Shown here one piece after another: positions 1-53,353 of a stretch of DNA of 53,353 nucleotides (position 1 is the first letter of the stretch; each line of letters starts with the position of its first letter). The position numbers and the translations under genes are program-made. The notes below the pieces were generated by a model. That model saw nothing but the letters and a program-made list of their open reading frames with translations, did not search any database and was not told where the DNA came from. The stretch spans positions 1 through 53,353 of IMG/VR virus record IMGVR_UViG_3300025425_000027; one strand, 5' to 3'. This DNA comes from a virus.

Positions 1-96
1 TTTTTAGAGCGCAAGCACGTCAAGTTTATTGTGCTGTGGGGCGCTGCTGTGACGTGCGTATTGGGCGCTATCATACTCGAAAGGTTTTTTCTATGA
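1..96 (+). CDS. 3' part of small membrane protein (duplicate copy)
   Basis: This is the C-terminal part of the 41-residue protein whose complete copy lies at 53192-53317. The frame ends in TGA at 94-96 and encodes the hydrophobic segment ending in GAIILERFFL. It is incomplete only because the contig starts inside the gene. The stop overlaps the ATG of the next gene (ATGA), showing translational coupling. Confidence 0.75.
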   Translation, partial: FLERKHVKFIVLWGAAVTCVLGAIILERFFL

Positions 97-132
97 CTGA
101 CAGTGACCTGACAGCCTTTCAGGCGTCACAGC
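1..132. repeat. Left copy of terminal direct repeat
   Basis: Bases 1-132 match 53222-53353 with only two differences, both C here and T at the far end (positions 12 and 21). The repeat spans the 3' part of a small membrane-protein gene and the first codons of the next gene. The reading frame runs through the junction, which is what a circular or terminally redundant genome gives. The differences are synonymous in the membrane-protein frame. Confidence 0.95.
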
Positions 133-281
133 TCCAGTACCTGCGCTCTGAGGTAGACCGGGCGCAGGATGACAGCCTTAGAAGTGACCCGCACCCAAAC
201 GCTCAGAACAAGCTATTCTATGCGCGTGAGGAGCTTCGGACGTTCACCAGCAATCTAAGAGTAGCTGGTAAAAACATCTAA
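93..281 (+). CDS. Hypothetical 62-aa early protein
   Basis: A 62-residue, charged, probably helical and soluble protein that begins MTDSDLTAFQASQLQYLRSE. I do not recognise the family. The ATG at 93 overlaps the stop of the upstream membrane peptide by four bases, which is why I prefer it to an in-frame candidate further upstream. The first 40 bases of the gene recur at the right end of the window as part of the terminal repeat. It lies just upstream of the oxygenase gene and probably shares its transcript. No signal peptide or membrane segment is visible. Confidence 0.7.
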   Translation: MTDSDLTAFQASQLQYLRSEVDRAQDDSLRSDPHPNAQNKLFYAREELRTFTSNLRVAGKNI

Positions 282-299
282 ATATAAAAGGAAAAAACA

Positions 300-1127
300 A
301 TGATACTAGAAAATGATTACTACTGGTTTCAGTCTGCGCTTACAGATGAGCAATGCGATTACATTATTTCTATTGGTGAAAGTGAAATGAAAAATGCCAA
401 GGCTAGAGGCGATTCAATTGACGCATCAACTTTTGACGGAAAAGATAAGTGTTCGATGCTTGAATCTGGTCTGAGAGAAGATGAATTGTTAATGCAAGGC
501 GATTCCACAATTGATGTGATAAAGAACAAAGGAACAAGAGACAAATCCTTTGTTCGTGATACGCACATATCTTGGCTAAATGATAAAGAAATTTATTCAT
601 GGATTACTCCATATTTAAACGAAGCCAATCTTCGTGCTGGTTGGAATTTTGAATGGGATTGGAGCGAAAGCCTGCAATTTACAAAGTATGGAAAGAAGCA
701 GTTTTATGGTTGGCATCCAGATGCTAATGCGAAACCAAACCCACCGTTTTGGGATGAAAGAAATCCACCAGATGGTGAGCATTATGATGAGGTGGAAGAA
801 AATGGTGAAACTATTTGCATTCCCAAGGGAGGATGGGACTTAAAAGAAAACAAGAAAAAATGGTCAAGAGATGCAAATTATGCTAATAAAATTCGCAAAT
901 TATCTATGACTGTTAACCTAACAAAACCTGAAGACTATAAGGGCGGTAATTTAAAGTTTGATTTTGGGCCTCATTCTGAAAATTCTAGATTTCATACTTG
1001 CAAAGAGATCCGTCCGCGTGGGTCTATTATTGTTTTTCCATCAGACAGGTATCATCAAGTCACACCTGTAACGCATGGGACAAGATACTCACTTGTCATG
1101 TGGTGCATGGGAATGCCTTGGAGGTAG
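300..1127 (+). CDS. 2-oxoglutarate/Fe(II)-dependent oxygenase (prolyl-hydroxylase-like)
   Basis: A 275-residue protein with the double-stranded beta-helix signature of 2OG-Fe(II) oxygenases. H139-x-D141 (in YGWHPDAN) and distal H252 would bind iron; R262, ten residues later in HGTRYSLV, would bind 2-oxoglutarate. YKGGNLKFDFG (about 213-223) matches the usual Gly-rich turn before the core strands. An insertion of about 50 polar residues (145-195) separates the HxD motif from the rest. Such genes are frequent in marine phages and are usually listed as auxiliary metabolic or protein-modifying genes; the substrate is unknown. A purine-rich RBS (AAAGGAAAAAACA) precedes the ATG. The gene is more AT-rich than the early genes that follow, which hints at separate acquisition. 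Confidence 0.85.
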   Translation: MILENDYYWFQSALTDEQCDYIISIGESEMKNAKARGDSIDASTFDGKDKCSMLESGLREDELLMQGDSTIDVIKNKGTRDKSFVRDTHISWLNDKEIYSWITPYLNEANLRAGWNFEWDWSESLQFTKYGKKQFYGWHPDANAKPNPPFWDERNPPDGEHYDEVEENGETICIPKGGWDLKENKKKWSRDANYANKIRKLSMTVNLTKPEDYKGGNLKFDFGPHSENSRFHTCKEIRPRGSIIVFPSDRYHQVTPVTHGTRYSLVMWCMGMPWR

Positions 1128-1156
1128 AATTATCTAAGTTACCGAAAACTAACAAC

Positions 1157-1244
1157 AATAAAAAACTTTTCTTTTACCCCTTGCATTATTTGCAGGGGGT
1201 CTTATATTAGTTGTATAGAGAGATTTAGAAAGGACTACACCATG
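1157..1244 (+). promoter_or_regulatory. Early promoter with leader, copy A
   Basis: An 88-base block ending at the ATG of the 1242 gene and repeated at 1758-1845. It contains TTGCAT (1181-1186), a 16-base spacer and TATATT (1203-1208), a good sigma70-type pair. The shared leader reads TTGTATAGAGAGATTTAGAA, followed by the RBS AAGGACTAC. Both copies have the same length and the same distance from promoter to start codon. Confidence 0.8.
1176..1200. promoter_or_regulatory. 10-bp hairpin/inverted repeat within promoter A
   Basis: ACCCCTTGCA (1176-1185) pairs with TGCAGGGGGT (1191-1200) around the loop TTATT, with one G-T wobble. The -35 box lies in the left arm and loop. The copy-B hairpin has two outer base pairs changed on both arms, so pairing is kept. 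This may be an operator, a cruciform or a structured RNA from read-through transcription. Confidence 0.65.
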
Positions 1245-1505
1245 AGAAAACAATTGATCTGCAAATCCACACCCAAGGGTTGGAAAGTCATCATCCGCGT
1301 GACTGACGCGAAGTTCGAGGGATCGAACTGCGACACCACGATTGCCAGCTTTGCCAAGCGCCCAATGGGCCTGATCACAATGGCGGCTGCTGTGACAGCT
1401 CTCCAGAAGAGTGTCTTTCTGGATGAGATCAGCATCATTGCCAACAAGGCGCGGCTTGATGAGCTGATCAGCGTGGGCATCGTAGATCGGGAGGTCTTGG
1501 CATGA
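1242..1505 (+). CDS. Hypothetical 87-aa early protein
   Basis: An 87-residue protein beginning MRKQLICKSTPKGWKVIIRV, with an alpha/beta appearance and a C-terminal helical part (DEISIIANKARLDELISVG). I do not recognise the family. It is the first gene behind promoter A and starts after the strong RBS AGAAAGGACTAC. Its stop overlaps the next start by four bases (ATGA), so the two genes are translationally coupled. Its position right behind a strong promoter suggests an early host-takeover or regulatory role, which is an inference from context only. Confidence 0.7.
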   Translation: MRKQLICKSTPKGWKVIIRVTDAKFEGSNCDTTIASFAKRPMGLITMAAAVTALQKSVFLDEISIIANKARLDELISVGIVDREVLA

Positions 1506-1738
1506 TTTATGAATGGGAAAAAGAGATCGATATGGAAGCGATCATTGAGAAGGCAAATTTAGATTTGCCTGACCACCTCACCATTATTGGCCTTGCTGTG
1601 GTCAACACAGAACAAGTTGAGGCTTGCCTGAAAGTCAATGAAGACTGGGTTGGCAACGGAATAGCACGGATGGATGTGATGTCTGACGTAAGCGGAGACG
1701 CTAAGAGGCTGTACGAAGAATGCTTTAAAAAGCCATAA
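1502..1738 (+). CDS. Hypothetical 78-aa acidic early protein
   Basis: A 78-residue, acidic, cytosolic-looking protein beginning MIYEWEKEIDMEAIIEKANL, with no signal peptide or membrane segment. It overlaps the stop of the preceding gene by four bases and ends shortly before the second promoter copy, so promoter A drives a two-gene unit. The family is not recognised. The acidic character would fit a small inhibitor or DNA-mimic type of early protein, but nothing in the sequence proves this. Confidence 0.65.
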   Translation: MIYEWEKEIDMEAIIEKANLDLPDHLTIIGLAVVNTEQVEACLKVNEDWVGNGIARMDVMSDVSGDAKRLYEECFKKP

Positions 1739-1757
1739 GTCCTTTGGTTTAAACGAT

Positions 1758-1845
1758 AATAAAAAACTTTTCTCTTGGCCCTTGCATTATGTGCTGGGGC
1801 CACTATATTAGTTGTATAGAGAGATTTAGAAAGGACTACAAAATG
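1758..1845 (+). promoter_or_regulatory. Early promoter with leader, copy B
   Basis: Second copy of the 88-base promoter-leader block. It has TTGCAT (1782-1787), a 16-base spacer and TATATT (1804-1809), then the same leader and the RBS AGAAAGGACTAC before the ATG at 1843. Differences from copy A are concentrated in the hairpin arms and at the last bases before the ATG. Confidence 0.8.
1777..1801. promoter_or_regulatory. Hairpin/inverted repeat within promoter B
   Basis: GGCCCTTGCA (1777-1786) pairs with TGCTGGGGCC (1792-1801) around the loop TTATG, with one wobble and one T-T mismatch. The outer two pairs are G-C here where copy A has A-T and C-G, so both sides changed together. Confidence 0.65.
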
Positions 1846-2415
1846 GCATATTCACACAAACACCCCGGCGCTCAGAACTACCACTCATCAATTCAGAGCT
1901 ACAAGATGGCTAACGCCGCTGACACCAAGCGCAAAAATTGGATTGCTACTGATGACCGCGCCCAAGAGGTCATTGATTTTGTTAAATTTGAAGACCCAAA
2001 CGAGCAAGGCTTTTTGCCAGCAGTTAAAAAAGGCATCTGGCAGTTTGGTTCGCCCACCGAAAACATGCGTAACGCCGTGGTCAAGATGATTGACAAACGC
2101 GCCGCTCAGAAGGCTGAGTGGGCCGCTAGAGACGGCAAGTGCGAGTTTGTTGGCACAGTGGGCGAGCGTCAGTCTTTCGCTCTCACAGTCAAGCACGTTG
2201 TGTCTTTGGACGGTGGGGACTGGGGTACGAGCTACATCAACATCTGCCGCGATGCCGACGACAATGTTGTGATCTACAAAGGCTCGAACTTCTGGGGCAA
2301 AGACAGTGTAGTGACCTGCATGGCCAAGGTTAAAGATCACGGTGTTCGTGAAGGTGTAAAGCAAACCATCATCCAGCGCCCCACCAAAGTAATAGTAAAC
2401 GGAGAGGCTTGGTAG
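1843..2415 (+). CDS. Hypothetical 190-aa early protein
   Basis: A 190-residue protein beginning MAYSHKHPGAQNYHSSIQSY. An upstream in-frame ATG would place the start inside the promoter leader, so I use the one after the RBS AGAAAGGACTAC. The middle (about 85-110) is basic and helical. The C-terminal half is beta-rich, with a conserved-looking WGTSYINICRDADDNVVIYK segment. I recall related proteins from phages in which this part is annotated only as hypothetical. It has no membrane segment or signal peptide. It is the first gene behind promoter B, followed by two small genes sharing the transcript. Confidence 0.75.
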   Translation: MAYSHKHPGAQNYHSSIQSYKMANAADTKRKNWIATDDRAQEVIDFVKFEDPNEQGFLPAVKKGIWQFGSPTENMRNAVVKMIDKRAAQKAEWAARDGKCEFVGTVGERQSFALTVKHVVSLDGGDWGTSYINICRDADDNVVIYKGSNFWGKDSVVTCMAKVKDHGVREGVKQTIIQRPTKVIVNGEAW

Positions 2416-2450
2416 CCTCTTCTACCCCACCTCTGAGAAAGGACTACAAA

Positions 2451-2630
2451 ATGTCTAAAGTTAATGACTGGTCAATCGAATTGAAGGAAATGGGTAGCAC
2501 AGCTCCCTGCCACGTCTGCAATGGCGATGGCAAAGTTGAGGTGCAGATTGCTGCTGATGACTTCCGCGAAGACACTTGCGATATGTGCAATGGCTCTGGC
2601 GAGCTGGAGCTGGATGATGAATATGAATAA
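2451..2630 (+). CDS. Mini-protein with DnaJ-type zinc-finger motifs
   Basis: A 59-residue protein with two CxxCxGxG motifs: C20-C23 (CHVCNGDG) and C43-C46 (CDMCNGSG). This is the zinc-binding signature of the DnaJ central domain, here reduced to a single zinc site without a J domain. The start at 2451 follows the RBS GAGAAAGGACTAC, shared with the promoter-A and promoter-B leaders. The acidic C-terminus overlaps the next gene. Free-standing DnaJ-type zinc ribbons are common in phages, and in some marine podoviruses this motif is joined to DNA polymerase. The role is unknown; a co-chaperone or nucleic-acid-binding adaptor is plausible. Confidence 0.75.
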   Translation: MSKVNDWSIELKEMGSTAPCHVCNGDGKVEVQIAADDFREDTCDMCNGSGELELDDEYE

Positions 2631-3045
2631 GGGTCAGGAAAATCTCCGCATTGCGCTGCGCGATAATCTCAAAATGAAGTTCTACAAGGTGGAGGGGAAG
2701 GGCGGAACGCCCAACCTCCACTATCTTGGCAAGGGCGACTGGCCCACAGGCTGGATGGAAATCATCCACTTGGAGGAGTGGGGCAAGCGCGTCACTACTG
2801 GCCTGCGCCTAGAGCAAGCCAAGTGGATGCAGGATTACATCGACAGTGGCGGCAGTGCGTGGGTGGTGATCCGTGTGGGCCTAGCCACATGCCTGTTCTG
2901 GGGGGATGCGGTTTTTGATTTACTAGATCGGCCCAGCCCAAAGAACTTTATGGGTCTGGCTGTCTGGAGCAAAAACGGCAACCTGTTGAAAGAGGATTGG
3001 AAGCACGTTGAGAACATGATCCTCAACGCAAACTCTGGTTATTGA
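2617..3045 (+). CDS. Nuclease-fold-like protein, probably without catalytic residues
   Basis: A protein of about 142 residues whose order of motifs resembles small phage PD-(D/E)XK (VRR-NUC-like) proteins. It has a basic N-terminal helix, then GTPNLHYL, GWMEIIHLEEW, an LEQAKWMQDY helix and AWVVIRVG. In active members I expect GxPD and ExK at the second and third blocks; here they read GTPN and EII, so the metal-binding Asp and the Lys appear lost. The start is uncertain (ATG at 2614, 2617 or 2623); GGAGCTGG lies just upstream. It overlaps the zinc-finger mini-protein and converges with the minus-strand structural genes, overlapping them by seven bases. Confidence 0.6.
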   Translation: MNMNKGQENLRIALRDNLKMKFYKVEGKGGTPNLHYLGKGDWPTGWMEIIHLEEWGKRVTTGLRLEQAKWMQDYIDSGGSAWVVIRVGLATCLFWGDAVFDLLDRPSPKNFMGLAVWSKNGNLLKEDWKHVENMILNANSGY

Positions 3046-5141
3046 GCTTGGCTTAACAGAGCTGGGTTCGTGCTTTGGATTAAGCTCTGCAACGCTGGGG
3101 ACTGTGTGATGTCAACGTCCTCTATAGGCTGCTCAATTGTTGCGGCTTCAGCCGCACCGGGCATAATAGCGCCACCCAAAGCCTCAATATAGGATAGTAC
3201 GTCTTCCCTAAACTGTGAGTCTCTTGAAGAAATTTCCATCAGCCTGCCCAAATGGTATTTTACACTGTTTGGGTTTTTACCCATTTGCGGACCAGACTTT
3301 ACAAGCCACCTAACAAACTCTGGCTTTGTAACAAGACGCGCTGAAACATATGGCGCAAGAGCGGCCCCAGCCAATCCAACCGCTGCTGTAGTAGCCGCTG
3401 AACCCACATCGTACCCTTGGCCAATCATGCCCAATCCAGCCACAAGTGGGCTGAGTGTGGCGGTGAAACCAATAGTCTGACCTGTCTTGCTATTATTTGC
3501 AAATGCGTCAGTGGATTTTACATCGTTTAACATTTCAACAAGGCTATCTAAATCAGCCCTATTGTTTCCTTTTCCAAACAATGCATCCTTTGCGCTATCG
3601 GCTAGTTTCGAGTAATTCGTCAAGAACTTTGCGGTTGAGAACTCTTCAATTGCATCCTGACCAGCGGGGCTAGTCATACCAAGCCTGCTAAGAACTGACG
3701 CCTTTATGTCTCCACGCTGTGCCGCAGGGATATTTCTCAATATCTTTTTTAACTGCTCGCCGCTTTCTTTTGTACCCTGCATCATAAAATTAAAAGCCTG
3801 AACGGCAGTTCTTTTTTCTTTATGCAGTTGGTCAAAGACAGGTTGAACATCAAACCTCTGTCTATTTCTGGTGTAAATATCTGCCTTTGAAAGAGCTTTA
3901 TTAGCTTGTTCACCACCGTAATTTGTTACGGAATCTTTCATGTCATTAGTCAGAGACGTATAGACTGTGTCTAGATAACTAGCGGAATCGCCGTAACCTT
4001 GTCTTTTTAAGCCATCTATTTTTCTACGAAGATTTGTCCGAAGCTGGCGAAGAGTTTGTAAGTCTATACCACCGCCAGCTTGGGAATCTGCGATTAACCT
4101 ATCAGTCTCATCAAGAGCTGCCTGCATGGACGGGCGCAAAGATTGCTCTGCCCTAGACAGTTCATCCTTGAGCTTTGCGCGTAATTCTATGACATTATTT
4201 ACACGCCCACTAGCATCTGGGGCCAAGTCAAAAGCTGCATCGTATAGCTCACCTTGAGTGGCTTTAAATTTTGCTAAACCTTTTTCTGCGCCTGTCTGTA
4301 GTATCTGGCCAATCTCACCGCCCTCTTGGACGGGCTTGCCATATTTTGAAGCTATATCTCGAACGGCTTGCCCCGCAGATGTTCTGAATGCATCAAACTG
4401 TTCAAATATAATTGGAGATGACGTAGGGAAATCTCTCATCCGCTGTTCAAAAAACATTAAAAAAGGAGACTGGGTTGAAGTCCCTGCTGACGGAAGTTTC
4501 ATTCCCAGCTCACCAGCAACGGCTATACGCTCCCGTGCTGCGGCTTGCCTTGCTGGGCCAACGCCTGCCAACCTTCGTGTAATAGCACCGGGAGCTGCGG
4601 CTAACGCGCTACCAGCTTTTTCCACAAGTTTACCGCCGACAACTTCCAAGCCAATATTTGTGGCTGCTTTAGCCCCTTGCTCTGCAAGGCTACCGCGATC
4701 AACTGAAAAAGGATCAGGAAGAAAAAAATCAACAGCCCTATCGTACAATTGGCCTGCGCCCTCAGATGCCAGTGCAGCCGCCGCTGGAACTGTCACAAAC
4801 TCTTCTGGCGTTGCCACTTGTGGGCCTAGCTGGCCCCCAACAAGAGCTGCCGCTCCACCAACAGTACCTGCTACACCAGAAAGAATATCTCGACCAACAG
4901 ACACATAGTCGCCCATATCAAGACCCTTTGGGTTGTATAGGGTCTTTTGGCCAGTCGCTGGGTTAGTATAAATAAAATTATCTTCGCCCATTGGCGTACC
5001 CGCAGTTGAAACCGCGTCTGGGTAATATTGCTTTATCGCTTCGAGCCTACGCTCTGGGTTATCAAAATTGCCTACAATTGCACGAACTTTTTTTGGCGCA
5101 CCAGTGCTTGTATCGATAGCTGTAAATTTAGGGCCTGCCAT
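3039..5141 (-). CDS. Large internal virion (ejection) protein
   Basis: A 700-residue protein, last gene of the minus-strand structural unit. The N-terminal part (about 17-60) has a FDNPERRLEAIKQYYPDA segment of a type I recall from podoviral internal virion proteins. Glycine/alanine-rich hydrophobic stretches (about 82-128 and 560-600) alternate with long charged helices (280-420). This fits proteins stored in the capsid and ejected into the cell envelope with the DNA. It starts three bases after the preceding gene with the RBS GAGGAATAAAA. The exact role (pore, tunnel or DNA escort) cannot be read from sequence. No lytic transglycosylase motif was seen. Confidence 0.7.
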   Translation of the reverse strand: MAGPKFTAIDTSTGAPKKVRAIVGNFDNPERRLEAIKQYYPDAVSTAGTPMGEDNFIYTNPATGQKTLYNPKGLDMGDYVSVGRDILSGVAGTVGGAAALVGGQLGPQVATPEEFVTVPAAAALASEGAGQLYDRAVDFFLPDPFSVDRGSLAEQGAKAATNIGLEVVGGKLVEKAGSALAAAPGAITRRLAGVGPARQAAARERIAVAGELGMKLPSAGTSTQSPFLMFFEQRMRDFPTSSPIIFEQFDAFRTSAGQAVRDIASKYGKPVQEGGEIGQILQTGAEKGLAKFKATQGELYDAAFDLAPDASGRVNNVIELRAKLKDELSRAEQSLRPSMQAALDETDRLIADSQAGGGIDLQTLRQLRTNLRRKIDGLKRQGYGDSASYLDTVYTSLTNDMKDSVTNYGGEQANKALSKADIYTRNRQRFDVQPVFDQLHKEKRTAVQAFNFMMQGTKESGEQLKKILRNIPAAQRGDIKASVLSRLGMTSPAGQDAIEEFSTAKFLTNYSKLADSAKDALFGKGNNRADLDSLVEMLNDVKSTDAFANNSKTGQTIGFTATLSPLVAGLGMIGQGYDVGSAATTAAVGLAGAALAPYVSARLVTKPEFVRWLVKSGPQMGKNPNSVKYHLGRLMEISSRDSQFREDVLSYIEALGGAIMPGAAEAATIEQPIEDVDITQSPALQSLIQSTNPALLSQAQ

Positions 5142-5143
5142 TT

Positions 5144-6898
5144 TTATTCCTCTACAATTATGCGGCCATCAGACAACTGCTTGTACTTAACGCCACCTAT
5201 CTCATACTCATCAACAACAGTTATAGCCGCTGGGGCTTGGGTGGCCTGCCCAGAAGCGGAGCTATCTACAGGAATACCATGCTTATTTGGATCATATTTT
5301 CTATCTGATTCTGGGATTGTAGGATCGTACAAAAGTTTGCCTTGCGACAGAAGTTGATTTGTATCTGTGAAATACTGCGCCAATACCGCTAGTTTGTTTT
5401 TGGCTTGAGCCTCATTGTCAAAACTTGATGGATAATACAGTGTCATGTAATTTTCAACTTCTGCTGGTGGTACAGCCGCGCCAGATCTGGCACGAAGCAA
5501 AAGCTCAATCGATCTTTTCATGGCTTGGTATGCAGTTCTTGAGTCACCAGTTAAACTGCCCTCTGGGCCTACACCACCGCCGGGAATTACATTTGAAGCA
5601 ATGACAAGGGATTTGTTGAATACACCACCTGGAAAAATAAGATCGGAAGCTATTTTAACATCTCTCATGCCACCGCGAGCATCAACGATACCTTGTGCCG
5701 CTTCCTTTGGTATGTTTTTAGGGGCAGAACTAACAACCGTAAATTCCCTGCCAGCAATCACAATAGTTTCAGTTTTTGGTTGTTTATTTTCATCATCGGG
5801 ATCGATTTCTACCCCGATAGGCTGTTGAGATGCAATCTCCCTAATTTGATTAGCAATTTCTAGACCATATGACTGTTCAATTATTTTGTATGCATCTTTG
5901 CCGGGATAAGTGGCAGTTTTTGAAACTCCGTCTTCCACAAAAGTAATAGTTTCTGTTTTTGACATATCTGTGACATCATTAATAAATGTTCCTAAAGATC
6001 TAGAATTTACAACATTAGGATTTGCCACGAAACTATCTACAAAATCAAAAACCCTATTAGTAGCGCGTTCTGGCGCAGATCCTTGTGGTGGCGATTTTTC
6101 ATCTGGCAGAGCCGCAGTTGGAAGGTGTTTTGTTTCATCAAAATCACTTCTAAGAATGCTTGTAATTCTTTCATCAATTTGAGTCGCAGGATCGTCTGCC
6201 TCGCCACGCAAAATAACAGTCATGCGGGTTTTGTCTTCAGATGTTGATGAATCTTTTGGAAGAGCGGAGACTGGAAGGTGTTTTGTGGAGTCAAAAGAAC
6301 CGCGAGGAATACTTGTAAATCTTTCATCAATAGGTGTATTTAAATCGTCCGTACCCTCTCTAAGAATAACATCCATTCGGGTGTTGTCTACGCTAGTAGA
6401 AGTCTTCGGCACACTGGTAACCCGAACGCTCCCGTCAGTTGGCAGTTCAGAAAATTGTTTTGGTGTTAGTGGCGTCTCGGCTGGAGTAGTAAATGTGCCG
6501 TCTTCATTTTTATTGGAAACCATATAGAAGTCAGGCTTGCCGTATGTCGCTCTTGCAGCCTTTGGCGGCTTCAAACTTGGAGCCAATTGAACCGCTGTTT
6601 GCATCCGCGCCCGGTCTGTCTCACGCTTCTCTTTCTTCTTGGCGTTTAGGTAATCTAACGGAGCGCCCATTGAACCAACCGCAGCACCCAGAGCAGTCGC
6701 ACCGGGGACTGATGCGGCTTTACCCATTTCAGCAAAGAACTGGAACGCAGCTTCCCAAGGGTCAGCTTCCGCCACTTGCGGGTAAAGCTGGTTGGCAAAA
6801 TCCATAGCCTGCTGCCCAGCCTTTGCGCTGCCGCCTAGAGTGTTTAGAACGCCAAGATTAATGGAGTTTATATCTGTGCCAGAAGCGCCTAAAGCCAT
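5144..6898 (-). CDS. Internal virion protein with tandem 50-residue repeat
   Basis: A 584-residue protein between two other virion proteins. Residues 1-110 are alanine-rich and helical, with a KKKEKRETDRAR basic patch. Residues 164-213 and 214-263 form a tandem duplication that keeps the pattern TRMxVILR...DER-TSI-R--FD-TKHLP. The remaining C-terminal part is mixed alpha/beta and ends in a short strand-rich tail (VDEYEIGGVKYKQLSDGRII). By position and composition it is probably an internal or ejection protein of the virion. The RBS AGGATCAGGTT precedes the ATG. No enzymatic motif is visible. Confidence 0.65.
   Translation of the reverse strand: MALGASGTDINSINLGVLNTLGGSAKAGQQAMDFANQLYPQVAEADPWEAAFQFFAEMGKAASVPGATALGAAVGSMGAPLDYLNAKKKEKRETDRARMQTAVQLAPSLKPPKAARATYGKPDFYMVSNKNEDGTFTTPAETPLTPKQFSELPTDGSVRVTSVPKTSTSVDNTRMDVILREGTDDLNTPIDERFTSIPRGSFDSTKHLPVSALPKDSSTSEDKTRMTVILRGEADDPATQIDERITSILRSDFDETKHLPTAALPDEKSPPQGSAPERATNRVFDFVDSFVANPNVVNSRSLGTFINDVTDMSKTETITFVEDGVSKTATYPGKDAYKIIEQSYGLEIANQIREIASQQPIGVEIDPDDENKQPKTETIVIAGREFTVVSSAPKNIPKEAAQGIVDARGGMRDVKIASDLIFPGGVFNKSLVIASNVIPGGGVGPEGSLTGDSRTAYQAMKRSIELLLRARSGAAVPPAEVENYMTLYYPSSFDNEAQAKNKLAVLAQYFTDTNQLLSQGKLLYDPTIPESDRKYDPNKHGIPVDSSASGQATQAPAAITVVDEYEIGGVKYKQLSDGRIIVEE
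6110..6409 (-). repeat. Coding tandem duplication (2 x about 150 bases)
   Basis: Codes for residues 164-263 of the internal virion protein. The two 50-residue units align without gaps and have diverged at roughly half of their positions, so the duplication is old. Both units end in the motif TKHLP followed by AL two or three residues later. Confidence 0.75.
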
Positions 6899-6912
6899 AA
6901 CCTGATCCTACT

Positions 6913-7902
6913 CTATGAGTTCATAAGTTTGTATGCGCTTGCCAGACCGCCCATACCAGCCACGGTTTGGCCGAACAGAGATGGGTTTGCACTCATCTGC
7001 GACCCAGTGGTGTAGCTGCGGTTAATCGTGTTGTACGGGGTTCCTGAGAGCGCACCCAACGTGAAGTTAACCATTTCCTGTGGATACATCTTCTGATCAA
7101 GATAGTCAGCATATGCTAGATCCAGAGCCTGTTGATCAAGCTGCCTGCGAGCTTCGCCAGCGCCGATAAGTCCAGCGGCGGCTTGCGTCTGCAAGTCTTG
7201 CACCATTGGGGCCATGCCTTGGTATGCATCCATCTGCTGGATGCGTGAGGCTTCGTTTGTCTCGTAAGCCTGACGGGCCTGAGTGTCTGCGCCAAAACGC
7301 GCCTGTCGATCAGTGTCAAAGCGACCAGAGGCAAAGTTTAGACCTTCACGGGCTGCACCCGCCCTCAAGTCTCCTGCGGCCTGTGCGCCCTCGCCAGCGA
7401 CTGTGCCTTCCATGATGCCAAGTCGGCTACCGAATGCGCCGCCACCTGTAGAGGCTCTGGCCCGTGCATCGTTCTGAGCGCGGAGCGTTTGCTCTTCAAT
7501 CTCGCGGACGGCAGGGTCCATAGCCGACTGATAGATGTCCATGTAGGGCTGTGCGCTCTCAAGGCTAAAAGGATCGCCCATAAGCTCTTCACGGGACATG
7601 GTGTCATATCCAGCGCCTAGAGTGTCTGCCACTTCACCAGCGCGGTTCATGTATGGCATATAGCTCTCTGCACCATCCTTGAGGATGTTCATGCCTTGGC
7701 GCTCTTCTTCTGTCAGACGATTGCCGTCATAGGAGGCTGTCCGTGCGCCTGTGTACATGGGGTATGGCGAATTTGCTATTTCAGCAGCTCGCTCAAATGT
7801 GGTTCGACCCGCAGCGGTTACCCACGCTGGTACACCCGTCTCTCCTACTGTCTCGCTAGAAGATGGCAGTTCCGAATATGATGGTGTGCAAAAGCCGCCC
7901 AT
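6913..7902 (-). CDS. Virion-associated protein with MGGFC N-terminus
   Basis: A 329-residue, mostly helical protein beginning MGGFCTPSYSELPSSSETV. The middle (about 125-235) is rich in Ala, Arg and Gln with alternating acidic residues (EIEEQTLRAQNDARARAS), typical of helical-bundle internal virion or tail-hub proteins of podoviruses. It lies between the acetyltransferase gene and the internal virion proteins and has the RBS GGAGGCTTAA. The MGGFC start is shared with the protein at 34733-35902. It probably belongs to the ejected protein set or distal tail; no catalytic motif is seen. Confidence 0.65.
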   Translation of the reverse strand: MGGFCTPSYSELPSSSETVGETGVPAWVTAAGRTTFERAAEIANSPYPMYTGARTASYDGNRLTEEERQGMNILKDGAESYMPYMNRAGEVADTLGAGYDTMSREELMGDPFSLESAQPYMDIYQSAMDPAVREIEEQTLRAQNDARARASTGGGAFGSRLGIMEGTVAGEGAQAAGDLRAGAAREGLNFASGRFDTDRQARFGADTQARQAYETNEASRIQQMDAYQGMAPMVQDLQTQAAAGLIGAGEARRQLDQQALDLAYADYLDQKMYPQEMVNFTLGALSGTPYNTINRSYTTGSQMSANPSLFGQTVAGMGGLASAYKLMNS

Positions 7903-8340
7903 TTAAGCCTCCATGTAAAGCGATCCAACCTTGGCCATGCCAAGTCGCTCATAAAAATTGTCTTTTCGGTCAATATCTCCAGAATAGACATGACCAAGTT
8001 TGACCTTGATGTTGGCGTCTCGACCTATTTCTAGGAAACTTTTCACCAGCGTTAGGGCCGCTCTTGATTTTCTATGCTCTTTATACACAAAAAACCACAG
8101 GTCAGCCAAGTATAATTTGTCGGACCACCAGTCGGACGTTTCCATCCCGCCAATAGATCCGATAATTTTGCCGTTAACTTCCGCCACAATGACAACGCCC
8201 CTGTGCAGGGCATTGTTAATTGCAGTGGTCAGCTTTTCGGAATTGACTGGCGATGTGCCGTCAACTGTCCCTGAGTGCATGACCATAAGCATCATGTACA
8301 ACTCAGATAAGTCTTCGACTGTCGCCAATCTTAATATCAA
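7903..8340 (-). CDS. GNAT-family N-acetyltransferase
   Basis: A 145-residue single-domain protein with the GNAT order of elements. The N-terminal ILRLATVEDLSEL matches strand beta1 and helix alpha1. GVVIVAEVNGKIIGSIGGM forms the central hairpin. LADLWFFVYKEHRKSRAALT contains the acetyl-CoA loop in a variant form (usual R/Q-x-x-G-x-G/A). The C-terminal FYERLGMAKVGSLY is the typical GNAT ending. Such enzymes are frequent inside phage structural modules; the acceptor is unknown. It overlaps the preceding small gene by four bases and ends next to the MGGFC virion protein. Confidence 0.8.
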   Translation of the reverse strand: MILRLATVEDLSELYMMLMVMHSGTVDGTSPVNSEKLTTAINNALHRGVVIVAEVNGKIIGSIGGMETSDWWSDKLYLADLWFFVYKEHRKSRAALTLVKSFLEIGRDANIKVKLGHVYSGDIDRKDNFYERLGMAKVGSLYMEA

Positions 8341-8672
8341 GCCATGCCGCCTAGTGCGCCCATCTGTGGAGCCGCCTGTGGGGCTGGAGTCTCTTGTGGC
8401 ATACCGCCGCCGCCCTCTACTGCCGCAATAAGCTCTTGCAGCTCTGGGAGGAGCTTCATGAGAACTTGAGCCACCTCTGGGGTGATGACAGTGTCCAGCA
8501 TTTGCAGCTCTTGCTCTGACATAGCTGACAGACGTGCCACCAGCATTGCTGCGATTTCTTCGTCTGGCTGTAGCAGGTTCTTCATTGCCTCTGGTGGGAG
8601 GTTACGCATTGGGTTTTCGGCGTTCATATTAGCGCCTGCCATGTCTGGCATCATCATTGGTTCACGGGCCAT
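8337..8672 (-). CDS. Small methionine-rich structural-module protein
   Basis: A 111-residue protein starting MAREPMMMPDMAGANM after the RBS AGAAGGAAATTTAAT; an in-frame upstream ATG lacks a comparable RBS. Residues 40-90 form amphipathic helices (LSAMSEQELQMLDTVITPEV), flanked by Met/Pro/Gly-rich tails. I recall this type from marine phage structural regions with no known function. It is coupled to the downstream GNAT gene by an ATGA overlap. Confidence 0.65.
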   Translation of the reverse strand: MAREPMMMPDMAGANMNAENPMRNLPPEAMKNLLQPDEEIAAMLVARLSAMSEQELQMLDTVITPEVAQVLMKLLPELQELIAAVEGGGGMPQETPAPQAAPQMGALGGMA

Positions 8673-8673
8673 A

Positions 8674-10041
8674 TTAAATTTCCTTCTGTTTATAGAGAAC
8701 TGTCCAGTCTGTTGTCTTGCAGAACAAACCAATAGACCAGCAAATTGGTTCTAAGATCTTGCGGTACACTTTGCCAAGGTAGTCTGGCTTGTCACGCTTA
8801 CCGTAGATGTATGCGATCTCATTGGCGCGGTGTCCAGCAACGTGCGTCCAGAAGTTGACCAAGCGGCCCTTACGCATCTGACGCACCATCCAGACAGCCC
8901 AGACGTGATACCCAGCAACGTGCTGCGGCGTCAGGTAATCTTCGGTGAATTTGTAGTCCAAAACCACTTGCTTGCGGGTCATGATGCCTTGACGCATGAG
9001 TTCATTACAGATCACGCGGCCACCTATCGCACCGCCGATAAATCCACCAATGCCCGGCAATAATGCATTTCCAATGTAAGAACCAAAACCAACTTTTGCC
9101 CCAGTTTTTATAGATTCCTTGAGGTTTTTACCAGCAATCAAATTTGCCGCTACTGTAGCTAGACCCACGCCAGCAGATCCGTATAAGTTTGACCTACCTG
9201 CCGCTGACAGCCCTCCGTCTTCACCTCCGAAGCCAAGACGATCTGTGACACCACCAAAATATCCTTTAACACCAGTTCCAGTCAGTGGTCCTGTGGCTCT
9301 ATCTACAGCTAATTTCCTTGCTTCAGCTTTTTGCCTCATTTTAATAGCTTCTGGTGAGTTGCCTTGAACATTAAGTCGCTCAAGAAAATCTGGATCATTT
9401 ATTTCCGCCTGCAATGCTTCTGCATCAGTTCCACTTATAGTGCCTTTTCCAGCCGCAAGATTTGCATTTTTAGTGTCAGGACTGAATTGGACATAAGAAG
9501 AAGATCCGTCTTTCGGAGTTTTAAAAATATCCAGAGGAGAATCAAAATTAGATGTAAAATCAGTAAAACCTTCAGAAAATTTATCAACTCCCCCAGCGGC
9601 AGCGACTGATCGACCAAACTGCCCACCAAGTCCAGCCGCTACCTGAGTTACCGCAGCAATACCCTCTTGCTTGTATTGCTCGCGCATTGCCTCTTCTGCT
9701 GACATGCCTGTCTCAGCGGAAAAATCAGCACTTAGACGTGCCACTTCTTCTTCGCTGATCTGATCTTCTTCTGGGTCAAACGTGACCTCACCTGTCTGCT
9801 TTTGCGAGATCCAGCGGAACATTGGCATATATTTTGTGCCGTAGACGTTCTGCATTTCTTCCAAATCAAATGTCGGTGTGTTTGATTGCAACTGATATGT
9901 TGGAACAGTTATCGTGCCGTCTTCGTTTGTGACAACAGCCGTCCGATCTTCATCTGGACTGCTGTAATCGCCACCGGGCAATGCGCCAAGCGCACCATCT
10001 GGGATAAGGTTAGATCCTAATACGATTGGTTGATACGCCAT
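8674..10041 (-). CDS. Structural protein with conserved C-terminal RVICNELMRQG domain
   Basis: A 455-residue protein. The N-terminal half is acidic and low in motif content. Residues 300-350 are Gly/Ala-rich and hydrophobic (NALLPGIGGFIGGAIGG). The last ~110 residues form a separate basic domain that starts at GGRVICNELMRQGIMTRKQV and continues through AGYHVWAVWMVRQMRKGRL. I recall this C-terminal domain in many phage structural proteins, where it follows variable N-terminal parts. It is likely a tail-tip or internal virion protein. The ATG follows GGAGATAAACTA. Confidence 0.65.
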   Translation of the reverse strand: MAYQPIVLGSNLIPDGALGALPGGDYSSPDEDRTAVVTNEDGTITVPTYQLQSNTPTFDLEEMQNVYGTKYMPMFRWISQKQTGEVTFDPEEDQISEEEVARLSADFSAETGMSAEEAMREQYKQEGIAAVTQVAAGLGGQFGRSVAAAGGVDKFSEGFTDFTSNFDSPLDIFKTPKDGSSSYVQFSPDTKNANLAAGKGTISGTDAEALQAEINDPDFLERLNVQGNSPEAIKMRQKAEARKLAVDRATGPLTGTGVKGYFGGVTDRLGFGGEDGGLSAAGRSNLYGSAGVGLATVAANLIAGKNLKESIKTGAKVGFGSYIGNALLPGIGGFIGGAIGGRVICNELMRQGIMTRKQVVLDYKFTEDYLTPQHVAGYHVWAVWMVRQMRKGRLVNFWTHVAGHRANEIAYIYGKRDKPDYLGKVYRKILEPICWSIGLFCKTTDWTVLYKQKEI

Positions 10042-10364
10042 TAGTTTATCTCCAGTAAGCTGGCCACTACATGCAACCGATTAGCTGTCGCTGCCGTGAC
10101 TTTTAGTATTTCGTTTTCCTCAACAACCAGCGGCTCCGTCAAAAGTTCTATAGTTGTATTAGCAGCAACTGCCGTAACTTTGAAGAGAGAAAAAATTGCT
10201 GCGCTGGCGTCTGTTATTGTGACTGTGATCGTGTCTGCATTGCCAGTATCCTCAGACACCAAGATAGATTTAACCAAGGTTGTTGTCGCGCCGGGGGCGG
10301 TGTACAGAACCGTGGCGTTTGTGCTTGTCAGGTCAACTTTTGCATTCTTATAACTATTAGGCAT
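10041..10364 (-). CDS. Small beta-rich virion protein
   Basis: A 107-residue, beta-strand-rich protein (ATVLYTAPGATTTLVKSILV; ADTITVTITDAS) resembling small decoration or neck-associated virion proteins of marine phages. I place the start at MPNSYKNAKV because that ATG overlaps the upstream stop as TAATG. The gene lies between the stabilisation protein and the RVIC-domain protein. No cysteine or catalytic motif is seen, and the exact place in the virion is unknown. Confidence 0.6.
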   Translation of the reverse strand: MPNSYKNAKVDLTSTNATVLYTAPGATTTLVKSILVSEDTGNADTITVTITDASAAIFSLFKVTAVAANTTIELLTEPLVVEENEILKVTAATANRLHVVASLLEIN

Positions 10365-10549
10365 TACGATATAAACCACGCTGTAGCTTCGGCCTGATCA
10401 ACGGCCACTTGAAGGCCAGTTGACGCCGCAAAGTAAGTCGCCTGCTTTTCAAGCTCAAGGGTGTTGGTCAGTCGGTTCATATAACCGCGATTGTATTGGC
10501 TTGGCGGCGTGGGTAGCCGCAACACCGCAAGTGGAGATCCCTGTGCCAT
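10364..10549 (-). CDS. Small tail-module protein, 61 aa
   Basis: A 61-residue protein starting MAQGSPLAVLRLPTPPSQY. It has a Pro-rich N-terminus followed by a helical part (MNRLTNTLELEKQATYFAAS). It sits directly behind the tail stabilisation gene, with start and stop overlapping by one base (TAATG) on the 5' side and TAATG coupling to the next gene. I do not recognise a family. Confidence 0.6.
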   Translation of the reverse strand: MAQGSPLAVLRLPTPPSQYNRGYMNRLTNTLELEKQATYFAASTGLQVAVDQAEATAWFIS

Positions 10550-12450
10550 TATCGCAGCCCATCCTGTCTTGAGTTAACTCTAAAATCGCCCAGCGTCCAA
10601 TCGTCTTGGGTTCCCGTGCTTTGGAACTTGAGCGCGATCTGACGGCCCTTGGCGCGGGTGCTTACTTTATCAGTTGTTGACGTAATCGTGAACGGCCCCT
10701 TTGTCACCTCAGTGGCATTGGGGTATTTGCGTGTGTTCATGTACAGCGACAGAGACGTGCTAGATGTCATGGTTACATCTGGGATGACCTGATCCACCAT
10801 GTATAGCGTCTCGCCATCTTGACTGATCTCGCGTGGCGCACCTTCAATGTAGCTGTTCATAGCCGCGCCATCGGCACTTGTGCCTGTCTCTTGGTTGTAC
10901 AGGTATCCATCTGGATCAAACGCAAACGGGACAACTTTAGCCCCAAAGCTGTCGCTCCAAACCGTGCGATCCATTGTGCCTACTGACCAGCAATTCTCTG
11001 CATAATTAAATGTGACATATGAATCTGGCTCTGGGTTTATCGTCCCCGCAGGGTTGTCATTTGAGACATAGAACCAAGTGATTTCTTTGAACTCTTTATT
11101 GTGTCCCACGGTTGTCTTTTCAATAAAAGATGTCTGAAGTCGATCAGCGACATAATACTGAACGGGGCATGGCAGCTCATTAACAATACCATCATATTTG
11201 AAAAAGTTTCTCTTTCCCATCCAGTAGACATCACCATCGACACTTATCATTGTGTTGAGGCCAGCGGCCCCAGAATCCGTGGCTAGAAGGCGGAATGAGA
11301 ATATGAAGTCTCCGCCAACAAAGGTCATGCCATACACAGCTTCATCTGTAGATATGATCGTTTCTTCACGGGCAGGAACCATCGCCACGATTTTTGTGCC
11401 AATTTCCAAACGCTGGTCACCAGCCGTGTTGACTGCTGTGGGAGCAAACTTAGTAAACTCTTCTTGGCTCGACCAGCGCACCAGCATGTTATCGACATTT
11501 CCAGAGCTGTATGATGTGCATCCACCTGCAATGAAGTGTCGGTCAGGGAATGACACTGTGGTCACTCGCACCACGCTAGGGACGCTCTGAGCGCCTGCTA
11601 TAGATGACGCAAGCACTGCACGGTCTGCTATGCCCCCAGATGTATCCCAGTAATAGATTGCGCCCCCACGAACTGTGGCTAGAAGGTCTTCGCCCCAAAG
11701 CGATAGGTTCCAAGAGCTGTTATCCAGAGACACAGTGCTTTCTGAGGCGGATCTTGGCGTACCCCATGCCTCGTTACCCCATCCACCAGCGCCCCAACCC
11801 AATGCTGGGGCCGCGCTTTGGACGCCCAGCCCATTATTTAGCCCGATCAGATATTTGATAGTGACTGTCCCGCCGCCTGCCGCGACAGTTGAGGAGGCCG
11901 CAGATGGGACAACAATGGTGTAAGAATCCGCATTAATGCGAGTTATCTGATAGCCATAGTAAGAATTTAAAGTGTCAGCAGAGATGCCGCCAGTAGCTGT
12001 TGTTCCGCTGAGAACAACCCAATCACCCGTCAACGCCCCGTGCGCGGTGTCTGTAATCGTTACGGTTGTGCTTCCATTTGTAGTCGCCACTGGGTTGGTC
12101 AAGCCAGTTTGTGTCGCCCGAAGTGGCGTTATATCGTAGATTGCGCCATTCTCAATAATAAGAAGGTGATTGTGCGTACCGACAGCCAGACGGTCCACGC
12201 CATCCACAGCGGCCCTCCAGTAAAGCATACGGCGAGCGATGCCTTCTATGGTTGTTTCCGTAGTAGTAATATCGCCACTTGGGCTAATTTCGTGGAGTTC
12301 GTCTTTCTGCCAGCCGCCCAACTTTTCAGGGTAGCCGTTCTTAAAACGCACAAGATCACTATCAACCCAAAACGGGCCGTTCTTGCCAGCAGCATACTCA
12401 GTGATGTCCTTTACGACACCGGGGTTATATTTTAAGAGCTGCAATGGCAT
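10549..12450 (-). CDS. Tail stabilisation protein (P22 gp10-like)
   Basis: A 633-residue, beta-rich protein. MPLQLLKYNPGVVKDITEYA, then GPFWVDSDLVRFKNGYPEKLGGW is the typical opening of phage stabilisation proteins that form the lower tail tube of P22-like podoviruses. Several WG/GW clusters (ALGWGAGGWGNEAWGTP, about 222-238) and repeated strand pairs fit a beta-propeller. Together with the gp4-like adaptor at 22124-22804 it defines the short tail. I use the ATG at 12450, preceded by AAAGGAATATTGTTT; a TTG two codons upstream is less likely. Confidence 0.75.
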   Translation of the reverse strand: MPLQLLKYNPGVVKDITEYAAGKNGPFWVDSDLVRFKNGYPEKLGGWQKDELHEISPSGDITTTETTIEGIARRMLYWRAAVDGVDRLAVGTHNHLLIIENGAIYDITPLRATQTGLTNPVATTNGSTTVTITDTAHGALTGDWVVLSGTTATGGISADTLNSYYGYQITRINADSYTIVVPSAASSTVAAGGGTVTIKYLIGLNNGLGVQSAAPALGWGAGGWGNEAWGTPRSASESTVSLDNSSWNLSLWGEDLLATVRGGAIYYWDTSGGIADRAVLASSIAGAQSVPSVVRVTTVSFPDRHFIAGGCTSYSSGNVDNMLVRWSSQEEFTKFAPTAVNTAGDQRLEIGTKIVAMVPAREETIISTDEAVYGMTFVGGDFIFSFRLLATDSGAAGLNTMISVDGDVYWMGKRNFFKYDGIVNELPCPVQYYVADRLQTSFIEKTTVGHNKEFKEITWFYVSNDNPAGTINPEPDSYVTFNYAENCWSVGTMDRTVWSDSFGAKVVPFAFDPDGYLYNQETGTSADGAAMNSYIEGAPREISQDGETLYMVDQVIPDVTMTSSTSLSLYMNTRKYPNATEVTKGPFTITSTTDKVSTRAKGRQIALKFQSTGTQDDWTLGDFRVNSRQDGLR

Positions 12451-12463
12451 AAACAATATTCCT

Positions 12464-13285
12464 TTAGGACAGCATTGCGTTATAAGTCTTCGGGCCTACG
12501 ATCCCATCAGCAACAAGATCTTTACTTTCCTGCCACGCCTGAACCGCCTTTTGCGTCATTATACCAAAAACTCCATCCGTTTCCAGTCCTAATGCGGACT
12601 GCACCTTTTCAACTTCTTTGCCAGTTGATCCAACCTTTAATAGGATAGGCGCACGGACAACAACGTAGCTGCCACCTAAGATGTCCAGAGAGCGTTTGTA
12701 GTGGTGCTTTCGATCAGCAAGGCCAATCGTTCCGCCATTAATTTTTTTGGTCGCCTTAACAACATCCTGAGCGTCTGCGTGGCGGTTTAAGTTGTTTTCA
12801 TCCCAAAACCAGCAAGCACTTTCCAACGCGCCGCGCTTGGTTCCAAGGTATTCGATTGTGTCATCTAGATCCATGCCAACGCTCTTCGCAAAGGCAGATA
12901 CGTTGTCGAAGCCCGTCAATTGGATGACGCCTTTTCCCGAAAATTTCCAGCCATCCCCGCTCGACGGCGGTCCATTACCCATGCGGCTCGCATATACGAT
13001 ATTAGCAATCTTTTCGGGCTGACGATGGTATTCTTGAGCATCGCGCCCAGCACGTTCAAAATATTTAGGGAAGATAGCGTTAAGGCCCTTGGCAGAATAA
13101 TTAAGGTTTTCTTTTAGAACTTTGAAGTTCAGGCTTTCATGGCCACACTGAGCAACGAACATTGCAATTCTATCTTCGGTGTTCACACCATATTTTGGCA
13201 AAAGTTCTTGCATGGGTTCGACCCAGCTTTCCCAATCATCGTTGCCATGAAGCAAGTGCTTTACCTGTGAAGAAGTTAAGATCAT
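12464..13285 (-). CDS. Endolysin: GH19 chitinase-like domain plus peptidoglycan-binding domain
   Basis: A 273-residue endolysin. Residues 1-200 match the glycoside hydrolase 19 lysozyme/chitinase type: FVAQCGHESLNFKVLKENLN contains candidate catalytic Glu50 and Glu59, and FSGKGVIQLTGFDNVSAFAK is the usual downstream motif. Residues 214-272 form a C-terminal PG_binding_1 domain (VGSTGKEVEKVQSALGLETD and DGIVGPKTYNAML). No signal peptide is visible, so release to the periplasm needs the holin, whose gene overlaps the 5' end by four bases. GGGAGC is the RBS. Confidence 0.9.
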   Translation of the reverse strand: MILTSSQVKHLLHGNDDWESWVEPMQELLPKYGVNTEDRIAMFVAQCGHESLNFKVLKENLNYSAKGLNAIFPKYFERAGRDAQEYHRQPEKIANIVYASRMGNGPPSSGDGWKFSGKGVIQLTGFDNVSAFAKSVGMDLDDTIEYLGTKRGALESACWFWDENNLNRHADAQDVVKATKKINGGTIGLADRKHHYKRSLDILGGSYVVVRAPILLKVGSTGKEVEKVQSALGLETDGVFGIMTQKAVQAWQESKDLVADGIVGPKTYNAMLS

Positions 13286-13737
13286 TTGTTTGCTCCCATA
13301 AATTTACTTACACTTCTCTGCCCGAACCAAAACGCTATGATTGCGCTGAACAAAGCCTGTGTTTCATCATCAAACATCAGCGGAACTGCGTCTTGCCAAT
13401 CGTTGCCAGCTTCCATTGCCTTTAATAGTATGACCGCTTTGACGGATAGGAATAAAGCAAAAAAAGCATAAGTAATAACAGGCCGTACAGATGCGGATAA
13501 TCCTGCGGCAAAGCCGCTACGAGGGTTAGCAAATTCATATAAAGCCTTCGTTTCTGCAATCTCAGCTTGCTTATCTAGTTTCTGGATGTCGTGCGTAACG
13601 CCAAGGGCCGCGAGTTCGCCCTGTAGTTTAAGTTCTTCAATTCGGTTTTTGTGATCCTGTTTCTTTTGAAAGAACCCCAGCACTTGGGGAAGGAACGATG
13701 TCCCAAAGCCCAACGCGCTACCTAATAAAGCTATCAT
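13282..13737 (-). CDS. Holin, 3-TM type (GTA holin-like)
   Basis: A 151-residue protein with a hydrophobic N-terminal segment (ALLGSALGFGTSFLPQVLGFF), a charged coiled-coil-like stretch, and a second hydrophobic region after the RP motif: SVRPVITYAFFALFLSVKAV and ALFSAIIAFWFGQRSVSKFM. This order matches the three-transmembrane holin family known from the Roseobacter gene transfer agent. Overlap with the endolysin start (ATGA) supports a lysis function. The RBS is GGGAGGTAAG. It would open the inner membrane to let the endolysin through. Confidence 0.8.
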   Translation of the reverse strand: MIALLGSALGFGTSFLPQVLGFFQKKQDHKNRIEELKLQGELAALGVTHDIQKLDKQAEIAETKALYEFANPRSGFAAGLSASVRPVITYAFFALFLSVKAVILLKAMEAGNDWQDAVPLMFDDETQALFSAIIAFWFGQRSVSKFMGANK

Positions 13738-14048
13738 TCTTTCTTACCTCCCAGCTTAGAAAATCCAAAGAATGCCCCAACCAGCGCAGATACGGATACA
13801 AAATAAACCCCAGCGATACTAGCAAGAGAGTTCATCGCTTGATCCAGCCCCATAATAGCGCACAGGACTATAGCGAAGGGATAAAGCAGCATTCCAGACA
13901 GAGCAAACCAAGTCATCTTACGCTGGGCATCTCGCTGGGCATCTTCGTCATCAAGCACACGCTTCCGGTTTTCTAGGGCCAGAGCGTCCCACTCAGACTT
14001 ATCTATGTTGCCAGATCCGTCACTGTCGGCCTTTTCAAACTCAGTCAT
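13734..14048 (-). CDS. Membrane protein with N-terminal EF-hand
   Basis: A 104-residue protein that begins with a canonical EF-hand loop, DSDGSGNIDKSE (residues 8-19: D8, D10, S12, N14, D16, E19), followed by a basic helix. Two transmembrane segments follow (about 49-67, ALSGMLLYPFAIVLCAIMG, and 75-97). It overlaps the holin start by four bases, so it belongs to the lysis cassette and may be an accessory or regulatory holin. Calcium binding is inferred from the loop only. The RBS is GGAGATTGAT. Confidence 0.75.
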   Translation of the reverse strand: MTEFEKADSDGSGNIDKSEWDALALENRKRVLDDEDAQRDAQRKMTWFALSGMLLYPFAIVLCAIMGLDQAMNSLASIAGVYFVSVSALVGAFFGFSKLGGKKE

Positions 14049-14057
14049 ATCAATCTC

Positions 14058-14570
14058 CTAATCAGCCAAAGGATTGTCTAATGCACGTTGCAATTTACCC
14101 ATAAGCCTGTCCTCAAGTTCCTTCATATCCGCGTCTTGACTGCTTCTAACACGTTCTCTCTGATTTTCAAAACGAACTTCAGCAGCGTCAATCATAGCGC
14201 GGACCTTGTCTTCCATCTCCCGAACCATGTCTTCTATACGGTCAGTCTGCTGTTCGATCCGCAAAATGTCATCCGTCAGGCCATTCTTGATGGCACGGGA
14301 ATACTCGACGCCCTCCTCAACCTTCTCAGCAATGCCAAGCATTCGAGCGTCCATAACTTCCATTTGCTGTTGATACTCCCCAATATCAAGCCCTGCTACC
14401 TCTTCAATCTTTTGATACAGTACAAAGCCACCGTACAAACCACCAACTACCGTAGATATGAAAGCAAAGATTGCAAAGATAGATGCGAAGGTAAACTTAA
14501 AACCACCTGCCTTGATCTCGCGGTCTGCGAGGCCATCAATGTTATCTGCAACTTTAGTCAGATCAGTCAT
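14058..14570 (-). CDS. Inner-membrane coiled-coil protein, possible i-spanin-like
   Basis: A 170-residue protein with a short basic N-terminus, one transmembrane segment (about 27-52, FTFASIFAIFAFISTVVGGL) and then more than 100 residues of charged heptad-like coiled coil rich in Glu and Arg. The topology, N-in with a long periplasmic coiled coil, resembles an inner-membrane spanin. The next upstream gene codes for a secreted protein with its own C-terminal coiled coil, which could be the partner. The family is known to me from marine phages only as hypothetical, so the spanin assignment is an inference from topology and neighbours. Confidence 0.55.
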   Translation of the reverse strand: MTDLTKVADNIDGLADREIKAGGFKFTFASIFAIFAFISTVVGGLYGGFVLYQKIEEVAGLDIGEYQQQMEVMDARMLGIAEKVEEGVEYSRAIKNGLTDDILRIEQQTDRIEDMVREMEDKVRAMIDAAEVRFENQRERVRSSQDADMKELEDRLMGKLQRALDNPLAD

Positions 14571-15004
14571 CAGTTTTCAAACTCCATTTCGCCTTCATCG
14601 TTTTCACCTGATTCCTGCAACTTTTTAAGCTGTTGCAGTTCAGCGCGAAGCATTTGAATTTCAAGGCGTCTGTGGGTTAGCTCCATTTGAAACAAGTCAT
14701 CACAATTCACACGGCTTTTAGGCTTATCTAAAGGAATAACGACACGCGCATAAAGGCCAATGTCCTTACCCTGCCCAACGCCGTTTCCAATGTCGGTTAT
14801 AACACCCGTAACACCCCACTCAAGTGTCGTGCCGCCGCCGACAGCATTGCTACAATCCAGATTACCAGCGCGAAAACGATCAGATTGATAGTTCATCGGT
14901 GCGCTTGGGAGTTGGAGCGCAAGCGAACTGCTTTCCGATCTCGCCTCAAGAACGCTAATGAAAATTATAAACGATACCATCCAGAAAACTACATACCATT
15001 TCAT
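14570..15004 (-). CDS. Exported protein with C-terminal coiled coil
   Basis: A 144-residue protein with an N-terminal signal peptide or anchor (MKWYVVFWMVSFIIFISVLE), then a beta-rich Gly-containing part (GNLDCSNAVGGGTTLEWGV, GLYARVVIPLD) and a C-terminal helix (HRRLEIQMLRAELQQLKKLQ). Two cysteines (about 51 and 101) could form a disulphide after export. The beta part ending in IGLYARVVIPLD has the look of an outer-membrane or surface-barrel strand pair. It overlaps its neighbours by one to four bases. It belongs to the exported cassette and may contact the coiled-coil membrane protein encoded next. Function unknown. Confidence 0.65.
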   Translation of the reverse strand: MKWYVVFWMVSFIIFISVLEARSESSSLALQLPSAPMNYQSDRFRAGNLDCSNAVGGGTTLEWGVTGVITDIGNGVGQGKDIGLYARVVIPLDKPKSRVNCDDLFQMELTHRRLEIQMLRAELQQLKKLQESGENDEGEMEFEN

Positions 15005-15387
15005 GGCCTAGCCCCATCAACTCGCGAACATATCCTAGAGGAGATTACCGTCTTGACGCCAGCCTTCTTTAGCATCTTGGATGTTGTGCATAGATACACC
15101 GCCCGAACTAAATCAGCTTTTCTTATGTAGACTGAAAAGTCTTGCCGCTCCTCATGTTTTACCTTTAAAACTCTGTACTTTGTGGCAAAGGGTACGTTGA
15201 TCCAGTCAGCATCGAAGAGGGCGATCTTATAATACTTAACGTCAGATCGGTAATTAAACAAAGACATCTCTGCCTTCATTACCCCCTCAACGTAGGAAGG
15301 TTTTAGAGTTGGATAGGCAGGCGTCATTTCATGTGCCGCCAAAGCAGAAGACCAGACAAGAAACAACAGTGATGCTTTAGTTAGCAA
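15001..15387 (-). CDS. Exported chaperone-like protein (PapD-like, tentative)
   Basis: A 128-residue protein with a clear signal peptide (MLTKASLLFLVWSSALAA, cleavage near residue 18). The mature part is a single beta-rich domain: MTPAYPTLKPSYVEGVMKAE, then SLFNYRSDVKYYKIALFDAD and VKHEERQDFSVYIR. The order, with a strand that reports on a neighbouring protein's conduct and a DFSVYIR strand, recalls the N-terminal Ig-like domain of fimbrial chaperones. Two late Cys (about 99 and 119) could form a disulphide. It is encoded right after the pilin-like protein and overlaps it by 11 bases. Only one Ig-like domain is present, so a full PapD chaperone is excluded. Confidence 0.55.
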   Translation of the reverse strand: MLTKASLLFLVWSSALAAHEMTPAYPTLKPSYVEGVMKAEMSLFNYRSDVKYYKIALFDADWINVPFATKYRVLKVKHEERQDFSVYIRKADLVRAVYLCTTSKMLKKAGVKTVISSRICSRVDGARP

Positions 15388-15865
15388 TGCACTCTGCCTG
15401 TACGATGGCGGTATAACTTCCGCCGGGGAACGCTTTATCTACACCATAAATAGCAGTTGAGCTTGTATCGAACCAAGTGCTGCCAGCTACAGTTAAACTG
15501 AAATCAGTAGTAGCACCGTAAACAACTTTGTTGGTGTCATATGCTGACATGGTGGCATCTGTAGTTTGTCCTACAGCAGTAGAGCCAGTCCAATTAACAG
15601 TGTCCGTGAGCGTTGGCGAAGATGAAAAAGCTGTAGGCGATGTAATCCGCGCAGTATAGTAATTTGCAACGGCTACATCATACCTAACTATAGGGACAAC
15701 TCCACCATCAGCCGGAAGCGTAGACAGCTTTGTAGCCGTAGGGTTGCCATAAACACCCGGCGTGTCCGTTTGGATGATGCACTTTGCCTCAATGTTGCCA
15801 ACAATTTCTACTTCGGCAAGCGCAGGGAAAGCGCACATTGAAAGAATTAAAACAGGATACTTCAT
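15377..15865 (-). CDS. Exported pilin-like (spore-coat-U/fimbrial type) protein
   Basis: A 162-residue protein with a signal peptide MKYPVLILSMCAFPALA and a mature part starting EVEIVGNIEAKCIIQT. A Cys near the mature N-terminus and one four residues from the end (AECIAN) would bracket the domain with a disulphide. The body is Thr/Ser-rich beta structure (FSSSPTLTDTVNWTGSTA; TDFSLTVAGSTWFD) ending in GGSYTAIVQAECIAN, like fimbrial or spore-coat-U subunits. I chose the ATG at 15865 because GAGG lies seven bases upstream; another ATG at 15877 overlaps the preceding stop. The neighbouring chaperone-like gene supports the reading. Confidence 0.6.
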   Translation of the reverse strand: MKYPVLILSMCAFPALAEVEIVGNIEAKCIIQTDTPGVYGNPTATKLSTLPADGGVVPIVRYDVAVANYYTARITSPTAFSSSPTLTDTVNWTGSTAVGQTTDATMSAYDTNKVVYGATTDFSLTVAGSTWFDTSSTAIYGVDKAFPGGSYTAIVQAECIAN

Positions 15866-15873
15866 ATTGGACC

Positions 15874-16746
15874 TCATTCATCATATTGCATCTGCACCAT
15901 TTGTTCATGCAGCAATTGTTGCGCTAAATTATTTCTCAGTGCCTTACTATTATCGGGTAAATTAGCATCCGTCAAAGTTTTGACATCTCCGTATCTTCCA
16001 CCGTTTATCGTTGAATTATAGTACATAGCCAAATCAGTTTGGAGATTAATTGCGTTTATTATCTCAGCTTGGCCCTGCACCCGCAGCATTGTTAGCGCAT
16101 TATTGGACGCAGTAAGTCCCATTTCCAGCCTTGTCTCTTTTTCTTCATCGTCATCGTCAACGATACGGTTTCCATCCTGATCATATTTAAAGTTAGTGTC
16201 GCTGTCTAAAGCTGCAAGGATAAGTTCGTCCTCAAGAGTGTTATAAACCTCAACATCAACTACGGGAGGCGCAGGCTTAACGTAACCTACACAGCCGGAG
16301 TTTAATTGCGGATCGTAACACGCATCAATCCGGTAGCTGTAAACCACAACCGCATCCTGAACGCTTCCCGTACCGTCAACAGATATAGAACCGTTACCCC
16401 AATTCACACCGGGGGTATTGCCTAACGCAAATGATTTGGTGATCCGGTTGCCGGGAACGCCGCTCCAATCGTCAGTTTCTCTAAAAATATACCCACTGCC
16501 CAGAGCATTTAGATTGCTTACATGGACCTTCATGGCGTCTTCGGTATTCTTGACTGTTGTGTAGCGATATATAAGGCCATTTATGTCTAAGCCCGTCACA
16601 GAGGGCAGTACAGACCCCATTGACCAGTTTAGGCCACTGTATGCAGCGTTGCCCGTTGCACCGTATGTAAACGGCTCAGAGTAAGAGGAGGAGGCCAAGA
16701 GCGCCAAGTACAGCGCCAACACCAACCTTGGTGTCCTTATCAACAT
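15874..16746 (-). CDS. Exported surface/adhesin-like protein
   Basis: A 290-residue protein with a signal peptide (RLVLALYLALLASSSYS, cleavage near residue 23). The mature part has a beta-rich domain to about residue 160 (GLDINGLIYRYTTVKNTEDA; DDWSGVPGNRITKSFALG) with two cysteines in ACYDPQLNSGCVGY. It ends with a helical acidic part containing DSDTNFKYDQDGNRIVDDDD. I recall this domain from marine myoviruses and podoviruses as a conserved hypothetical. The signal peptide is encoded in the 71 bases that also encode the C-terminal hydrophobic tail of the preceding gene, in another frame. Role on virion or cell surface unknown. Confidence 0.65.
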   Translation of the reverse strand: MLIRTPRLVLALYLALLASSSYSEPFTYGATGNAAYSGLNWSMGSVLPSVTGLDINGLIYRYTTVKNTEDAMKVHVSNLNALGSGYIFRETDDWSGVPGNRITKSFALGNTPGVNWGNGSISVDGTGSVQDAVVVYSYRIDACYDPQLNSGCVGYVKPAPPVVDVEVYNTLEDELILAALDSDTNFKYDQDGNRIVDDDDEEKETRLEMGLTASNNALTMLRVQGQAEIINAINLQTDLAMYYNSTINGGRYGDVKTLTDANLPDNSKALRNNLAQQLLHEQMVQMQYDE

Positions 16747-17233
16747 TATTAAACATACCTTTTATAGCACCCTTGTCCATCTTCTGAGCGGGTTCGATAC
16801 TGTCCTCCGCCTCCCATGCCATCGTAGCAGCATCGCCTATTAGACCTCTAATTGGGCAGGGCGTCCCGGCATTCTTCATGGCAAGTTTTACGTTTGCATC
16901 TTGGCACATTACCGATACAGCCGCCACTTTCATGCCCATATCATACATAGTCTTAGCGTTCTTTAAGCGTAAGCAGTTCTCTTCGGTGTAAACCTTGCCC
17001 ACTGATATGCCAAGAATTTGGGTTTGTACTGCACCAGATACGCCAATCGTGCAAAGATCGCCCGTCCCAGTGCTGATTTGTGGGGATATTGCAGAGGGTG
17101 GAGGGCTGCGAACCGTGGTGTCCATTGTCCCAGACGAAGTTACATTACTGTCGCTATATACCGTGTCCGAAACTTGGGCATTGGCTAGGCCACCCGTCAA
17201 GATAAAAACCAATATGGCGATTAGGCGAGCCAT
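16676..17233 (-). CDS. Exported protein with C-terminal hydrophobic tail
   Basis: A 185-residue protein with signal peptide MARLIAILVFILTGGLANA, a Ser/Thr/Pro-rich linker (TTVRSPPPSAISPQISTGTG) and a helical core with cysteines in GDLCTIGVSGAVQTQILGIS, MCQDANVK and GTPCPIRG. It ends in the hydrophobic tail VGVGAVLGALGLLLLL. The segments around GVSGAVQ and VAAVSVMCQ, and the GTPCP motif, are familiar from many marine phage genomes, always unassigned. The hydrophobic C-terminus could anchor it in a membrane after export. It heads the exported cassette, which runs on through 14570 with overlapping genes. Confidence 0.7.
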   Translation of the reverse strand: MARLIAILVFILTGGLANAQVSDTVYSDSNVTSSGTMDTTVRSPPPSAISPQISTGTGDLCTIGVSGAVQTQILGISVGKVYTEENCLRLKNAKTMYDMGMKVAAVSVMCQDANVKLAMKNAGTPCPIRGLIGDAATMAWEAEDSIEPAQKMDKGAIKGMFNNVDKDTKVGVGAVLGALGLLLLL

Positions 17234-17424
17234 TACATCCTCATTAGGACCGTGACTAAAAGACCAATAATGGACGCAGCCGCAGCAATCATAATGGATT
17301 CCAACCTCTTGATTCTAATGTACAAATCTTTGAATTGAATTTTAACCTCAGTTTTAATTGCGATGACTTCCTTTTCCAATCCATCAATCCGTGCATGAGC
17401 TGAGCTTACTGTTCTTTTGTCCAT
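17233..17424 (-). CDS. Small TM/coiled-coil protein (XhlA-like, possible second lysis component)
   Basis: A 63-residue protein with a charged coiled-coil N-terminal part (ARIDGLEKEVIAIKTEVKIQ) and a C-terminal transmembrane segment (IMIAAAASIIGLLVTVLMRM). The order and size match phage haemolysin XhlA-type proteins that accompany holins. Start and stop overlap neighbours by one base (TAATG). It may be an accessory lysis protein or an anchor for the exported cassette that follows. Confidence 0.6.
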   Translation of the reverse strand: MDKRTVSSAHARIDGLEKEVIAIKTEVKIQFKDLYIRIKRLESIMIAAAASIIGLLVTVLMRM

Positions 17425-17762
17425 TAAACTTCAACCTTATCCCAGCTTGTTGTGTCTTCGTTCCACTCATAAGAATAACCATCGTCAGGGTAATCTACTG
17501 GGGCCACCCACAAAAAAGTATTATTATCCAGCGTCCAGCTTGGATACACTTGAGGTTCATAAAAAACATCTAAAGTTGAATCGTAAATAAACCCAATCCC
17601 AGCGTAGTTTTTACGCAAAGGAGTGCCGCCCAAAACGTGGACGCCGCCTTTTGTATTGTACGATGTTTGAACCCAAGTTACTTCTTGAGTGTCGATAAAG
17701 TCTTGCTCTGCAACGATTACGTTGGTCACAATCCCATCTTCTATTTTTGCATAATGTGACAT
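17424..17762 (-). CDS. Fibre-associated protein, marine-phage type
   Basis: A 112-residue protein beginning MSHYAKIEDGIVTNVIVAEQ, with the blocks WVQTSYNTKGGVHVLGG, PLRKNYAGIGFIYD and W-P-DYPDDGYSYEWNEDT. I recall this pattern from T4-like cyanophages and pelagiphages, where it occurs as a separate gene or as a domain near tail fibres. It is aromatic- and beta-rich, with no signal peptide. The location between the glycine-rich fibre gene and the exported cassette suggests a receptor-binding or fibre-tip role. Confidence 0.65.
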   Translation of the reverse strand: MSHYAKIEDGIVTNVIVAEQDFIDTQEVTWVQTSYNTKGGVHVLGGTPLRKNYAGIGFIYDSTLDVFYEPQVYPSWTLDNNTFLWVAPVDYPDDGYSYEWNEDTTSWDKVEV

Positions 17763-17772
17763 GATTAGTTTC

Positions 17773-18600
17773 CTATACTGGCGTCAAATATCGAATTATA
17801 ACAATACCAGAACCACCAGTTTGGACGTTACCGGGGGCATTAAATGCCCCGCCTCCGCCGCCGCCAGTATTGGCTTGTCCGCCAGTTGATGCGACATTGT
17901 CCCCGTTATAAACAGCTCCTGCGCCACCGCCGCCACGGCCACCGCCGCCGGGTGTGGCTGGCTGGCTTAAATGCTGCCCACCCCCAGAACCTCCAGAAGC
18001 TCGCGTTGTGCCTGTAAATCCTTCGCTTGATCCAGCGCCGCCCGGTCCACCTTTCCAAGTGTAGTTTGATGGCGTTCGCCCACCATTTCCACCGACTCCA
18101 CCTTTGCCGCCGCCGCCGCCGCCGCCAGAGCCATACGCATCACTGGCTCGATTCCCGCCATTGTTGCCTTGCCCAGCCGTTCCAGACCCTCCCGGTCCAC
18201 CGCCAGATCCACCATCGCCGGAATTCCCTGACGTAGTCCCCCCGCCGCCGCCGCCAATAGCCGTTAACTCACCAAAAACAGAATCAGCTCCGTTATTTAT
18301 AGCGCCAGAAGCAGCGCCAGCCCCAACAGTAACGGTGTACGGCCCCTTTTGTATTACAACGTCTGTACTGTACAGGTAACCGCCAGCGCCCCCACCGCCT
18401 TTGTCATATCCTGTCCCACCGCCAGCAATTGTTATGACATCAGCAAGACCTTGTCCTCCAGTTACAGTAAATGTACCACTGCTAGTAAACGTGTGAATAG
18501 TATAAGAACCAGAGGTGCTTTCTGTTCCACCCGTAGCTCCTGTAAGAGCGCCAAGACCGCCGCCAGAACCAAAACCTAAGACTTGATATCCAAAACTCAT
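17773..18600 (-). CDS. Glycine-rich tail fibre/adhesin protein
   Basis: A 275-residue protein with over one third glycine. After SGSYTIHTFTSSGTFTVTGG come long Gly runs (GGGGGGGKGGVGGNGG) and it ends NVQTGGSGIVIIRYLTP, which is the signature of the phage glycine-rich domain related to receptor-binding adhesins with polyglycine helices. It is likely the tip or adhesin of the tail fibre. The codons produce strong GGC/GCC low-complexity DNA at 17850-18270. It lies directly next to the long fibre gene at 18610-19920. Confidence 0.75.
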   Translation of the reverse strand: MSFGYQVLGFGSGGGLGALTGATGGTESTSGSYTIHTFTSSGTFTVTGGQGLADVITIAGGGTGYDKGGGGAGGYLYSTDVVIQKGPYTVTVGAGAASGAINNGADSVFGELTAIGGGGGGTTSGNSGDGGSGGGPGGSGTAGQGNNGGNRASDAYGSGGGGGGGKGGVGGNGGRTPSNYTWKGGPGGAGSSEGFTGTTRASGGSGGGQHLSQPATPGGGGRGGGGAGAVYNGDNVASTGGQANTGGGGGGAFNAPGNVQTGGSGIVIIRYLTPV

Positions 18601-18609
18601 GTTACACTC

Positions 18610-19920
18610 CTACGCATCATTTGCCGCATCAGTGGTAAAGAACAGTTTAATGCCCAGCAAACGAGCTACTCCTGTTTGACCGCTGGCGCTTGCATCGTTG
18701 TTAATTTGGAAGAAGCATTGGTCATTATCCGCAGGGCTTCCAGCAATTGTAACTGCTCCACTCTCCGCAGACACCATGAGGTCATTAGATGTACCGCTAT
18801 GAGCCAGTGCAGTTGTTGCAACCAGTGTTCCAAATGCAGTGTTGATTGTATCGTCAGAGCTTACAGCAATTCCACCTAACTGCCATACGACTGTGCCTGT
18901 GTTAGTTCCAGTCACAGTCCAGAATGGCTGGTAAGTAATTGTACCAAGGTTCCAGCTCTTTGGAAATGAGACGGCAAACTGAGCAAAAACATCGCTGGCC
19001 GCTGCAAAATCCAACACCTTCAAGTCAGGGCGAAGTGCTGTGGTTTCTACTTGTTCAGGGCCAGCACATCCGTTTGTAGTAGATGGGTACATAGCAGACG
19101 CTGGAATCCAGATGGTTTCCTTACCTGCTATTTTTGCAACGACTCCGTCTAGCTGGTTTAAGTCAGCAGCCGAACTTGTCATTGCTGTTGCGCCTATTGT
19201 AATCTGGCCTTCTGGAACAATTAGCCCCCCCGCACCGCCAAGAATTAAATCATCTGCCGAAGCGTCCCAAAGCATATAAGCTGACGCAGTATCGCCAAAG
19301 AGCTTAACATCGTAGCCCGTGTCATCAACGCCAACAGATAGCGTAGCGTCAATCTGCACAGCGCCATCAATGTCCACAGCGTCTAGGTTTGCAGTGCCGT
19401 TAACATCGATACTGCCTTCAAGATCAATGTCACCGCCGACAATTAAATCATCCGTAACCGTCAGATCGTCATCAACCAACATATCCACAACATTCAGCGA
19501 AGCAAAGGCATCTACGAAGGCAGCGCCAGAGCCAGCCCCATCGCCATATACCGCTTTGGTTTGCCCTGCTGGGATTGTGATGTTAGCACCAGATCCCTGA
19601 GAGATGATAATGTTCTGAGATCCGCTAGTGGCGTTCTCAATAAACCACATTTTATTGACCGTGTTTGGGCCGATAGTGATCGTACACGCACTGTCTAGAG
19701 TACCTGTGTACTTCAGGAACATTGCCCTGCCGGGGTCAGAAGCGCCATCCGCGATTGTGGTTGTGTGCGTGTCGGCGTTGGTTGTTATGGCTTCTGTGCC
19801 AAAGCCAAACGCCTCACCGATCAATTCGAGGTTAGTATTCGTGACTGTTCCCCATGAGCCTGACTGATCGCCAGTTGCCATCTCATTTAGGCGAAGGTCA
19901 TTTACATAGGTAGAAGCCAT
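18610..19920 (-). CDS. Tail fibre protein
   Basis: A 436-residue, beta-rich protein. The N-terminus (MASTYVNDLRLNEMATGDQS, then GSWGTVTNTNLELIGEAFGF) matches the virion-attachment part of marine phage fibres. The centre has short repeated strands (VDDDLTVTDDLIVGGDIDLE; SIDVNGTANLDAVDIDGAVQ) typical of a trimeric fibre shaft. The C-terminal ~170 residues (from IWIPASAMYPSTTNG) form a distinct domain often seen in phage structural proteins. It should bind the host receptor or carry the glycine-rich adhesin. Confidence 0.75.
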   Translation of the reverse strand: MASTYVNDLRLNEMATGDQSGSWGTVTNTNLELIGEAFGFGTEAITTNADTHTTTIADGASDPGRAMFLKYTGTLDSACTITIGPNTVNKMWFIENATSGSQNIIISQGSGANITIPAGQTKAVYGDGAGSGAAFVDAFASLNVVDMLVDDDLTVTDDLIVGGDIDLEGSIDVNGTANLDAVDIDGAVQIDATLSVGVDDTGYDVKLFGDTASAYMLWDASADDLILGGAGGLIVPEGQITIGATAMTSSAADLNQLDGVVAKIAGKETIWIPASAMYPSTTNGCAGPEQVETTALRPDLKVLDFAAASDVFAQFAVSFPKSWNLGTITYQPFWTVTGTNTGTVVWQLGGIAVSSDDTINTAFGTLVATTALAHSGTSNDLMVSAESGAVTIAGSPADNDQCFFQINNDASASGQTGVARLLGIKLFFTTDAANDA

Positions 19921-19937
19921 GTTTCTTTATCCTTTTA

Positions 19938-20357
19938 TCAATCAATACGGATGATAGCAGCCGCGCCCGGTGCTGGGAATACGATACGGAATGTACCTGA
20001 CGAAACTGTAAAGTCACCGCCGAAGTCCAAGACTGCAATCGAATTATCGCCAGCAGTTGTGTCGTTATAGATCAACGCGCCACGAGCTGTGAATGTTGCT
20101 GATGCCCACTCTGGGTTATCAAAGTCAACGTAAGCAGTCGTTCCTGTTGTGCCAATCACTGGACTGGCAAGAACTACACCGCCAGCCGAATATCCAGTAC
20201 CACTTATTTCGTTTGTGGCTGTATATGCGGTTGTTGTTGCATCTAGTGTCGCTGAAGAAGTGTACAGCGCAATCTTAATGGAATCTGTATCCAGATCCTG
20301 TTCTTTTTGGAACAAGTCTTCCTTAAAACTTGTACACATTGCTTGAGTAATAGCCAT
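19938..20357 (-). CDS. Conserved phage tail/neck protein, 139 aa
   Basis: A 139-residue beta-rich protein. MAITQAMCTSFKEDLFQKEQ, then DSIKIALYTSSATLDATTTA and GYSAGGVVLASP belong to a phage family I recall as a small structural protein close to tail fibres in many siphoviruses and podoviruses. The C-terminal DFGGDFTVSSGTFRIVFP is conserved as well. It lies between the adaptor-type gene and the fibre gene. No enzymatic motif is visible. Confidence 0.65.
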   Translation of the reverse strand: MAITQAMCTSFKEDLFQKEQDLDTDSIKIALYTSSATLDATTTAYTATNEISGTGYSAGGVVLASPVIGTTGTTAYVDFDNPEWASATFTARGALIYNDTTAGDNSIAVLDFGGDFTVSSGTFRIVFPAPGAAAIIRID

Positions 20358-20980
20358 TATAGACCTCCGTTATATTCTGCTGCGTAATCGCGTTGCATTT
20401 CTTGTACTGTAAGTTGCACTGCTTCGTCAAACTGTGTCTTATAAAGCGCCAATGTTTCCCCAGCTTTGAGGAAGGCTGACGCCTCATAGAGACACGCGGC
20501 AAGCAACACATTTTCGGCATTGTCGCCAATCCAGTTGTTTGTGTTGCTTGAACTTAACCCCGTCTCAGGAGCTATGTAATCTACTTGATATGTATCCGTC
20601 GAATCTGGCGTTGGCGCAAACGTGACAACAGTCCCAGAGATCCCAGCGTTTTTCGTACTATATATAATCGGAGTCCCTTGCGTGGCCGCATTTGGCCAGT
20701 AATCGCGCAAATATGAATCAACTCTGTGATCTAAATATGCCGCGACATTTGATGATATGACAGATACCTGACGGATCATTCTTGCGGAAGGAACAGTGTA
20801 ATCTGCCGTACCAGCAACCATATTACCTGTGGTTGTCTGCCGAAAACACGGCAGATTAGGCAACCGTTGGAAGATCATTGTCTCAGCTTGTTCTATGATT
20901 TCATCAATAGAGGCTTGCAGCTCAGAGCTGTCATCCTCTAAGAAGTTCTGAATATTTGCAACTAGCTGTGTGTAATTCAC
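20357..20980 (-). CDS. Neck/tail adaptor-like protein
   Basis: A 207-residue protein with an N-terminal helical pair (MNYTQLVANIQNFLEDDSSE; IDEIIEQAETMIFQRLPNLP), a central beta part (GTADYTVPSARMIRQVSVIS) and a C-terminal helix bundle (ENVLLAACLYEASAFLKAGE). This arrangement is seen in phage adaptor and tail-tube-A-like proteins that sit between portal and tail. A second adaptor-like gene at 22124-22804 is the better gp4 match, so this one may form the next ring. The first base of the stop overlaps the next start. Confidence 0.6.
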   Translation of the reverse strand: MNYTQLVANIQNFLEDDSSELQASIDEIIEQAETMIFQRLPNLPCFRQTTTGNMVAGTADYTVPSARMIRQVSVISSNVAAYLDHRVDSYLRDYWPNAATQGTPIIYSTKNAGISGTVVTFAPTPDSTDTYQVDYIAPETGLSSSNTNNWIGDNAENVLLAACLYEASAFLKAGETLALYKTQFDEAVQLTVQEMQRDYAAEYNGGL

Positions 20981-20990
20981 TTATTCATCC

Positions 20991-22124
20991 TCACTGCCAA
21001 GACCCTTCACCCCATCCATCTATACCCCAAGACGTTTCAATTTGAACTGACGCAGTGCCAATCGCGCCAGTACCGCTTACCGAAGCTGGGCGTGGCAATG
21101 TATCCGCCTGCCAAGCACCAGCGCCCCATTCGCCAATGCCCCAACCTAATCCTTCAGAACCAGTTAGGATACTAGCTGTACCTATGGCTCCTGTGCCAGC
21201 GACTCCTGTCTCAATAGCCTCAGACGCAGAGACCTCTTCGCCAATAGCGCCTGTTGCTCCTATACCCGAAATACCTGTTACAAGCAATTGAATGTTGCCA
21301 TCACCAGAGATGCCAAATCCTGCCACTTCACCCGTGCCAGCAACACCTGTCTCGCCTAGTTCTACTTCTGGAACTTCAGCACCTATTGCACCCGTACCAA
21401 CCGCTGCGGTTACGGCAGCGTAGGATTCAAATGCAATTGTACCAACGCCACCTGTCGCAGCAACACCAAGTTCTGGTATTTCTGTCTCAACGACTTCTGT
21501 TCCTATAGCGCCCGTACCAATCACTGATGTTGCTGGAGCATCTGTTGTGATGTGCAGTGTTTGTGAGCCAAGAGCGCCTGTCCCTGCCACGCCTGTTACG
21601 TTTGGCTCATTCGTAATCTCTGATGTGATGCCTATTGCACCAGTGCCAAAAACACCTACTGGAACTGCATCATTTTGAATAACTTCCGTACCTGTCGCGC
21701 CCGTACCTGCCAGACCAGTAACAGCCACATCTTCGTTGTCAGATACAATCGCTGTGCCTATAGCACCCGTGCCAGACACTCCAGTGACATCAAATATGTA
21801 ATCCCTGTCTACGTTGGAAACAAATCCAATTACACCCTGACCGTGAACACCCACGCCGGGGCGCAATCGTGGATCTATAGTCCAGTCTTGGGTGTAGCCG
21901 ATATAAACAACAACATTCTCAGGATCTGTGTCTGGCCGTGGATTAAACAGTGCTGTCGCATCAACTACATTTTTTGCAGGCGTTAGTTGTGGTTGTTTTG
22001 GGTCAAAGTCTTCTGGAGAAACACGCAAGCCATCCCAAGTGGTCTTCAACTGGGTGTAGGGAACCTGAAGACCGCCTATGTCGCTTATCGCTTGGGATTT
22101 TTTTCCTCTTGCGTATTTCGTCAT
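20991..22124 (-). CDS. Tail protein with GTGAIG-type repeats
   Basis: A 377-residue protein. The first ~110 residues are unique (TQLKTTWDGLRVSPEDFDPK). The remainder is about eleven degenerate repeats of 20-25 residues, each built around the pattern GV-GTGAIGT. It ends with WG-rich blocks (GWGIGEWGAGAW, GIDGWGEGSW). I recall GTGAIG repeats in proteins of T4-like cyanophages and other marine phages; they are probably beta-structured and solvent exposed. It lies between two adaptor-like genes and may be a tail or neck fibre or appendage. Confidence 0.65.
   Translation of the reverse strand: MTKYARGKKSQAISDIGGLQVPYTQLKTTWDGLRVSPEDFDPKQPQLTPAKNVVDATALFNPRPDTDPENVVVYIGYTQDWTIDPRLRPGVGVHGQGVIGFVSNVDRDYIFDVTGVSGTGAIGTAIVSDNEDVAVTGLAGTGATGTEVIQNDAVPVGVFGTGAIGITSEITNEPNVTGVAGTGALGSQTLHITTDAPATSVIGTGAIGTEVVETEIPELGVAATGGVGTIAFESYAAVTAAVGTGAIGAEVPEVELGETGVAGTGEVAGFGISGDGNIQLLVTGISGIGATGAIGEEVSASEAIETGVAGTGAIGTASILTGSEGLGWGIGEWGAGAWQADTLPRPASVSGTGAIGTASVQIETSWGIDGWGEGSWQ
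21010..21790 (-). repeat. Degenerate coding repeats (GTGAIG motif, about 11 copies)
   Basis: Repeats of roughly 60-75 bases within the tail-protein gene. On the plus strand the recurrent core reads like GCGCCAGTACC or CACCTGTGCC. Copies differ at the DNA level more than at the GTGAIG core, indicating selection on the protein. Confidence 0.7.
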
Positions 22125-22804
22125 TATGATAAGTTCAGCGCAGTTGGCTGAATCCTTAAACTTACACCGTCATTGTCTGAAGCCGATGCGAAGGTGAATG
22201 CACGTTCATACATTTCATTTAGGATCTGAAACTTCTCGTTTGCAAACTTCAGAGACATCTTACTAGCCAAGCCAGCGCATATGCACTCATTCCAGCGGTA
22301 CGGGATGTCGGCGTCCTGATTAGACGCCGTAACGTCTTCAAGCTGATTTATAGCCCAATACACCATGCTATACGTTGTGCGATTAGGAACCTGCCAGAAG
22401 TAGGCCACAGGCGTATACAGCTTGTCTAGCATGTACTGGCTAGGCTTGCCGGGGGACGTTTTGTTTGGGAGCTGATTATAGTCAGAGATCGACACGCGGT
22501 TGATGATCTGATCAGACGTATCTGTGCCAGAGCTATCACGCACAACGGCATCCATGATGTCGATAGTGCCTGCTGGCAGCGTATACGTTGACTGACCGTT
22601 TATCAGTGTCAGCGTGTTTTGACTTAACGCCCAGTAATTAATGCCGCGATTTGCCCACTCAGAGAAGAGGAGGTTTAGGCTGCGCCTTGCGGACACAGCC
22701 CTATCACCAGTCTGGACTTGTGGGTCAAGACCGCAACGCTCAAACGCCTCAGTGATTATTTCCTGTATGTCAGGTCTAAACGCTACGGTTCCCGAAGTTG
22801 CCAT
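22124..22804 (-). CDS. Head-to-tail adaptor (P22 gp4-like)
   Basis: A 226-residue protein with the P22 gp4-type opening: DIQEIITEAFERCGLDPQVQ, then SARRSLNLLFSEWANRGINY. A beta segment follows (LTLINGQSTYTLPAGTIDIM), then a C-terminal helical region (YRWNECICAGLASKMSLKFA). gp4-like proteins form the ring between portal and tail needle and close the head. With the gp10-like protein at 10549 this supports a P22-type short tail. The stop overlaps the next gene's start by one base. Confidence 0.75.
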   Translation of the reverse strand: MATSGTVAFRPDIQEIITEAFERCGLDPQVQTGDRAVSARRSLNLLFSEWANRGINYWALSQNTLTLINGQSTYTLPAGTIDIMDAVVRDSSGTDTSDQIINRVSISDYNQLPNKTSPGKPSQYMLDKLYTPVAYFWQVPNRTTYSMVYWAINQLEDVTASNQDADIPYRWNECICAGLASKMSLKFANEKFQILNEMYERAFTFASASDNDGVSLRIQPTALNLS

Positions 22805-22816
22805 GTCGTACCTCTA

Positions 22817-23230
22817 TCAATATTTTTTAACGGCGCGAATAATCACTTGATATGCATCGCCAACCGCTCCAGCCCCAGTTGTTGTAAACTTGATGTCGCC
22901 TGTGCCGTTAGCACCGTATTCCGCGCTATTGGGTAGCCCACCAAATTTCTCAAAAGTTTGGTATCCCTGCTGATCTTCTGCCAAATGCAAAATAATAATA
23001 TCAGTATCTGCGTCTGCCAGTACCTCAACTGTCATTCCATGCAAAATCCACTGGCATTCCACAATGCGTACACCCGTGCAGGTTGCGCCATTTGCATTTG
23101 CCGCGAGGGCAGACACATCTATTTTAGCCACTGCACTTTCGTTCCCACCATCGACATATTGATATTGGAATGCAAATACGCACTCATGTGTGTTGTCGAT
23201 GATCGTAGTCGATGTTGTAATGTCGGCCAT
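22817..23230 (-). CDS. Conserved marine-phage structural protein, 137 aa
   Basis: A 137-residue beta-rich protein beginning MADITTSTTIIDNTHECVFA with FQYQYVDGGNESAVAKIDVS, CTGVRIVECQWILHGMTVEV and a C-terminal GAVGDAYQVIIRAVKKY. I recall this family from T4-like cyanophages and pelagiphages as an abundant virion protein of unknown position. It is located between major capsid and adaptor genes, so a decoration, neck or tail role is likely. Confidence 0.6.
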   Translation of the reverse strand: MADITTSTTIIDNTHECVFAFQYQYVDGGNESAVAKIDVSALAANANGATCTGVRIVECQWILHGMTVEVLADADTDIIILHLAEDQQGYQTFEKFGGLPNSAEYGANGTGDIKFTTTGAGAVGDAYQVIIRAVKKY

Positions 23231-23283
23231 ATTAATCTCCTATGGTTATAGGTGGGAGCCGAAGCTCCCAACCAAAATGATTA

Positions 23284-23832
23284 TTAGGCAATTTGAACGT
23301 ACTCAACGATGAACGTAAACGAACCCGCTGTCGTAGCATCCACTGTGTTAGTAACATTACAGTAAATTGTACGCTCTGCTGAAGCATACTGAGCAGAGAT
23401 AGGGGCCGTGGCGGCGTTTTGAGTAGTAGCAACCAAGGTAGTAGTTGTTACGTTTCCAACGACAACTGTTGTACCGCCATCTAGGATCTCATCTGCGATA
23501 GCTGCAACAATTTGTGCGCCCGAAGAGGATGTTCCAACTTCATAGCCAATATCACCAGTTCCAATAACGGGAGCCGTGTCACAAAATATCTTAATGTTTG
23601 TGATGATTGTGTTTGCTGGCTGAGTAAACTCACCAATAGTCGGGCTGTCGCCTGCTGTGGTGTTTACTGTAACGCCTGTGGCGAAGCCAACGTGCTTTAC
23701 ATATTTGTCGGTGACAATACCTGTGGACGCAATAGTTGCAATGTCTGTATAAGCACCAGTTGTTGAATTTTTAGAGACAACTTGGAAGCCGCCTTCTGAG
23801 CGCACTGGTCCTGTGAATGTTGTGTTAGCCAT
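23284..23832 (-). CDS. Structural protein (MANTTFTGPVRSEGGF family)
   Basis: A 182-residue protein. I chose the ATG at 23832 because it follows CAGGAGAATCAC, while an ATG seven codons upstream has no RBS. MANTTFTGPVRSEGGFQVVS is a characteristic opening of marine phage structural proteins. The rest is beta-rich (TQPANTIITNIKIFCDTAPV; AGSFTFIVEYVQIA). Being the first gene after the capsid terminator, it begins the tail unit and may be a head fibre or decoration. Confidence 0.65.
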   Translation of the reverse strand: MANTTFTGPVRSEGGFQVVSKNSTTGAYTDIATIASTGIVTDKYVKHVGFATGVTVNTTAGDSPTIGEFTQPANTIITNIKIFCDTAPVIGTGDIGYEVGTSSSGAQIVAAIADEILDGGTTVVVGNVTTTTLVATTQNAATAPISAQYASAERTIYCNVTNTVDATTAGSFTFIVEYVQIA

Positions 23833-23910
23833 GTGATTCTCCTGTCGTGGCAAATGTCAGACGCACCATGCGGCTGTCAGGGATATTGAGACAATACATC
23901 ACATCGTTTT

Positions 23911-23941
23911 AAAAAGAAAGAGGCGATCCGAAGACCGCCCC
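23911..23941 (-). terminator. Rho-independent terminator with UUCG tetraloop after capsid gene
   Basis: Read on the minus strand, the RNA forms a 9-bp stem GGGGCGGUC/GAUCGCCUC (two wobble pairs) closed by a UUCG loop and followed by UUUCUUUUU. It lies about 25 bases beyond the stop of the major capsid gene and before the start of the tail unit, so head and tail transcription can be separated. Confidence 0.85.
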
Positions 23942-23966
23942 TTAATCATAACATTCTGGAGAAATG

Positions 23967-24866
23967 TTATGCTCCTTCGGAGCCAAACACACCACGCCAG
24001 TCGGTGTAGCCGAAGCTGTAACGCTCACGCACTTTATAGCGCACGTTGCCAGTCTCGAAATCACCTTCCATGCCTTTTTTCATAGGCGAGCGTTGGAACA
24101 TTTTCAGTCCATCAGGAACGTCAGTTGTGACGAAGAACCCGTCTGCGTCTGTCAGACGGCGCATCACATGATAACCTTTTGGCAGGTAACCGCCAGAACG
24201 GATAGCATTGATGTCGTTGTCCGCAGTGCCAACGCGAAGCTGGGATTCCAGCAGGCGCTCTGCAACAAACGTGTAGGCCGTTGGGATAACCAACTGCATA
24301 CCTTGGGCAGCAATCCGAAGACCACGATCATCCTTCATATCCGCGATTTGGATAAGAATGGCTTCAAGTGAAACTTCTGACAAGTCAGCCGCTGTGGCTA
24401 ACGTGTTAGACTGGTTGCCGTTCTGCGTTGGGTGAGTTTGGCTCAAAAGAGTAGTGCCATCTCCACCGTTTGCAGTTGTCGCGTTGTTCAAGACGTTAGC
24501 CGCTTTGATTTCCTTAGTGGAAGCCATAGAACGGGCAAGAGCCTTGGTGTAGCGAGAAGCAATTGAGCCATACTGGCCGTCTTCTTCAGCTTCCTCAGTG
24601 ATTGAGAATGCCAAAGCAACTGTTTCGTGCTGGTAACGCGCAGTCCACTGCTGGCCAGCGTCATCATAAGAGATGGCTGAACCTTCAGATTTAGTTGGAG
24701 CAGAGCCAAAACCGGATAAAAGTACGTCCTCCTCGAATGCCTTCTGAGAAGTATTCGATGCGAAGACCGCCGCATATTCAGCAGGGTACTGGTCGTATTC
24801 TAGGCCAAACAAGGTGTTTAGACCCGGCTCAAGCATTTTAGCAAAACTTGCTCTATTCATAGCCAT
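23967..24866 (-). CDS. Major capsid protein (HK97-fold, Mu gpT-like)
   Basis: A 299-residue protein starting MAMNRASFAKMLEPGLNTLF. The middle (AISYDDAGQQWTARYQHETV; ALAFSITEEAEEDGQYGSIA; TKALARSMASTKEIKAANVL) resembles the Mu gpT-type major head subunit family with the HK97 fold. The C-terminal RVRERYSFGYTDWRGVFGSE is typical as well. It lies downstream of scaffold and decoration genes and upstream of a strong terminator, so it should be highly expressed. The RBS AAGGAAGGA precedes the ATG. No N-terminal delta domain is present; scaffolding is provided by a separate protein. Confidence 0.8.
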   Translation of the reverse strand: MAMNRASFAKMLEPGLNTLFGLEYDQYPAEYAAVFASNTSQKAFEEDVLLSGFGSAPTKSEGSAISYDDAGQQWTARYQHETVALAFSITEEAEEDGQYGSIASRYTKALARSMASTKEIKAANVLNNATTANGGDGTTLLSQTHPTQNGNQSNTLATAADLSEVSLEAILIQIADMKDDRGLRIAAQGMQLVIPTAYTFVAERLLESQLRVGTADNDINAIRSGGYLPKGYHVMRRLTDADGFFVTTDVPDGLKMFQRSPMKKGMEGDFETGNVRYKVRERYSFGYTDWRGVFGSEGA

Positions 24867-24881
24867 GATTTAAATCCTTCC

Positions 24882-25433
24882 TTAGATCCCGGCGCTATCT
24901 TTAAGAAGATGCTCATTGATGAGAACTTCCATGATAGCATTCGCACCAAACGCATTGTCTGGTGCATGGTAAAGCGCAAGGATCTTGCAGGAAGCAGCTC
25001 CCGCAGCCATTGTGCCGCTCAGTTCAAAACCAGATTGACCTGTAAGGGTCGAACCTGCGCCTGCAACAACATCGCAACAATTGCCAATGTTTGTTTGTGC
25101 AGTCGTACCAGCAGACTGGGCTTTAAACACAGTCATTGGGCCATCATATACATGAGCAATGATGTCCGTAGCTACTGTGCCTGACGGCCAGTATTCACTG
25201 TAGACGTATGATCCGTCTGCGGCTGTATATGAACAACCATCAAACACACCAATGTTATTTACTTCAGTAGCAGTATGCGGTGTCACAACACCATCAGCAG
25301 TAAGAATGCAGAGATCACCTTTGAAGATGTTTTCTGCAAGACCACTTGTGATGGTATACTGATTTGTGCGTGGTGCATTACCGCTCATGTGACGAATTGG
25401 GACAAACCCAAAGGCAGCATCAACATTTGCCAT
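24882..25433 (-). CDS. Capsid decoration/cement-like protein
   Basis: A 183-residue protein starting MANVDAAFGFVPIRHMSGNA. The Gly-rich beta structure (NIFKGDLCILTADGVVTPHT, NIGVFDGCSYTAADGSYVYS) resembles capsid cement proteins encoded directly before major capsid genes in many phages. It contains several cysteines, including a CC pair at about 118-119 (IGNCCDVVAG), which is unusual for a virion protein. RBS GGAGCG. It probably binds to the assembled capsid and stabilises it. Confidence 0.7.
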   Translation of the reverse strand: MANVDAAFGFVPIRHMSGNAPRTNQYTITSGLAENIFKGDLCILTADGVVTPHTATEVNNIGVFDGCSYTAADGSYVYSEYWPSGTVATDIIAHVYDGPMTVFKAQSAGTTAQTNIGNCCDVVAGAGSTLTGQSGFELSGTMAAGAASCKILALYHAPDNAFGANAIMEVLINEHLLKDSAGI

Positions 25434-25457
25434 TTTTTCGCTCCTATAGCGTTAAGG

Positions 25458-25940
25458 TTAATCGCTCATGGCAGATAAAGATCTGCCGCGACTTGTTTCG
25501 GACCTACGATCCTGATGGATCGGTTGTCCATGACGCCGTCCTAACGCATCAAGGTCACCTGCAACGGATTCGTTTTGCTCACCATTCTTGTTAGAATAGT
25601 ATTCCTTCATTGCCAAATGCCGTTCTTCTGGCATTTCACAGAGCAACATTCCTTCGATGCCTGTACAGCCTTGCCACTGCCCGTGATTGATAGTCGGAAA
25701 CAACTTACTCATCACAGTTTCAGCTTTACGCGGTTCCCACCCTTCACGCATACGTTTGTACACGTTATCTGGCGTATCTTTCCCTTGAATCGAGGTCGCT
25801 ACCCACCGTTGGACATAACCGGGACGTGCTTCGGGTGCATCCAAAAGTGCTGGGGGTTTCCATGCAGTCATAGGACGTGAGTCCTCATCGCGCACAGAAT
25901 TACGAGCTTCGTCCGCACGAACATTTCTTTTCTCAGTCAT
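25458..25940 (-). CDS. Head-assembly-associated protein, 160 aa
   Basis: A 160-residue hydrophilic protein with conserved blocks WKPPALLDAPEARPGYVQRW and DTPDNVYKRMREGWEPRKAE, then EGMLLCEMPEERHLAMKEYY. I recall this pattern from marine phage head modules, between scaffold and capsid genes. The C-terminal tail is basic and disordered-looking (RRHGQPIHQDRRSETSRGRS). It starts two bases upstream of the scaffold stop, with the RBS AGAGGGAACAATAATC. It may aid scaffolding or be an internal head protein. Confidence 0.65.
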   Translation of the reverse strand: MTEKRNVRADEARNSVRDEDSRPMTAWKPPALLDAPEARPGYVQRWVATSIQGKDTPDNVYKRMREGWEPRKAETVMSKLFPTINHGQWQGCTGIEGMLLCEMPEERHLAMKEYYSNKNGEQNESVAGDLDALGRRHGQPIHQDRRSETSRGRSLSAMSD

Positions 25941-25942
25941 GA

Positions 25943-26836
25943 TTATTGTTCCCTCTGTTGACGACGAATTTCGGCTTCATACTTTTTAAGGCCATTTGCG
26001 TCATTAATTCCAAGTTCCCGTGCCATTCTGAGATGATCTTGCGACATCCTCACTCTATTGCCCTTGTAGCTAGAACCGCCTGTAGTGGGGGCGACTGGTG
26101 GTCTACTTTTTGTTCTAGGTTTACTTGGACTTGATCCAGAAGATAACTCAGGAAATACTTTTTGTAAACGGTTGTTTAGGTGGTCGTAATATTCGTCCGA
26201 ATTTTTGTCGAAACCTTCGAGGTCAAGTTGGACATCAATAGCACGGGCCGCAGCCGTCTCTCGTTCAAAGCCAGCGGCATTAAACCAGTTATTTTGCTGC
26301 CACCAATTCATAGCCTTGGGGGGAGCTGGGTTTTGTGCAGCTTGCTGTGCGCGGCCCACTGTAGGGGATGCGGCAGCGCGTTGCTGGCTTTGTTGCTTCT
26401 GCATTTCTGCAATACGCATAGCCGCTCGCATGTCGGCCATTTGCTCTTGGAAGTTAACCTGCGCTTCGGTGTCGCCCTCCTCCACAGCCTTGTGTAAAGC
26501 CTGCTTTGTTTGAGCGTAACGCTGATTAAACATATCCTCAGAAGATTTCTGTGATCCTTGCTCCAAGCGTTCCAGACGTTTCTGGAGCTGTGCGTTTTGC
26601 TCCTGTATCTCTCTGGCTTGGATCTCAGCCTCACGGCGCTGGCTTACGAGCTTCTGGATGCGCTTCTGAACCTTGGGGCCATAGTCTGGCTCCTCTTGCT
26701 CTTCAGCAACGTCCACAGCCTCCTCACGGGCCTCCTGTACGGGATCGTCAATTACTTCAATCTCGAAGTCATCAACCTCACCCTTGGCCTTTTTAATTTC
26801 GGCCTCGATTTCATTCATGATGTCATTTTCTGCCAT
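25943..26836 (-). CDS. Scaffolding protein
   Basis: A 297-residue protein with an acidic N-terminus (FEIEVIDDPVQEAREEAVDV), long charged coiled coil (about 52-150, Gln/Glu/Arg-rich), a central QWW-type patch (KAMNWWQQNNWFNAAGFERE) and a basic C-terminal region (HLRMARELGINDANGLKKYE). This is the standard layout of phage head scaffolds, with the C-terminal basic helices binding the coat protein. It is encoded upstream of decoration and capsid genes. RBS AGGATGATACA. Confidence 0.8.
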   Translation of the reverse strand: MAENDIMNEIEAEIKKAKGEVDDFEIEVIDDPVQEAREEAVDVAEEQEEPDYGPKVQKRIQKLVSQRREAEIQAREIQEQNAQLQKRLERLEQGSQKSSEDMFNQRYAQTKQALHKAVEEGDTEAQVNFQEQMADMRAAMRIAEMQKQQSQQRAAASPTVGRAQQAAQNPAPPKAMNWWQQNNWFNAAGFERETAAARAIDVQLDLEGFDKNSDEYYDHLNNRLQKVFPELSSGSSPSKPRTKSRPPVAPTTGGSSYKGNRVRMSQDHLRMARELGINDANGLKKYEAEIRRQQREQ

Positions 26837-26840
26837 TGTA

Positions 26841-27245
26841 TCATCCTATATATGCGGCGACATCAACGCCATCTGGCAAGATCGATGTGATTTCATCATC
26901 GTTCAGCAGAAGGAATTTAACGCCCTTGATAACAAGTTTCTGACCAGCATATTTTCCATAGGTTATGCGATCTCCGACCTTGGGAGTAACTTCGGTACGC
27001 CAGCGTTCACCAGTGTCCCTGTCCCGATATGCCAAGTCGCCCAAGGCGCAGACCGCGCCATGAGCTGTCAGGTATTCTTCATTATCTTGTGATATTGTTG
27101 GGAGGTGTATCCCACTCGCGGTTTTTCTCTTAACCTGATTAGGCTGGACTAAAACCTTCCAATTTAAAGGTATTGGCAGTTGATCCGAAGTTATCGTGGC
27201 TTCAGTATCTTCGTCGGTAAAAGTTTTATCATGTTGATGAGACAT
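26841..27245 (-). CDS. GroES-like co-chaperonin
   Basis: A 134-residue protein whose residues 25-130 follow the Cpn10 fold. NWKVLVQPNQVKRKTASGIH includes the first strand and start of the mobile loop. After about 25 residues comes YLTAHGAVCALGDLAYRDRD, followed by VTPKVGDRITYGKYAGQKLV and IKGVKFLLLNDDEITSIL. I prefer the ATG at 27245 because AGAGG lies nine bases upstream; an ATG nine bases earlier would leave no spacing. It should replace host GroES and adapt host GroEL to fold the capsid protein, as T4 gp31 does. No GroEL gene is present here. Confidence 0.8.
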   Translation of the reverse strand: MSHQHDKTFTDEDTEATITSDQLPIPLNWKVLVQPNQVKRKTASGIHLPTISQDNEEYLTAHGAVCALGDLAYRDRDTGERWRTEVTPKVGDRITYGKYAGQKLVIKGVKFLLLNDDEITSILPDGVDVAAYIG

Positions 27246-27246
27246 G

Positions 27247-27444
27247 TCATTCATCCTCTTCGTTTATGTTTTTAATCGTCTCGCGGATAATCTCAGATGC
27301 TTGCATTAAGCCCTCTGCGATCCCTACGTTTTTTTGGTATGAGCTAAAGTCGGACATCCGACCATCGGCCATACTCTCAGCTATCTCCAGCCTTTGTTTG
27401 TCCAGATTTTTCCTGATCTGCTGAAGCAGGTCGCTTATTGTCAT
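27247..27444 (-). CDS. Small helical head-module protein
   Basis: A 65-residue helical protein starting MTISDLLQQIRKNLDKQRLE after a GGAGG RBS. The segment SYQKNVGIAEGLMQASEIIR and acidic tail NEEDE are familiar from phage head modules. The GTG five codons upstream is rejected because it precedes the RBS. The gene overlaps the following co-chaperonin region and, at its 5' end, an alternative-frame small gene at 27377-27511. Confidence 0.65.
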   Translation of the reverse strand: MTISDLLQQIRKNLDKQRLEIAESMADGRMSDFSSYQKNVGIAEGLMQASEIIRETIKNINEEDE

Positions 27445-27511
27445 CTTTGACGCCTCCACGCATGGATACGCCAGTGACGTGAATAGTCACATCTTTTTTT
27501 TCCTCTGACAT
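27377..27511 (-). CDS. Small hydrophilic protein, 44 aa, overlapping next gene
   Basis: A 44-residue reading frame starting MSEEKKDVTIHVTGVSMRGG behind the strong RBS AAGAAAGGATAC, with its ATG directly following the stop of the lysine-rich mini-gene. It overlaps the 65-residue gene by 68 bases in another frame; that gene's RBS (GGAGG) lies inside it. The translation start looks real, while the C-terminal half may be constrained by the overlap. Function unknown. Confidence 0.5.
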   Translation of the reverse strand: MSEEKKDVTIHVTGVSMRGGVKDDNKRPASADQEKSGQTKAGDS

Positions 27512-27649
27512 TTAGTATCCTTTCTTAGTGTAGCTCTTCTTTACAGCTTTTTTCTTCTTCTTAACAACTTTCTTTTTCATTTTTTTTGCTCCTGACATTG
27601 ATACGTTCTTTCCTTCCGACATTAATTTTCCAAAACTTGCGCGGTTCAT
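27512..27649 (-). CDS. Lysine-rich mini-protein with capsid-like N-terminus
   Basis: A 45-residue protein beginning MNRASFGKLMSEGKNV and ending in a strongly basic tail of about 20 residues (KKMKKKVVKKKKKAVKKSYT). The N-terminal MNRASFxK is the same as the major capsid protein's (MAMNRASFAKML). The start codon follows directly after the upstream stop (TAAATG), and the stop runs into the next ATG (TAAATG). A basic, DNA-binding or capsid-internal role is plausible. A shorter version could start at the internal ATG at 27598. Confidence 0.6.
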   Translation of the reverse strand: MNRASFGKLMSEGKNVSMSGAKKMKKKVVKKKKKAVKKSYTKKGY

Positions 27650-27841
27650 TTATACATTCCCCGCTGATAATTCACGGGCTAAGATCTTGAGCGTATCGGC
27701 AAAGCCCTTGTCCAGCTCTTTAGCCGCCATAGCAAACTTGCGTGGCGATACGTCATCGCTATCCAAGCCACGCCGCTCTAGGAAGCTCTTCGCTGCCCTG
27801 ATTTCTGCCTGCGCTACGCGCTTAACTGCCGCTCTAGCCAT
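27650..27841 (-). CDS. Small helical basic protein of head module, 63 aa
   Basis: A 63-residue helical, mostly basic protein: MARAAVKRVAQAEIRAAKSF, then LERRGLDSDDVSPRKFAMAA and KELDKGFADTLKILARELSA. I recall this small family in marine phages next to portal and scaffold genes; no function is known. It overlaps the 3' end of the preceding 1102-residue gene by eight bases and is followed immediately by the lysine-rich mini-gene. Confidence 0.65.
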   Translation of the reverse strand: MARAAVKRVAQAEIRAAKSFLERRGLDSDDVSPRKFAMAAKELDKGFADTLKILARELSAGNV

Positions 27842-30800
27842 CTTGGCCTCCTACTTGATCTAACGCACCATAACCTGTCCCAGCGCCAACTGCCAATGGC
27901 ACGGCGTATGTTGGAATGCCTTTTTTCATTATAGCATCAACAAGCCTTTTAGTTAAAGGCAGAGCCGTAACGGCCTCTAATGCTGATGATGTCTCTATCA
28001 CTTTTCCTACTAGCTGTGCGTCTGGATCATAAGATTTTGCTATATCAAGTAGGTTGCTTGGAGCGATTTCACCGTAGAAAGCCCTGTGACCCTCAAGATC
28101 GCCATAGGTATATTTCTTGACCATCTCTGGGTTTGGCAAAGTGATGTAATCGGCCCCGCTTTCAATAGCATCCATCAATTGACGCTTTAAGGTCATGTTA
28201 ACCCATGTATCTGTGCTTTCAATGAAAGGTGCGCCAGTCTTGGTTTTTGAAAAGTTTTGATTGTCGAACCTTTTGAGACCTGACGATAATGAATCTATTT
28301 TAGGGACGTTTTGAGCATATGAATTAGCCCAATCAACATAATCAGAGGGGATATTGTCAGTTGTGAATATGTATTGAGCGAAATCATCTAATTCTGAACG
28401 ATAGTTGCTCATATTTCCCCTGACGTGGCCAAAGAACGTGCGATTATCTAGTAGTTGGTCTGGTCGCCAAACCTGACCATCTCTAACATTATTAATGTCA
28501 ACGCCACTTTGTTTGTTTTTAAAGTCAGCTATAATTTTTTTGTAAATTGCAAGTTTCTCTGGATATTGCTCTCTGCGGAATACAGTACCCAACCCGACAT
28601 CATCACCAAATACAATCCTATTCAGATCATCTTCAGCACCCTTTATTTCGTCACTAAGTTGCTCAGATAAATAACGGTATTCACCCATTTGGATTTCTTG
28701 TTCACGAGTTCTTGGAGTATATTTTGTTACTTCCCCAGTTTGCTTGTCTTTATCTCTAAGGGCTTGAGCGGCATCAGATTGGATTTCTCCAACGTGATAC
28801 GCTGTCCCGCCACCATCGACAGGAAACTCAGCCGTTCTGACGTGAGCAACTAAGTTTGTATCTCTTCCAGTTTCCTCAAAGTGAGTTTCTTTGAAGTAAT
28901 CATCAGGCAATCTGCCTGTCGGATCTCTGAACTGATATGTGGTTTCTGCTGTATTCGTACCGCCTGATGGGAAGTATTTTGTGTATTCTAGTTCGCTTGT
29001 ATCAGCAGATGCTCCTGCATCACCAAAGATCATTCTACCATAAAGCTCTGGATCGTATTGCTCCATTTCATCCAACTCTTCCTGTAATGACTCACGGGCC
29101 ATATCATTAAAGTCAGGAGCGTCAGCCTCTATGGCTGCGTCTTTATCAGAATAAATAGACCATTGCTTGTTCATTGGATTATAGTCTCCAATCCAACCAT
29201 CAGGATATTTTTCAGCCAATGCTGCGCCATCTTCAACGCCATCCATAAACTCTGCGATTTGATCTAAACCCTCATAATTTCCAGCAGCTACATAGTCAGA
29301 TATGCTTTCAAAATCAGTGCCATATTCCCAATCTTGTTCAAAGTTTTCTCGTAACAGATCAAACCTGTCTACAAGATTGTCATCTATGTAGTTTTCCACA
29401 GCCATACGGGTGTCGCCACCCTCTGATCTCAAAACGCCTTGCGCTATTTTTCTTTCTGCTTCCACTAAGTCTTTATTCTCATTTAGGTATTGTATCAGTT
29501 CAGTCTTAGTAACGTCTGTGCGACCTTCAAAAGCCTCATCAGCTCCAGACCATTCCAGCTCTTTAGCTTTAGCGCCGTTCTTTAGCATCCACTTCTTCAG
29601 AGATTTGTACGCACCCTTTTCTTGTGGAAGATTCTCCGCTGCCTTCATTGATGGGCTAAAGGTAGGAATATAACTATTGTTACCAAAAGCGCCTGTCAGC
29701 GCACCCATGTCTGTCTCTTGGCCCACGCTCACATCATTAAGGACACCGTACTGCCTCTCAGCTTCAAGCGCCTCTTGGATCGTGGGCTTGGCTTGGTTAA
29801 AGACAGTCGGAGTGGCGTGTTCCTTTAAGTAATCAAGATCAATCCTACGGCGCATGGATTGATCTATAGGCTCTCCAGTAGCAACTTGGATTATAAGATC
29901 CGCTGCGCGTTCTTCTGCTTCTGTTTTGGGTATCGGCAAATTGTATCTTGCGTACAAATCACGCAATTGATCAGCATATTGAGCATCTGAGATTTGGTAT
30001 ACTGGACCTTTTTCTTTTCTTATGCCAGCTAAATACTCTTCAACCACGCTTGGGGGCTGCCCTGACTCCCTAAGAGTTTGCACACCCAATCGAACAGACG
30101 GATCTTGATACTCTGGGCGACTGTCGAGTGCTATATCAATGCGCTCATTTAACATGCGATCATACGCAGCGTTGGCTTCATCTATCTCGCTGAAGTCAGC
30201 ATCCGTAAGCTCCAAATCATTTAAGAGTTGGTCATCTTCTCGCGTAAAGGCCGCTGCACGGTTTCGAGCCACTAACTCTTCCAACCCGCCGTTAAACCAA
30301 TCAGTGTTTATTGGCTGCACAACATCATCTGGAGCCAAATCTTCATCCAAGATTAGATCAGCTACAGCGTCATCCATTTCCGCGTCTGTAAGTTCGTCTG
30401 GCTGTTGGGCGCGAAGACGCGCACCCAGCTCTTCCATTGATAGACGCGGTGCTTCTATCTCTTCAAAGTTGGCTATGGGTATGAAGTCATCGTCAACGGC
30501 GTCCAGTTGCTGTTGTTGTGCTGCTAAAGCGCCAAATTGTGGCGTATCTGCTGGCATGTCGGGGGTAATTGCCGCTGGCGGTTCAGGCAATCTTTTTGCC
30601 GCTGTGGCAACTTTGGACGCCTTTCCTAGCCTGCTAAATATGCCTAGATATGGAGCTGCATATACCTCTGCAAATTCAACACCAGCCAATAGATCTCTGG
30701 AAAGCCTGTCTTCTTGGTTCTCGGTCTGAAACGGCATTTGCTCTGCCACAAAGCCAGCCCCAGCTCCCAATCCAGAAACAATGGTGCTGAACAACCCAAG

Positions 30801-31142
30801 GCCAGCGTCAGCAATGCCACCATAAACATATTGAGCGCCCTTTGGCCCACCGGGGTAAAAAGCCATCTCTGGCATCATAGTTGCCACGCCTTGCCCCGTA
30901 GCCGCATTTTTAAACATCTGACCAGCGTTGCTTAAATATTCGCCTGCCACATCAAAGCCGTAGTTGCTTAGAGGCTTTTCTTTTTGAGTTGCTGTCGGTG
31001 CTACATATCCAACGGGGTCTGCGCGAGGAACCATAGGGTTTTCAGCGTAATAATTAGTTAAATAATCAGCATATGCCTGCGATGGGATGTTCGGGCTTCC
31101 ATCTTCATTGAATGCACCGTCTGCAAATACTCTTTCAGCCAT
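27834..31142 (-). CDS. Very large polyvalent-type virion-module protein, 1102 aa
   Basis: I place the start at ATG 31142, one base after the upstream stop and preceded by AAGG; an ATG 18 codons upstream has no RBS. Residues ~80-160 are hydrophobic and Gly-rich. The middle (200-700) is acidic and helical. The C-terminal ~360 residues contain a module I recall from phage and plasmid large polyvalent proteins: TNLVAHVRTAEF, GEIQSDAAQALRD (near 783), KTGAPFIESTDTWVNMTLKR (near 966), and GHRAFYGEIAPSNLLDIAKS (near 1024). The gene sits between portal and capsid genes, so it may be packaged and injected. No activity can be assigned with confidence. Confidence 0.65.
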   Translation of the reverse strand: MAERVFADGAFNEDGSPNIPSQAYADYLTNYYAENPMVPRADPVGYVAPTATQKEKPLSNYGFDVAGEYLSNAGQMFKNAATGQGVATMMPEMAFYPGGPKGAQYVYGGIADAGLGLFSTIVSGLGAGAGFVAEQMPFQTENQEDRLSRDLLAGVEFAEVYAAPYLGIFSRLGKASKVATAAKRLPEPPAAITPDMPADTPQFGALAAQQQQLDAVDDDFIPIANFEEIEAPRLSMEELGARLRAQQPDELTDAEMDDAVADLILDEDLAPDDVVQPINTDWFNGGLEELVARNRAAAFTREDDQLLNDLELTDADFSEIDEANAAYDRMLNERIDIALDSRPEYQDPSVRLGVQTLRESGQPPSVVEEYLAGIRKEKGPVYQISDAQYADQLRDLYARYNLPIPKTEAEERAADLIIQVATGEPIDQSMRRRIDLDYLKEHATPTVFNQAKPTIQEALEAERQYGVLNDVSVGQETDMGALTGAFGNNSYIPTFSPSMKAAENLPQEKGAYKSLKKWMLKNGAKAKELEWSGADEAFEGRTDVTKTELIQYLNENKDLVEAERKIAQGVLRSEGGDTRMAVENYIDDNLVDRFDLLRENFEQDWEYGTDFESISDYVAAGNYEGLDQIAEFMDGVEDGAALAEKYPDGWIGDYNPMNKQWSIYSDKDAAIEADAPDFNDMARESLQEELDEMEQYDPELYGRMIFGDAGASADTSELEYTKYFPSGGTNTAETTYQFRDPTGRLPDDYFKETHFEETGRDTNLVAHVRTAEFPVDGGGTAYHVGEIQSDAAQALRDKDKQTGEVTKYTPRTREQEIQMGEYRYLSEQLSDEIKGAEDDLNRIVFGDDVGLGTVFRREQYPEKLAIYKKIIADFKNKQSGVDINNVRDGQVWRPDQLLDNRTFFGHVRGNMSNYRSELDDFAQYIFTTDNIPSDYVDWANSYAQNVPKIDSLSSGLKRFDNQNFSKTKTGAPFIESTDTWVNMTLKRQLMDAIESGADYITLPNPEMVKKYTYGDLEGHRAFYGEIAPSNLLDIAKSYDPDAQLVGKVIETSSALEAVTALPLTKRLVDAIMKKGIPTYAVPLAVGAGTGYGALDQVGGQDG

Positions 31143-31143
31143 A

Positions 31144-31401
31144 TCACCACGCCTTACATGACCAGTATCTGGCCTTTGTTTTTGGACCGGGTTCATCACA
31201 GTTGTGACGCGCCCTGAAGTTAGATCTGCGGCCCTTCTGCGTTTTCTTGATGGTCATTTTAGGATCGCCAAAGGTAACGCGCTTAATCTTATCACCGTCC
31301 GTCACATATACCACAGACTTCTTCTTGCCGTAAGAAGTTTCGCCCTTGGATATGCGGCGTGGGTTGTTCAGCTTGACGCTCTTACCTTTGTAGGTTGCCA
31401 T
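31144..31401 (-). CDS. Conserved small basic protein ending YWSCKAW
   Basis: An 85-residue basic protein with conserved blocks KSVKLNNPRRISKGETSYGK, KIKRVTFGDPKMTIKK and RRSNFRARHNCDEP followed by KTKARYWSCKAW at the C-terminus. I recall this pattern from many phages, near portal and prohead genes, where it is sometimes placed next to or inside the prohead protease region. Two Cys in the last 20 residues may bind zinc. It belongs to the group of small basic genes around 31144-33925. Function unknown. Confidence 0.7.
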   Translation of the reverse strand: MATYKGKSVKLNNPRRISKGETSYGKKKSVVYVTDGDKIKRVTFGDPKMTIKKTQKGRRSNFRARHNCDEPGPKTKARYWSCKAW

Positions 31402-31403
31402 TA

Positions 31404-31571
31404 CTAGCTGGCCATCTTCTTAGCTGTAGCCGACAAATCCTTCTTGTGGACTAGAAACTTGCTGGAGGCAGTGTGCTTTGCGCCAGACATAACATTGCCC
31501 TTGGCGTCCTTGTGGGTAGCGCCCTTATGCTCTTTGCCGTTCTTAAAGTAGTGCTTAACGCCTTTAGCCAT
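31404..31571 (-). CDS. Lys/His-rich small protein, 55 aa
   Basis: A 55-residue basic protein starting MAKGVKHYFKNGKEHKGATH and continuing KDAKGNVMSGAKHTASSKFL. The ATG overlaps the stop of the upstream 49-residue gene (TAATG), and the frame closes with TAG just before the next gene, so the operon is tightly packed. I recall similar sequences from marine phages. It contains the tripeptide SGAK that also occurs in the lysine-rich gene at 27512. Function unknown; a DNA-binding or capsid role is possible. Confidence 0.65.
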   Translation of the reverse strand: MAKGVKHYFKNGKEHKGATHKDAKGNVMSGAKHTASSKFLVHKKDLSATAKKMAS

Positions 31572-31720
31572 TATGCTGTTCCCTCTATGATTTCGTCTTC
31601 AATTTGCTGCTCTATGGCTTCGTCTTCAAGATATTCCTGCATGGCGTTGTGCGCTACAAGTTGTTCTTTCAACATTTCTACATGCAAAGAATCAATCTGG
31701 TCTTGCTTGATGATACCCAT
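31571..31720 (-). CDS. Acidic small helical protein, 49 aa
   Basis: A 49-residue acidic helical protein: MGIIKQDQIDSLHVEMLKEQ, then LVAHNAMQEYLEDEAIEQQI. It lies between two basic mini-genes, with one-base start/stop overlaps at both ends, so its translation is probably coupled to theirs. Its charge is opposite to that of its neighbours, which could suit it to bind them. The family is not recognised. Confidence 0.6.
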   Translation of the reverse strand: MGIIKQDQIDSLHVEMLKEQLVAHNAMQEYLEDEAIEQQIEDEIIEGTA

Positions 31721-31905
31721 TATGCTTTCCTCGCCTTCTTAGGCTTCTTCGCGGTCTTAGCCGCAGCCTTAAACGCGCCCTTGGCTGGTGCGCCCTTGGC
31801 CCCAACCTTACGCATTGTCTCGCCAGATCCAGCCTTGATGCGTTTCTTCTTTGCTGCAATGTTGGCGTATAGTCCCGCTGGTTTTTTCTTTGGTTTCTTA
31901 GCCAT
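31720..31905 (-). CDS. Lys/Ala-rich basic protein, 61 aa
   Basis: A 61-residue protein: MAKKPKKKPAGLYANIAAKK, then KRIKAGSGETMRKVGAKGAP and an Ala/Lys tail. YANIAAKKKRIKAGSGE with MRKVG is a pattern known from many marine phages as a short basic protein near portal genes. Start and stop overlap neighbours by one base. Composition suggests binding to DNA or an acidic structural partner. Confidence 0.7.
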   Translation of the reverse strand: MAKKPKKKPAGLYANIAAKKKRIKAGSGETMRKVGAKGAPAKGAFKAAAKTAKKPKKARKA

Positions 31906-33788
31906 TAGATGCCATTCTCCTCTGGAAGTTGCTGATCGTCAGATGGTAGCGTACCAAGGGCAATGCCTCCTAAAGGAACACCAAACATTGTTGTGCCACC
32001 GCCAGCTATAGATCTTTTAGGTCTAGGCTCATTAATCCAGCTTGTGCTGCTAAATCCGCCAGACGCCTCTTCAATTAAATCAAGAGCCTGCTGTTGGGTT
32101 AAGTCACCACGATCAACAGCAGTCCATATGGAGTTTATCTTGGTTTTATTGTCTAGGCTTTTATTGTTGAAAAGACCTCTTATGCCTTCCCAGACAATTG
32201 ATTGTGTTTCTCTAGGTAAAAGCCCACGATCCGCACCAACGGCCCTGTAATCGTCTGCCGTCAAGCCGTACAAGCCTTTTGCACCCGTAGCCTTAGAAGA
32301 CCCGCCAGCCATTCCCAGTCCTTGCGTTGTCAATTGATCAGACCCAGCTAATGGCCGCATCAACCCAGCAGCAATAGCATGAGTGTCAATTGTAACATCG
32401 CCCATATCTGAAAAGGGAACTTCTATATTGTTGAAAAAGTTTCTGACTTTGTGTCTATCGCCCATTGCATCGGAAATGGATCTAAAATCTCCATTGCTTT
32501 CGATTGCTTTTACAGCCTTTTCAATTTCACCAAATCCACCCCAACCAATGTTTGCAGGGACGCCTTTCCCTGTCAAAACAATATCTGCAAGGTCACCTTC
32601 TGGAGTCAAAGCGCGATAGGTTTTAGGGTTGTGAGCTTCATCATATGCTCTAACCCACATTGCTTTTTGCATTGTGTCTTCGAGTTCGTCGTATGTTTTT
32701 CCTTTAATGCTTTCCCATACCTTTGCATTGCCTTTATCTTTAAAGGCTGGATACTTATCGGCCACATCCGTCATTTCAGATGACCAAGGGAAAGTTCTTT
32801 TACTAATTACCGCATCAGCAACACGCTCTGCCAAAGAGGCATTTTTAAACCAGTCCATTTGAGGGGACAGAGCTGCAATTGCTCCAGACATAGACGATCT
32901 AGGTACACCGTACTTGATTGCAAGTTCTTCAGAAAAACGATTTGCACCAACATACCATAATTTTGCCCGGTCTTGGAATTGGGGTGGTAGTTTATCCATG
33001 ACCCAATTTAAATTTTCTTTTTGCATTGCGCTAACAAAATCAGCAGCATCTTCTGGAGGTAAACCCTGTATACCAGCGAAACCGGGGAAATATGTTTCGT
33101 TATCAACATATGGGTTTTTCTTATCAGGATTCTTTCTAGCGTTAGTTAGAAAGTCCATATTCTTTTCTGTTGTGCCGCCAGCGTCCATAGCTGCCTTATC
33201 AATCACAAGACCGCCGCTGTATACTTCTTCAGCAGGAAACACGCCGCCTGTTTTTTCTGTTCCCACGGTAGGAACACGGGTTGATATTCGACCAGTTGGG
33301 CCAAAACTTGGATCTGCGCCGGGAACTCTATTTGTAGATAATTGGCTTATACTCCCAATTGGATTTCCTAAAAGATCAGTTGATCCTACTTTTTCAGCAA
33401 ATATATTGCCACCCATAGAACCTAGCGTACTAGGGTCATACGTTGGCATAGCATCAACGATTTTATTAGCGCCACTAGCAACACTTCTAGCCCCTGCCAT
33501 AATTGCTTTTTGGGCAACGTCACCGATACCGGGGACTAATCCAATGATTGTGGCCGCAGCTCCAACGCCGCCAAGAATGCCGATCAAGGCATAGTTGGGA
33601 TCGTCTTTTTCAAGCTCACTAGCAATCATATCGACTGTTTCGTAAGCACCCTTAATATCACCAACAACAGGAACGAAATCAAGCAGGAGGCTTTTATCCT
33701 CTGCTGTTAGTTTCATAGATTGCTTGCCGACAGGAGCGTTTACAGGTCTAGGCGCATTTTTTGTAGACAAACCACCGATTCTAGCCAT
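31905..33788 (-). CDS. Large virion-module protein with conserved ALSP/IDTHA domain, 627 aa
   Basis: The N-terminal part includes a hydrophobic stretch (about 66-95, YALIGILGGVGAAATIIGLV). A linker rich in Gly and Pro runs to about 240. The C-terminal domain (about 255-560) has NRFSEELAIKYGVPRSSMSG followed by AIAALSPQMDW (near 304), then VRNFFNNIEVPFS, VTIDTHAIAAG (near 464) and LYGLTADDYRAVGADRGLLP with ETQSIVWEGIRG. I recall this domain from phages (possibly DUF7178); its motif order is reminiscent of helix-hairpin-helix DNA glycosylases, but this is not established. It could be an injected enzyme or virion component. Confidence 0.6.
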   Translation of the reverse strand: MARIGGLSTKNAPRPVNAPVGKQSMKLTAEDKSLLLDFVPVVGDIKGAYETVDMIASELEKDDPNYALIGILGGVGAAATIIGLVPGIGDVAQKAIMAGARSVASGANKIVDAMPTYDPSTLGSMGGNIFAEKVGSTDLLGNPIGSISQLSTNRVPGADPSFGPTGRISTRVPTVGTEKTGGVFPAEEVYSGGLVIDKAAMDAGGTTEKNMDFLTNARKNPDKKNPYVDNETYFPGFAGIQGLPPEDAADFVSAMQKENLNWVMDKLPPQFQDRAKLWYVGANRFSEELAIKYGVPRSSMSGAIAALSPQMDWFKNASLAERVADAVISKRTFPWSSEMTDVADKYPAFKDKGNAKVWESIKGKTYDELEDTMQKAMWVRAYDEAHNPKTYRALTPEGDLADIVLTGKGVPANIGWGGFGEIEKAVKAIESNGDFRSISDAMGDRHKVRNFFNNIEVPFSDMGDVTIDTHAIAAGLMRPLAGSDQLTTQGLGMAGGSSKATGAKGLYGLTADDYRAVGADRGLLPRETQSIVWEGIRGLFNNKSLDNKTKINSIWTAVDRGDLTQQQALDLIEEASGGFSSTSWINEPRPKRSIAGGGTTMFGVPLGGIALGTLPSDDQQLPEENGI

Positions 33789-33925
33789 TACGTTGTCACC
33801 TTCTTCTTGCCGTATCCAGACGCATAGGTGATCGCGCGGCCCTGCTTGGTTGCTTCGGCTTTAGTCTTGTAGACCTTGCCCTTGCTTCCCCAGCGATAGC
33901 CGCCCTTGACCTTCATCACAGGCAT
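33788..33925 (-). CDS. KGGYRWGSKGKVY-type small basic protein, 45 aa
   Basis: A 45-residue basic protein: MPVMKVKGGYRWGSKGKVYK, then TKAEATKQGRAITYASGYGK. The KGGYRWGxxGKVY and ASGY blocks are widespread in phages as a small protein near the portal and prohead genes. Stop and next start overlap by one base (TAATG). Function unknown, probably head-associated. Confidence 0.75.
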   Translation of the reverse strand: MPVMKVKGGYRWGSKGKVYKTKAEATKQGRAITYASGYGKKKVTT

Positions 33926-33926
33926 A

Positions 33927-34211
33927 TCAGCCCCCCAGAAGTTTATTCATCATCTCATGGACGTTGCCGCCGTCGAGCTTCATGACTTTGACCTTGACAT
34001 CATTGCCATCTGGCATCTCCATCATTTCTTCGTCATCGTACTCTTCTTCGTACTCTTCATCGTCATCGCCCATGCCGTGCTGGCACATCAGGAGGAAGTT
34101 GACCAACTGTTCGTCGCTCATATCCAAGCCGTCAGCATCATGGGCAAAGCCCATTTTATGCTCAAACATCTTGGCGTTGTCTTCCATGTTTTCTACGTTA
34201 ACTTCAGCCAT
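33927..34211 (-). CDS. Highly acidic small protein, 94 aa
   Basis: A 94-residue protein with Met-rich and strongly acidic composition (MCQHGMGDDDEEYEEEYDDE; EMMEMPDGNDVKVKVMKLDG). It is helical at the N-terminus (NVENMEDNAKMFEHKMGFAH). Such acidic proteins lie beside basic mini-proteins in this module and could balance or deliver them. RBS GGAGGCCATC. Family not recognised. Confidence 0.6.
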   Translation of the reverse strand: MAEVNVENMEDNAKMFEHKMGFAHDADGLDMSDEQLVNFLLMCQHGMGDDDEEYEEEYDDEEMMEMPDGNDVKVKVMKLDGGNVHEMMNKLLGG

Positions 34212-34220
34212 GATGGCCTC

Positions 34221-34691
34221 CTATCGCATTGGACGCGCTTGTGGGCGCATTGGAGCTGGACGTGCCTGTGGGCGCGTTGGGTTAACAAGACCTGCGGCAA
34301 TTGCATCATCCATGCTCATGACGTTGGACGGGGCAACGGTCACGCCGCTTGATGGGCCATATGTTTCGCCGTCTTGGCTGGGCATCTGATTTTGCATTGG
34401 CAAGTTCATCTCGCCTTCGGACATGCCGCCCATTGAAACTTGATCCATTGGCAATCTAGCTTCGCCTTCTGACATTGAGCCAAAATTATTAGCTGGAGCG
34501 TAGCTAGGCATGTTGCCAACAACCGCCTCAAACATCTCGCGCTCACGGTCAGTAAGTGCGCCGCCAGCTTGAATGCGTTGGCCAATCATCATCAATTGCT
34601 CTGATGACTCCTGATCCATATCACCGGGGCGAATGTTTTGAAGAAATGTCATGACCAATCGGTAGTCTGGGTTTTCTGTGATATTAGGCAT
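34221..34691 (-). CDS. Met/Pro-rich protein with MSEGE repeats, 156 aa
   Basis: A 156-residue protein. The N-terminal 65 residues are helical (DYRLVMTFLQNIRPGDMDQE; LTDREREMFEAVVGNMPSYA). The middle repeats FGSMSEGEARLPMDQ and GGMSEGEMNLPMQN. The C-terminus is Pro/Arg-rich (PTRPQARPAPMRPQARPMR). This looks like a disordered, interaction-rich head protein. It is flanked by other low-complexity proteins upstream of the portal. RBS GGAGGCCGTA. Confidence 0.6.
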   Translation of the reverse strand: MPNITENPDYRLVMTFLQNIRPGDMDQESSEQLMMIGQRIQAGGALTDREREMFEAVVGNMPSYAPANNFGSMSEGEARLPMDQVSMGGMSEGEMNLPMQNQMPSQDGETYGPSSGVTVAPSNVMSMDDAIAAGLVNPTRPQARPAPMRPQARPMR

Positions 34692-34732
34692 TACGGCCTC
34701 CTATGTTTTTTCTATGCTTACGATGTTTTCAA

Positions 34733-35902
34733 CTAATTTGCTACCACTGAGTTTTGTCTGTCTCTGTATATCCGAAACGCTTCATCAATGTCTTCTTGGG
34801 TCATGTTGGGCATTTGTTGTTGTATGCCCGGCAGAACCTCAGATTGAAACTTCTCATACAACGGGCTTGCATAAACTATTGTGTCTGGGTCCATTGGGAT
34901 TGGTTCATAGCTTGTCATCCGTTCTGGTTGATTTAAATCAGAAATTGGAACAACCGTCCCGCCGCCCATGCCAGTCTCAGGAGGCCAAGCTGCGGTAGGT
35001 TGTTGATTGCCATCATTGCCCATATTCAACGCGCCAATGCTGGCGTCTGTCATGGGGTCTTGCTTTTTGTTCTCTACATAAGGGACAAATCCGTCATCAC
35101 CAAAATATCCCCTGTAAACACCGTCTTTCATATCTGCTTTTGCCCCAGCATTTAGGGCAGCTTGGTGCTGATCCATCATTGCGCGTCTGTCATTAATGCC
35201 GCCTTCAAGCATCTTTTCGCCAAGGTAACCGCCGACAAGTGGGATGGTCAGCCCCGGTAAGAAAGAGCTAAAGTAAGCTGGGTCGCTTGGTGGGATATTC
35301 TCAAGCTGCGACTGGCGTATCTTAAACTTTTGCAGCGCAACGGCATAATCTTGGTTTGACATTTTGCCTTGCTTTGGTGGGGCGTTGTTGCTGAAGTCAT
35401 CAGAGACGCCGTAGATGTAATCTTTAGCTCCAGATTTATTGGTAATGAAGCCACCGCCCGTTAGGGATTGCCCAGTCGCCTCTTCGACTAAGTTTCCGCC
35501 AACGTATTTAGCACCATCAAAAGGTGTAAAAATATTGGCCAAATCTTCTCTGCCAGAGTTTACTGTTGTCAACGCGCCCAAATCTTCTTGGGTGAAAGTT
35601 CTAGGTTGTACACTAGAAGGACGGTTACCACTGATGTCTCTATTGGGGTTATCGTTGCTTGGGTCATTAGCCTGACCCACTGTCCCGTACCAAGTCTTTG
35701 CGCCAGTTTCAGCAGCGCCAGTAGAAGCCCCTGAACTATCAACATTTACAAGTTTACCACCACGGTATTCCATGTTGTCGTCGGGGGTAAAAAAGTTGGC
35801 AAGGCTTTCCTTTAAGCTATTAGTTGGTGGGTTTTTATCGCTACCGCTTGGTGTATTAGCTGAACCAACACCACCAGACCCACCACCACAAAATCCACCC
35901 AT
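34733..35902 (-). CDS. Structural-module protein with MGGFC start and internal duplication, 389 aa
   Basis: The protein starts MGGFCGGGSGGVGSANTP. Residues 28-62 and 115-150 are two copies of a ~35-residue unit (ESLANFFTPDDNMEYRGGKL and EDLANIFTPFDGAKYVGGNL). Residues 200-245 include a hydrophobic patch (FLPGLTIPLVGGYLGEKML) and the C-terminal part is helical (QEDIDEAFRIYRDRQNSV). It shares the MGGFC start with the virion protein at 6913-7902. Placed right after the portal and P/Q-rich gene, it may be an internal or portal-associated virion component. Not recognised as a known family. Confidence 0.6.
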   Translation of the reverse strand: MGGFCGGGSGGVGSANTPSGSDKNPPTNSLKESLANFFTPDDNMEYRGGKLVNVDSSGASTGAAETGAKTWYGTVGQANDPSNDNPNRDISGNRPSSVQPRTFTQEDLGALTTVNSGREDLANIFTPFDGAKYVGGNLVEEATGQSLTGGGFITNKSGAKDYIYGVSDDFSNNAPPKQGKMSNQDYAVALQKFKIRQSQLENIPPSDPAYFSSFLPGLTIPLVGGYLGEKMLEGGINDRRAMMDQHQAALNAGAKADMKDGVYRGYFGDDGFVPYVENKKQDPMTDASIGALNMGNDGNQQPTAAWPPETGMGGGTVVPISDLNQPERMTSYEPIPMDPDTIVYASPLYEKFQSEVLPGIQQQMPNMTQEDIDEAFRIYRDRQNSVVAN

Positions 35903-36171
35903 TATACCATCTCCACTTGCTGTTGCTGCGGTTGAGGCTGCTGTGGTTGCGATTGCTGCATCATGGCCTCTGTAATTGCGCCCAGCGCACCGGGTTCACC
36001 CCCACCCATGCGCCGCTTGATCTCCATAACCTTGTCGATCAGGTACTTGTTCATATCCATTGGGGGCTGACCCTGCGGCCCACCCTGCGGATGTGGCGGT
36101 CCACCCTCTTGTGGCAAACCGCCAAAGGCAGAGGGATCGACTGGAGGCAAATTATATTGTGGGGGGTACAT
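35902..36171 (-). CDS. Pro/Gln-rich small protein downstream of portal, 89 aa
   Basis: An 89-residue protein with Pro/Gly-rich N-terminus (GGLPQEGGPPHPQGGPQGQP), a short helix (MNKYLIDKVMEIKRRMGGGE) and a Gln/Pro tail (QSQPQQPQPQQQQVEMV). It overlaps the portal's 3' end by 20 bases. Low complexity and position suggest a disordered head or portal-associated accessory protein. No family is recognised. Confidence 0.6.
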   Translation of the reverse strand: MYPPQYNLPPVDPSAFGGLPQEGGPPHPQGGPQGQPPMDMNKYLIDKVMEIKRRMGGGEPGALGAITEAMMQQSQPQQPQPQQQQVEMV

Positions 36172-38623
36172 TCTTCATCATCTCCATCTGGATCTTAGCT
36201 GCATTCTTCTCACGCTCTAGCTGCAAGTCAGCCTCCAGCCTCATGATCTTCGCCTGCATGTCTTGCTGCGCCTTGGCTGCGTCGATCTCCATGTCCTGAC
36301 GCGCTTCAGCCTGCTTGATCTCAATGCCAGACCTTGCCTTGGCCTGATCTGCTTCGATCTGGGCCGTTGTACGGGCCTTCAGAGCCTCCGTCTCAAGCTG
36401 CGCGAGCTGCTGTGCATATTGCAGCGGATTGCCCTGCTGTTGGCCACCCTGTCCGCCCATGCCTACCAGTGCTTGGATTTGCTTCATCTGAGGAGCTGCC
36501 GCCACAACTTGAGCTGCGCGTTGGCTAATCAGAAGATCCATCTGTGGGTCAACCTCACCAAACCTGAAGTCTGGGTCTTTGAAGTTTGGCATTGGCGGCA
36601 TCTCCATCTGGATGCTTGCCTCCATGCGCTGACGGTACAAAAGCGCGATATGCTCTGCGATGTGAGCGATCAACACAGGCTGCATTGCCTTCGCGCCGGG
36701 ATTGCCAGCCAAGGACGGATCTTGCAGGAACTGAATGTGAACCGCAATGTGCGCCTCATGATCTTGCTCTGGGAAAGCGCGGATTGGCTTGCCATAGAGA
36801 ACGCTCATGTTCTCATCGATTACATCCATCTGAACCGCCTCTTCAGGCTTCTTTAGGATCTCATCAATGTTGGGTATTCGGATCGCCTCATACATACGCT
36901 TATACGCTTGGTATAGGTCATGAAGCTGCGGAGCTGATCGCGCCATTTCCAAGACAGCTTGAGCCTGCGCGATGCGCTGGGCTGTCGAGAAGATGTTAGG
37001 ATCAGACACTGGAACAATGTCAATCCGGTCATCAAAGTCGGAACGATAGATAATCTCCGCAGCTCCTGCCTGCGAAAAGCTGAACTCATCGGGGAGATTC
37101 TCAGCGTTCAGTCCCGCAAGAAGTTTGAACTCTTGACCCTGCGCGTAGTGCAGGCGCTTGTGGATTGCGCTAAACGCCTTCGATCCCTGTTCGATCAGGG
37201 CGACAGTCGTGCCGACTGGGGCGTTTGGATTTGCGTCACCGATATTGAGATCTGCCGTGCTGGCAAACCGCTGACCCGCCTCGACCATAAAGCCAAGCAG
37301 GTTGAACAGGGAGCTTGATGGCTCCTTGAATGGCAGCGGCATGATTGCCTTGTTCACGTCATCAACTGTGCTGTCGAGATCAATAAACTCGCCGGGGCTG
37401 ATTTGCATGTCGCCGCCCTGAACACGGCCACGCAGCTTAAAGCCACCCTGCATGTTTGCGAATGCGGCACTGTCGAGGAGGGCGCGAAGAGATCCTGTCG
37501 CTGCTTTGCCCAAGCCGCCGATCATGTGGTACAGACCGAAGCCATAGAAGCCTAGACCGGGCAGGAACTTATAGCTCACAAACCAATCGCGGCGTTTCTT
37601 TTCTTCGTCTTCTTGCTTCCAGTTGCGGCGGATGGCCACCACGTTCTGGTTTTCATAGTCAATTGTGATCACATATGGGATGGCCACTGCGTTGTCATCG
37701 ACATCACCGTCATCCATTTCCTCGCCGTCAATGCCGTCAAACAGGTCATAGACGTGCATCTCAAGCAATGTCATCACATCGTCTTGGCTGTCATCGGACT
37801 GGTCAACGCCTTCAATCTCACCGATCACATCGCCTGACGGATCTAGGCCATCGCCGCCACCGTACTTGGTCGGCAGGTAGTATCCGTTTTTAACGTAGCG
37901 ATTGAAGTCATTCTTCGGCATACGAATGACGTGGGTGTAGCGGGGTGACGTGTAGAGGTCTTTGCTCTCTGGGGCCACGACAAAGTCTTCAGCCTTAACA
38001 AACTGGCTGCACTGGCGATCTAGGTTGGCGTCCCACCATACTTTCTTGAACGTGTGACCGATCAGCGGAAGGTGGAATAGCATCTGATCCAGATCAGGGA
38101 AGTATTCGGGCATTTCCTGCGTGATCTGGTAGTTCATGTATTCGCGGACGCGGCGAGCTTGCTCTTCTAGCTTTTCGTCTGGCGTACCAATGATGACCGA
38201 CTTGACCGGGCCACCTGACGGGTACAGCTCTGCTATGGCTCTGGCGTTAAACTGGGTTGCGGCTTCAGCGATCAGCGGGTGTACCACGATTGACAGTCCG
38301 CGTGTCGCACGTTCATCTTCGCCGTCAGCCATGCCGCCATCGGGGTCTAGGGTCTTTAGCCCTTCCTTGTAGCGTTCCTCCCACTCAGCACGGGCTGCGC
38401 GGTCATTCTCGTAGAACGTCACAAGCTCTTGCGCTTTTCGGGCAAGCTCTTTTTCGTCGATAACTTCGGCTAGGTTTTGGTCGAACTCTGCGTCATCCAG
38501 CTCATCCATGTAGTCCAGCTCTGGATCTCCGATCAGGACATCGCCATCGGCAAGTTCTTCGATCATGAGTTCGTCGGCTGGAGCGCCTTCGGCAAACGGG
38601 ATAATATTTTCTAGTTCAGCCAT
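36152..38623 (-). CDS. Portal protein
   Basis: An 823-residue portal, consistent with the long portals of P22-like and marine podoviruses. The N-terminal ~60 residues are acidic. The core (about 100-600) has the conserved blocks LVTFYENDRAARAEWEERYK, FKKVWWDANLDRQCSQFVKA (mid-wing), GFYGFGLYHMIGGLGKAATG (stem helix area) and PNAPVGTTVALIEQGSKAFS. The C-terminal ~150 residues are a long Gln/Ala-rich coiled coil (ARQDMEIDAAKAQQDMQAKI) that may form the portal barrel inside the capsid. It follows TerL in the usual order, overlapping by eight bases. RBS AAAGGATGACCC. Confidence 0.85.
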   Translation of the reverse strand: MAELENIIPFAEGAPADELMIEELADGDVLIGDPELDYMDELDDAEFDQNLAEVIDEKELARKAQELVTFYENDRAARAEWEERYKEGLKTLDPDGGMADGEDERATRGLSIVVHPLIAEAATQFNARAIAELYPSGGPVKSVIIGTPDEKLEEQARRVREYMNYQITQEMPEYFPDLDQMLFHLPLIGHTFKKVWWDANLDRQCSQFVKAEDFVVAPESKDLYTSPRYTHVIRMPKNDFNRYVKNGYYLPTKYGGGDGLDPSGDVIGEIEGVDQSDDSQDDVMTLLEMHVYDLFDGIDGEEMDDGDVDDNAVAIPYVITIDYENQNVVAIRRNWKQEDEEKKRRDWFVSYKFLPGLGFYGFGLYHMIGGLGKAATGSLRALLDSAAFANMQGGFKLRGRVQGGDMQISPGEFIDLDSTVDDVNKAIMPLPFKEPSSSLFNLLGFMVEAGQRFASTADLNIGDANPNAPVGTTVALIEQGSKAFSAIHKRLHYAQGQEFKLLAGLNAENLPDEFSFSQAGAAEIIYRSDFDDRIDIVPVSDPNIFSTAQRIAQAQAVLEMARSAPQLHDLYQAYKRMYEAIRIPNIDEILKKPEEAVQMDVIDENMSVLYGKPIRAFPEQDHEAHIAVHIQFLQDPSLAGNPGAKAMQPVLIAHIAEHIALLYRQRMEASIQMEMPPMPNFKDPDFRFGEVDPQMDLLISQRAAQVVAAAPQMKQIQALVGMGGQGGQQQGNPLQYAQQLAQLETEALKARTTAQIEADQAKARSGIEIKQAEARQDMEIDAAKAQQDMQAKIMRLEADLQLEREKNAAKIQMEMMKNVPPTI

Positions 38624-40127
38624 AAAGGGTCATCCTTTGTTTTTCTACTGGTTCGTCTTCTTCTGGGTCTTCGCTATGCCCAACGAACCAACCTTTTCGC
38701 AATCTTAACCACGCTTGGGTGCATGTGTCCACTACGTCATCATTCGGATGCGCTGGGAAGGCAGCACATATGTCTATTAAATCTTTAGCCCATTTGCGGC
38801 TGCTTGGGTAGAAAATTCTTCCATCTTCCAACATCGCGCTCGAAGCGTGGGCGCGAGCTTCCTTATCACGGTCAGGAGAATATGCCAATACGGGGACGCC
38901 AGCCATGCGGAGATCCTGCAAGAGAGACTGGCCTGACGCCTTCTTCTCAATCAGAACTGCGTCTGGCTCCCAGAGATCGTATGATTCCTGTGCGATCCTG
39001 CGGAGGTCTGGATAGCTGACCTTGTCGTACCACGCCTCCAGCACGATGGCGCACATGACGCCCTGATGGCGAAACACGCCCCAAGTGGTTCTGGCGCTAA
39101 AGCTGGAGCTTTCCTTTGCCTCGAAGGCTGTGTCCCATGATTGCAGGACGTATTCGATATTGTTGGGCATGTCCTCGCTTTCCCAAGGAACCCACCAGCT
39201 AGATTTGAGGATACCGCCGCCCTTGGGGCTTGGTCGCTGCTGTAGCTGCCCAGCGGCTGCGTAGGAGCCAAGAGAACGCTCTAGGGTTGTCAGGGTGTGT
39301 TCATCGATCCTTTCGGGCCAGAGAAGCTCACCCTCCTTGGTGCGTGGATCTGTGAAGCCAAGGCTTGACCTTATTGGATTTGGTGAGCCAATTTCGTATC
39401 GCGCTGGGATACATAAGTGATCCCACTCATCGCCAAGCTGGTTTGCTAGGACGTGGCCCGTCAGGTCTTGTTCGTGCAGGCGCTGCATGATTATGACGAA
39501 TGCGCCTGTCTTGGGATCGTTAAGGCGTGTCTGCATGGCCTGATCCCACCAATCTAGGACGCCTTCACGCACTTTGGCGCTGTCGGCTTCGACGCTATTG
39601 TGCGGATCATCGATACAGATGATGTCGCCACCATCCCCGGTTAGAGCGCCACCAACTGATGTGGCAATGCGGTAGCCTGTTGCATCGTTTTCAAACCTTT
39701 GCTTTTGGTTTTGATCGTCGGTCAGCTTAAACTTGTCACCGAAATGAGTTCTGTACCACGGGCTATCGATCAGCCTTCGGCACTTGGTGCTGTCTCTGAT
39801 CGACAGGGAGCTTGCGTAGGATGCGTAGAGGAACTTCTTTGACGGTTGCGTGGCCCACGTCCATGCAGGCAGCACAACGGCCACTGACAGCGACTTCATG
39901 TGCCGGGGCGGCACGTTAATGATCAGGCGCTTGATATCGCCATTAACTACGGCTTGGAGGTGATCGCTGATTGCATCGATGTGCCAGTTGTTTTTGAACT
40001 CAACGCCCGGTTCAATCGTCGGCCATGCTGCTTTCGTAAACTCCCTCAATGATCTCCGGTACTTTTCCGCCCTGACTTCCTCCAGCGTAAGATTGCTCAA
40101 AAGCGCGTTCAATTGCTGCGAGTTCAT
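38616..40127 (-). CDS. terL: Terminase large subunit
   Basis: A 503-residue terminase. The ATPase part has PPRHMKS (about 73-79, Walker A variant) and DIICIDDP (Walker B). The C-terminal RNase-H-like nuclease has SWDTAF, VLIEKKASG and HPNDDVVDT with the expected acidic residues. It packages DNA through the portal encoded next. The start at 40127 follows AAGGATCGGTACTC; the gene overlaps the terminase small subunit by 116 bases, which couples their expression. Confidence 0.9.
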   Translation of the reverse strand: MNSQQLNALLSNLTLEEVRAEKYRRSLREFTKAAWPTIEPGVEFKNNWHIDAISDHLQAVVNGDIKRLIINVPPRHMKSLSVAVVLPAWTWATQPSKKFLYASYASSLSIRDSTKCRRLIDSPWYRTHFGDKFKLTDDQNQKQRFENDATGYRIATSVGGALTGDGGDIICIDDPHNSVEADSAKVREGVLDWWDQAMQTRLNDPKTGAFVIIMQRLHEQDLTGHVLANQLGDEWDHLCIPARYEIGSPNPIRSSLGFTDPRTKEGELLWPERIDEHTLTTLERSLGSYAAAGQLQQRPSPKGGGILKSSWWVPWESEDMPNNIEYVLQSWDTAFEAKESSSFSARTTWGVFRHQGVMCAIVLEAWYDKVSYPDLRRIAQESYDLWEPDAVLIEKKASGQSLLQDLRMAGVPVLAYSPDRDKEARAHASSAMLEDGRIFYPSSRKWAKDLIDICAAFPAHPNDDVVDTCTQAWLRLRKGWFVGHSEDPEEDEPVEKQRMTLYG

Positions 40128-40494
40128 GAGTACCGATCCTTGTGAGGTCGAGGGTTATGGTTTTTTCCTCGTGAATTTTTGTTTCTGTCTTATCCACCCA
40201 GCCTGCGCGGTTCTTCAGGAAGAAGATGATGGCTGTGTTGTCTCGTTCTACGGTGGCATTCTCGAACAGAGCATTGGTTACAGCATCTATGCCACGGGCC
40301 TGCCCTCTTTTTATAGCTTCTGAAAATTCTGAATTTTCTGACTGATGAAGCATGAAAGTTGACGTGTGAATACCCAGCATTCCAGCGCATTGTTCTTTGG
40401 TTAGACCCTTTGCCATAAGGCTTTCAGTCTTCTCTAAGACTTCGTCGGTAATATCAAACTTTGGTCTACCGACTGGATTTTTGGCTTTTGCCAT
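40012..40494 (-). CDS. terS: Terminase small subunit
   Basis: A 160-residue protein starting MAKAKNPVGRPKFDITDEVL with an AT-hook-like PVGRPKF start, a helix-turn-helix (MAKGLTKEQCAGMLGIHTST) and a central oligomerisation region (NTAIIFFLKNRAGWVDKTET). This pattern matches phage small terminases that recognise the packaging site. The upstream in-frame ATG at 40569 lies in the terminator stem, so I start at 40494 with the RBS AAAGG. It overlaps TerL. Confidence 0.8.
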   Translation of the reverse strand: MAKAKNPVGRPKFDITDEVLEKTESLMAKGLTKEQCAGMLGIHTSTFMLHQSENSEFSEAIKRGQARGIDAVTNALFENATVERDNTAIIFFLKNRAGWVDKTETKIHEEKTITLDLTRIGTHELAAIERAFEQSYAGGSQGGKVPEIIEGVYESSMADD

Positions 40495-40550
40495 TCCTTG
40501 ACCTTTCTTTTCAGTGGTTAGCTGTATTTTGGGAATGTAGATCAGATCTT

Positions 40551-40601
40551 TAAAAAAAGAAAGACCCACCGTTGCAGTGCGAAACCTAGCCGGGTGGGTC
40601 T
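40551..40601 (-). terminator. Rho-independent terminator before packaging operon
   Basis: On the minus strand, AGACCCACC (40601-40593) pairs with GGTGGGTCT (40570-40562) around a 22-base loop and is followed by a T-rich run (TTCTTTTTTTA). It closes the regulatory module (43115-40669) and lies before the TerS gene, so packaging genes need their own promoter or read-through. No clear promoter consensus is seen in the remaining 67 bases. Confidence 0.75.
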
Positions 40602-40668
40602 AGTTTAATGATGAGGTCACAGGCATGACCCAATCGAGCAGTGTGTTTTGGCTATCACATTGCGAGCA

Positions 40669-41442
40669 TTATTGGAATGGGCATTTATTTATTTCATCAG
40701 CTTTTTTCCAGAACCTTTCTCTTTTAACATAAAAATCACGGGAACCATCAAAAATATTTTTTACAAAGTTCATGCCAGCTCCAGAGCTTCTTATGGCTTT
40801 GAATTTATCTTTATCTACCAAATGATGTCGAATTTCTATTTTACGATCAGTCATGGGGTGCAAGATAGCCATTGGCGTTAGCGGTTGAATATTAAAATTT
40901 TGCACTTTTTCATTTTGCTCCACCATATAGTTCATATGTGTCGCGGTTTGAGTTTTAAATTGCATTACTCCCGGCAGTAAGGTTAGGCCGTTCAATGTAT
41001 CTGATTGGCTCCAAGTTGGCTGGGTAAATGTAAAGTAAATTAATTCTCTGGTTTTGATTGCCCAAGGAGATAAGAATTTTATATTTTGTCTATTCTTTTG
41101 AGCAAACCCGCTCCACTGTTCTTGTTCATGTGACCCTGAGTGTAGGTCAAAGTCTTCATTAGATGCAGTCCAACCATAAAAATTATTTCCAAAGTTGATT
41201 GGGTTTACATTTATTTCAACTTCCCCCCACAGCGGAATTACGATTCCCTTGGCATAATAATCAATAAACCCTTTACAATATTTTATTGTTGCATCGTTTT
41301 TTTTATTAAATTTGCTTTCATTTTTCCACCATTCTGGGATGTATTTATGTGAGTAATCTATTTTTGCATTATTGTAAGCGAAGTGGCTTGATGTGTAGCA
41401 ATCCAAAAATATAGGTTTTTCTTTTTTACTTTTAAAGAACAC
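40669..41442 (-). CDS. Conserved marine-phage protein with WKN-type N-terminal motif, 257 aa
   Basis: A 257-residue protein starting at GTG (RBS GAGGAGATAGTT). It contains HKYIPEWWKNESKFNKKNDA, IDYYAKGIVIPLWGEVEINV, NIKFLSPWAIKTRELIYFTF and MQFKTQTATHMNYMVEQ. The PEWWK block and GxxIPLW pattern recall proteins of T4-like cyanophages often listed as hypothetical. It is more AT-rich (GC clearly below the flanking genes) than its surroundings, suggesting separate acquisition. No signal peptide, membrane segment or known catalytic motif is seen. It is the last gene before the terminator. Confidence 0.65.
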   Translation of the reverse strand: MFFKSKKEKPIFLDCYTSSHFAYNNAKIDYSHKYIPEWWKNESKFNKKNDATIKYCKGFIDYYAKGIVIPLWGEVEINVNPINFGNNFYGWTASNEDFDLHSGSHEQEQWSGFAQKNRQNIKFLSPWAIKTRELIYFTFTQPTWSQSDTLNGLTLLPGVMQFKTQTATHMNYMVEQNEKVQNFNIQPLTPMAILHPMTDRKIEIRHHLVDKDKFKAIRSSGAGMNFVKNIFDGSRDFYVKRERFWKKADEINKCPFQ

Positions 41443-41452
41443 AACTATCTCC

Positions 41453-41728
41453 TCACATTGCTAGTAATATGACAAGAACTGCGGCTATTAGAACTACGAA
41501 TGCTGTGCCTGCCATCATTTCTTTTGCCCATCCTTCTGGCTTTTCGTCGTGTATATCGACGTGACCACGCAGGCTGACTGAGATCCACTGGCCTTTCTTT
41601 GCTGGCTCTTCGCCTCTTTGTGTGTGGACCCAGAGGTCTGGATTTCCCAGTCTCTTGCTTGATTCTAATTTTACCCAGTCTGGGATTTCTGATGTGAAGC
41701 CCTTGAACTTCCAAGACTTAATAATCAT
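41453..41728 (-). CDS. Small tail-anchored membrane protein, 91 aa
   Basis: A 91-residue protein: a soluble basic N-terminal part (MIIKSWKFKGFTSEIPDWVK; GNPDLWVHTQRGEEPAKKGQ) and a C-terminal transmembrane segment (GTAFVVLIAAVLVILLAM). The RBS AAAGGAAATCAATC supports this frame over an alternative reading on the same strand that lacks an RBS. It overlaps the stop of the preceding regulator by four bases. The tail anchor would place it in the inner membrane with the N-terminus in the cytosol. Function unknown. Confidence 0.7.
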   Translation of the reverse strand: MIIKSWKFKGFTSEIPDWVKLESSKRLGNPDLWVHTQRGEEPAKKGQWISVSLRGHVDIHDEKPEGWAKEMMAGTAFVVLIAAVLVILLAM

Positions 41729-42306
41729 GATTGATTTCCTTTATGCTTAGTGCAGTATTTTTTCTGCTGTTGCGGTAGCGGCTCGTTGCATAGCTCACCC
41801 ATAAACATCCTGCCTTCGTCTATGATATATCTCTGACAGGTTTTGTATATTTCCTCTGGGGGTTTTGATATGACTGGGAGATACCATCCTTTATTTTTAT
41901 TGATTTTAATTTTCACGTTAAGCCACGCGCTTATTTTTTCTTCCGAAACTTCTTTTTCCCGAAGGGCATTGACCAATTCTTTGACGCACATTTTGCCAGC
42001 ATTTGGTGTGTCCATCATTTTTTGTTGGCTGACATTTTCCAAGAACTCATCAAAGGTCATGTGGTTGGCGGGGATATTTTTGATAACATTTTTGAGCCGT
42101 GCTGAAATAAACAGGTCGCCCATTGTTGTGGCGTTTTTTCCAAGCTCAAATACTTTTTCAAACCTTGCCCCCATTGCAATTCTAGCCCTTGCTCTTTCCC
42201 TACCTACGCCTAGCTCTTCGCCTATTTCGCGGAGAAGTTTGCCTGACCGCCTAAGTTCCAGTGCGTACTGATTAAGTTTGGCACTTCTGTTATTAACGAC
42301 CATCAT
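41725..42306 (-). CDS. Putative transcription factor: sigma-region-4-like HTH + alpha-CTD-like + Cys/His tail
   Basis: A 193-residue protein with three parts. Residues 19-44 (RRSGKLLREIGEELGVGRER) match the sigma70 region 4.2 HTH. Residues 68-128 align with the C-terminal domain of RNA polymerase alpha: SARLKNVIKNIPANHMTFDE, then MMDTPNAGKMCVKELVNALR corresponds to the helix-hairpin-helix LLKTPNLGKKSLTEI of E. coli RpoA. The C-terminal part has C157, C173, C185 and H188, spaced like the GcrA C-terminus. This could be a phage transcription factor that mimics RNA polymerase parts. RBS GAGGAGGAATAAGAC. It ends in the same operon as the NrdR-like zinc ribbon. Confidence 0.7.
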   Translation of the reverse strand: MMVVNNRSAKLNQYALELRRSGKLLREIGEELGVGRERARARIAMGARFEKVFELGKNATTMGDLFISARLKNVIKNIPANHMTFDEFLENVSQQKMMDTPNAGKMCVKELVNALREKEVSEEKISAWLNVKIKINKNKGWYLPVISKPPEEIYKTCQRYIIDEGRMFMGELCNEPLPQQQKKYCTKHKGNQS

Positions 42307-42309
42307 GTC

Positions 42310-42501
42310 TTATTCCTCCTCGAATACTTGATTGCCTATTTCGATGGGCAATTCGATTGTTGTTATTCTAAAGTTGCACTTTAGGCAGGCGCGCCTGCGC
42401 TTTACTGTTGGGAAGCCATATGCTTCGTGCGGCCTTGAGTCTTTGGCTTGCAGCTTAACGCGGCCCTTGCAGTTTGGGCAGTGGGTTACGGCTAGGGTCA
42501 T
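42310..42501 (-). CDS. NrdR-like zinc-ribbon protein without ATP-cone
   Basis: A 63-residue protein with C8-P-N-C11 and C39-L-K-C42, separated by KDSRPHEAYGFPTVKRRRAC. The DSR...VKRRRxCLxCxxRxTT pattern is that of the zinc ribbon of NrdR (bacterial repressor of ribonucleotide reductase genes), but the ATP-cone is absent. It could bind NrdR boxes or other DNA, or be a simple zinc-ribbon regulator. The start overlaps the preceding gene's stop by four bases (ATGA), and the next gene, the sigma/alpha-like factor, begins after a three-base gap. Confidence 0.75.
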   Translation of the reverse strand: MTLAVTHCPNCKGRVKLQAKDSRPHEAYGFPTVKRRRACLKCNFRITTIELPIEIGNQVFEEE

Positions 42502-42674
42502 GCTGCCTCCACTTCTTCTGGCATAAGTGACATATAAATATTGCTGTCACTTAATTTAGCTTTGAATATATCTGGGTGTGTAAAAAAACCACCAACAGAA
42601 ACCACTGTCGCTTCTTTCCCAAAAAATTGGCAATGTTTGTTTGTGATAATTACTTTATCGTTAGGTTTTAACAT
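42498..42674 (-). CDS. Small KOW/SH3-like protein, 58 aa
   Basis: A 58-residue protein: MLKPNDKVIITNKHCQFFGK, then EATVVSVGGFFTHPDIFKAK. The N-terminal KPNDKVIITN...GKEATVVSVGG is like small SH3/KOW barrels found in transcription or ribosomal proteins. It follows the RBS AGAAAGGAATACCC, and its stop overlaps the NrdR-like start by four bases. It is the first gene behind the palindromic promoter at 42700-42735. The fold assignment is tentative. Confidence 0.65.
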   Translation of the reverse strand: MLKPNDKVIITNKHCQFFGKEATVVSVGGFFTHPDIFKAKLSDSNIYMSLMPEEVEAA

Positions 42675-42699
42675 TGGGTATTCCTTTCTAAATAACTAT

Positions 42700-42735
42700 A
42701 CTACACTATCTAGTACACTAAGTAGTGTAGTGCAA
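42700..42735 (-). promoter_or_regulatory. Promoter with palindromic operator
   Basis: Minus-strand TTGCAC (42735-42730), a 17-base spacer and TAGATA (42712-42707) form a promoter for the regulator operon. The spacer and -10 are covered by an inverted repeat ACTACACTA (42700-42708)/TAGTGTAGT (42723-42731) with a third half-site ACACTA at 42715-42720. The arrangement suits a dimeric repressor that blocks RNA polymerase; the small HTH proteins encoded nearby are candidates. Confidence 0.7.
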
Positions 42736-42755
42736 GTGCATTAGATAAAAAAGAT

Positions 42756-43115
42756 TTAGGCCATGTTTAGCTTGACTGGGAGATACCATCCCTTGCGCCT
42801 GTCTCGCTCGCCTTCATCGAAGTTCCGCTCCCAACGTAGGACGTTCACTTCTTCGCTTTCTTCTGAGGCAATTATGCAGGCGACCATGACGGCTATGGGA
42901 TCTCCACCACCGGGCCAGAGTAGGAAGTCATCTGGGCTGAAGCCCTCCATAGCCTTTCGAGCTGTTGTGATAGCTTTGGCTGGATTGAACTGCGGCTTGT
43001 CTTCAGGCTCGAAGACGATCTTGAGTTTACCGTATCTTGCTGCGTCTGTGAGGTCTGGTGTCCACCCGAACTTATTCTCTCTTGGTCGTGACACGATATA
43101 GACGGTGCTGGTCAT
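42756..43115 (-). CDS. Conserved phage protein (YIVSRPRENKFGW type), 119 aa
   Basis: A 119-residue protein. I use the ATG at 43115, preceded by AGAAAGGAATACAAA; the frame is open further upstream but those ATGs lack an RBS. MTSTVYIVSRPRENKFGWTP, then LLWPGGGDPIAVMVACIIAS and EVNVLRWERNFDE are blocks I recall from many phages infecting proteobacteria. The C-terminal KGWYLPV motif is also found in the sigma/alpha-like protein, with 19 identical DNA bases. Function unknown; its context suggests regulation. Confidence 0.7.
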   Translation of the reverse strand: MTSTVYIVSRPRENKFGWTPDLTDAARYGKLKIVFEPEDKPQFNPAKAITTARKAMEGFSPDDFLLWPGGGDPIAVMVACIIASEESEEVNVLRWERNFDEGERDRRKGWYLPVKLNMA

Positions 43116-43313
43116 TTTGTATTCCTTTCTGAGTGATGTTGAATTGCTGGTATCACGGCCTTGCACAGATATAAACTGTAAATTGATTAATGGCATTAAC
43201 GTCATATTTATGGCATAGACCAAATCTGCCATAATTCATTCAACTGATACTCTTTATTTATATAGTATATATTATATTATTATTATTATTATTATATATA
43301 TGTCATACTGTCA

Positions 43314-43358
43314 TACCCCCCCCTTCTACTACACACAGGGGGGTACTAGGGGGGGGTG
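43314..43358. other. C8/G6/G8 tracts (hairpin or G-quadruplex-forming)
   Basis: ACCCCCCCC at 43315-43323 faces G runs at 43338-43343 and 43349-43356. The C8 and G8 runs can pair as a hairpin; the G runs could also take part in a quadruplex. The tract stands directly between the AT-rich block and the iterons. Confidence 0.6.
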
Positions 43359-43379
43359 TAAAATAGTATTAGAGTACAT

Positions 43380-43484
43380 GCCATAAATGCCATAAATGCC
43401 ATAAATACTTAACGTGTTGGTATTGTTGAAGGAAACAGTGATTTTAGGCATGTCATAAATACTGCCAATAAACATGCCATAAAT
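43380..43484 (+). repeat. Iterons GCCATAAAT
   Basis: Three exact tandem copies of GCCATAAAT at 43380-43406, one variant GTCATAAAT at 43452-43460 and one exact copy at 43476-43484. An inverted copy ATTTATGGC lies at 43206-43214. The 9-base unit and its clustering next to an AT-rich block fit initiator-protein or repressor binding sites. Confidence 0.75.
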
Positions 43485-43513
43485 AAAAACCCCACCTTTT
43501 GAGGGGCGGGGTC
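43481..43513 (-). terminator. Rho-independent terminator of primase operon
   Basis: On the minus strand ACCCCGCC pairs with GGTGGGGT (8 bp with one wobble) around the loop CCTCAAAA, and TTTTTATTT follows. It lies downstream of the 46734-43672 unit and just before the iterons, so transcription of the replication genes stops before the candidate origin. Confidence 0.75.
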
Positions 43514-43671
43514 ATCGTGTGGGTGGCCGTTGATATGCATGTCGTTTGGCGCAGTCTGGTAGCAACGTAACCAATCAAAACAACCGCCATTTTCCCGTGG
43601 CTAAGCGTATTTTTATTAAGTTAAACCACCCACTGGGAACTTAAATCACACCTTATTGGGTGGGTAAAGTG

Positions 43672-43992
43672 TTATGTATTGCCGCCTTGAAATTTAATTG
43701 TCTCGACTTTTGCCTCTGGTTTTTCGGCAATAAGTTCTGCCCCACAACTGAGATACCCACAGCCATCCTGCCAATGATCTGCATTTTCGGGAGTTGACTT
43801 GATCCTAGCAATTTTCAGGAGGGTCATCATGACCCCAACTTGATGCGGTTCGATTGGCGTTTCCAAGAAAACTGACCAGAGTTTTGCAATCATAGTCAGG
43901 TTGGATTCCATGTCACCGTGCTGCGCTGCGCGATCTTTTGTGACGTACTGCTTTGCGGTGTCGAGGATCTCTGATCTTGTATATTTTGTCAT
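43672..43992 (-). CDS. DUF6378-like phage protein, 106 aa
   Basis: A 106-residue protein: RSEILDTAKQYVTKDRAAQH, GDMESNLTMIAKLWSVFLET, then VGVMMTLLKIARIKSTPENA and DHWQDGCGYLSCGAELIAEK. This matches the phage DUF6378 pattern (DRxxQHG...LWS...MMxLLKIAR...DxWxDxxGY), a helical domain that I recall as of unknown function and found near replication genes. The start overlaps the stop of the HTH gene by four bases (ATGA). Confidence 0.75.
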   Translation of the reverse strand: MTKYTRSEILDTAKQYVTKDRAAQHGDMESNLTMIAKLWSVFLETPIEPHQVGVMMTLLKIARIKSTPENADHWQDGCGYLSCGAELIAEKPEAKVETIKFQGGNT

Positions 43993-44249
43993 TTTTTCTC
44001 TCCGACTAAATTGTATCTGGCGATGTAATCTGAGACGCCTTGGTAGGTTATTTTTAGGATGTTAGAGATGTCTCTGCGGGTCTTGCCCTCACCCAGCAGA
44101 GCTTCGATCTTTTCGGCCTTGGGTGGGAGGACAACATTGCGGCCATACTTTCCGAAGTAATCGGCTCCTCCTATTGTACCCCAAGTTTTTCTTGCACGGG
44201 CATTTTCTGCTTTTGCTGTCAGTTTCATTTGGTGGATCATGTTATTCAT
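43989..44249 (-). CDS. HTH DNA-binding protein, 86 aa
   Basis: An 86-residue protein starting MNNMIHQMKLTAKAENARAR after the RBS AGAAAGGACTCAAAG; an upstream ATG is in frame but lies before the RBS. The C-terminal 35 residues form a helix-turn-helix (GEGKTRRDISNILKITYQGV then SDYIARYNL). The N-terminal half is basic. It lies between the primase and the DUF6378-like gene, and may be a regulator of replication or of the nearby control region. Confidence 0.7.
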   Translation of the reverse strand: MNNMIHQMKLTAKAENARARKTWGTIGGADYFGKYGRNVVLPPKAEKIEALLGEGKTRRDISNILKITYQGVSDYIARYNLVGEKK

Positions 44250-44263
44250 CTTTGAGTCCTTTC

Positions 44264-46558
44264 TCAATTAATTGGTGGGGCGAAGTATGCGAAGCGTGGA
44301 CGCCCTCTGGCCCCTTGGTTTTGGTCGCGGCACTCAATGCCCCGGTCTGTCTGTAGTGCGTCCAGAACGTCTGCACGTTTGCGTCTGTCCATATTAGCGA
44401 AGGCTGAGACGCTGCGCGACAGGTCACGCTCAGTTAGTCCACCTAGTCCAGCCTTTTCGATACGGGCATAGACTGCCTTACAGGCTGCATCGAATGGGCC
44501 TTCGGCCATGTTCGAGCGGAACATTTCGATAGTTTGCTTGGCGTAGTAGTTAACGTAATCGATGCTCCACTGCATTGCGTCTGAACCGATATCATCTTGT
44601 CCCATTGATCGCGCCACGATTAGGGACAGGCGCATGGCGATCTCTCTAGATCGATTGTACATGGCCTCTAGTCCAGTGCCAGTTTCTTTCTTGATTGCGG
44701 CTACTAGACGCTCTTCGTAGTCGCGCAGGAGCTTCTTTGCCTCTGGGGTGAAGACAACTTCAATTGGGTGTGGCGGCATATCGTTGATGTTGCCTGCATC
44801 TAGGTCACCTTCGTGGGCGTTTGCGTGTTCCTTTGCCCAAGCTGACAGCCTATCAGAGATAGATGAGCGGCGCTTTTCTTGGGACATCTGGACGCCGATA
44901 TCTGATTTGACGATCAGGAAACGGTTTAGAAGACCAGAAGCCACGTCACCACCACCGATTGCCTGCATGAACTCAGAGGGCGTTGACATGCCGACTAGGG
45001 TTAATGACGGGCGCTTAACTACGGTTTCGAGCTTTGCTGCCTCAGAAGACTTCATTGTGTTGGTTGCGTAGCCTTGCTGCCTTAGAACGCCGTCTTGCCT
45101 GCCAAAACATTCCATTATGGAGGTGAGGGCGTCTGCCTTGTGCTGCATTCCTTTTGCTGCGGCGGCTTTAAGCTGACGGCCCAGCTCATCAACTACAGAG
45201 ACGTGGGTGGGCTTTTTTGTGAGGGTGGACATGACGCCTGCACCACTGGTGTATCCAGATGGGCCGATCAGCTCTTCTAAACCAGACTCTTCAAGCAGCT
45301 CTTCTAGGACAGTCTTTGTGTGTTCCTTACCAGATCCAGTCTCGCCAATGTTTAGGAAGTATAGGCTGGTGAAGTTTCGCTGATCTGTAACCCAGCGGCG
45401 CCCCATTGCCACTGACCCGAAAGCTAGGGCGCACTGAACAGCGAACTGTGGCTGGGGCTTGATGGCGGTGACAGTGTAGTAATTGACCACATCTTGCAGA
45501 ATGCCGGGTACTGACAACAAGTCTTCGGGTACTGTATTTAGTGGTAGGTCCGCCTGTTTGGGCTTTGACATAATGTTGGCGGCTACCTTTGCGCCGTGTT
45601 CGATGGCCTCACGATCATATTCGTGGTTTGGATCTTGGGTGACGTTCATCATCTGGGCCGCGTCTTTAACTGCCTTGCTGACATTACCCATGTGTTCGTA
45701 CTGACACCAAAGCTCGAAGGCATCGAAGGTGTGTGCCGAATCAAACGGATCTGATGCGTGGTGGCTATAGGCACGGCCATCATCGAACAGCTTTACGCCT
45801 GCCAGCTTTGAGGTGGAGTTTGGCGATAGGTATCTGCCACGGGATGTTGGCTTGTATCCGTACTGAACCAGCAGGGTGTGCATGTCGTGAGTTTCATTGA
45901 ACTGGTCTATGACTGACGTGCCTTCACCCTTTGGGCGGGGCTTGCGGGTTGGCTGGAACTCTGCCTTCTTTTTCCACGGGCATATGTCTTGTAGCTGTGG
46001 TCGAAATTTATCCCAGTCACGCCATAGGGTCAGGAGCTGTGGCGGTAGATCTGGGAGGCCATCAAAGATCGACCTGCCTGCCCACTCATAGGGACGGCCA
46101 GTATCTGGGTGGATCGATGGGGGCAGAACGTCCTGCACTGAACCAGCTCGAAGCTCGAAGACCACTTCGGTCTTGCGTGGATCGTCTTGGACTGGCCACG
46201 ATATCTTGTGGGTGATTAGATCGGGTGGTGCTTTAAAGATCAGCTTGCCACGATTTTCACGACCAATGATTTGGGGTGCGGACTGCATAAGCTCAGAGAA
46301 GTCGATGCCCAGCTCTTCAAAGATTATCTTTGTGTGTTCGACGTTATCTATATCAACAGCACAAGTGCCGCTGGCTCCATGTAGTAGACCTACATTGTGA
46401 TTCGGATTCTGCTCGTAATACAGCCGCGCTGCATCAGGATCAGACAATGCCTTCTCTGGTTGCTGCCAGCCAAATCTCGTTGGGCCTTTAGAGCCTGCGG
46501 GGATCGTGACTAGATACCAGCCAAGTTTAGAGCAATAGTCTTCAACTGGGAATTTCAT
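44264..46558 (-). CDS. Primase-polymerase/DUF3987-type helicase fusion
   Basis: A 764-residue protein. Residues 1-165 form an archaeo-eukaryotic-type primase-polymerase domain: WYLVTIPAGSKGPTRFGWQQ, CAVDIDN with D69 and D71, RGKLIFK, and ELRAGSVQDVLPPSIHPDTG with H150. The C-terminal part is a DUF3987/D5-like ATPase with GETGSGK (405-411) and VSVVDELG (453-460), followed by a winged-helix-like region near 690-730. Prim-pol plus helicase proteins start replication in many phages and plasmids. No separate DNA polymerase was found here, so the host enzyme probably extends the primers. The start overlaps the HTH gene by four bases. Confidence 0.85.
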   Translation of the reverse strand: MKFPVEDYCSKLGWYLVTIPAGSKGPTRFGWQQPEKALSDPDAARLYYEQNPNHNVGLLHGASGTCAVDIDNVEHTKIIFEELGIDFSELMQSAPQIIGRENRGKLIFKAPPDLITHKISWPVQDDPRKTEVVFELRAGSVQDVLPPSIHPDTGRPYEWAGRSIFDGLPDLPPQLLTLWRDWDKFRPQLQDICPWKKKAEFQPTRKPRPKGEGTSVIDQFNETHDMHTLLVQYGYKPTSRGRYLSPNSTSKLAGVKLFDDGRAYSHHASDPFDSAHTFDAFELWCQYEHMGNVSKAVKDAAQMMNVTQDPNHEYDREAIEHGAKVAANIMSKPKQADLPLNTVPEDLLSVPGILQDVVNYYTVTAIKPQPQFAVQCALAFGSVAMGRRWVTDQRNFTSLYFLNIGETGSGKEHTKTVLEELLEESGLEELIGPSGYTSGAGVMSTLTKKPTHVSVVDELGRQLKAAAAKGMQHKADALTSIMECFGRQDGVLRQQGYATNTMKSSEAAKLETVVKRPSLTLVGMSTPSEFMQAIGGGDVASGLLNRFLIVKSDIGVQMSQEKRRSSISDRLSAWAKEHANAHEGDLDAGNINDMPPHPIEVVFTPEAKKLLRDYEERLVAAIKKETGTGLEAMYNRSREIAMRLSLIVARSMGQDDIGSDAMQWSIDYVNYYAKQTIEMFRSNMAEGPFDAACKAVYARIEKAGLGGLTERDLSRSVSAFANMDRRKRADVLDALQTDRGIECRDQNQGARGRPRFAYFAPPIN

Positions 46559-46734
46559 TCTGCCTCGCTTAGATATTCGCTAAGTTTTTTCCACGTTGTG
46601 AGGCTGATTTGCTCATTACCTGTGGCGATTGATTTAACAGTGGGGTGGGATAGGCCACACCGCTCTGCCACGACAGTCAGGCGGCGATCTTGGAGCGCGA
46701 CCCTAATATCGTCTATTGGTATTAGTTTTTGCAT
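46555..46734 (-). CDS. Small Cro/XRE-type HTH repressor, 59 aa
   Basis: A 59-residue protein: MQKLIPIDDIRVALQDRRLT, then VVAERCGLSHPTVKSIATGN and EQISLTTWKKLSEYL. This is a compact Cro-type helix-turn-helix (LTxVAxxxGLSxPTVxxIAxG). AAAGGTGAAAA precedes the ATG. The stop overlaps the primase start (ATGA). It is encoded at the edge of the divergent region 46735-46844, whose inverted repeats are good operator candidates, so it probably controls both replication arms. Confidence 0.8.
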   Translation of the reverse strand: MQKLIPIDDIRVALQDRRLTVVAERCGLSHPTVKSIATGNEQISLTTWKKLSEYLSEAE

Positions 46735-46844
46735 TTTTCACCTTTTTTTGCGATTGAGTACAAAAATATCTTTACAGGCTGCAAATCTTTCTGTAAACCA
46801 ATTTCTGTAGAGAGTGTGAAAAAGAGAATCGAAAGGAAATTGCA
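46735..46844. promoter_or_regulatory. Divergent regulatory region
   Basis: This 110-base region separates the minus replication operon from the plus operon. It has the perfect inverted repeat TTTACAG (46771-46777)/CTGTAAA (46791-46797) and a direct repeat TTTCTGTA at 46788-46795 and 46802-46809. On the minus strand TTTACA, 17 bases and TAAAGA form a possible promoter. The plus-strand promoter is less clear. The RBS GAAAGGAAATTGCA lies at its right edge. Confidence 0.65.
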
Positions 46845-47222
46845 ATGAGCAATATCGATGGATTGGCCTCCCAGTGGCTAGAAGTAAAGGCGTTAGAAAA
46901 GAAGATTATCGCACAGCGCCACGCGATAGAAGAGCAAATAACTGAGGCACTAGAAGCCAAGGGTGAAGGCTCCATTACCCACAAACTTGATGAGCATAAG
47001 ATCACGCTGACACAGCCTGTGTCTCGCAAGGTTGACGCCATCGTTTGGGAAAAAATCAAACATAAAATTCCTGAGAACATGCACCCGGTGAAGGTGACAT
47101 TATCGGCTGACGCGGCTGGCTGCAAATATCTGGTGGAGAAAGAACACCGGATGTGGGCCAAGATTGCTGATGCCTTTGAAACTAAGCAGGGCAAGATCGG
47201 CGTTAAAGTCGAAACCTTTTAA
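46845..47222 (+). CDS. Conserved early phage protein (coiled-coil, DUF7173-like), 125 aa
   Basis: A 125-residue protein with an N-terminal coiled coil (LASQWLEVKALEKKIIAQRH AIEE) and a mixed alpha/beta C-terminal half: HKLDEHKITLTQPVSRKVDA, then IPENMHPVKVTLSADAAGCK. I recall this order from phage early regions, with proteins annotated as DUF7173-like or as siphovirus Gp157-type. It is the first gene of the plus operon. Role unknown; an early replication or host-modifying protein is plausible. RBS GAAAGGAAATTGCA. Confidence 0.7.
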   Translation: MSNIDGLASQWLEVKALEKKIIAQRHAIEEQITEALEAKGEGSITHKLDEHKITLTQPVSRKVDAIVWEKIKHKIPENMHPVKVTLSADAAGCKYLVEKEHRMWAKIADAFETKQGKIGVKVETF

Positions 47223-47248
47223 TTGAAATCTGAAAAAGGAAAAATGAA

Positions 47249-48058
47249 ATGCACATTGATCAAATAGCCACAACCATCACACCTGAGATGGCGAGTGAAC
47301 TTCTTACAAAGAACTACGCAAACCGTAAGCTATCAAAGCCAAACTATACTCACTACATGACCGACATGCTAAATGGGTCTTGGCAGCTTAACGGGGAGAC
47401 AATTAAGGTCGCCATTGATGGTGAGTTAATTGATGGTCAAAATAGACTGACTGCTTGCGTAATGGCAGGAAAACCTTTCCGAACTGTTTTAATCACGGGC
47501 CTTCCGAATACTGTAAAGAAGACCATCGACGGTGGGAAAAAGCGTTCGTTTAATGACCGCGCCCAAATGGACGGAACAAAGCACGGTGCAGCGGTGGGAA
47601 GTGCCATTAACTTTATGGCCAGCTTGGCTAATAAAACTTCCAGAAAAACGGCACTACTTACGCACAGCGAAATGTTTGAAGTATTAGAGATGCACCCAAA
47701 ACTTTGGGATAGTGCGGAATTTTGCTATAAATGTTTTACTGGCATGGCAAGCTCTCTAACTGCGCTGCACTATATCGCGTCATCATTAGGTAACAAAGAT
47801 GAGGCTGATTCTATGGTTCAAGTTTGGCGAGACGGACAAAGAACATATGAGAATGACGCAATGGTTTTCTGCCGTGAGTTCATGATCAGTGACAGCCAAA
47901 AACAAAAAAAGGCGGACTACAACTTTAGGTATTCCTTGTTGATAAATTGTTACAACAAGTTCCTGACTAAGTCGCCAATGACACAAGCCAGACTTCGAGC
48001 GGATCTAAGTTTCATCGATGGCTGGAACGAATATGCAATGTTTAAAAAGGAGAAGTGA
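47249..48058 (+). CDS. ParB/sulfiredoxin-fold-like phage protein, 269 aa
   Basis: A 269-residue protein. The N-terminal part has NYANRKLSKPNYTHYMTDML, then GSWQLNGETIKVAIDGELID and DGQNRLTACVMAGKPFRTVL. The GxLIDGQHRLxA signature of phage ParB-like/Srx-fold proteins is clear, with Asn replacing the usual His. The C-terminal ~140 residues are helical. Members are thought to bind nucleic acid or nucleotides; the role in phages is not established. RBS AAAGGA. It lies upstream of Sak4 and SSB genes. Confidence 0.75.
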   Translation: MHIDQIATTITPEMASELLTKNYANRKLSKPNYTHYMTDMLNGSWQLNGETIKVAIDGELIDGQNRLTACVMAGKPFRTVLITGLPNTVKKTIDGGKKRSFNDRAQMDGTKHGAAVGSAINFMASLANKTSRKTALLTHSEMFEVLEMHPKLWDSAEFCYKCFTGMASSLTALHYIASSLGNKDEADSMVQVWRDGQRTYENDAMVFCREFMISDSQKQKKADYNFRYSLLINCYNKFLTKSPMTQARLRADLSFIDGWNEYAMFKKEK

Positions 48059-48059
48059 A

Positions 48060-48125
48060 ATGGAGAGAACAATGGATGAAATTTTAGATGAGGTGTTTGG
48101 CCTTGTATTTGGGAAGGATTGGTAA
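48060..48125 (+). CDS. Leader-type mini-ORF, 21 aa
   Basis: A 21-codon frame, MERTMDEILDEVFGLVFGKD plus W, with a strong RBS (AAGGAGAAGTGAA) and a stop overlapping the ATG of the Sak4-like gene (TAATG). It is acidic and amphipathic. It may be a coupling peptide that sets the translation of the following ATPase, or a real micro-protein. No family is known to me. Confidence 0.45.
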   Translation: MERTMDEILDEVFGLVFGKDW

Positions 48126-48883
48126 TGGCTATTAATCTTAAATCACTGTCGAAGCCTACGGGCCAACGACCAATCATTGCCACGCTCTTTGGTGAGGGCG
48201 GCATGGGCAAGACCACTCTGGCTGCTATGTTTCCCAATCCTGTGTTTATCAGGACTGAGGATGGCACGGCCAGTCTGACAGGTAATGACAACGTCAGCAT
48301 GTTTCCGCTGGCCACGTCCACTCAGGATGTTCTGGATGCGATTGAGGCTTTGGCAACGGAGAAGCACGAACACAAGACACTGGTCATCGATAGCATCACG
48401 CAACTGGCCACACTAATTGAAAGCGAAATTGTGGCGTCTGATCCGAAGGCAAAGTCGATCAACCAAGCGGGTGGCGGCTACGGCGCGGGATACAGCACGG
48501 CTGCTGAAAAGCATCGGCAGATCCGCGAGTGGGCTGGTTCGCTTGCCTATGAGCGCGACATGAACGTGATTTTCATTGGCCACGCCGACACTGAGACGTT
48601 GGACTTGCCAGACATGGACCCATTCGCACGGTACACGGTGCGGATGCATAAGAAGTCTATCCCGCACTACACTGACAACTGCGATCTTGTTGGATTAATC
48701 CGACTGAAGACATTTGTCCGTGGCGGTGAGGGCGACAAGAAACGTGCGATCAGCACTGGGGAACGCGAGATCATCTGCTTCCCACAGGCATCGTCAGTTA
48801 CTAAAAACCGCTTCAACATAAGCGAACCTTTGCCGTTCACGTTTGACGGCGGCAACCCTTTTGCAGACTTTATAACAGAGTAG
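48125..48883 (+). CDS. Sak4-like/AAA_24 recombination ATPase
   Basis: A 252-residue RecA-like ATPase. GEGGMGKTT (residues 23-31) is Walker A and TLVIDS (85-90) is Walker B; TEDGTASL and FIGHADTETLDLPDMD are typical of the phage nucleotide-binding protein family AAA_24, including the Sak4 single-strand annealing recombinases. The DUF669-type SSB encoded next is the usual Sak4 partner. It starts at ATG 48125 with GGAAGGA upstream, coupled to the mini-ORF. Predicted role: strand annealing or exchange during replication and repair. Confidence 0.85.
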   Translation: MAINLKSLSKPTGQRPIIATLFGEGGMGKTTLAAMFPNPVFIRTEDGTASLTGNDNVSMFPLATSTQDVLDAIEALATEKHEHKTLVIDSITQLATLIESEIVASDPKAKSINQAGGGYGAGYSTAAEKHRQIREWAGSLAYERDMNVIFIGHADTETLDLPDMDPFARYTVRMHKKSIPHYTDNCDLVGLIRLKTFVRGGEGDKKRAISTGEREIICFPQASSVTKNRFNISEPLPFTFDGGNPFADFITE

Positions 48884-48894
48884 GAGAAACTCAA

Positions 48895-49362
48895 ATGGAC
48901 TTAAATGGATTTAACGCGCTGGAGATTGAACCAGCAACATCATACGAACCGCTGCCAGCGGATTGGTATAAGGTTGTCATCACTGACACCGAAGAGAAGC
49001 CAACCAAGGCGCAGACGGGTTCATACCTTCAGCTCACGATTGAAGTGATCGAAGGCAACCATGCGGGTCGCAAGGTGTTTGATCGCCTGAACCTGAAGAA
49101 CCCGAACAGCGTTGCTGTTGAGATTGCCCAGCGCAGCCTGTCAAGCATCTGTCGCTCTATTGGGGTCAACAACCCGAAGGACAGTATGGAGCTGCGTGAC
49201 AAGCCTCTGATGGTTAAATTGGCGGTGAATCCAGCGGACGGCCAGTACGGCGCGTCTAACGACATCAAGGAGTATGCAGCGGCCAACGGCGCAACTGCGT
49301 CACCAGCTCCTGCGGCTGCGGCGGCAACGGGTGGCACAGCTACGCCACCTTGGAAGCGATAG
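48895..49362 (+). CDS. Single-stranded DNA-binding protein (DUF669-like)
   Basis: A 155-residue protein with an OB-fold-like beta domain (SYEPLPADWYKVVITDTEEK; SYLQLTIEVIEGNHAGRKVF) and helices (LSSICRSIGVNNPKDSMELR). It ends in an Ala/Pro-rich linker and a WKR tip (GTATPPWKR). This matches DUF669-type phage SSBs that pair with Sak4. The C-terminal linker plus tip resembles partner-binding tails of other SSBs, although it is basic here instead of acidic. RBS AGGAGAAACTCA. Confidence 0.8.
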   Translation: MDLNGFNALEIEPATSYEPLPADWYKVVITDTEEKPTKAQTGSYLQLTIEVIEGNHAGRKVFDRLNLKNPNSVAVEIAQRSLSSICRSIGVNNPKDSMELRDKPLMVKLAVNPADGQYGASNDIKEYAAANGATASPAPAAAAATGGTATPPWKR

Positions 49363-49374
49363 TTCTTTTCTATG

Positions 49375-49400
49375 ATGGGGCGGCTGGTCTGCCCCATTTT
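49375..49400 (+). terminator. Terminator/attenuator after SSB gene
   Basis: ATGGGGC (49375-49381) pairs with GCCCCAT (49391-49397) around a nine-base loop, followed by TTTT. The 7-bp stem with a short U run would reduce, not abolish, transcription into the exonuclease and helicase genes. Confidence 0.65.
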
Positions 49401-49420
49401 GTGAATAGAAGGAGGGTACG

Positions 49421-49489
49421 ATGCTAGAATATATCGTGATAGTTTTTGTTATTAACCTATCGTTAAACATGATGGGGGTGTTTCAATGA
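49421..49489 (+). CDS. Small single-TM peptide, 22 aa
   Basis: A 22-residue frame MLEYIVIVFVINLSLNMMGV plus FQ with an excellent RBS (AGAAGGAGGGTACG). Nearly all of it is hydrophobic and would form one transmembrane helix. The stop overlaps the start of the exonuclease gene (ATGA), so coupling is likely. It could be a micro-protein acting on the membrane, or a leader peptide. Confidence 0.5.
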   Translation: MLEYIVIVFVINLSLNMMGVFQ

Positions 49490-50427
49490 ACCTTGAGCCA
49501 ATGGCCACGCCAAAGACGATTGAGGCGATTTACCAATACTACAAAGACAGGCGCAAGAATGAGCATCGGCCCCACTTGGGCGGGAGCCAGATCGGCAACG
49601 ATTGCAGCCGCGCTCTGTGGTATCAATTCAGACACGCTTGGCGTCCTAGCTTTGATGGTAGGATGCTTCGTCTTTTTGAGACGGGTGATCGTGAAGAGGA
49701 TCGGGTTGTGTCGAACCTTCGAGCTGTCGGCGTTAAGGTCTGGGAGAAAGATCCAGAGACGGGATTGCAGGTTAGGTTCGAGGCTTGCGGCGGTCACTTT
49801 GCATTGAGCTTAGACGGTGTGGGTGAGGGGTTTAAGGAAAGCAGCAAGCCACACACGCTTGAGTTCAAGACGATGAACGAGAAGAACTTCAAGGCTCTGA
49901 AGAACCTTGGATGCAAGAAGTCCAAGCCAGTGTATTGGGCGCAGTGTCAGATCGGGATGCACTTGGCGGGGATCGACAGGTGCTATTTCTTTGCGGTCAA
50001 CAAAAACACAGATGAGATGTACGGCGAGCGGATTAAGCTCGACAAGGCGGAGGCCAAGCTGTTGGTCAGCAAGGCTGAGAACATTGTGTTTTCGGCAACA
50101 CCGCCCTCGAAGCTGCACGAAGATCCCAGCAACTGGCAGTGCAAGTTCTGTTCTTACTGGGCTGTCTGCCACGGTTGCAAGATCCCAGAGGTGAGCTGTC
50201 GGACGTGCAGCCATGTGACACCTGAGAAGGATGGAACGTGGACCTGCGCCAAGGGCAAGCCTGTTGAGACGTGCGATGAGCATTTGTACATCCCTCAGAT
50301 CATGCCGAAAGATTTGGTTGTGACGGACGCTGGTGATGATTTCGTTGAATACGAGGATCAGGATACTGGCGAGGTCATCCGCAATCAGGGCAACAGCCAA
50401 GAGATATTCGACGGGAGGATGCAGTGA
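49486..50427 (+). CDS. Cas4/RecB-like exonuclease with Fe-S cysteines
   Basis: A 313-residue PD-(D/E)XK nuclease. HLGGSQIGNDCSRALWYQFR opens the domain; D110 (SLDGVGEG) and E126-x-K128 (LEFKTMNEKNF) are the catalytic residues, and YWAQCQIGMHLAGIDRCYFF is the following helix-strand pair. C40 with C219, C222 and C228 (WQCKFCSYWAVCHG) matches the 4Fe-4S pattern of Cas4 and AddB. A second Cys cluster (CRTCSH...CAKGKPVETC, about 237-260) may bind zinc. It would resect ends to feed the Sak4/SSB annealing pair encoded just upstream. Confidence 0.85.
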   Translation: MNLEPMATPKTIEAIYQYYKDRRKNEHRPHLGGSQIGNDCSRALWYQFRHAWRPSFDGRMLRLFETGDREEDRVVSNLRAVGVKVWEKDPETGLQVRFEACGGHFALSLDGVGEGFKESSKPHTLEFKTMNEKNFKALKNLGCKKSKPVYWAQCQIGMHLAGIDRCYFFAVNKNTDEMYGERIKLDKAEAKLLVSKAENIVFSATPPSKLHEDPSNWQCKFCSYWAVCHGCKIPEVSCRTCSHVTPEKDGTWTCAKGKPVETCDEHLYIPQIMPKDLVVTDAGDDFVEYEDQDTGEVIRNQGNSQEIFDGRMQ

Positions 50428-50702
50428 TGGACCGCGAAGGATTAGGTGAAGTAATTGCAATCATGTTGGATGTTATGCCGGGTAATATCAGTGAAAAAGA
50501 CATTTCAATCATCATGGTCAATTTCATCATTAATAAGAAAATGGCCAATCACTGGCCGCTAATAAATGAGTATATCGAAAACGGTTTGGTTGAGTTTTTG
50601 GTTTCTAAGGCTGTCGAGAACGACATGAATGGGCGGTTAATCCAAGACGCCGTTAAAGATGCGAATGATTTTCTGGAGGGAATTGTAAATGGCGCAGGGT
50701 GA
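50427..50702 (+). CDS. Hypothetical 91-aa helical protein
   Basis: A 91-residue, probably all-helical protein: MDREGLGEVIAIMLDVMPGN, then ISEKDISIIMVNFIINKKMA and NDFLEGIVNGAG at the end. The ATG at 50427 overlaps the upstream stop (TGATG); a GTG just before it is less likely. It lies between the exonuclease and another nuclease-fold protein. No known family was recognised. Its 3' end overlaps the next gene by 14 bases. Confidence 0.65.
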   Translation: MDREGLGEVIAIMLDVMPGNISEKDISIIMVNFIINKKMANHWPLINEYIENGLVEFLVSKAVENDMNGRLIQDAVKDANDFLEGIVNGAG

Positions 50703-51216
50703 AGAAAAGATCTTGAGCATCAGATTGACGCGATCAGAAATATCAGAAGCAAAGCAGGCGGCTGCGCTACGCTGGCAACTGGCACGGGCTAGTGGAGTTG
50801 CTAACCAGCGCAGAGACAATAGGTCAGACGGCGACATCGACCTTTTAGGCGTCAAGGCTGAGATAGCTGTGGCGAAGGCATTGCAGCTTCCATACAGGGC
50901 GTCCGCACTTGGGATCGATAGTGGGGCAGACATCTGGGCAGATGACGTTGGCATTGATGTGAAGTCTACATTTTATCAGACAGGCAAGCTGCTGTTTAAG
51001 TCTCTGGAAGCATTCGTTGCTGAGTATGCCATATTGGTTACGGCATCGGGCGAAGAGGATGTGATGCGCGTTATTGGCGGCATGGGCCGGGATAGATTTA
51101 AGACTGACGCAGTTCAAGTGGATCTTGGCCGGGGTCCATGTTGGGTTGCAGCCCAAGATACATTGACGCCGATAGAAGGTGTCTGGCTTGGATTTACGCA
51201 ATGGAGGATGCGCTGA
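50689..51216 (+). CDS. PD-(D/E)XK nuclease-fold protein, 175 aa
   Basis: A 175-residue protein. GVKAEIAVAKALQLPY contains an early conserved Glu (E58). GIDSGADIWADDVGIDVKST carries D81 and D90-V-K92, the core of a PD-(D/E)XK site of the resolvase/restriction-like type. The C-terminal part is beta-rich (GGMGRDRFKTDAVQVDLG). It may be a Holliday-junction resolvase or a nicking enzyme. It overlaps the helicase start by one base (TGATG), supporting a role in replication or recombination. Confidence 0.75.
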   Translation: MAQGEEKILSIRLTRSEISEAKQAAALRWQLARASGVANQRRDNRSDGDIDLLGVKAEIAVAKALQLPYRASALGIDSGADIWADDVGIDVKSTFYQTGKLLFKSLEAFVAEYAILVTASGEEDVMRVIGGMGRDRFKTDAVQVDLGRGPCWVAAQDTLTPIEGVWLGFTQWRMR

Positions 51217-52880
51217 TGACCTTTGAATTAAGAGACTACCAGAAAGATGCGATTGACGGCCTGTACAACTATTGGGCTGGCAAGGCTGGGGACAACCCAC
51301 TGATCGTTGCGCCGACTGGGTCTGGCAAGACGGCGATCATCGCGCAGTTGATTAAGGATGCTATGGGCTTTCCCGGCACACGGGTGCTGGTTGTGACGCA
51401 TGTGAAGGAGCTGTTGGAGCAAGGCGCAGATGGGTTGCTGAAGCTGTACCCAGAGGCTGATTTTGGACTCTACAGCGCAGGTTTGAAGCAAAAGGTGCTA
51501 GGCAGACCAATCACGTTTGCAGGCATCCAGTCGATCTGGGAGAGGGCGTATGACATTGTGCCTGCCCCTGACTTGGTTCTGATCGATGAGGCGCACTTGC
51601 TACCCAAAAATACTGAGACAAGATACAATCGGTTTATCGCTGATCTGAAGGTGTGCAACCCAGACGTGAAGGTGGTGGGGCTTACGGCCACGCCATACAG
51701 GCTGGACAGCGGGTATCTGCATGAGGGAAAAGGCGCGATCTTTGACGGGATTGCCCACGACATCCCAGTGGCCATGCTAATGGAGCAAGGCTACCTGTCG
51801 CCTGTGATCAGCAAGGGCGGCGTAAAGCAGATAAATCTGGAGGGTGTTGGCAAGCGGGGCGGTGAGTTCATTGAGAGCCAGCTTGCAACTGCGGCGTCTG
51901 ACCCAGAGCTGGTGAGGTCTACTGTCGAGGAGATCGTGCGGCTTGGATCGGATCGGAAAAGCTGGCTGGTGTTCAGCAGCGGGGTCAACCACGCTAATAT
52001 GTTGGCTGATGAATTTGAGGCCCACGATATTGCAGTTGGCGTGGTGACAGGCACAGACAGCGACAAGGTGCGCGAGAAGACCATTGCAGACTTCAAGAGC
52101 GGTGAGCTGCGCTGCCTGATTAACGTGAACGTGTTGACCACGGGGTTCGATCACCCACCAGTTGATCTAGTCGCTTTGGTTAGGGCTACGGCATCGACGG
52201 GCCTTTACGTTCAGATGGTGGGCCGGGGAACGCGGATTGCTGACGGTAAGGAAAACTGCCTGATTCTGGATTACGGCCAGAATGTCGAGCGGCACGGGTT
52301 TATCGATCAGGTAAAGCCAAAGGATAAGATGTCGAGCGGAGACGGCGAAGCGCCGACCAAGCAGTGCGAGAGCTGCCAGACAATGGTTCACGCAGCCTGT
52401 CAGATCTGCCCTGAGTGCGGGTTCCAGTTTCCTGCGCCGACACTCAACCACAGCGCAAACTCCTATCGTGGGGCCATGCTATCGTCTCAGGTAGTGGCTG
52501 AGTGGTATGACGTGGATAGCGTGGCGTATGCGCGGCATAAGAAGGAGGGCAAGCCAGACAGCGTGAAGGTGACGTATTACGCTGGGCTGATGGCTGTGAG
52601 CGAGTGGCTATGCCCAGATCACGGCGGGTATGCTGAGAGCCGCTACAAAGCTCGCAAGGCGTTGCTGACCTCTGATGCCAACAGCACGGATGATGCACTC
52701 AACGAATGCCAGTTTTGGGTTAAACCCAGCAAGATTAAGGTTAAGCCATCCAACCATGACCCGCGCTATCAAGAGATCGTGCAGTTTGATTATACTCAAG
52801 TGGAGAGAAAACATGAGACGAAGACGCAAGGCTTCGGGGGTTACGCTAATCTCAACGACCTCGAAGACATACCCTTCTGA
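51216..52880 (+). CDS. SSL2/DEAD-type superfamily 2 helicase with zinc ribbon
   Basis: A 554-residue SF2 helicase. ELRDYQKDAID is the Q-like opening, APTGSGKT (32-39) is Walker A, LIDEAH (near 122) is motif II and GLTATPYR (near 155) is motif III. TTGFDHPP and QMVGRGTRIADG are motifs V and VI. After the core comes a zinc ribbon (CESC at ~384 and CPECG at ~400) and a 130-residue C-terminal domain (SVKVTYYAGLMAVSEWLCPD). GGAGG precedes the ATG at 51216. It probably unwinds DNA in replication or recombination. The C-terminal domain is conserved in similar phage helicases. Confidence 0.85.
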   Translation: MTFELRDYQKDAIDGLYNYWAGKAGDNPLIVAPTGSGKTAIIAQLIKDAMGFPGTRVLVVTHVKELLEQGADGLLKLYPEADFGLYSAGLKQKVLGRPITFAGIQSIWERAYDIVPAPDLVLIDEAHLLPKNTETRYNRFIADLKVCNPDVKVVGLTATPYRLDSGYLHEGKGAIFDGIAHDIPVAMLMEQGYLSPVISKGGVKQINLEGVGKRGGEFIESQLATAASDPELVRSTVEEIVRLGSDRKSWLVFSSGVNHANMLADEFEAHDIAVGVVTGTDSDKVREKTIADFKSGELRCLINVNVLTTGFDHPPVDLVALVRATASTGLYVQMVGRGTRIADGKENCLILDYGQNVERHGFIDQVKPKDKMSSGDGEAPTKQCESCQTMVHAACQICPECGFQFPAPTLNHSANSYRGAMLSSQVVAEWYDVDSVAYARHKKEGKPDSVKVTYYAGLMAVSEWLCPDHGGYAESRYKARKALLTSDANSTDDALNECQFWVKPSKIKVKPSNHDPRYQEIVQFDYTQVERKHETKTQGFGGYANLNDLEDIPF

Positions 52881-53202
52881 GCATTCGGAACAGGTTGGTT
52901 TTGTCAATTGGTTTCGGGTTCAGTATCCAAACGTGCTGATCTTTGCGATACCCAATGGAGAGAAGCGAGCGATCACCGTGGCCAAGCGATTGAAGGCGGA
53001 GGGCGTGGTGCGGGGCATACCAGATCTTTTCATTCCACAGTGGAACCTGTGGGTTGAGATGAAGAGGGTTTCGGGTGGGCGACTTTCCCCCGAACAGAAA
53101 GGAATGATTGGATACCTTGAGGGTGTTGGCCATAAAGTGATTGTAGGCAAGGGCGCGGCGGATGCGTCAAAGCAGATACTGGAGTTTAGAAATGGAACAT
53201 GA
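52813..53202 (+). CDS. VRR-NUC endonuclease
   Basis: A 129-residue VRR-NUC protein. SEHSEQVGFVNWFR holds the first Glu, then FAIPNGEKR, VRGIPDLFIPQ with D71, WVEMKR with E82 and K84, and LSPEQKGMIGYLEGVGHKVI with Q95. VRR-NUC enzymes of phages act as structure-specific nucleases or Holliday-junction resolvases. The start at 52813 follows GGAGAGAAAAC and the gene overlaps the helicase by 68 bases; a longer in-frame start further upstream has no RBS. It closes the plus replication operon. Confidence 0.85.
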   Translation: MRRRRKASGVTLISTTSKTYPSEHSEQVGFVNWFRVQYPNVLIFAIPNGEKRAITVAKRLKAEGVVRGIPDLFIPQWNLWVEMKRVSGGRLSPEQKGMIGYLEGVGHKVIVGKGAADASKQILEFRNGT

Positions 53203-53317
53203 AGAGGGCTTAGAGCCATTATTTTTAGAGCGTAAGCACGTTAAGTTTATTGTGCTGTGGGGCGCTGCTGTGACGTGCGTATTGGGCGCTATCATACTCG
53301 AAAGGTTTTTTCTATGA
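53192..53317 (+). CDS. Small membrane protein, 41 aa
   Basis: A 41-residue protein: MEHEEGLEPLFLERKHVKFI, then VLWGAAVTCVLGAIILERFF. The N-terminus is acidic; residues 18-36 form a transmembrane helix. It overlaps the VRR-NUC stop by 11 bases and its own stop overlaps the next ATG by four (ATGA). This is the complete copy; the 3' part recurs at 1-96. The R14 and V17 codons differ between the two copies by synonymous changes. Function unknown; small phage inner-membrane proteins often act on host physiology. Confidence 0.65.
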   Translation: MEHEEGLEPLFLERKHVKFIVLWGAAVTCVLGAIILERFFL

Positions 53318-53353
53318 CTGACAGTGACCTGACAGCCTTTCAGGCGTCACAGC
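53222..53353. repeat. Right copy of terminal direct repeat
   Basis: Matches 1-132 except for two C-to-T differences at 53233 and 53242. Joining the two ends gives one continuous operon from the VRR-NUC gene through the oxygenase gene. The molecule is therefore circular in the assembly or has redundant ends. Confidence 0.95.
53314..53353 (+). CDS. 5' end of the 62-aa early gene (duplicate copy)
   Basis: The first 40 bases (13 codons and one base) of the gene at 93-281, starting MTDSDLTAFQASQ, cut by the end of the window. It shows that the early genes continue from the right end to the left end of the sequence. Confidence 0.85.
   Translation, partial: MTDSDLTAFQASQ

Follow-up and report, generated by a model that had tools for sequence, protein, structure and literature searches.

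Putative mRNA hairpins embedded in duplicated early promoters of a CRP-901-type roseophage

Two copies of an early promoter block, A and B, each carry an inverted repeat, which probably represents an intercistronic mRNA hairpin dual-coded inside an internal early promoter of the sigma-70 type. The arms of the repeat covary in a wider family of promoter cassettes, and hairpins overlapping a promoter and separate intercistronic hairpins exclude each other at the promoters of related phages.

The window, that is, the whole 53,353-nt stretch analysed, is the genome of a lytic marine roseophage of the CRP-901 type. It matches Roseobacter phages CRP-901 and CRP-902 and shares with them the order of an HTH/primase-polymerase block, an early rightward operon and late leftward genes. 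The host of this genus is the CHAB-I-5 lineage; the genus is reported to be strictly lytic, and phages of this type reportedly abound in polar and estuarine waters (PMC10149686). The end of the window (53224-53353) repeats its start (1-130) with at least two substitutions, which would fit an assembly of variants from a circularly permuted genome. Because of this repeat, the operon starting at 46845 is predicted to run across the end into 36-3045, with A and B as putative internal promoters near its end. A near-identical phage (L001) carries both copies. The gene at 300-1127, between ORF 36-281 and cassette A, encodes a 2OG-Fe(II) oxygenase; it looks inserted, since in L050 a cassette directly follows the equivalent stop codon. 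An 84-nt stretch of the oxygenase region is 80% identical to DNA of pelagiphage Mosig.

Duplicated promoter-leader block

The blocks lie in a direct repeat (1151-1244 / 1752-1845; 94 nt, 86% identical, spacing 601). The window has just these two occurrences of the core, where 0.01 would be expected. Both contain, in the same order, an A/T-rich stretch (possibly an UP element), TTGCAT, a 16-nt spacer, TATATT, a leader and an AAGGA ribosome-binding site (Table 1), and by sequence the promoters appear to be of the sigma-70 type. Neither was detected in a generic promoter scan, given the poor match of TTGCAT to TTGACA. The inverted repeat extends from just before the -35 box to 2 nt short of the -10 box, with the -35 box in its left arm and the spacer filled by its right arm. 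Transcription would therefore be expected to start downstream of the hairpin, near 1215 (A) or 1816 (B), in agreement with the initial annotation. Hairpin A has ten pairs, one of them T·G, and its 52-nt segment has an RNA minimum free energy of -19.5 kcal/mol (z -5.1); hairpin B has an extra outer pair, T1776-A1802 (52-nt segment, -19.1, z -4.2).

Table 1. Coordinates of the promoter-leader blocks, their elements and the neighbouring junction hairpin
Feature	Position	Strand	Evidence
Copy A promoter-leader block, through start codon of ORF 1242-1505	1157..1244	+	repeat with copy B; relatives
Copy B promoter-leader block, through start codon of ORF 1843-2415	1758..1845	+	repeat with copy A
Hairpin A, ACCCCTTGCA-TTATT-TGCAGGGGGT	1176..1200; arms 1176-1185 / 1191-1200	+	folding, covariation
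Hairpin B, T-GGCCCTTGCA-TTATG-TGCTGGGGCC-A	1776..1802; arms 1777-1786 / 1792-1801	+	folding, covariation
-35 box TTGCAT, copy A; first five bases within left arm	1181..1186	+	sequence; TTG invariant in 16 cassettes
-35 box TTGCAT, copy B	1782..1787	+	sequence
-10 box TATATT, copy A, 16-nt spacer	1203..1208	+	sequence; TATAT invariant in cassette alignment
-10 box TATATT, copy B, 16-nt spacer	1804..1809	+	sequence
A/T-rich conserved upstream stretch AACAACAATAAAAAACTTTTC, part of shared cassette	1151..1171	+	found in similar form in over 20 cassettes
Conserved 5' leader TTGTATAGAGAGATTTAGAAAGGACTACACC with ribosome-binding site	1211..1241	+	relatives
Intercistronic hairpin GGAGAGGCTTGGTAGCCTCTTC at next junction, over stop codon of ORF 1843-2415, no promoter	2401..2422	+	folding; z only -1.3 alone

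From A to B the two outer pairs change from A-T to G-C and from C-G to G-C, each on both sides, exactly as first described. The arms differ at five positions in all; the fifth change (A1194 to T1795) is uncompensated and had been overlooked. It turns the pair T1182-A1194 of A into T1783·T1795 of B inside the -35 box, next to a T·G pair that had likewise been overlooked. Of the 11 differences between the 88-base blocks, no more than 5 fall within the arms. Two compensated pairs would arise by chance with a probability of about 0.0667 x 0.111 = 0.7%, in a post hoc hand calculation that places two left and three right differences randomly among ten pairs.

Without any selection, template switching in a quasi-palindrome could make one arm a copy of its partner. 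Inverted repeats are known to be corrected in this way, and both arms would be altered at once, as in A versus B. The T·G and T·T positions persist, however, although the same process should have repaired them, and it leaves unexplained both the unrelated arms found at two promoters of one contig and the exclusion with separate hairpins (see below). We therefore regard a purely mutational origin of the covariation as highly improbable.

In the GTDB genome collection, the pattern CCCCTTG..GGGG..TATATTAG had five matches in unrelated bacteria, a number that by hand estimate is not above chance expectation, and a host origin of the promoter was rejected. An Rfam search gave no match above threshold.

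Pairing and sequence drift in the cassette family

Pattern scans with the upstream stretch alone or with part of the promoter alone identified 19 further distinct cassettes in related viral contigs, where they precede different genes. With A and B included, all 21 distinct cassettes can be aligned without gaps and have a single standout pairing register, with 72% of cells paired compared to at most 55% in other registers. In an alignment of 16 sequences, 91.5% of cells are paired, compared to 41-53% with the partner strand slid; this alignment leaves out near-duplicates and the L105/L115/L117 type, which was omitted after its missing hairpin was seen, so that the value describes the hairpin-bearing type only. 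The covariation score of the 16 cassettes is 0.50 (shuffles 0.21±0.03, slid at most 0.14) and both-sided changes number 27 (shuffles 10.4±2.9); the sequences are related, so these values overstate independence and the counts are inflated. The both-sided changes are confined to four pairs, the three outer ones and the innermost, and the number of pairs with such a change is not above shuffles (268/500). Pair types in the three outer columns include UA/GC/CG, AU/GC/UA and CG/GU/AU/GC. One column holds a conserved T·G pair in 14 of the 16 cassettes, and CCC..GGG is conserved in most cassettes. The covariation in this wider family supports selection for pairing, as the initial annotation had suggested for the two copies; arm complementarity would be kept by selection while the arm sequence drifts. 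At two promoters of contig L034 the arms (TATCTGGG..CCCAGATA and GATACCCC..GGGGTATC) are unrelated, with G's in the left arm of one and C's in the left arm of the other, and the geometry is the same.

We infer that the pairing takes place in RNA rather than in DNA. In all 18 hairpin cassettes the plus-strand RNA is more stable than the minus-strand RNA (mean difference -4.9, compared to -2.1 kcal/mol in shuffles), an asymmetry that leans towards plus-strand RNA and of which composition explains almost half. An excess of G·T over A·C is not decisive as proof of RNA, as off-register pairings give a similar ratio. Conserved pairing over a core promoter could also be expected of a cruciform or DNA hairpin which, as in N4-like phages, would sense supercoiling or be recognised by RNA polymerase. 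We give this reading very little credence: in the opposite strand the conserved T·G pairs would become A·C, promoters with a separate hairpin have lost the embedded one, and no RNA polymerase domain was found by Pfam among the large proteins tested, a subset of all proteins.

The repeat could instead be a DNA operator, at which a dimeric phage or host regulator bound across the -35 box and spacer would block RNA polymerase and shut off the early genes. A site between -35 and -10 is typical for repressors, the retained CCC..GGG would fit, and other promoters of the genus have a sequence-conserved spacer palindrome. In CRP-901 (L098), four early promoters contain GTGACANNTGTCAY between -35 and -10 (12026-12038, 12656-12668, 13275-13287 and 14288-14300) with fixed arms, and this palindrome, conserved in many relatives, is likely an operator of some regulator. 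For A and B, however, an operator seems unlikely, as the outer pairs vary yet remain paired, the arms at the two L034 promoters are unrelated, and exclusion with separate upstream hairpins is not predicted by it. Among the options offered initially, a structured RNA in read-through mRNA is thus favoured, and a regulator-binding palindrome appears to fit the GTGACANNTGTCAY promoters better than A and B.

The 59-aa HTH protein (46555-46734), proposed earlier as a binder, is likewise disfavoured. It is 100% identical in L050/L054, 78% in the L008/L011/L020 group, and 90% in CRP-901 despite the unrelated promoter palindrome there. The window has a single exact TTTACAG-N13-CTGTAAA site (46771-46797), between the divergent HTH gene and ORF 46845, and this is likely the real operator of the protein. 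In nine relatives the same intergenic region keeps TTTACA..TGTAAA in form, though their early promoters differ. Since the HTH and its own palindrome are conserved beside unrelated early promoters, and the A/B-type palindrome is not conserved wherever the HTH is, the protein is a poor candidate, and its binding to A and B was rejected as unlikely. The second proposed binder, at 43989, has no family match. GTGACA sites within the window are not above chance.

Two observations on regulation in relatives were made in passing. A small winged-helix-like gene, MarR-like by eye, immediately precedes the first early promoter of its lineage in L034 (309-640) and L039 (about 2220-2600). The promoter of a homologous gene in L047 (about 3941) has ACGTTAACAGATTGTTAACGT as a candidate site for CtrA, a host cell-cycle regulator whose motif TTAA-N7-TTAA it fits.

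Hairpins at gene junctions

In most cassettes the first bases are those of the preceding gene's stop codon (TAAGCTACCGAAAAC.., TAACCAATTAAAAAC..). Where these phages have junctions without a promoter, there is a hairpin right behind the stop codon, for example TAATCAACCGGGGAGCTTCGGCTCCCCACC..AGAAAGGAATACACCATG, with a GC-rich stem, a loop of the UUCG, UACG, CACG or GAAA type and no U-tract. In the window, the junction that follows copy B has a hairpin and no promoter. Many gaps have modest z-scores when whole junctions are folded (mean -1.5 for those without a promoter, in a set that includes some miscalled junctions), and the statement on junction hairpins therefore rests on the inspected stem-loops and not on z. 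At early junctions of L049, L052, L053, L101, L105, L115 and L117, tetraloops swap on similar GC-rich stems.

At promoters, the hairpin is either inside the promoter, as in A, B and their relatives, or separate and upstream of it, as in L105, L115, L117 (at 4403), L113 (at 5849), L034 (at 712) and the CRP-901 and L008 types. Among 46 promoter-like instances, none has both hairpins, 9 have the overlapping one only, 22 the separate one only and 15 neither. A separate upstream hairpin thus accompanies 0 of 9 promoters with an overlapping hairpin and 22 of the 37 others (Fisher p = 0.0016, a value that takes no account of lineage and overstates independence; the set is de-duplicated, with a few near-duplicates or coincidental matches remaining). 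Lineage alone does not explain the exclusion, since both arrangements occur within one contig in L034 and in L117. The initial annotation had held that arms changing without compensation in relatives would speak against pairing. Such changes are indeed seen in L105/L115/L117, but these carry a separate intercistronic hairpin. Counter-examples to a strict overlapping-or-separate rule are L107a and L116, in which the overlapping hairpin is weakened and a separate one is absent, and L099/L110, which retain weaker pairing, with an AA bulge in L110. Taken together, the position of the cassettes at stop codons, the tetraloop hairpins at other junctions and the mutual exclusion point to pairing in mRNA rather than to an operator.

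Alternatively, the hairpin could be a terminator of the upstream unit that overlaps the promoter, its poor U-tract being supplied by the A/U-rich -10 region. Hairpin A scores terminator-like, T-run hairpins are found just upstream of CRP-901-type and L008-type promoters, and hairpins followed by an A/U-rich -10 region could act as weak terminators. A GC-rich hairpin is present, but the tails (CTTATATT and ACTATATT) are poor U-tracts, with T at 5 of 8 positions in A and 4 of 8 in B, and the run is the -10 box itself. The promoter-less junction hairpins of the same phages cannot be efficient terminators, as the gene behind them lacks a promoter at the junction and needs read-through. A literature search on promoter-overlapping terminators found nothing. 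We consider termination a rather improbable function.

We prefer the intercistronic mRNA hairpin, and infer that read-through RNA exists at A and B. Read-through transcripts of the upstream gene would fold the hairpin just past the stop codon of that gene, and transcripts initiated at the A or B promoter itself would lack it. The hairpin might then define or shield the 3' end of the upstream message, or separate the cistrons in processing; such a role as 3' barrier or processing boundary is a tentative proposal, drawn from the malE-malF and puf precedents (PMC5927463). The neighbouring hairpins at promoter-less junctions would have the same role. More generally, the cassette may conceivably be a transplantable early-gene unit, although we lean slightly against this at present, consisting of a stop codon, an UP-like stretch, a promoter with an mRNA hairpin in its -35/spacer region, a leader and a ribosome-binding site, with the hairpin inside the promoter wherever the junction lacks a separate one.

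Comparison with described elements

The nearest described elements that we found are the extended start-associated sequences (ESAS) of cluster K mycobacteriophages, which combine a promoter and an inverted repeat in a repeated intergenic block of about 50 bp, followed by a conserved start-associated sequence (SAS) at the translation start; ESAS are not found at the main repressor region (PMC3203893, PMC11373665). Like A and B, they place a sigma-70/SigA-like promoter over an imperfect inverted repeat in front of several genes. The ESAS arm departures generally do not support RNA pairing, and a DNA-binding site is presumed (PMC3203893), whereas the A/B arms covary. The 13-mer SAS GGGATAGGAGCCC, located at the ESAS start codon, has no match above chance in the window. 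The ESAS phage Adephagia is temperate (PMC11373665), in contrast to the reported lytic lifestyle of CRP-901-type phages (PMC10149686). Since the ESAS arms do not generally keep their pairing and those of A and B do, the A/B-type elements would be a variant, putative promoter-embedded intercistronic hairpins set apart by their pairing arms.

The malE-malF and puf hairpins resemble the A/B type in being stable, located between co-directional genes and positioned to stop 3'-5' degradation of the message upstream (cited in PMC5927463); their stability was measured, whereas the A/B hairpins are known from sequence. The A/B type has the features of an intercistronic hairpin, that is, a stable RNA hairpin between co-directional genes and outside coding sequence, with conserved pairing and variable sequence. 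The puf operon is from Rhodobacter, which we take to belong to the order of the likely host. To our knowledge, neither the malE-malF nor the puf hairpin overlaps a core promoter.

Within the genus, the GTGACANNTGTCAY promoters of CRP-901 share with A and B the gene neighbourhood, the style of the -10 box and leader, and a palindrome between -35 and -10. They differ in that their palindrome is fixed, operator-like and not covarying, and a terminator-like hairpin is usually separate and upstream.

If the proposed reading is true, the cassette would give lytic phages a compact route to insert early genes with their own promoter and with an insulating mRNA 3' end for the preceding gene. The same 25 bases would be doubly constrained, by promoter hexamers in DNA and by base pairing in RNA. 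This would account for a class of inverted repeats in phage promoters that are usually read as repressor sites, and covariation combined with exclusion against separate hairpins would be a test applicable to other such repeats, for example those of ESAS.

Follow-up and report, generated by a model that had tools for sequence, protein, structure and literature searches.

What would a phage do with a run of exported, fimbria-like proteins encoded between its lysis and fibre genes? The question was raised by a 53,353-nt stretch of virus DNA (the window), in which six overlapping minus-strand genes, named A to F in order of reading, occupy positions 14058-17233. The overall explanation that we consider best, and to which we give about an even chance, is a virus-specific export cassette making an envelope polymer that acts against competing phages.

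Genes of the cassette and their setting

The original prediction described five overlapping minus-strand open reading frames of 185, 290, 162, 128 and 144 residues, and all of them were present. Gene A (16676-17233, 185 aa) carries a signal peptide, a Thr/Ser-rich stretch, a conserved four-Cys domain and a C-terminal hydrophobic helix, a possible membrane anchor, as judged from the reading frame, the alignment and PHROG 20531, to which it corresponds; homologues of A occur in pelagiphages. Gene B (15874-16746, 290 aa) was described from its reading frame and alignment and has a signal peptide, two conserved cysteines in the N-terminal region, an acidic/charged middle and a conserved C-terminus (RNNLAQQLLHEQMV..QY). 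It was unmatched in PDB, Pfam and cultured phages; pelagiphage B-like proteins gave a weak match only, and homology to them is not claimed. Gene C (15377-15877) encodes a pilin-like subunit of 166 aa, or of 162 aa if translation starts at an inner ATG at 15865, and gene D (15001-15387, 128 aa, TTG start) encodes a single Ig domain like domain 1 of PapD-type chaperones. Gene E (14570-15004, 144 aa) combines a signal peptide, beta-strands between two invariant cysteines and a C-terminal helix or coiled coil. The protein was modelled poorly as a monomer by AlphaFold2, so its role is a guess, and we regard it as a candidate outer-membrane or oligomeric component.

The N-terminal signal sequences attributed to A-E were borne out by a simple heuristic for an N-terminal hydrophobic core: among 57 candidate window genes eight had such a core, five of which were exactly A-E; for each of these genes, 83-98% of the distinct homologues had the core as well. 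As a unit, the five-gene run was real, but it had been drawn too small. Gene F (14058-14570, 170 aa) accompanied A-E in every complete locus, always as the last cassette gene, and was therefore counted as the sixth member. It has one N-terminal transmembrane (TM) segment, a long coiled coil and a C-terminal NPLAD, an i-spanin-like layout that makes its product a candidate inner-membrane protein facing the periplasm. Genes A-E were without any covering family in Pfam and NCBIfam, a sequence search of PDB gave no match for their families, and promoter and terminator scans of the DNA yielded signals at chance level only.

The setting between lysis and fibre genes was also confirmed, with all flanking genes on the minus strand. 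Downstream lie gene G (13734-14048), encoding an EF-hand and two-TM protein that adjoins the cassette often but not always, a holin-like protein (13282-13737; weak GTA_holin_3TM match, PHROG 6637) and an endolysin (12464-13285; GH19-like with PG_binding_1). Upstream, fibre-like genes encoding 112, 275 (Gly-rich) and 436 aa span 17424-19920. The cassette is presumably expressed along with these late fibre and lysis genes.

Folds of the C and D proteins

The 162-residue protein had been proposed to be pilin- or spore-coat-U-like. Structure prediction and fold search on C returned a pilin-like fold: folded alone by AlphaFold2 it reached a pLDDT of 89.9, and its best PDB matches in Foldseek were CfaB, the PapG pilin domain, FimG, FimF, Caf1 and CsuA/B, with a probability of 0.8-1.0. 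The Foldseek scores were modest (best E 2e-3, range to 7e-2; TM 0.42-0.49), and MSCRAMM and adaptin domains were also among the matches; in BFVD the best match was a 124-aa phage protein without a name. The likeness to chaperone-usher pilins thus stood at the level of fold, and not at that of the sequence families SCPU and Fimbrial. SCPU had no match in 48 C members, and the Pfam models SCPU, DUF4402, Fimbrial and PapD_N were unmatched even when C, D and their relatives were searched member by member.

The N-terminal extension of C alternates hydrophobic residues (V-x-I-x-G-x-V-x3-C), with Gly23 kept in 48/48 members, and the two cysteines, Cys29 and Cys159, lie at opposite chain ends. The pattern h-x-h-x-G-x-h-x(2-5)-C-x-h, which was chosen after looking at the sequences, occurred in 101/113 of the C proteins and in 13/18 of the pilins of K-12; it was rare among background ORFs (6/1365) and absent from the K-12 chaperones and other proteins tested (0/27). 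The C profile put pilins first in a panel of 45 K-12 proteins. With a mean identity of 66%, C is the most conserved member of the C-D-E core.

The D family was modelled by AlphaFold2 through a D-E read-through of the family member L132, a modelling device only with no real read-through claimed, and formed one Ig domain. The best 43 PDB matches in Foldseek were nearly all PapD-type chaperones, and the 36 below E 1e-3 were all PapD-type chaperones or their complexes (PapD/FimC/Caf1M). D ends where chaperone domain 1 ends, and the second chaperone domain is missing. The Lys112-type cleft position was basic in 5/5 Vibrio D proteins and in 16/27 cassette D proteins and is Asp in the D of the window; no clear equivalent of Arg8 was seen in the alignment. 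The D profile gave no significant match to K-12 chaperones, and a profile-profile comparison with chaperones was co-linear over 100 columns with a score equalled by 3/60 shuffles, which is not significant. The single chaperone-type Ig domain predicted for the 128-residue protein therefore held for the fold but found no PapD sequence match in Pfam or NCBIfam. Antibody light chains, returned from PDB for one Vibrio D searched as a single sequence, were rejected as relatives and taken as Ig-like noise, and a C-D fusion alignment was discarded because MAFFT placed D on C.

These results bear on whether C and D are generic exported Ig-like proteins whose likeness to pilin and chaperone reflects convergent beta-sandwiches in Foldseek. 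Such a reading would accommodate the missing sequence match to known families, the shuffles that reach the D score and the MSCRAMM and adaptin domains in the match list of C, but it has to account for two independent neighbouring proteins matching both partners of one system, for a D list made up almost purely of chaperones and for the pilin N-terminal motif of C; we consider it unlikely. The data suggest with good confidence that C and D are an exported pilin/chaperone-like pair, and the original view of folds and export was largely right.

Distribution of the cassette and its neighbours

Synteny was analysed in 188 loci from IMG/VR, each with C or E. All six genes were present in the same order in 151 of the 188, there were no order violations, and every missing cassette gene fell at a contig or locus end. 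Mantel r between cassette genes was 0.75-0.92, and dN/dS was well below 1 for all cassette genes compared, indicating purifying selection. The carriers have different backbones, T4-like phages among them (Gp23-type capsid in 4/20 records, window-type TerL in 4/20). Stretches of C numbered at least 297 in viruses versus 2 in 84,980 species genomes, and no relative of D was found in plasmids. The cassette is virus-specific and inherited as one unit across different phages, and the six-gene block is common to many marine phages, in which it adjoins fibre and lysis genes.

That cultured Vibrio phages also carry the core trio had not been part of the original prediction. The C-D-E core was found in about 180 of them, T5-like and others, with the Vibrio homologue of D corresponding to PHROG 25455; E corresponds to PHROG 37374. 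In the five Vibrio phage regions examined the trio had the same order, was annotated as hypothetical and followed directly after large fibre-like genes. In the T5-like phages Bennett, where the three genes are gp148-150, and pVp-1 it was followed in turn by a small lipoprotein, a holin and an M15 endolysin.

This last arrangement, together with the succession F, G, holin and endolysin in the window, would suit a lysis accessory, in which a spanin-like F lies at the inner membrane, E and the Vibrio lipoprotein lie at the outer one, and C and D build a scaffold in the periplasm whose effect is to bridge or weaken the envelope or to set the moment of lysis. F resembles spanins of the Rz/Rz1 type in its single N-terminal TM segment, in its coiled coil, predicted to lie in the periplasm, and in its place next to holin and endolysin genes; it differs in belonging to a six-gene exported set that is also found away from lysis genes, and no o-spanin was identified in the window. 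Many loci, T4-like ones included, have A-F without G, holin or endolysin nearby, and spanins function without a pilin/chaperone pair, which makes a lysis accessory rather improbable.

The fibre-like genes that precede the cassette in the window and the trio in all five Vibrio phages would fit a virion appendage, with C (together with B or E) as a fibre or decoration gained by progeny in the periplasm or on lysis and D as its chaperone. Virion proteins of tailed phages are assembled in the cytoplasm, and the cleavable-type signal sequences and conserved Cys pairs seen here are not typical of them; the cassette is moreover common to unrelated virion types. We hold this reading to be very doubtful.

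The outer membrane and the proposed role

The window had been described as lacking an usher or CsgG-like pore, and none was matched there or in the 20 records searched. Usher PF00577 was found in 0/20 records, with a positive control in E. coli, and CsgG PF03783 was over cut-off in 0/20 records, with positive controls matched. Because neither pore was present in the 20 records searched, crossing of the outer membrane is left without explanation.

Chaperone-usher pili (FimA/FimC/FimD, Caf1/Caf1M and the archaic CsuA/B-CsuC) share with the cassette an exported pilin-like subunit beside an Ig chaperone-like protein, as well as an Nte-type motif and a Cys near the mature N-terminus in C, and they supply the best fold matches of both proteins. 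The cassette differs in having no usher, a one-Ig-domain chaperone, a single subunit gene, C cysteines at the chain ends (29, 159) and the extra partners A, B, E and F, and in being phage-borne. Since an usher was absent from the 20 records and the two-domain chaperone is missing, identity with a chaperone-usher pilus was rejected. Curli were likewise rejected, with no CsgG match over cut-off in the 20 records and no Csg-like family matches. The curli/type VIII secretion modules of pelagiphages (CsgG, CsgF, CsgA/B, FecR) are similar as multigene envelope or fibre export modules in marine tailed phages, whereas their gene content and folds are different. Curli modules are encoded by marine phages and reported absent from hosts (PMC7029224, PMC9599517), a precedent which, with the pilin-like C and chaperone-like D, would fit a virus-made adhesive fibre that clumps cells or keeps siblings close to the site of the burst, a role already suggested for the curli of pelagiphages. 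Clumping was not seen with the curli-bearing phage Melnitz (PMC9004378), and the outer-membrane pore that such a fibre would use was not identified in the 20 records; an adhesive fibre therefore appears quite improbable.

We return to the envelope polymer, a product for which the case stands near even. A-E would be exported by Sec into the periplasm, where D, as an Ig half-chaperone, may cap or complete C through donor-strand complementation and C may polymerise via its alternating-hydrophobic N-terminal extension. E, with disulfide-closed beta hairpins and a coiled coil, might be what anchors the polymer to the outer membrane or lets it through; the inner-membrane side could be held by F and A, and B may be a secreted end piece or binder. 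Coating or plugging the envelope of the infected cell would keep rival phages, as well as the progeny of the carrier itself, from adsorbing or injecting, a purpose that would fit the cassette's place beside fibre genes. That receptor masking or a superinfection block is the main use is a tentative suggestion. Phage T5 offers a possible parallel in lytic conversion, in which Llp, a single lipoprotein, blocks FhuA. The resemblance would be that of a small exported phage envelope protein linked to receptor-binding genes, and a small lipoprotein also lies after C-D-E in Vibrio T5-like phages. A literature search found no proteomics, expression or phenotype data on the cassette.

Carrier phages are likely to reshape the envelope of their host, while killing it, in a manner that has not been described before. 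It is possible, although we lean against it, that the cassette is an usher-less phage fibre or secretion system, with pilin-like C and one-domain chaperone D, a small oligomeric outer-membrane E and inner-membrane A and F, which T4-like and other marine phages pass between them as a single unit (T5-like Vibrio phages likewise having the C-D-E core) and use to rebuild the host envelope late in infection. With some 180 cultured Vibrio phages carrying the core, among them T5-like ones that grow on laboratory hosts (V. harveyi BAA-1116 or V. campbellii BB120), the question is open to a direct test now. If the explanation is true, a common and so far unnamed marine-phage cassette provides both main folds of a pilus system minus its pore, and PHROGs 20531, 25455, 25895 and 37374, all of function unknown, would gain names. 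It would show viruses changing the surface of their hosts by a new route, and donor-strand chemistry would gain a minimal model.

A six-gene cassette beside fibre genes

An ORF check of the window, a 53,353-base IMG/VR virus record, confirmed the five overlapping minus-strand genes claimed in the original prediction: A (16676-17233, 185 aa), B (15874-16746, 290 aa), C (15377-15877, 166/162 aa), D (15001-15387, 128 aa) and E (14570-15004, 144 aa). The cassette has six genes, since F (14058-14570, minus strand), encoding one transmembrane (TM) segment followed by a coiled coil with an NPLAD end, belongs to it as the next member after E. Of 57 candidate window genes, only eight were given an N-terminal hydrophobic core by a simple signal-sequence heuristic. 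The consecutive genes A-E account for five of them, and the core was kept in 83-98% of the distinct homologues of each of these families, bearing out the predicted run of signal sequences. The proposed setting between lysis and fibre genes was also found: fibre-like and Gly-rich genes lie upstream of the cassette, and downstream are genes for a protein with an EF-hand and two TM segments, for a holin-like protein and for an endolysin. The EF-hand gene (13734-14048), located between the cassette and the holin gene and seen again in many related loci, has a small membrane protein as its product, in which one EF-hand-like motif (Pfam EF-hand_5, E 5e-5) is combined with two TM segments; a regulator of lysis that binds calcium would be unusual. 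A GNAT acetyltransferase gene (7903-8340) is surrounded by DNA-ejection protein genes, and the late genes of HTVC115P include one annotated as a toxin-activating lysine acyltransferase.

IMG/VR was scanned with C, D, E and their alignments. A relative of C was encoded in 297 IMG/VR stretches and a relative of E in at least 572. The computation established a strict cassette structure under selection. Among 188 loci carrying C or E, all six families were present in 151, the order A-B-C-D-E-F was broken in none, and each absent member fell past the contig or locus end. Because the loci were fetched with C, D or E only, selection of loci does not account for finding A, B and F in them. C, D and E occurred as one copy apiece in each locus; the six-gene distances correlated (r 0.75-0.92, 97 non-redundant loci), and wherever a pair had diverged measurably, dS exceeded dN by several-fold to about tenfold or more. 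A search for C through 84,980 species genomes of bacteria and archaea found it in only two short contigs, both from metagenome bins or assemblies.

Predicted folds of C and D

The model of C, built from 48 sequences, had a mean pLDDT of 89.9 (core 93-98). Its best PDB matches were mostly pilin subunits (CfaB, the PapG pilin domain, FimG, FimF, Caf1 and CsuA/B) at modest scores (E 2e-3 to 7e-2, probability 0.8-1.0, TM about 0.4-0.49), with MSCRAMM and adaptin beta-sandwiches likewise among the matches. From the predicted signal cleavage site to Cys29, C kept V-x-I-x-G-x-V, with Gly in 48/48. The pattern h-x-h-x-G-x-h-x(2-5)-C-x-h was present in 101/113 C proteins and 13/18 E. coli K-12 pilins (e.g., FimF ITIRGYVRDNGCSV and YcbV VNISGSFRRNTCVL), in 0/27 K-12 chaperones and other proteins, and in 6/1365 background ORFs; one of the five Vibrio phage counterparts (C'), that of 252E42.2, fitted it strictly. 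This pattern was chosen with both families in view and is therefore support, not proof. When a panel of 45 K-12 proteins was ranked by a C profile, pilins also came first (best E 0.0022). Of the original pilin/spore-coat-U reading of C, the modest fold matches favor a pilin-like protein, but no Pfam or NCBIfam family matched; nor did any such family cover A, B, D, E or the Vibrio core.

For modelling, D was joined to E in an artificial read-through taken from locus L132, the linker being a device; in this model D was confident (residues 20-104, pLDDT about 90-96) and the E part lacked confidence. All 36 PDB matches of D under 1e-3 were PapD-type chaperones or their complexes (including Caf1M, FimC, SafB, PapD and FaeE), and the shorter alignments, of about 115 columns, covered one chaperone domain. 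The matches suggest that D forms a single chaperone-type Ig domain, as had been proposed. In profile comparison with nine K-12 chaperones, D was co-linear over about 100 columns without reaching significance. The alignment stopped at the G1 strand of the chaperones (Vibrio ACAKVRLYWP versus AIISRIKLYYRP); the residue aligned with the chaperone cleft lysine was basic in 5/5 Vibrio and 16/27 cassette D proteins and Asp in the window D. Computation shows export signals, conserved Cys pairs and, in neighbouring genes, predicted folds of pilin-like (C) and chaperone-like (D) type.

Neither an usher nor CsgG was found in the 20 records searched, the positive controls being detected, in agreement with the original claim that no such pore is present. 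The cassette is not a chaperone-usher member, because an usher and a two-domain chaperone were tested for and both were missing; its working would at most correspond to the first half of that system. The pelagiphage curli module (PMC7029224, PMC9599517, PMC9004378) was rejected as its identity, no CsgG having been found in the 20 records.

The C-D-E core in Vibrio phages and movement between phages

The E protein of a T4-like relative matched 180 Vibrio phage records, the best ones aligning along 93% of its length. In the T5-like phage Bennett, a 156-aa exported protein (gp148, C') and a D-like protein (gp149, D') precede E' (gp150). Profile comparison matched C' to C (probability 93%, E 3e-7), D' to D (94.5%, E 8e-8) and E' to E (98%, E 3e-14). 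Bennett gp149 is longer than annotated: the annotated start drops the signal peptide, and the true ORF begins upstream (L193:5573). The trio was also present in pVp-1, 252E42.2, K379 and D81, immediately behind large fibre-like genes, and was followed in Bennett and pVp-1 by a small lipoprotein, holin and endolysin. The Vibrio link was independently confirmed, because window D and E matched the same PHROGs as the Vibrio proteins (25455, weakly, for D; 37374, clearly, for E). The lipoprotein-like gene after E' in loci L193, L203 and L205 (52-67 aa, PHROG 16916) could encode an o-spanin or a T5 Llp-like receptor blocker. In D81, a PagP-annotated gene (lipid A acylation, an envelope-modifying function; L206:9679-10116) lies a few kb from the trio.

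A and B are missing from the Vibrio phages. In pelagiphages A is present, and behind it come a B-like protein that is secreted and a small TM protein; D and E were not found in them by profile search, nor was C in the one search made with it among cultured phages. This distribution makes the six-gene cassette look like a union of two modules.

The cassette moves from phage to phage. A T4-type major capsid protein was present in 4/20 records and a TerL related to that of the window in 4/20, and the genes around the cassette were almost wholly different from one representative to another. Between loci L043 and L044, C, D and E were almost identical and A and B clearly diverged, suggesting exchange with a break between B and C, inside the cassette. 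In the L155 record, a TerL relative (G013:C1:47555-48950) was in pieces, with TGA and TAG codons in frame across about 1.4 kb; this may reflect sequencing errors, decay of the gene or recoding of stop codons.

Proposed mechanism and role

Strand donation by D would complete or hold C, and C would polymerise. E, which has two invariant Cys enclosing hairpins and also a coiled coil, may be the outer-membrane partner, F and A the inner-membrane partners, and B a secreted end piece. The cassette is located beside fibre genes, with lysis genes in addition in the window and in T5-like Vibrio phages. Judged by its late position, its targeting to the envelope and the fibre genes next to it, the most consistent purpose would be to mask or seal the infected cell so that no more phage adsorbs or injects, offered as a tentative guess. 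Support of lysis is a still more doubtful alternative, with a virion fibre or a cell-aggregating fibre as other rivals of low probability.

The original structural reading was judged good. The cassette is real, widespread and conserved, and is undescribed within the literature searched, outside which lie most subscription journals and preprints. Its function is testable in cultured Vibrio phages, which carry the C-D-E core.
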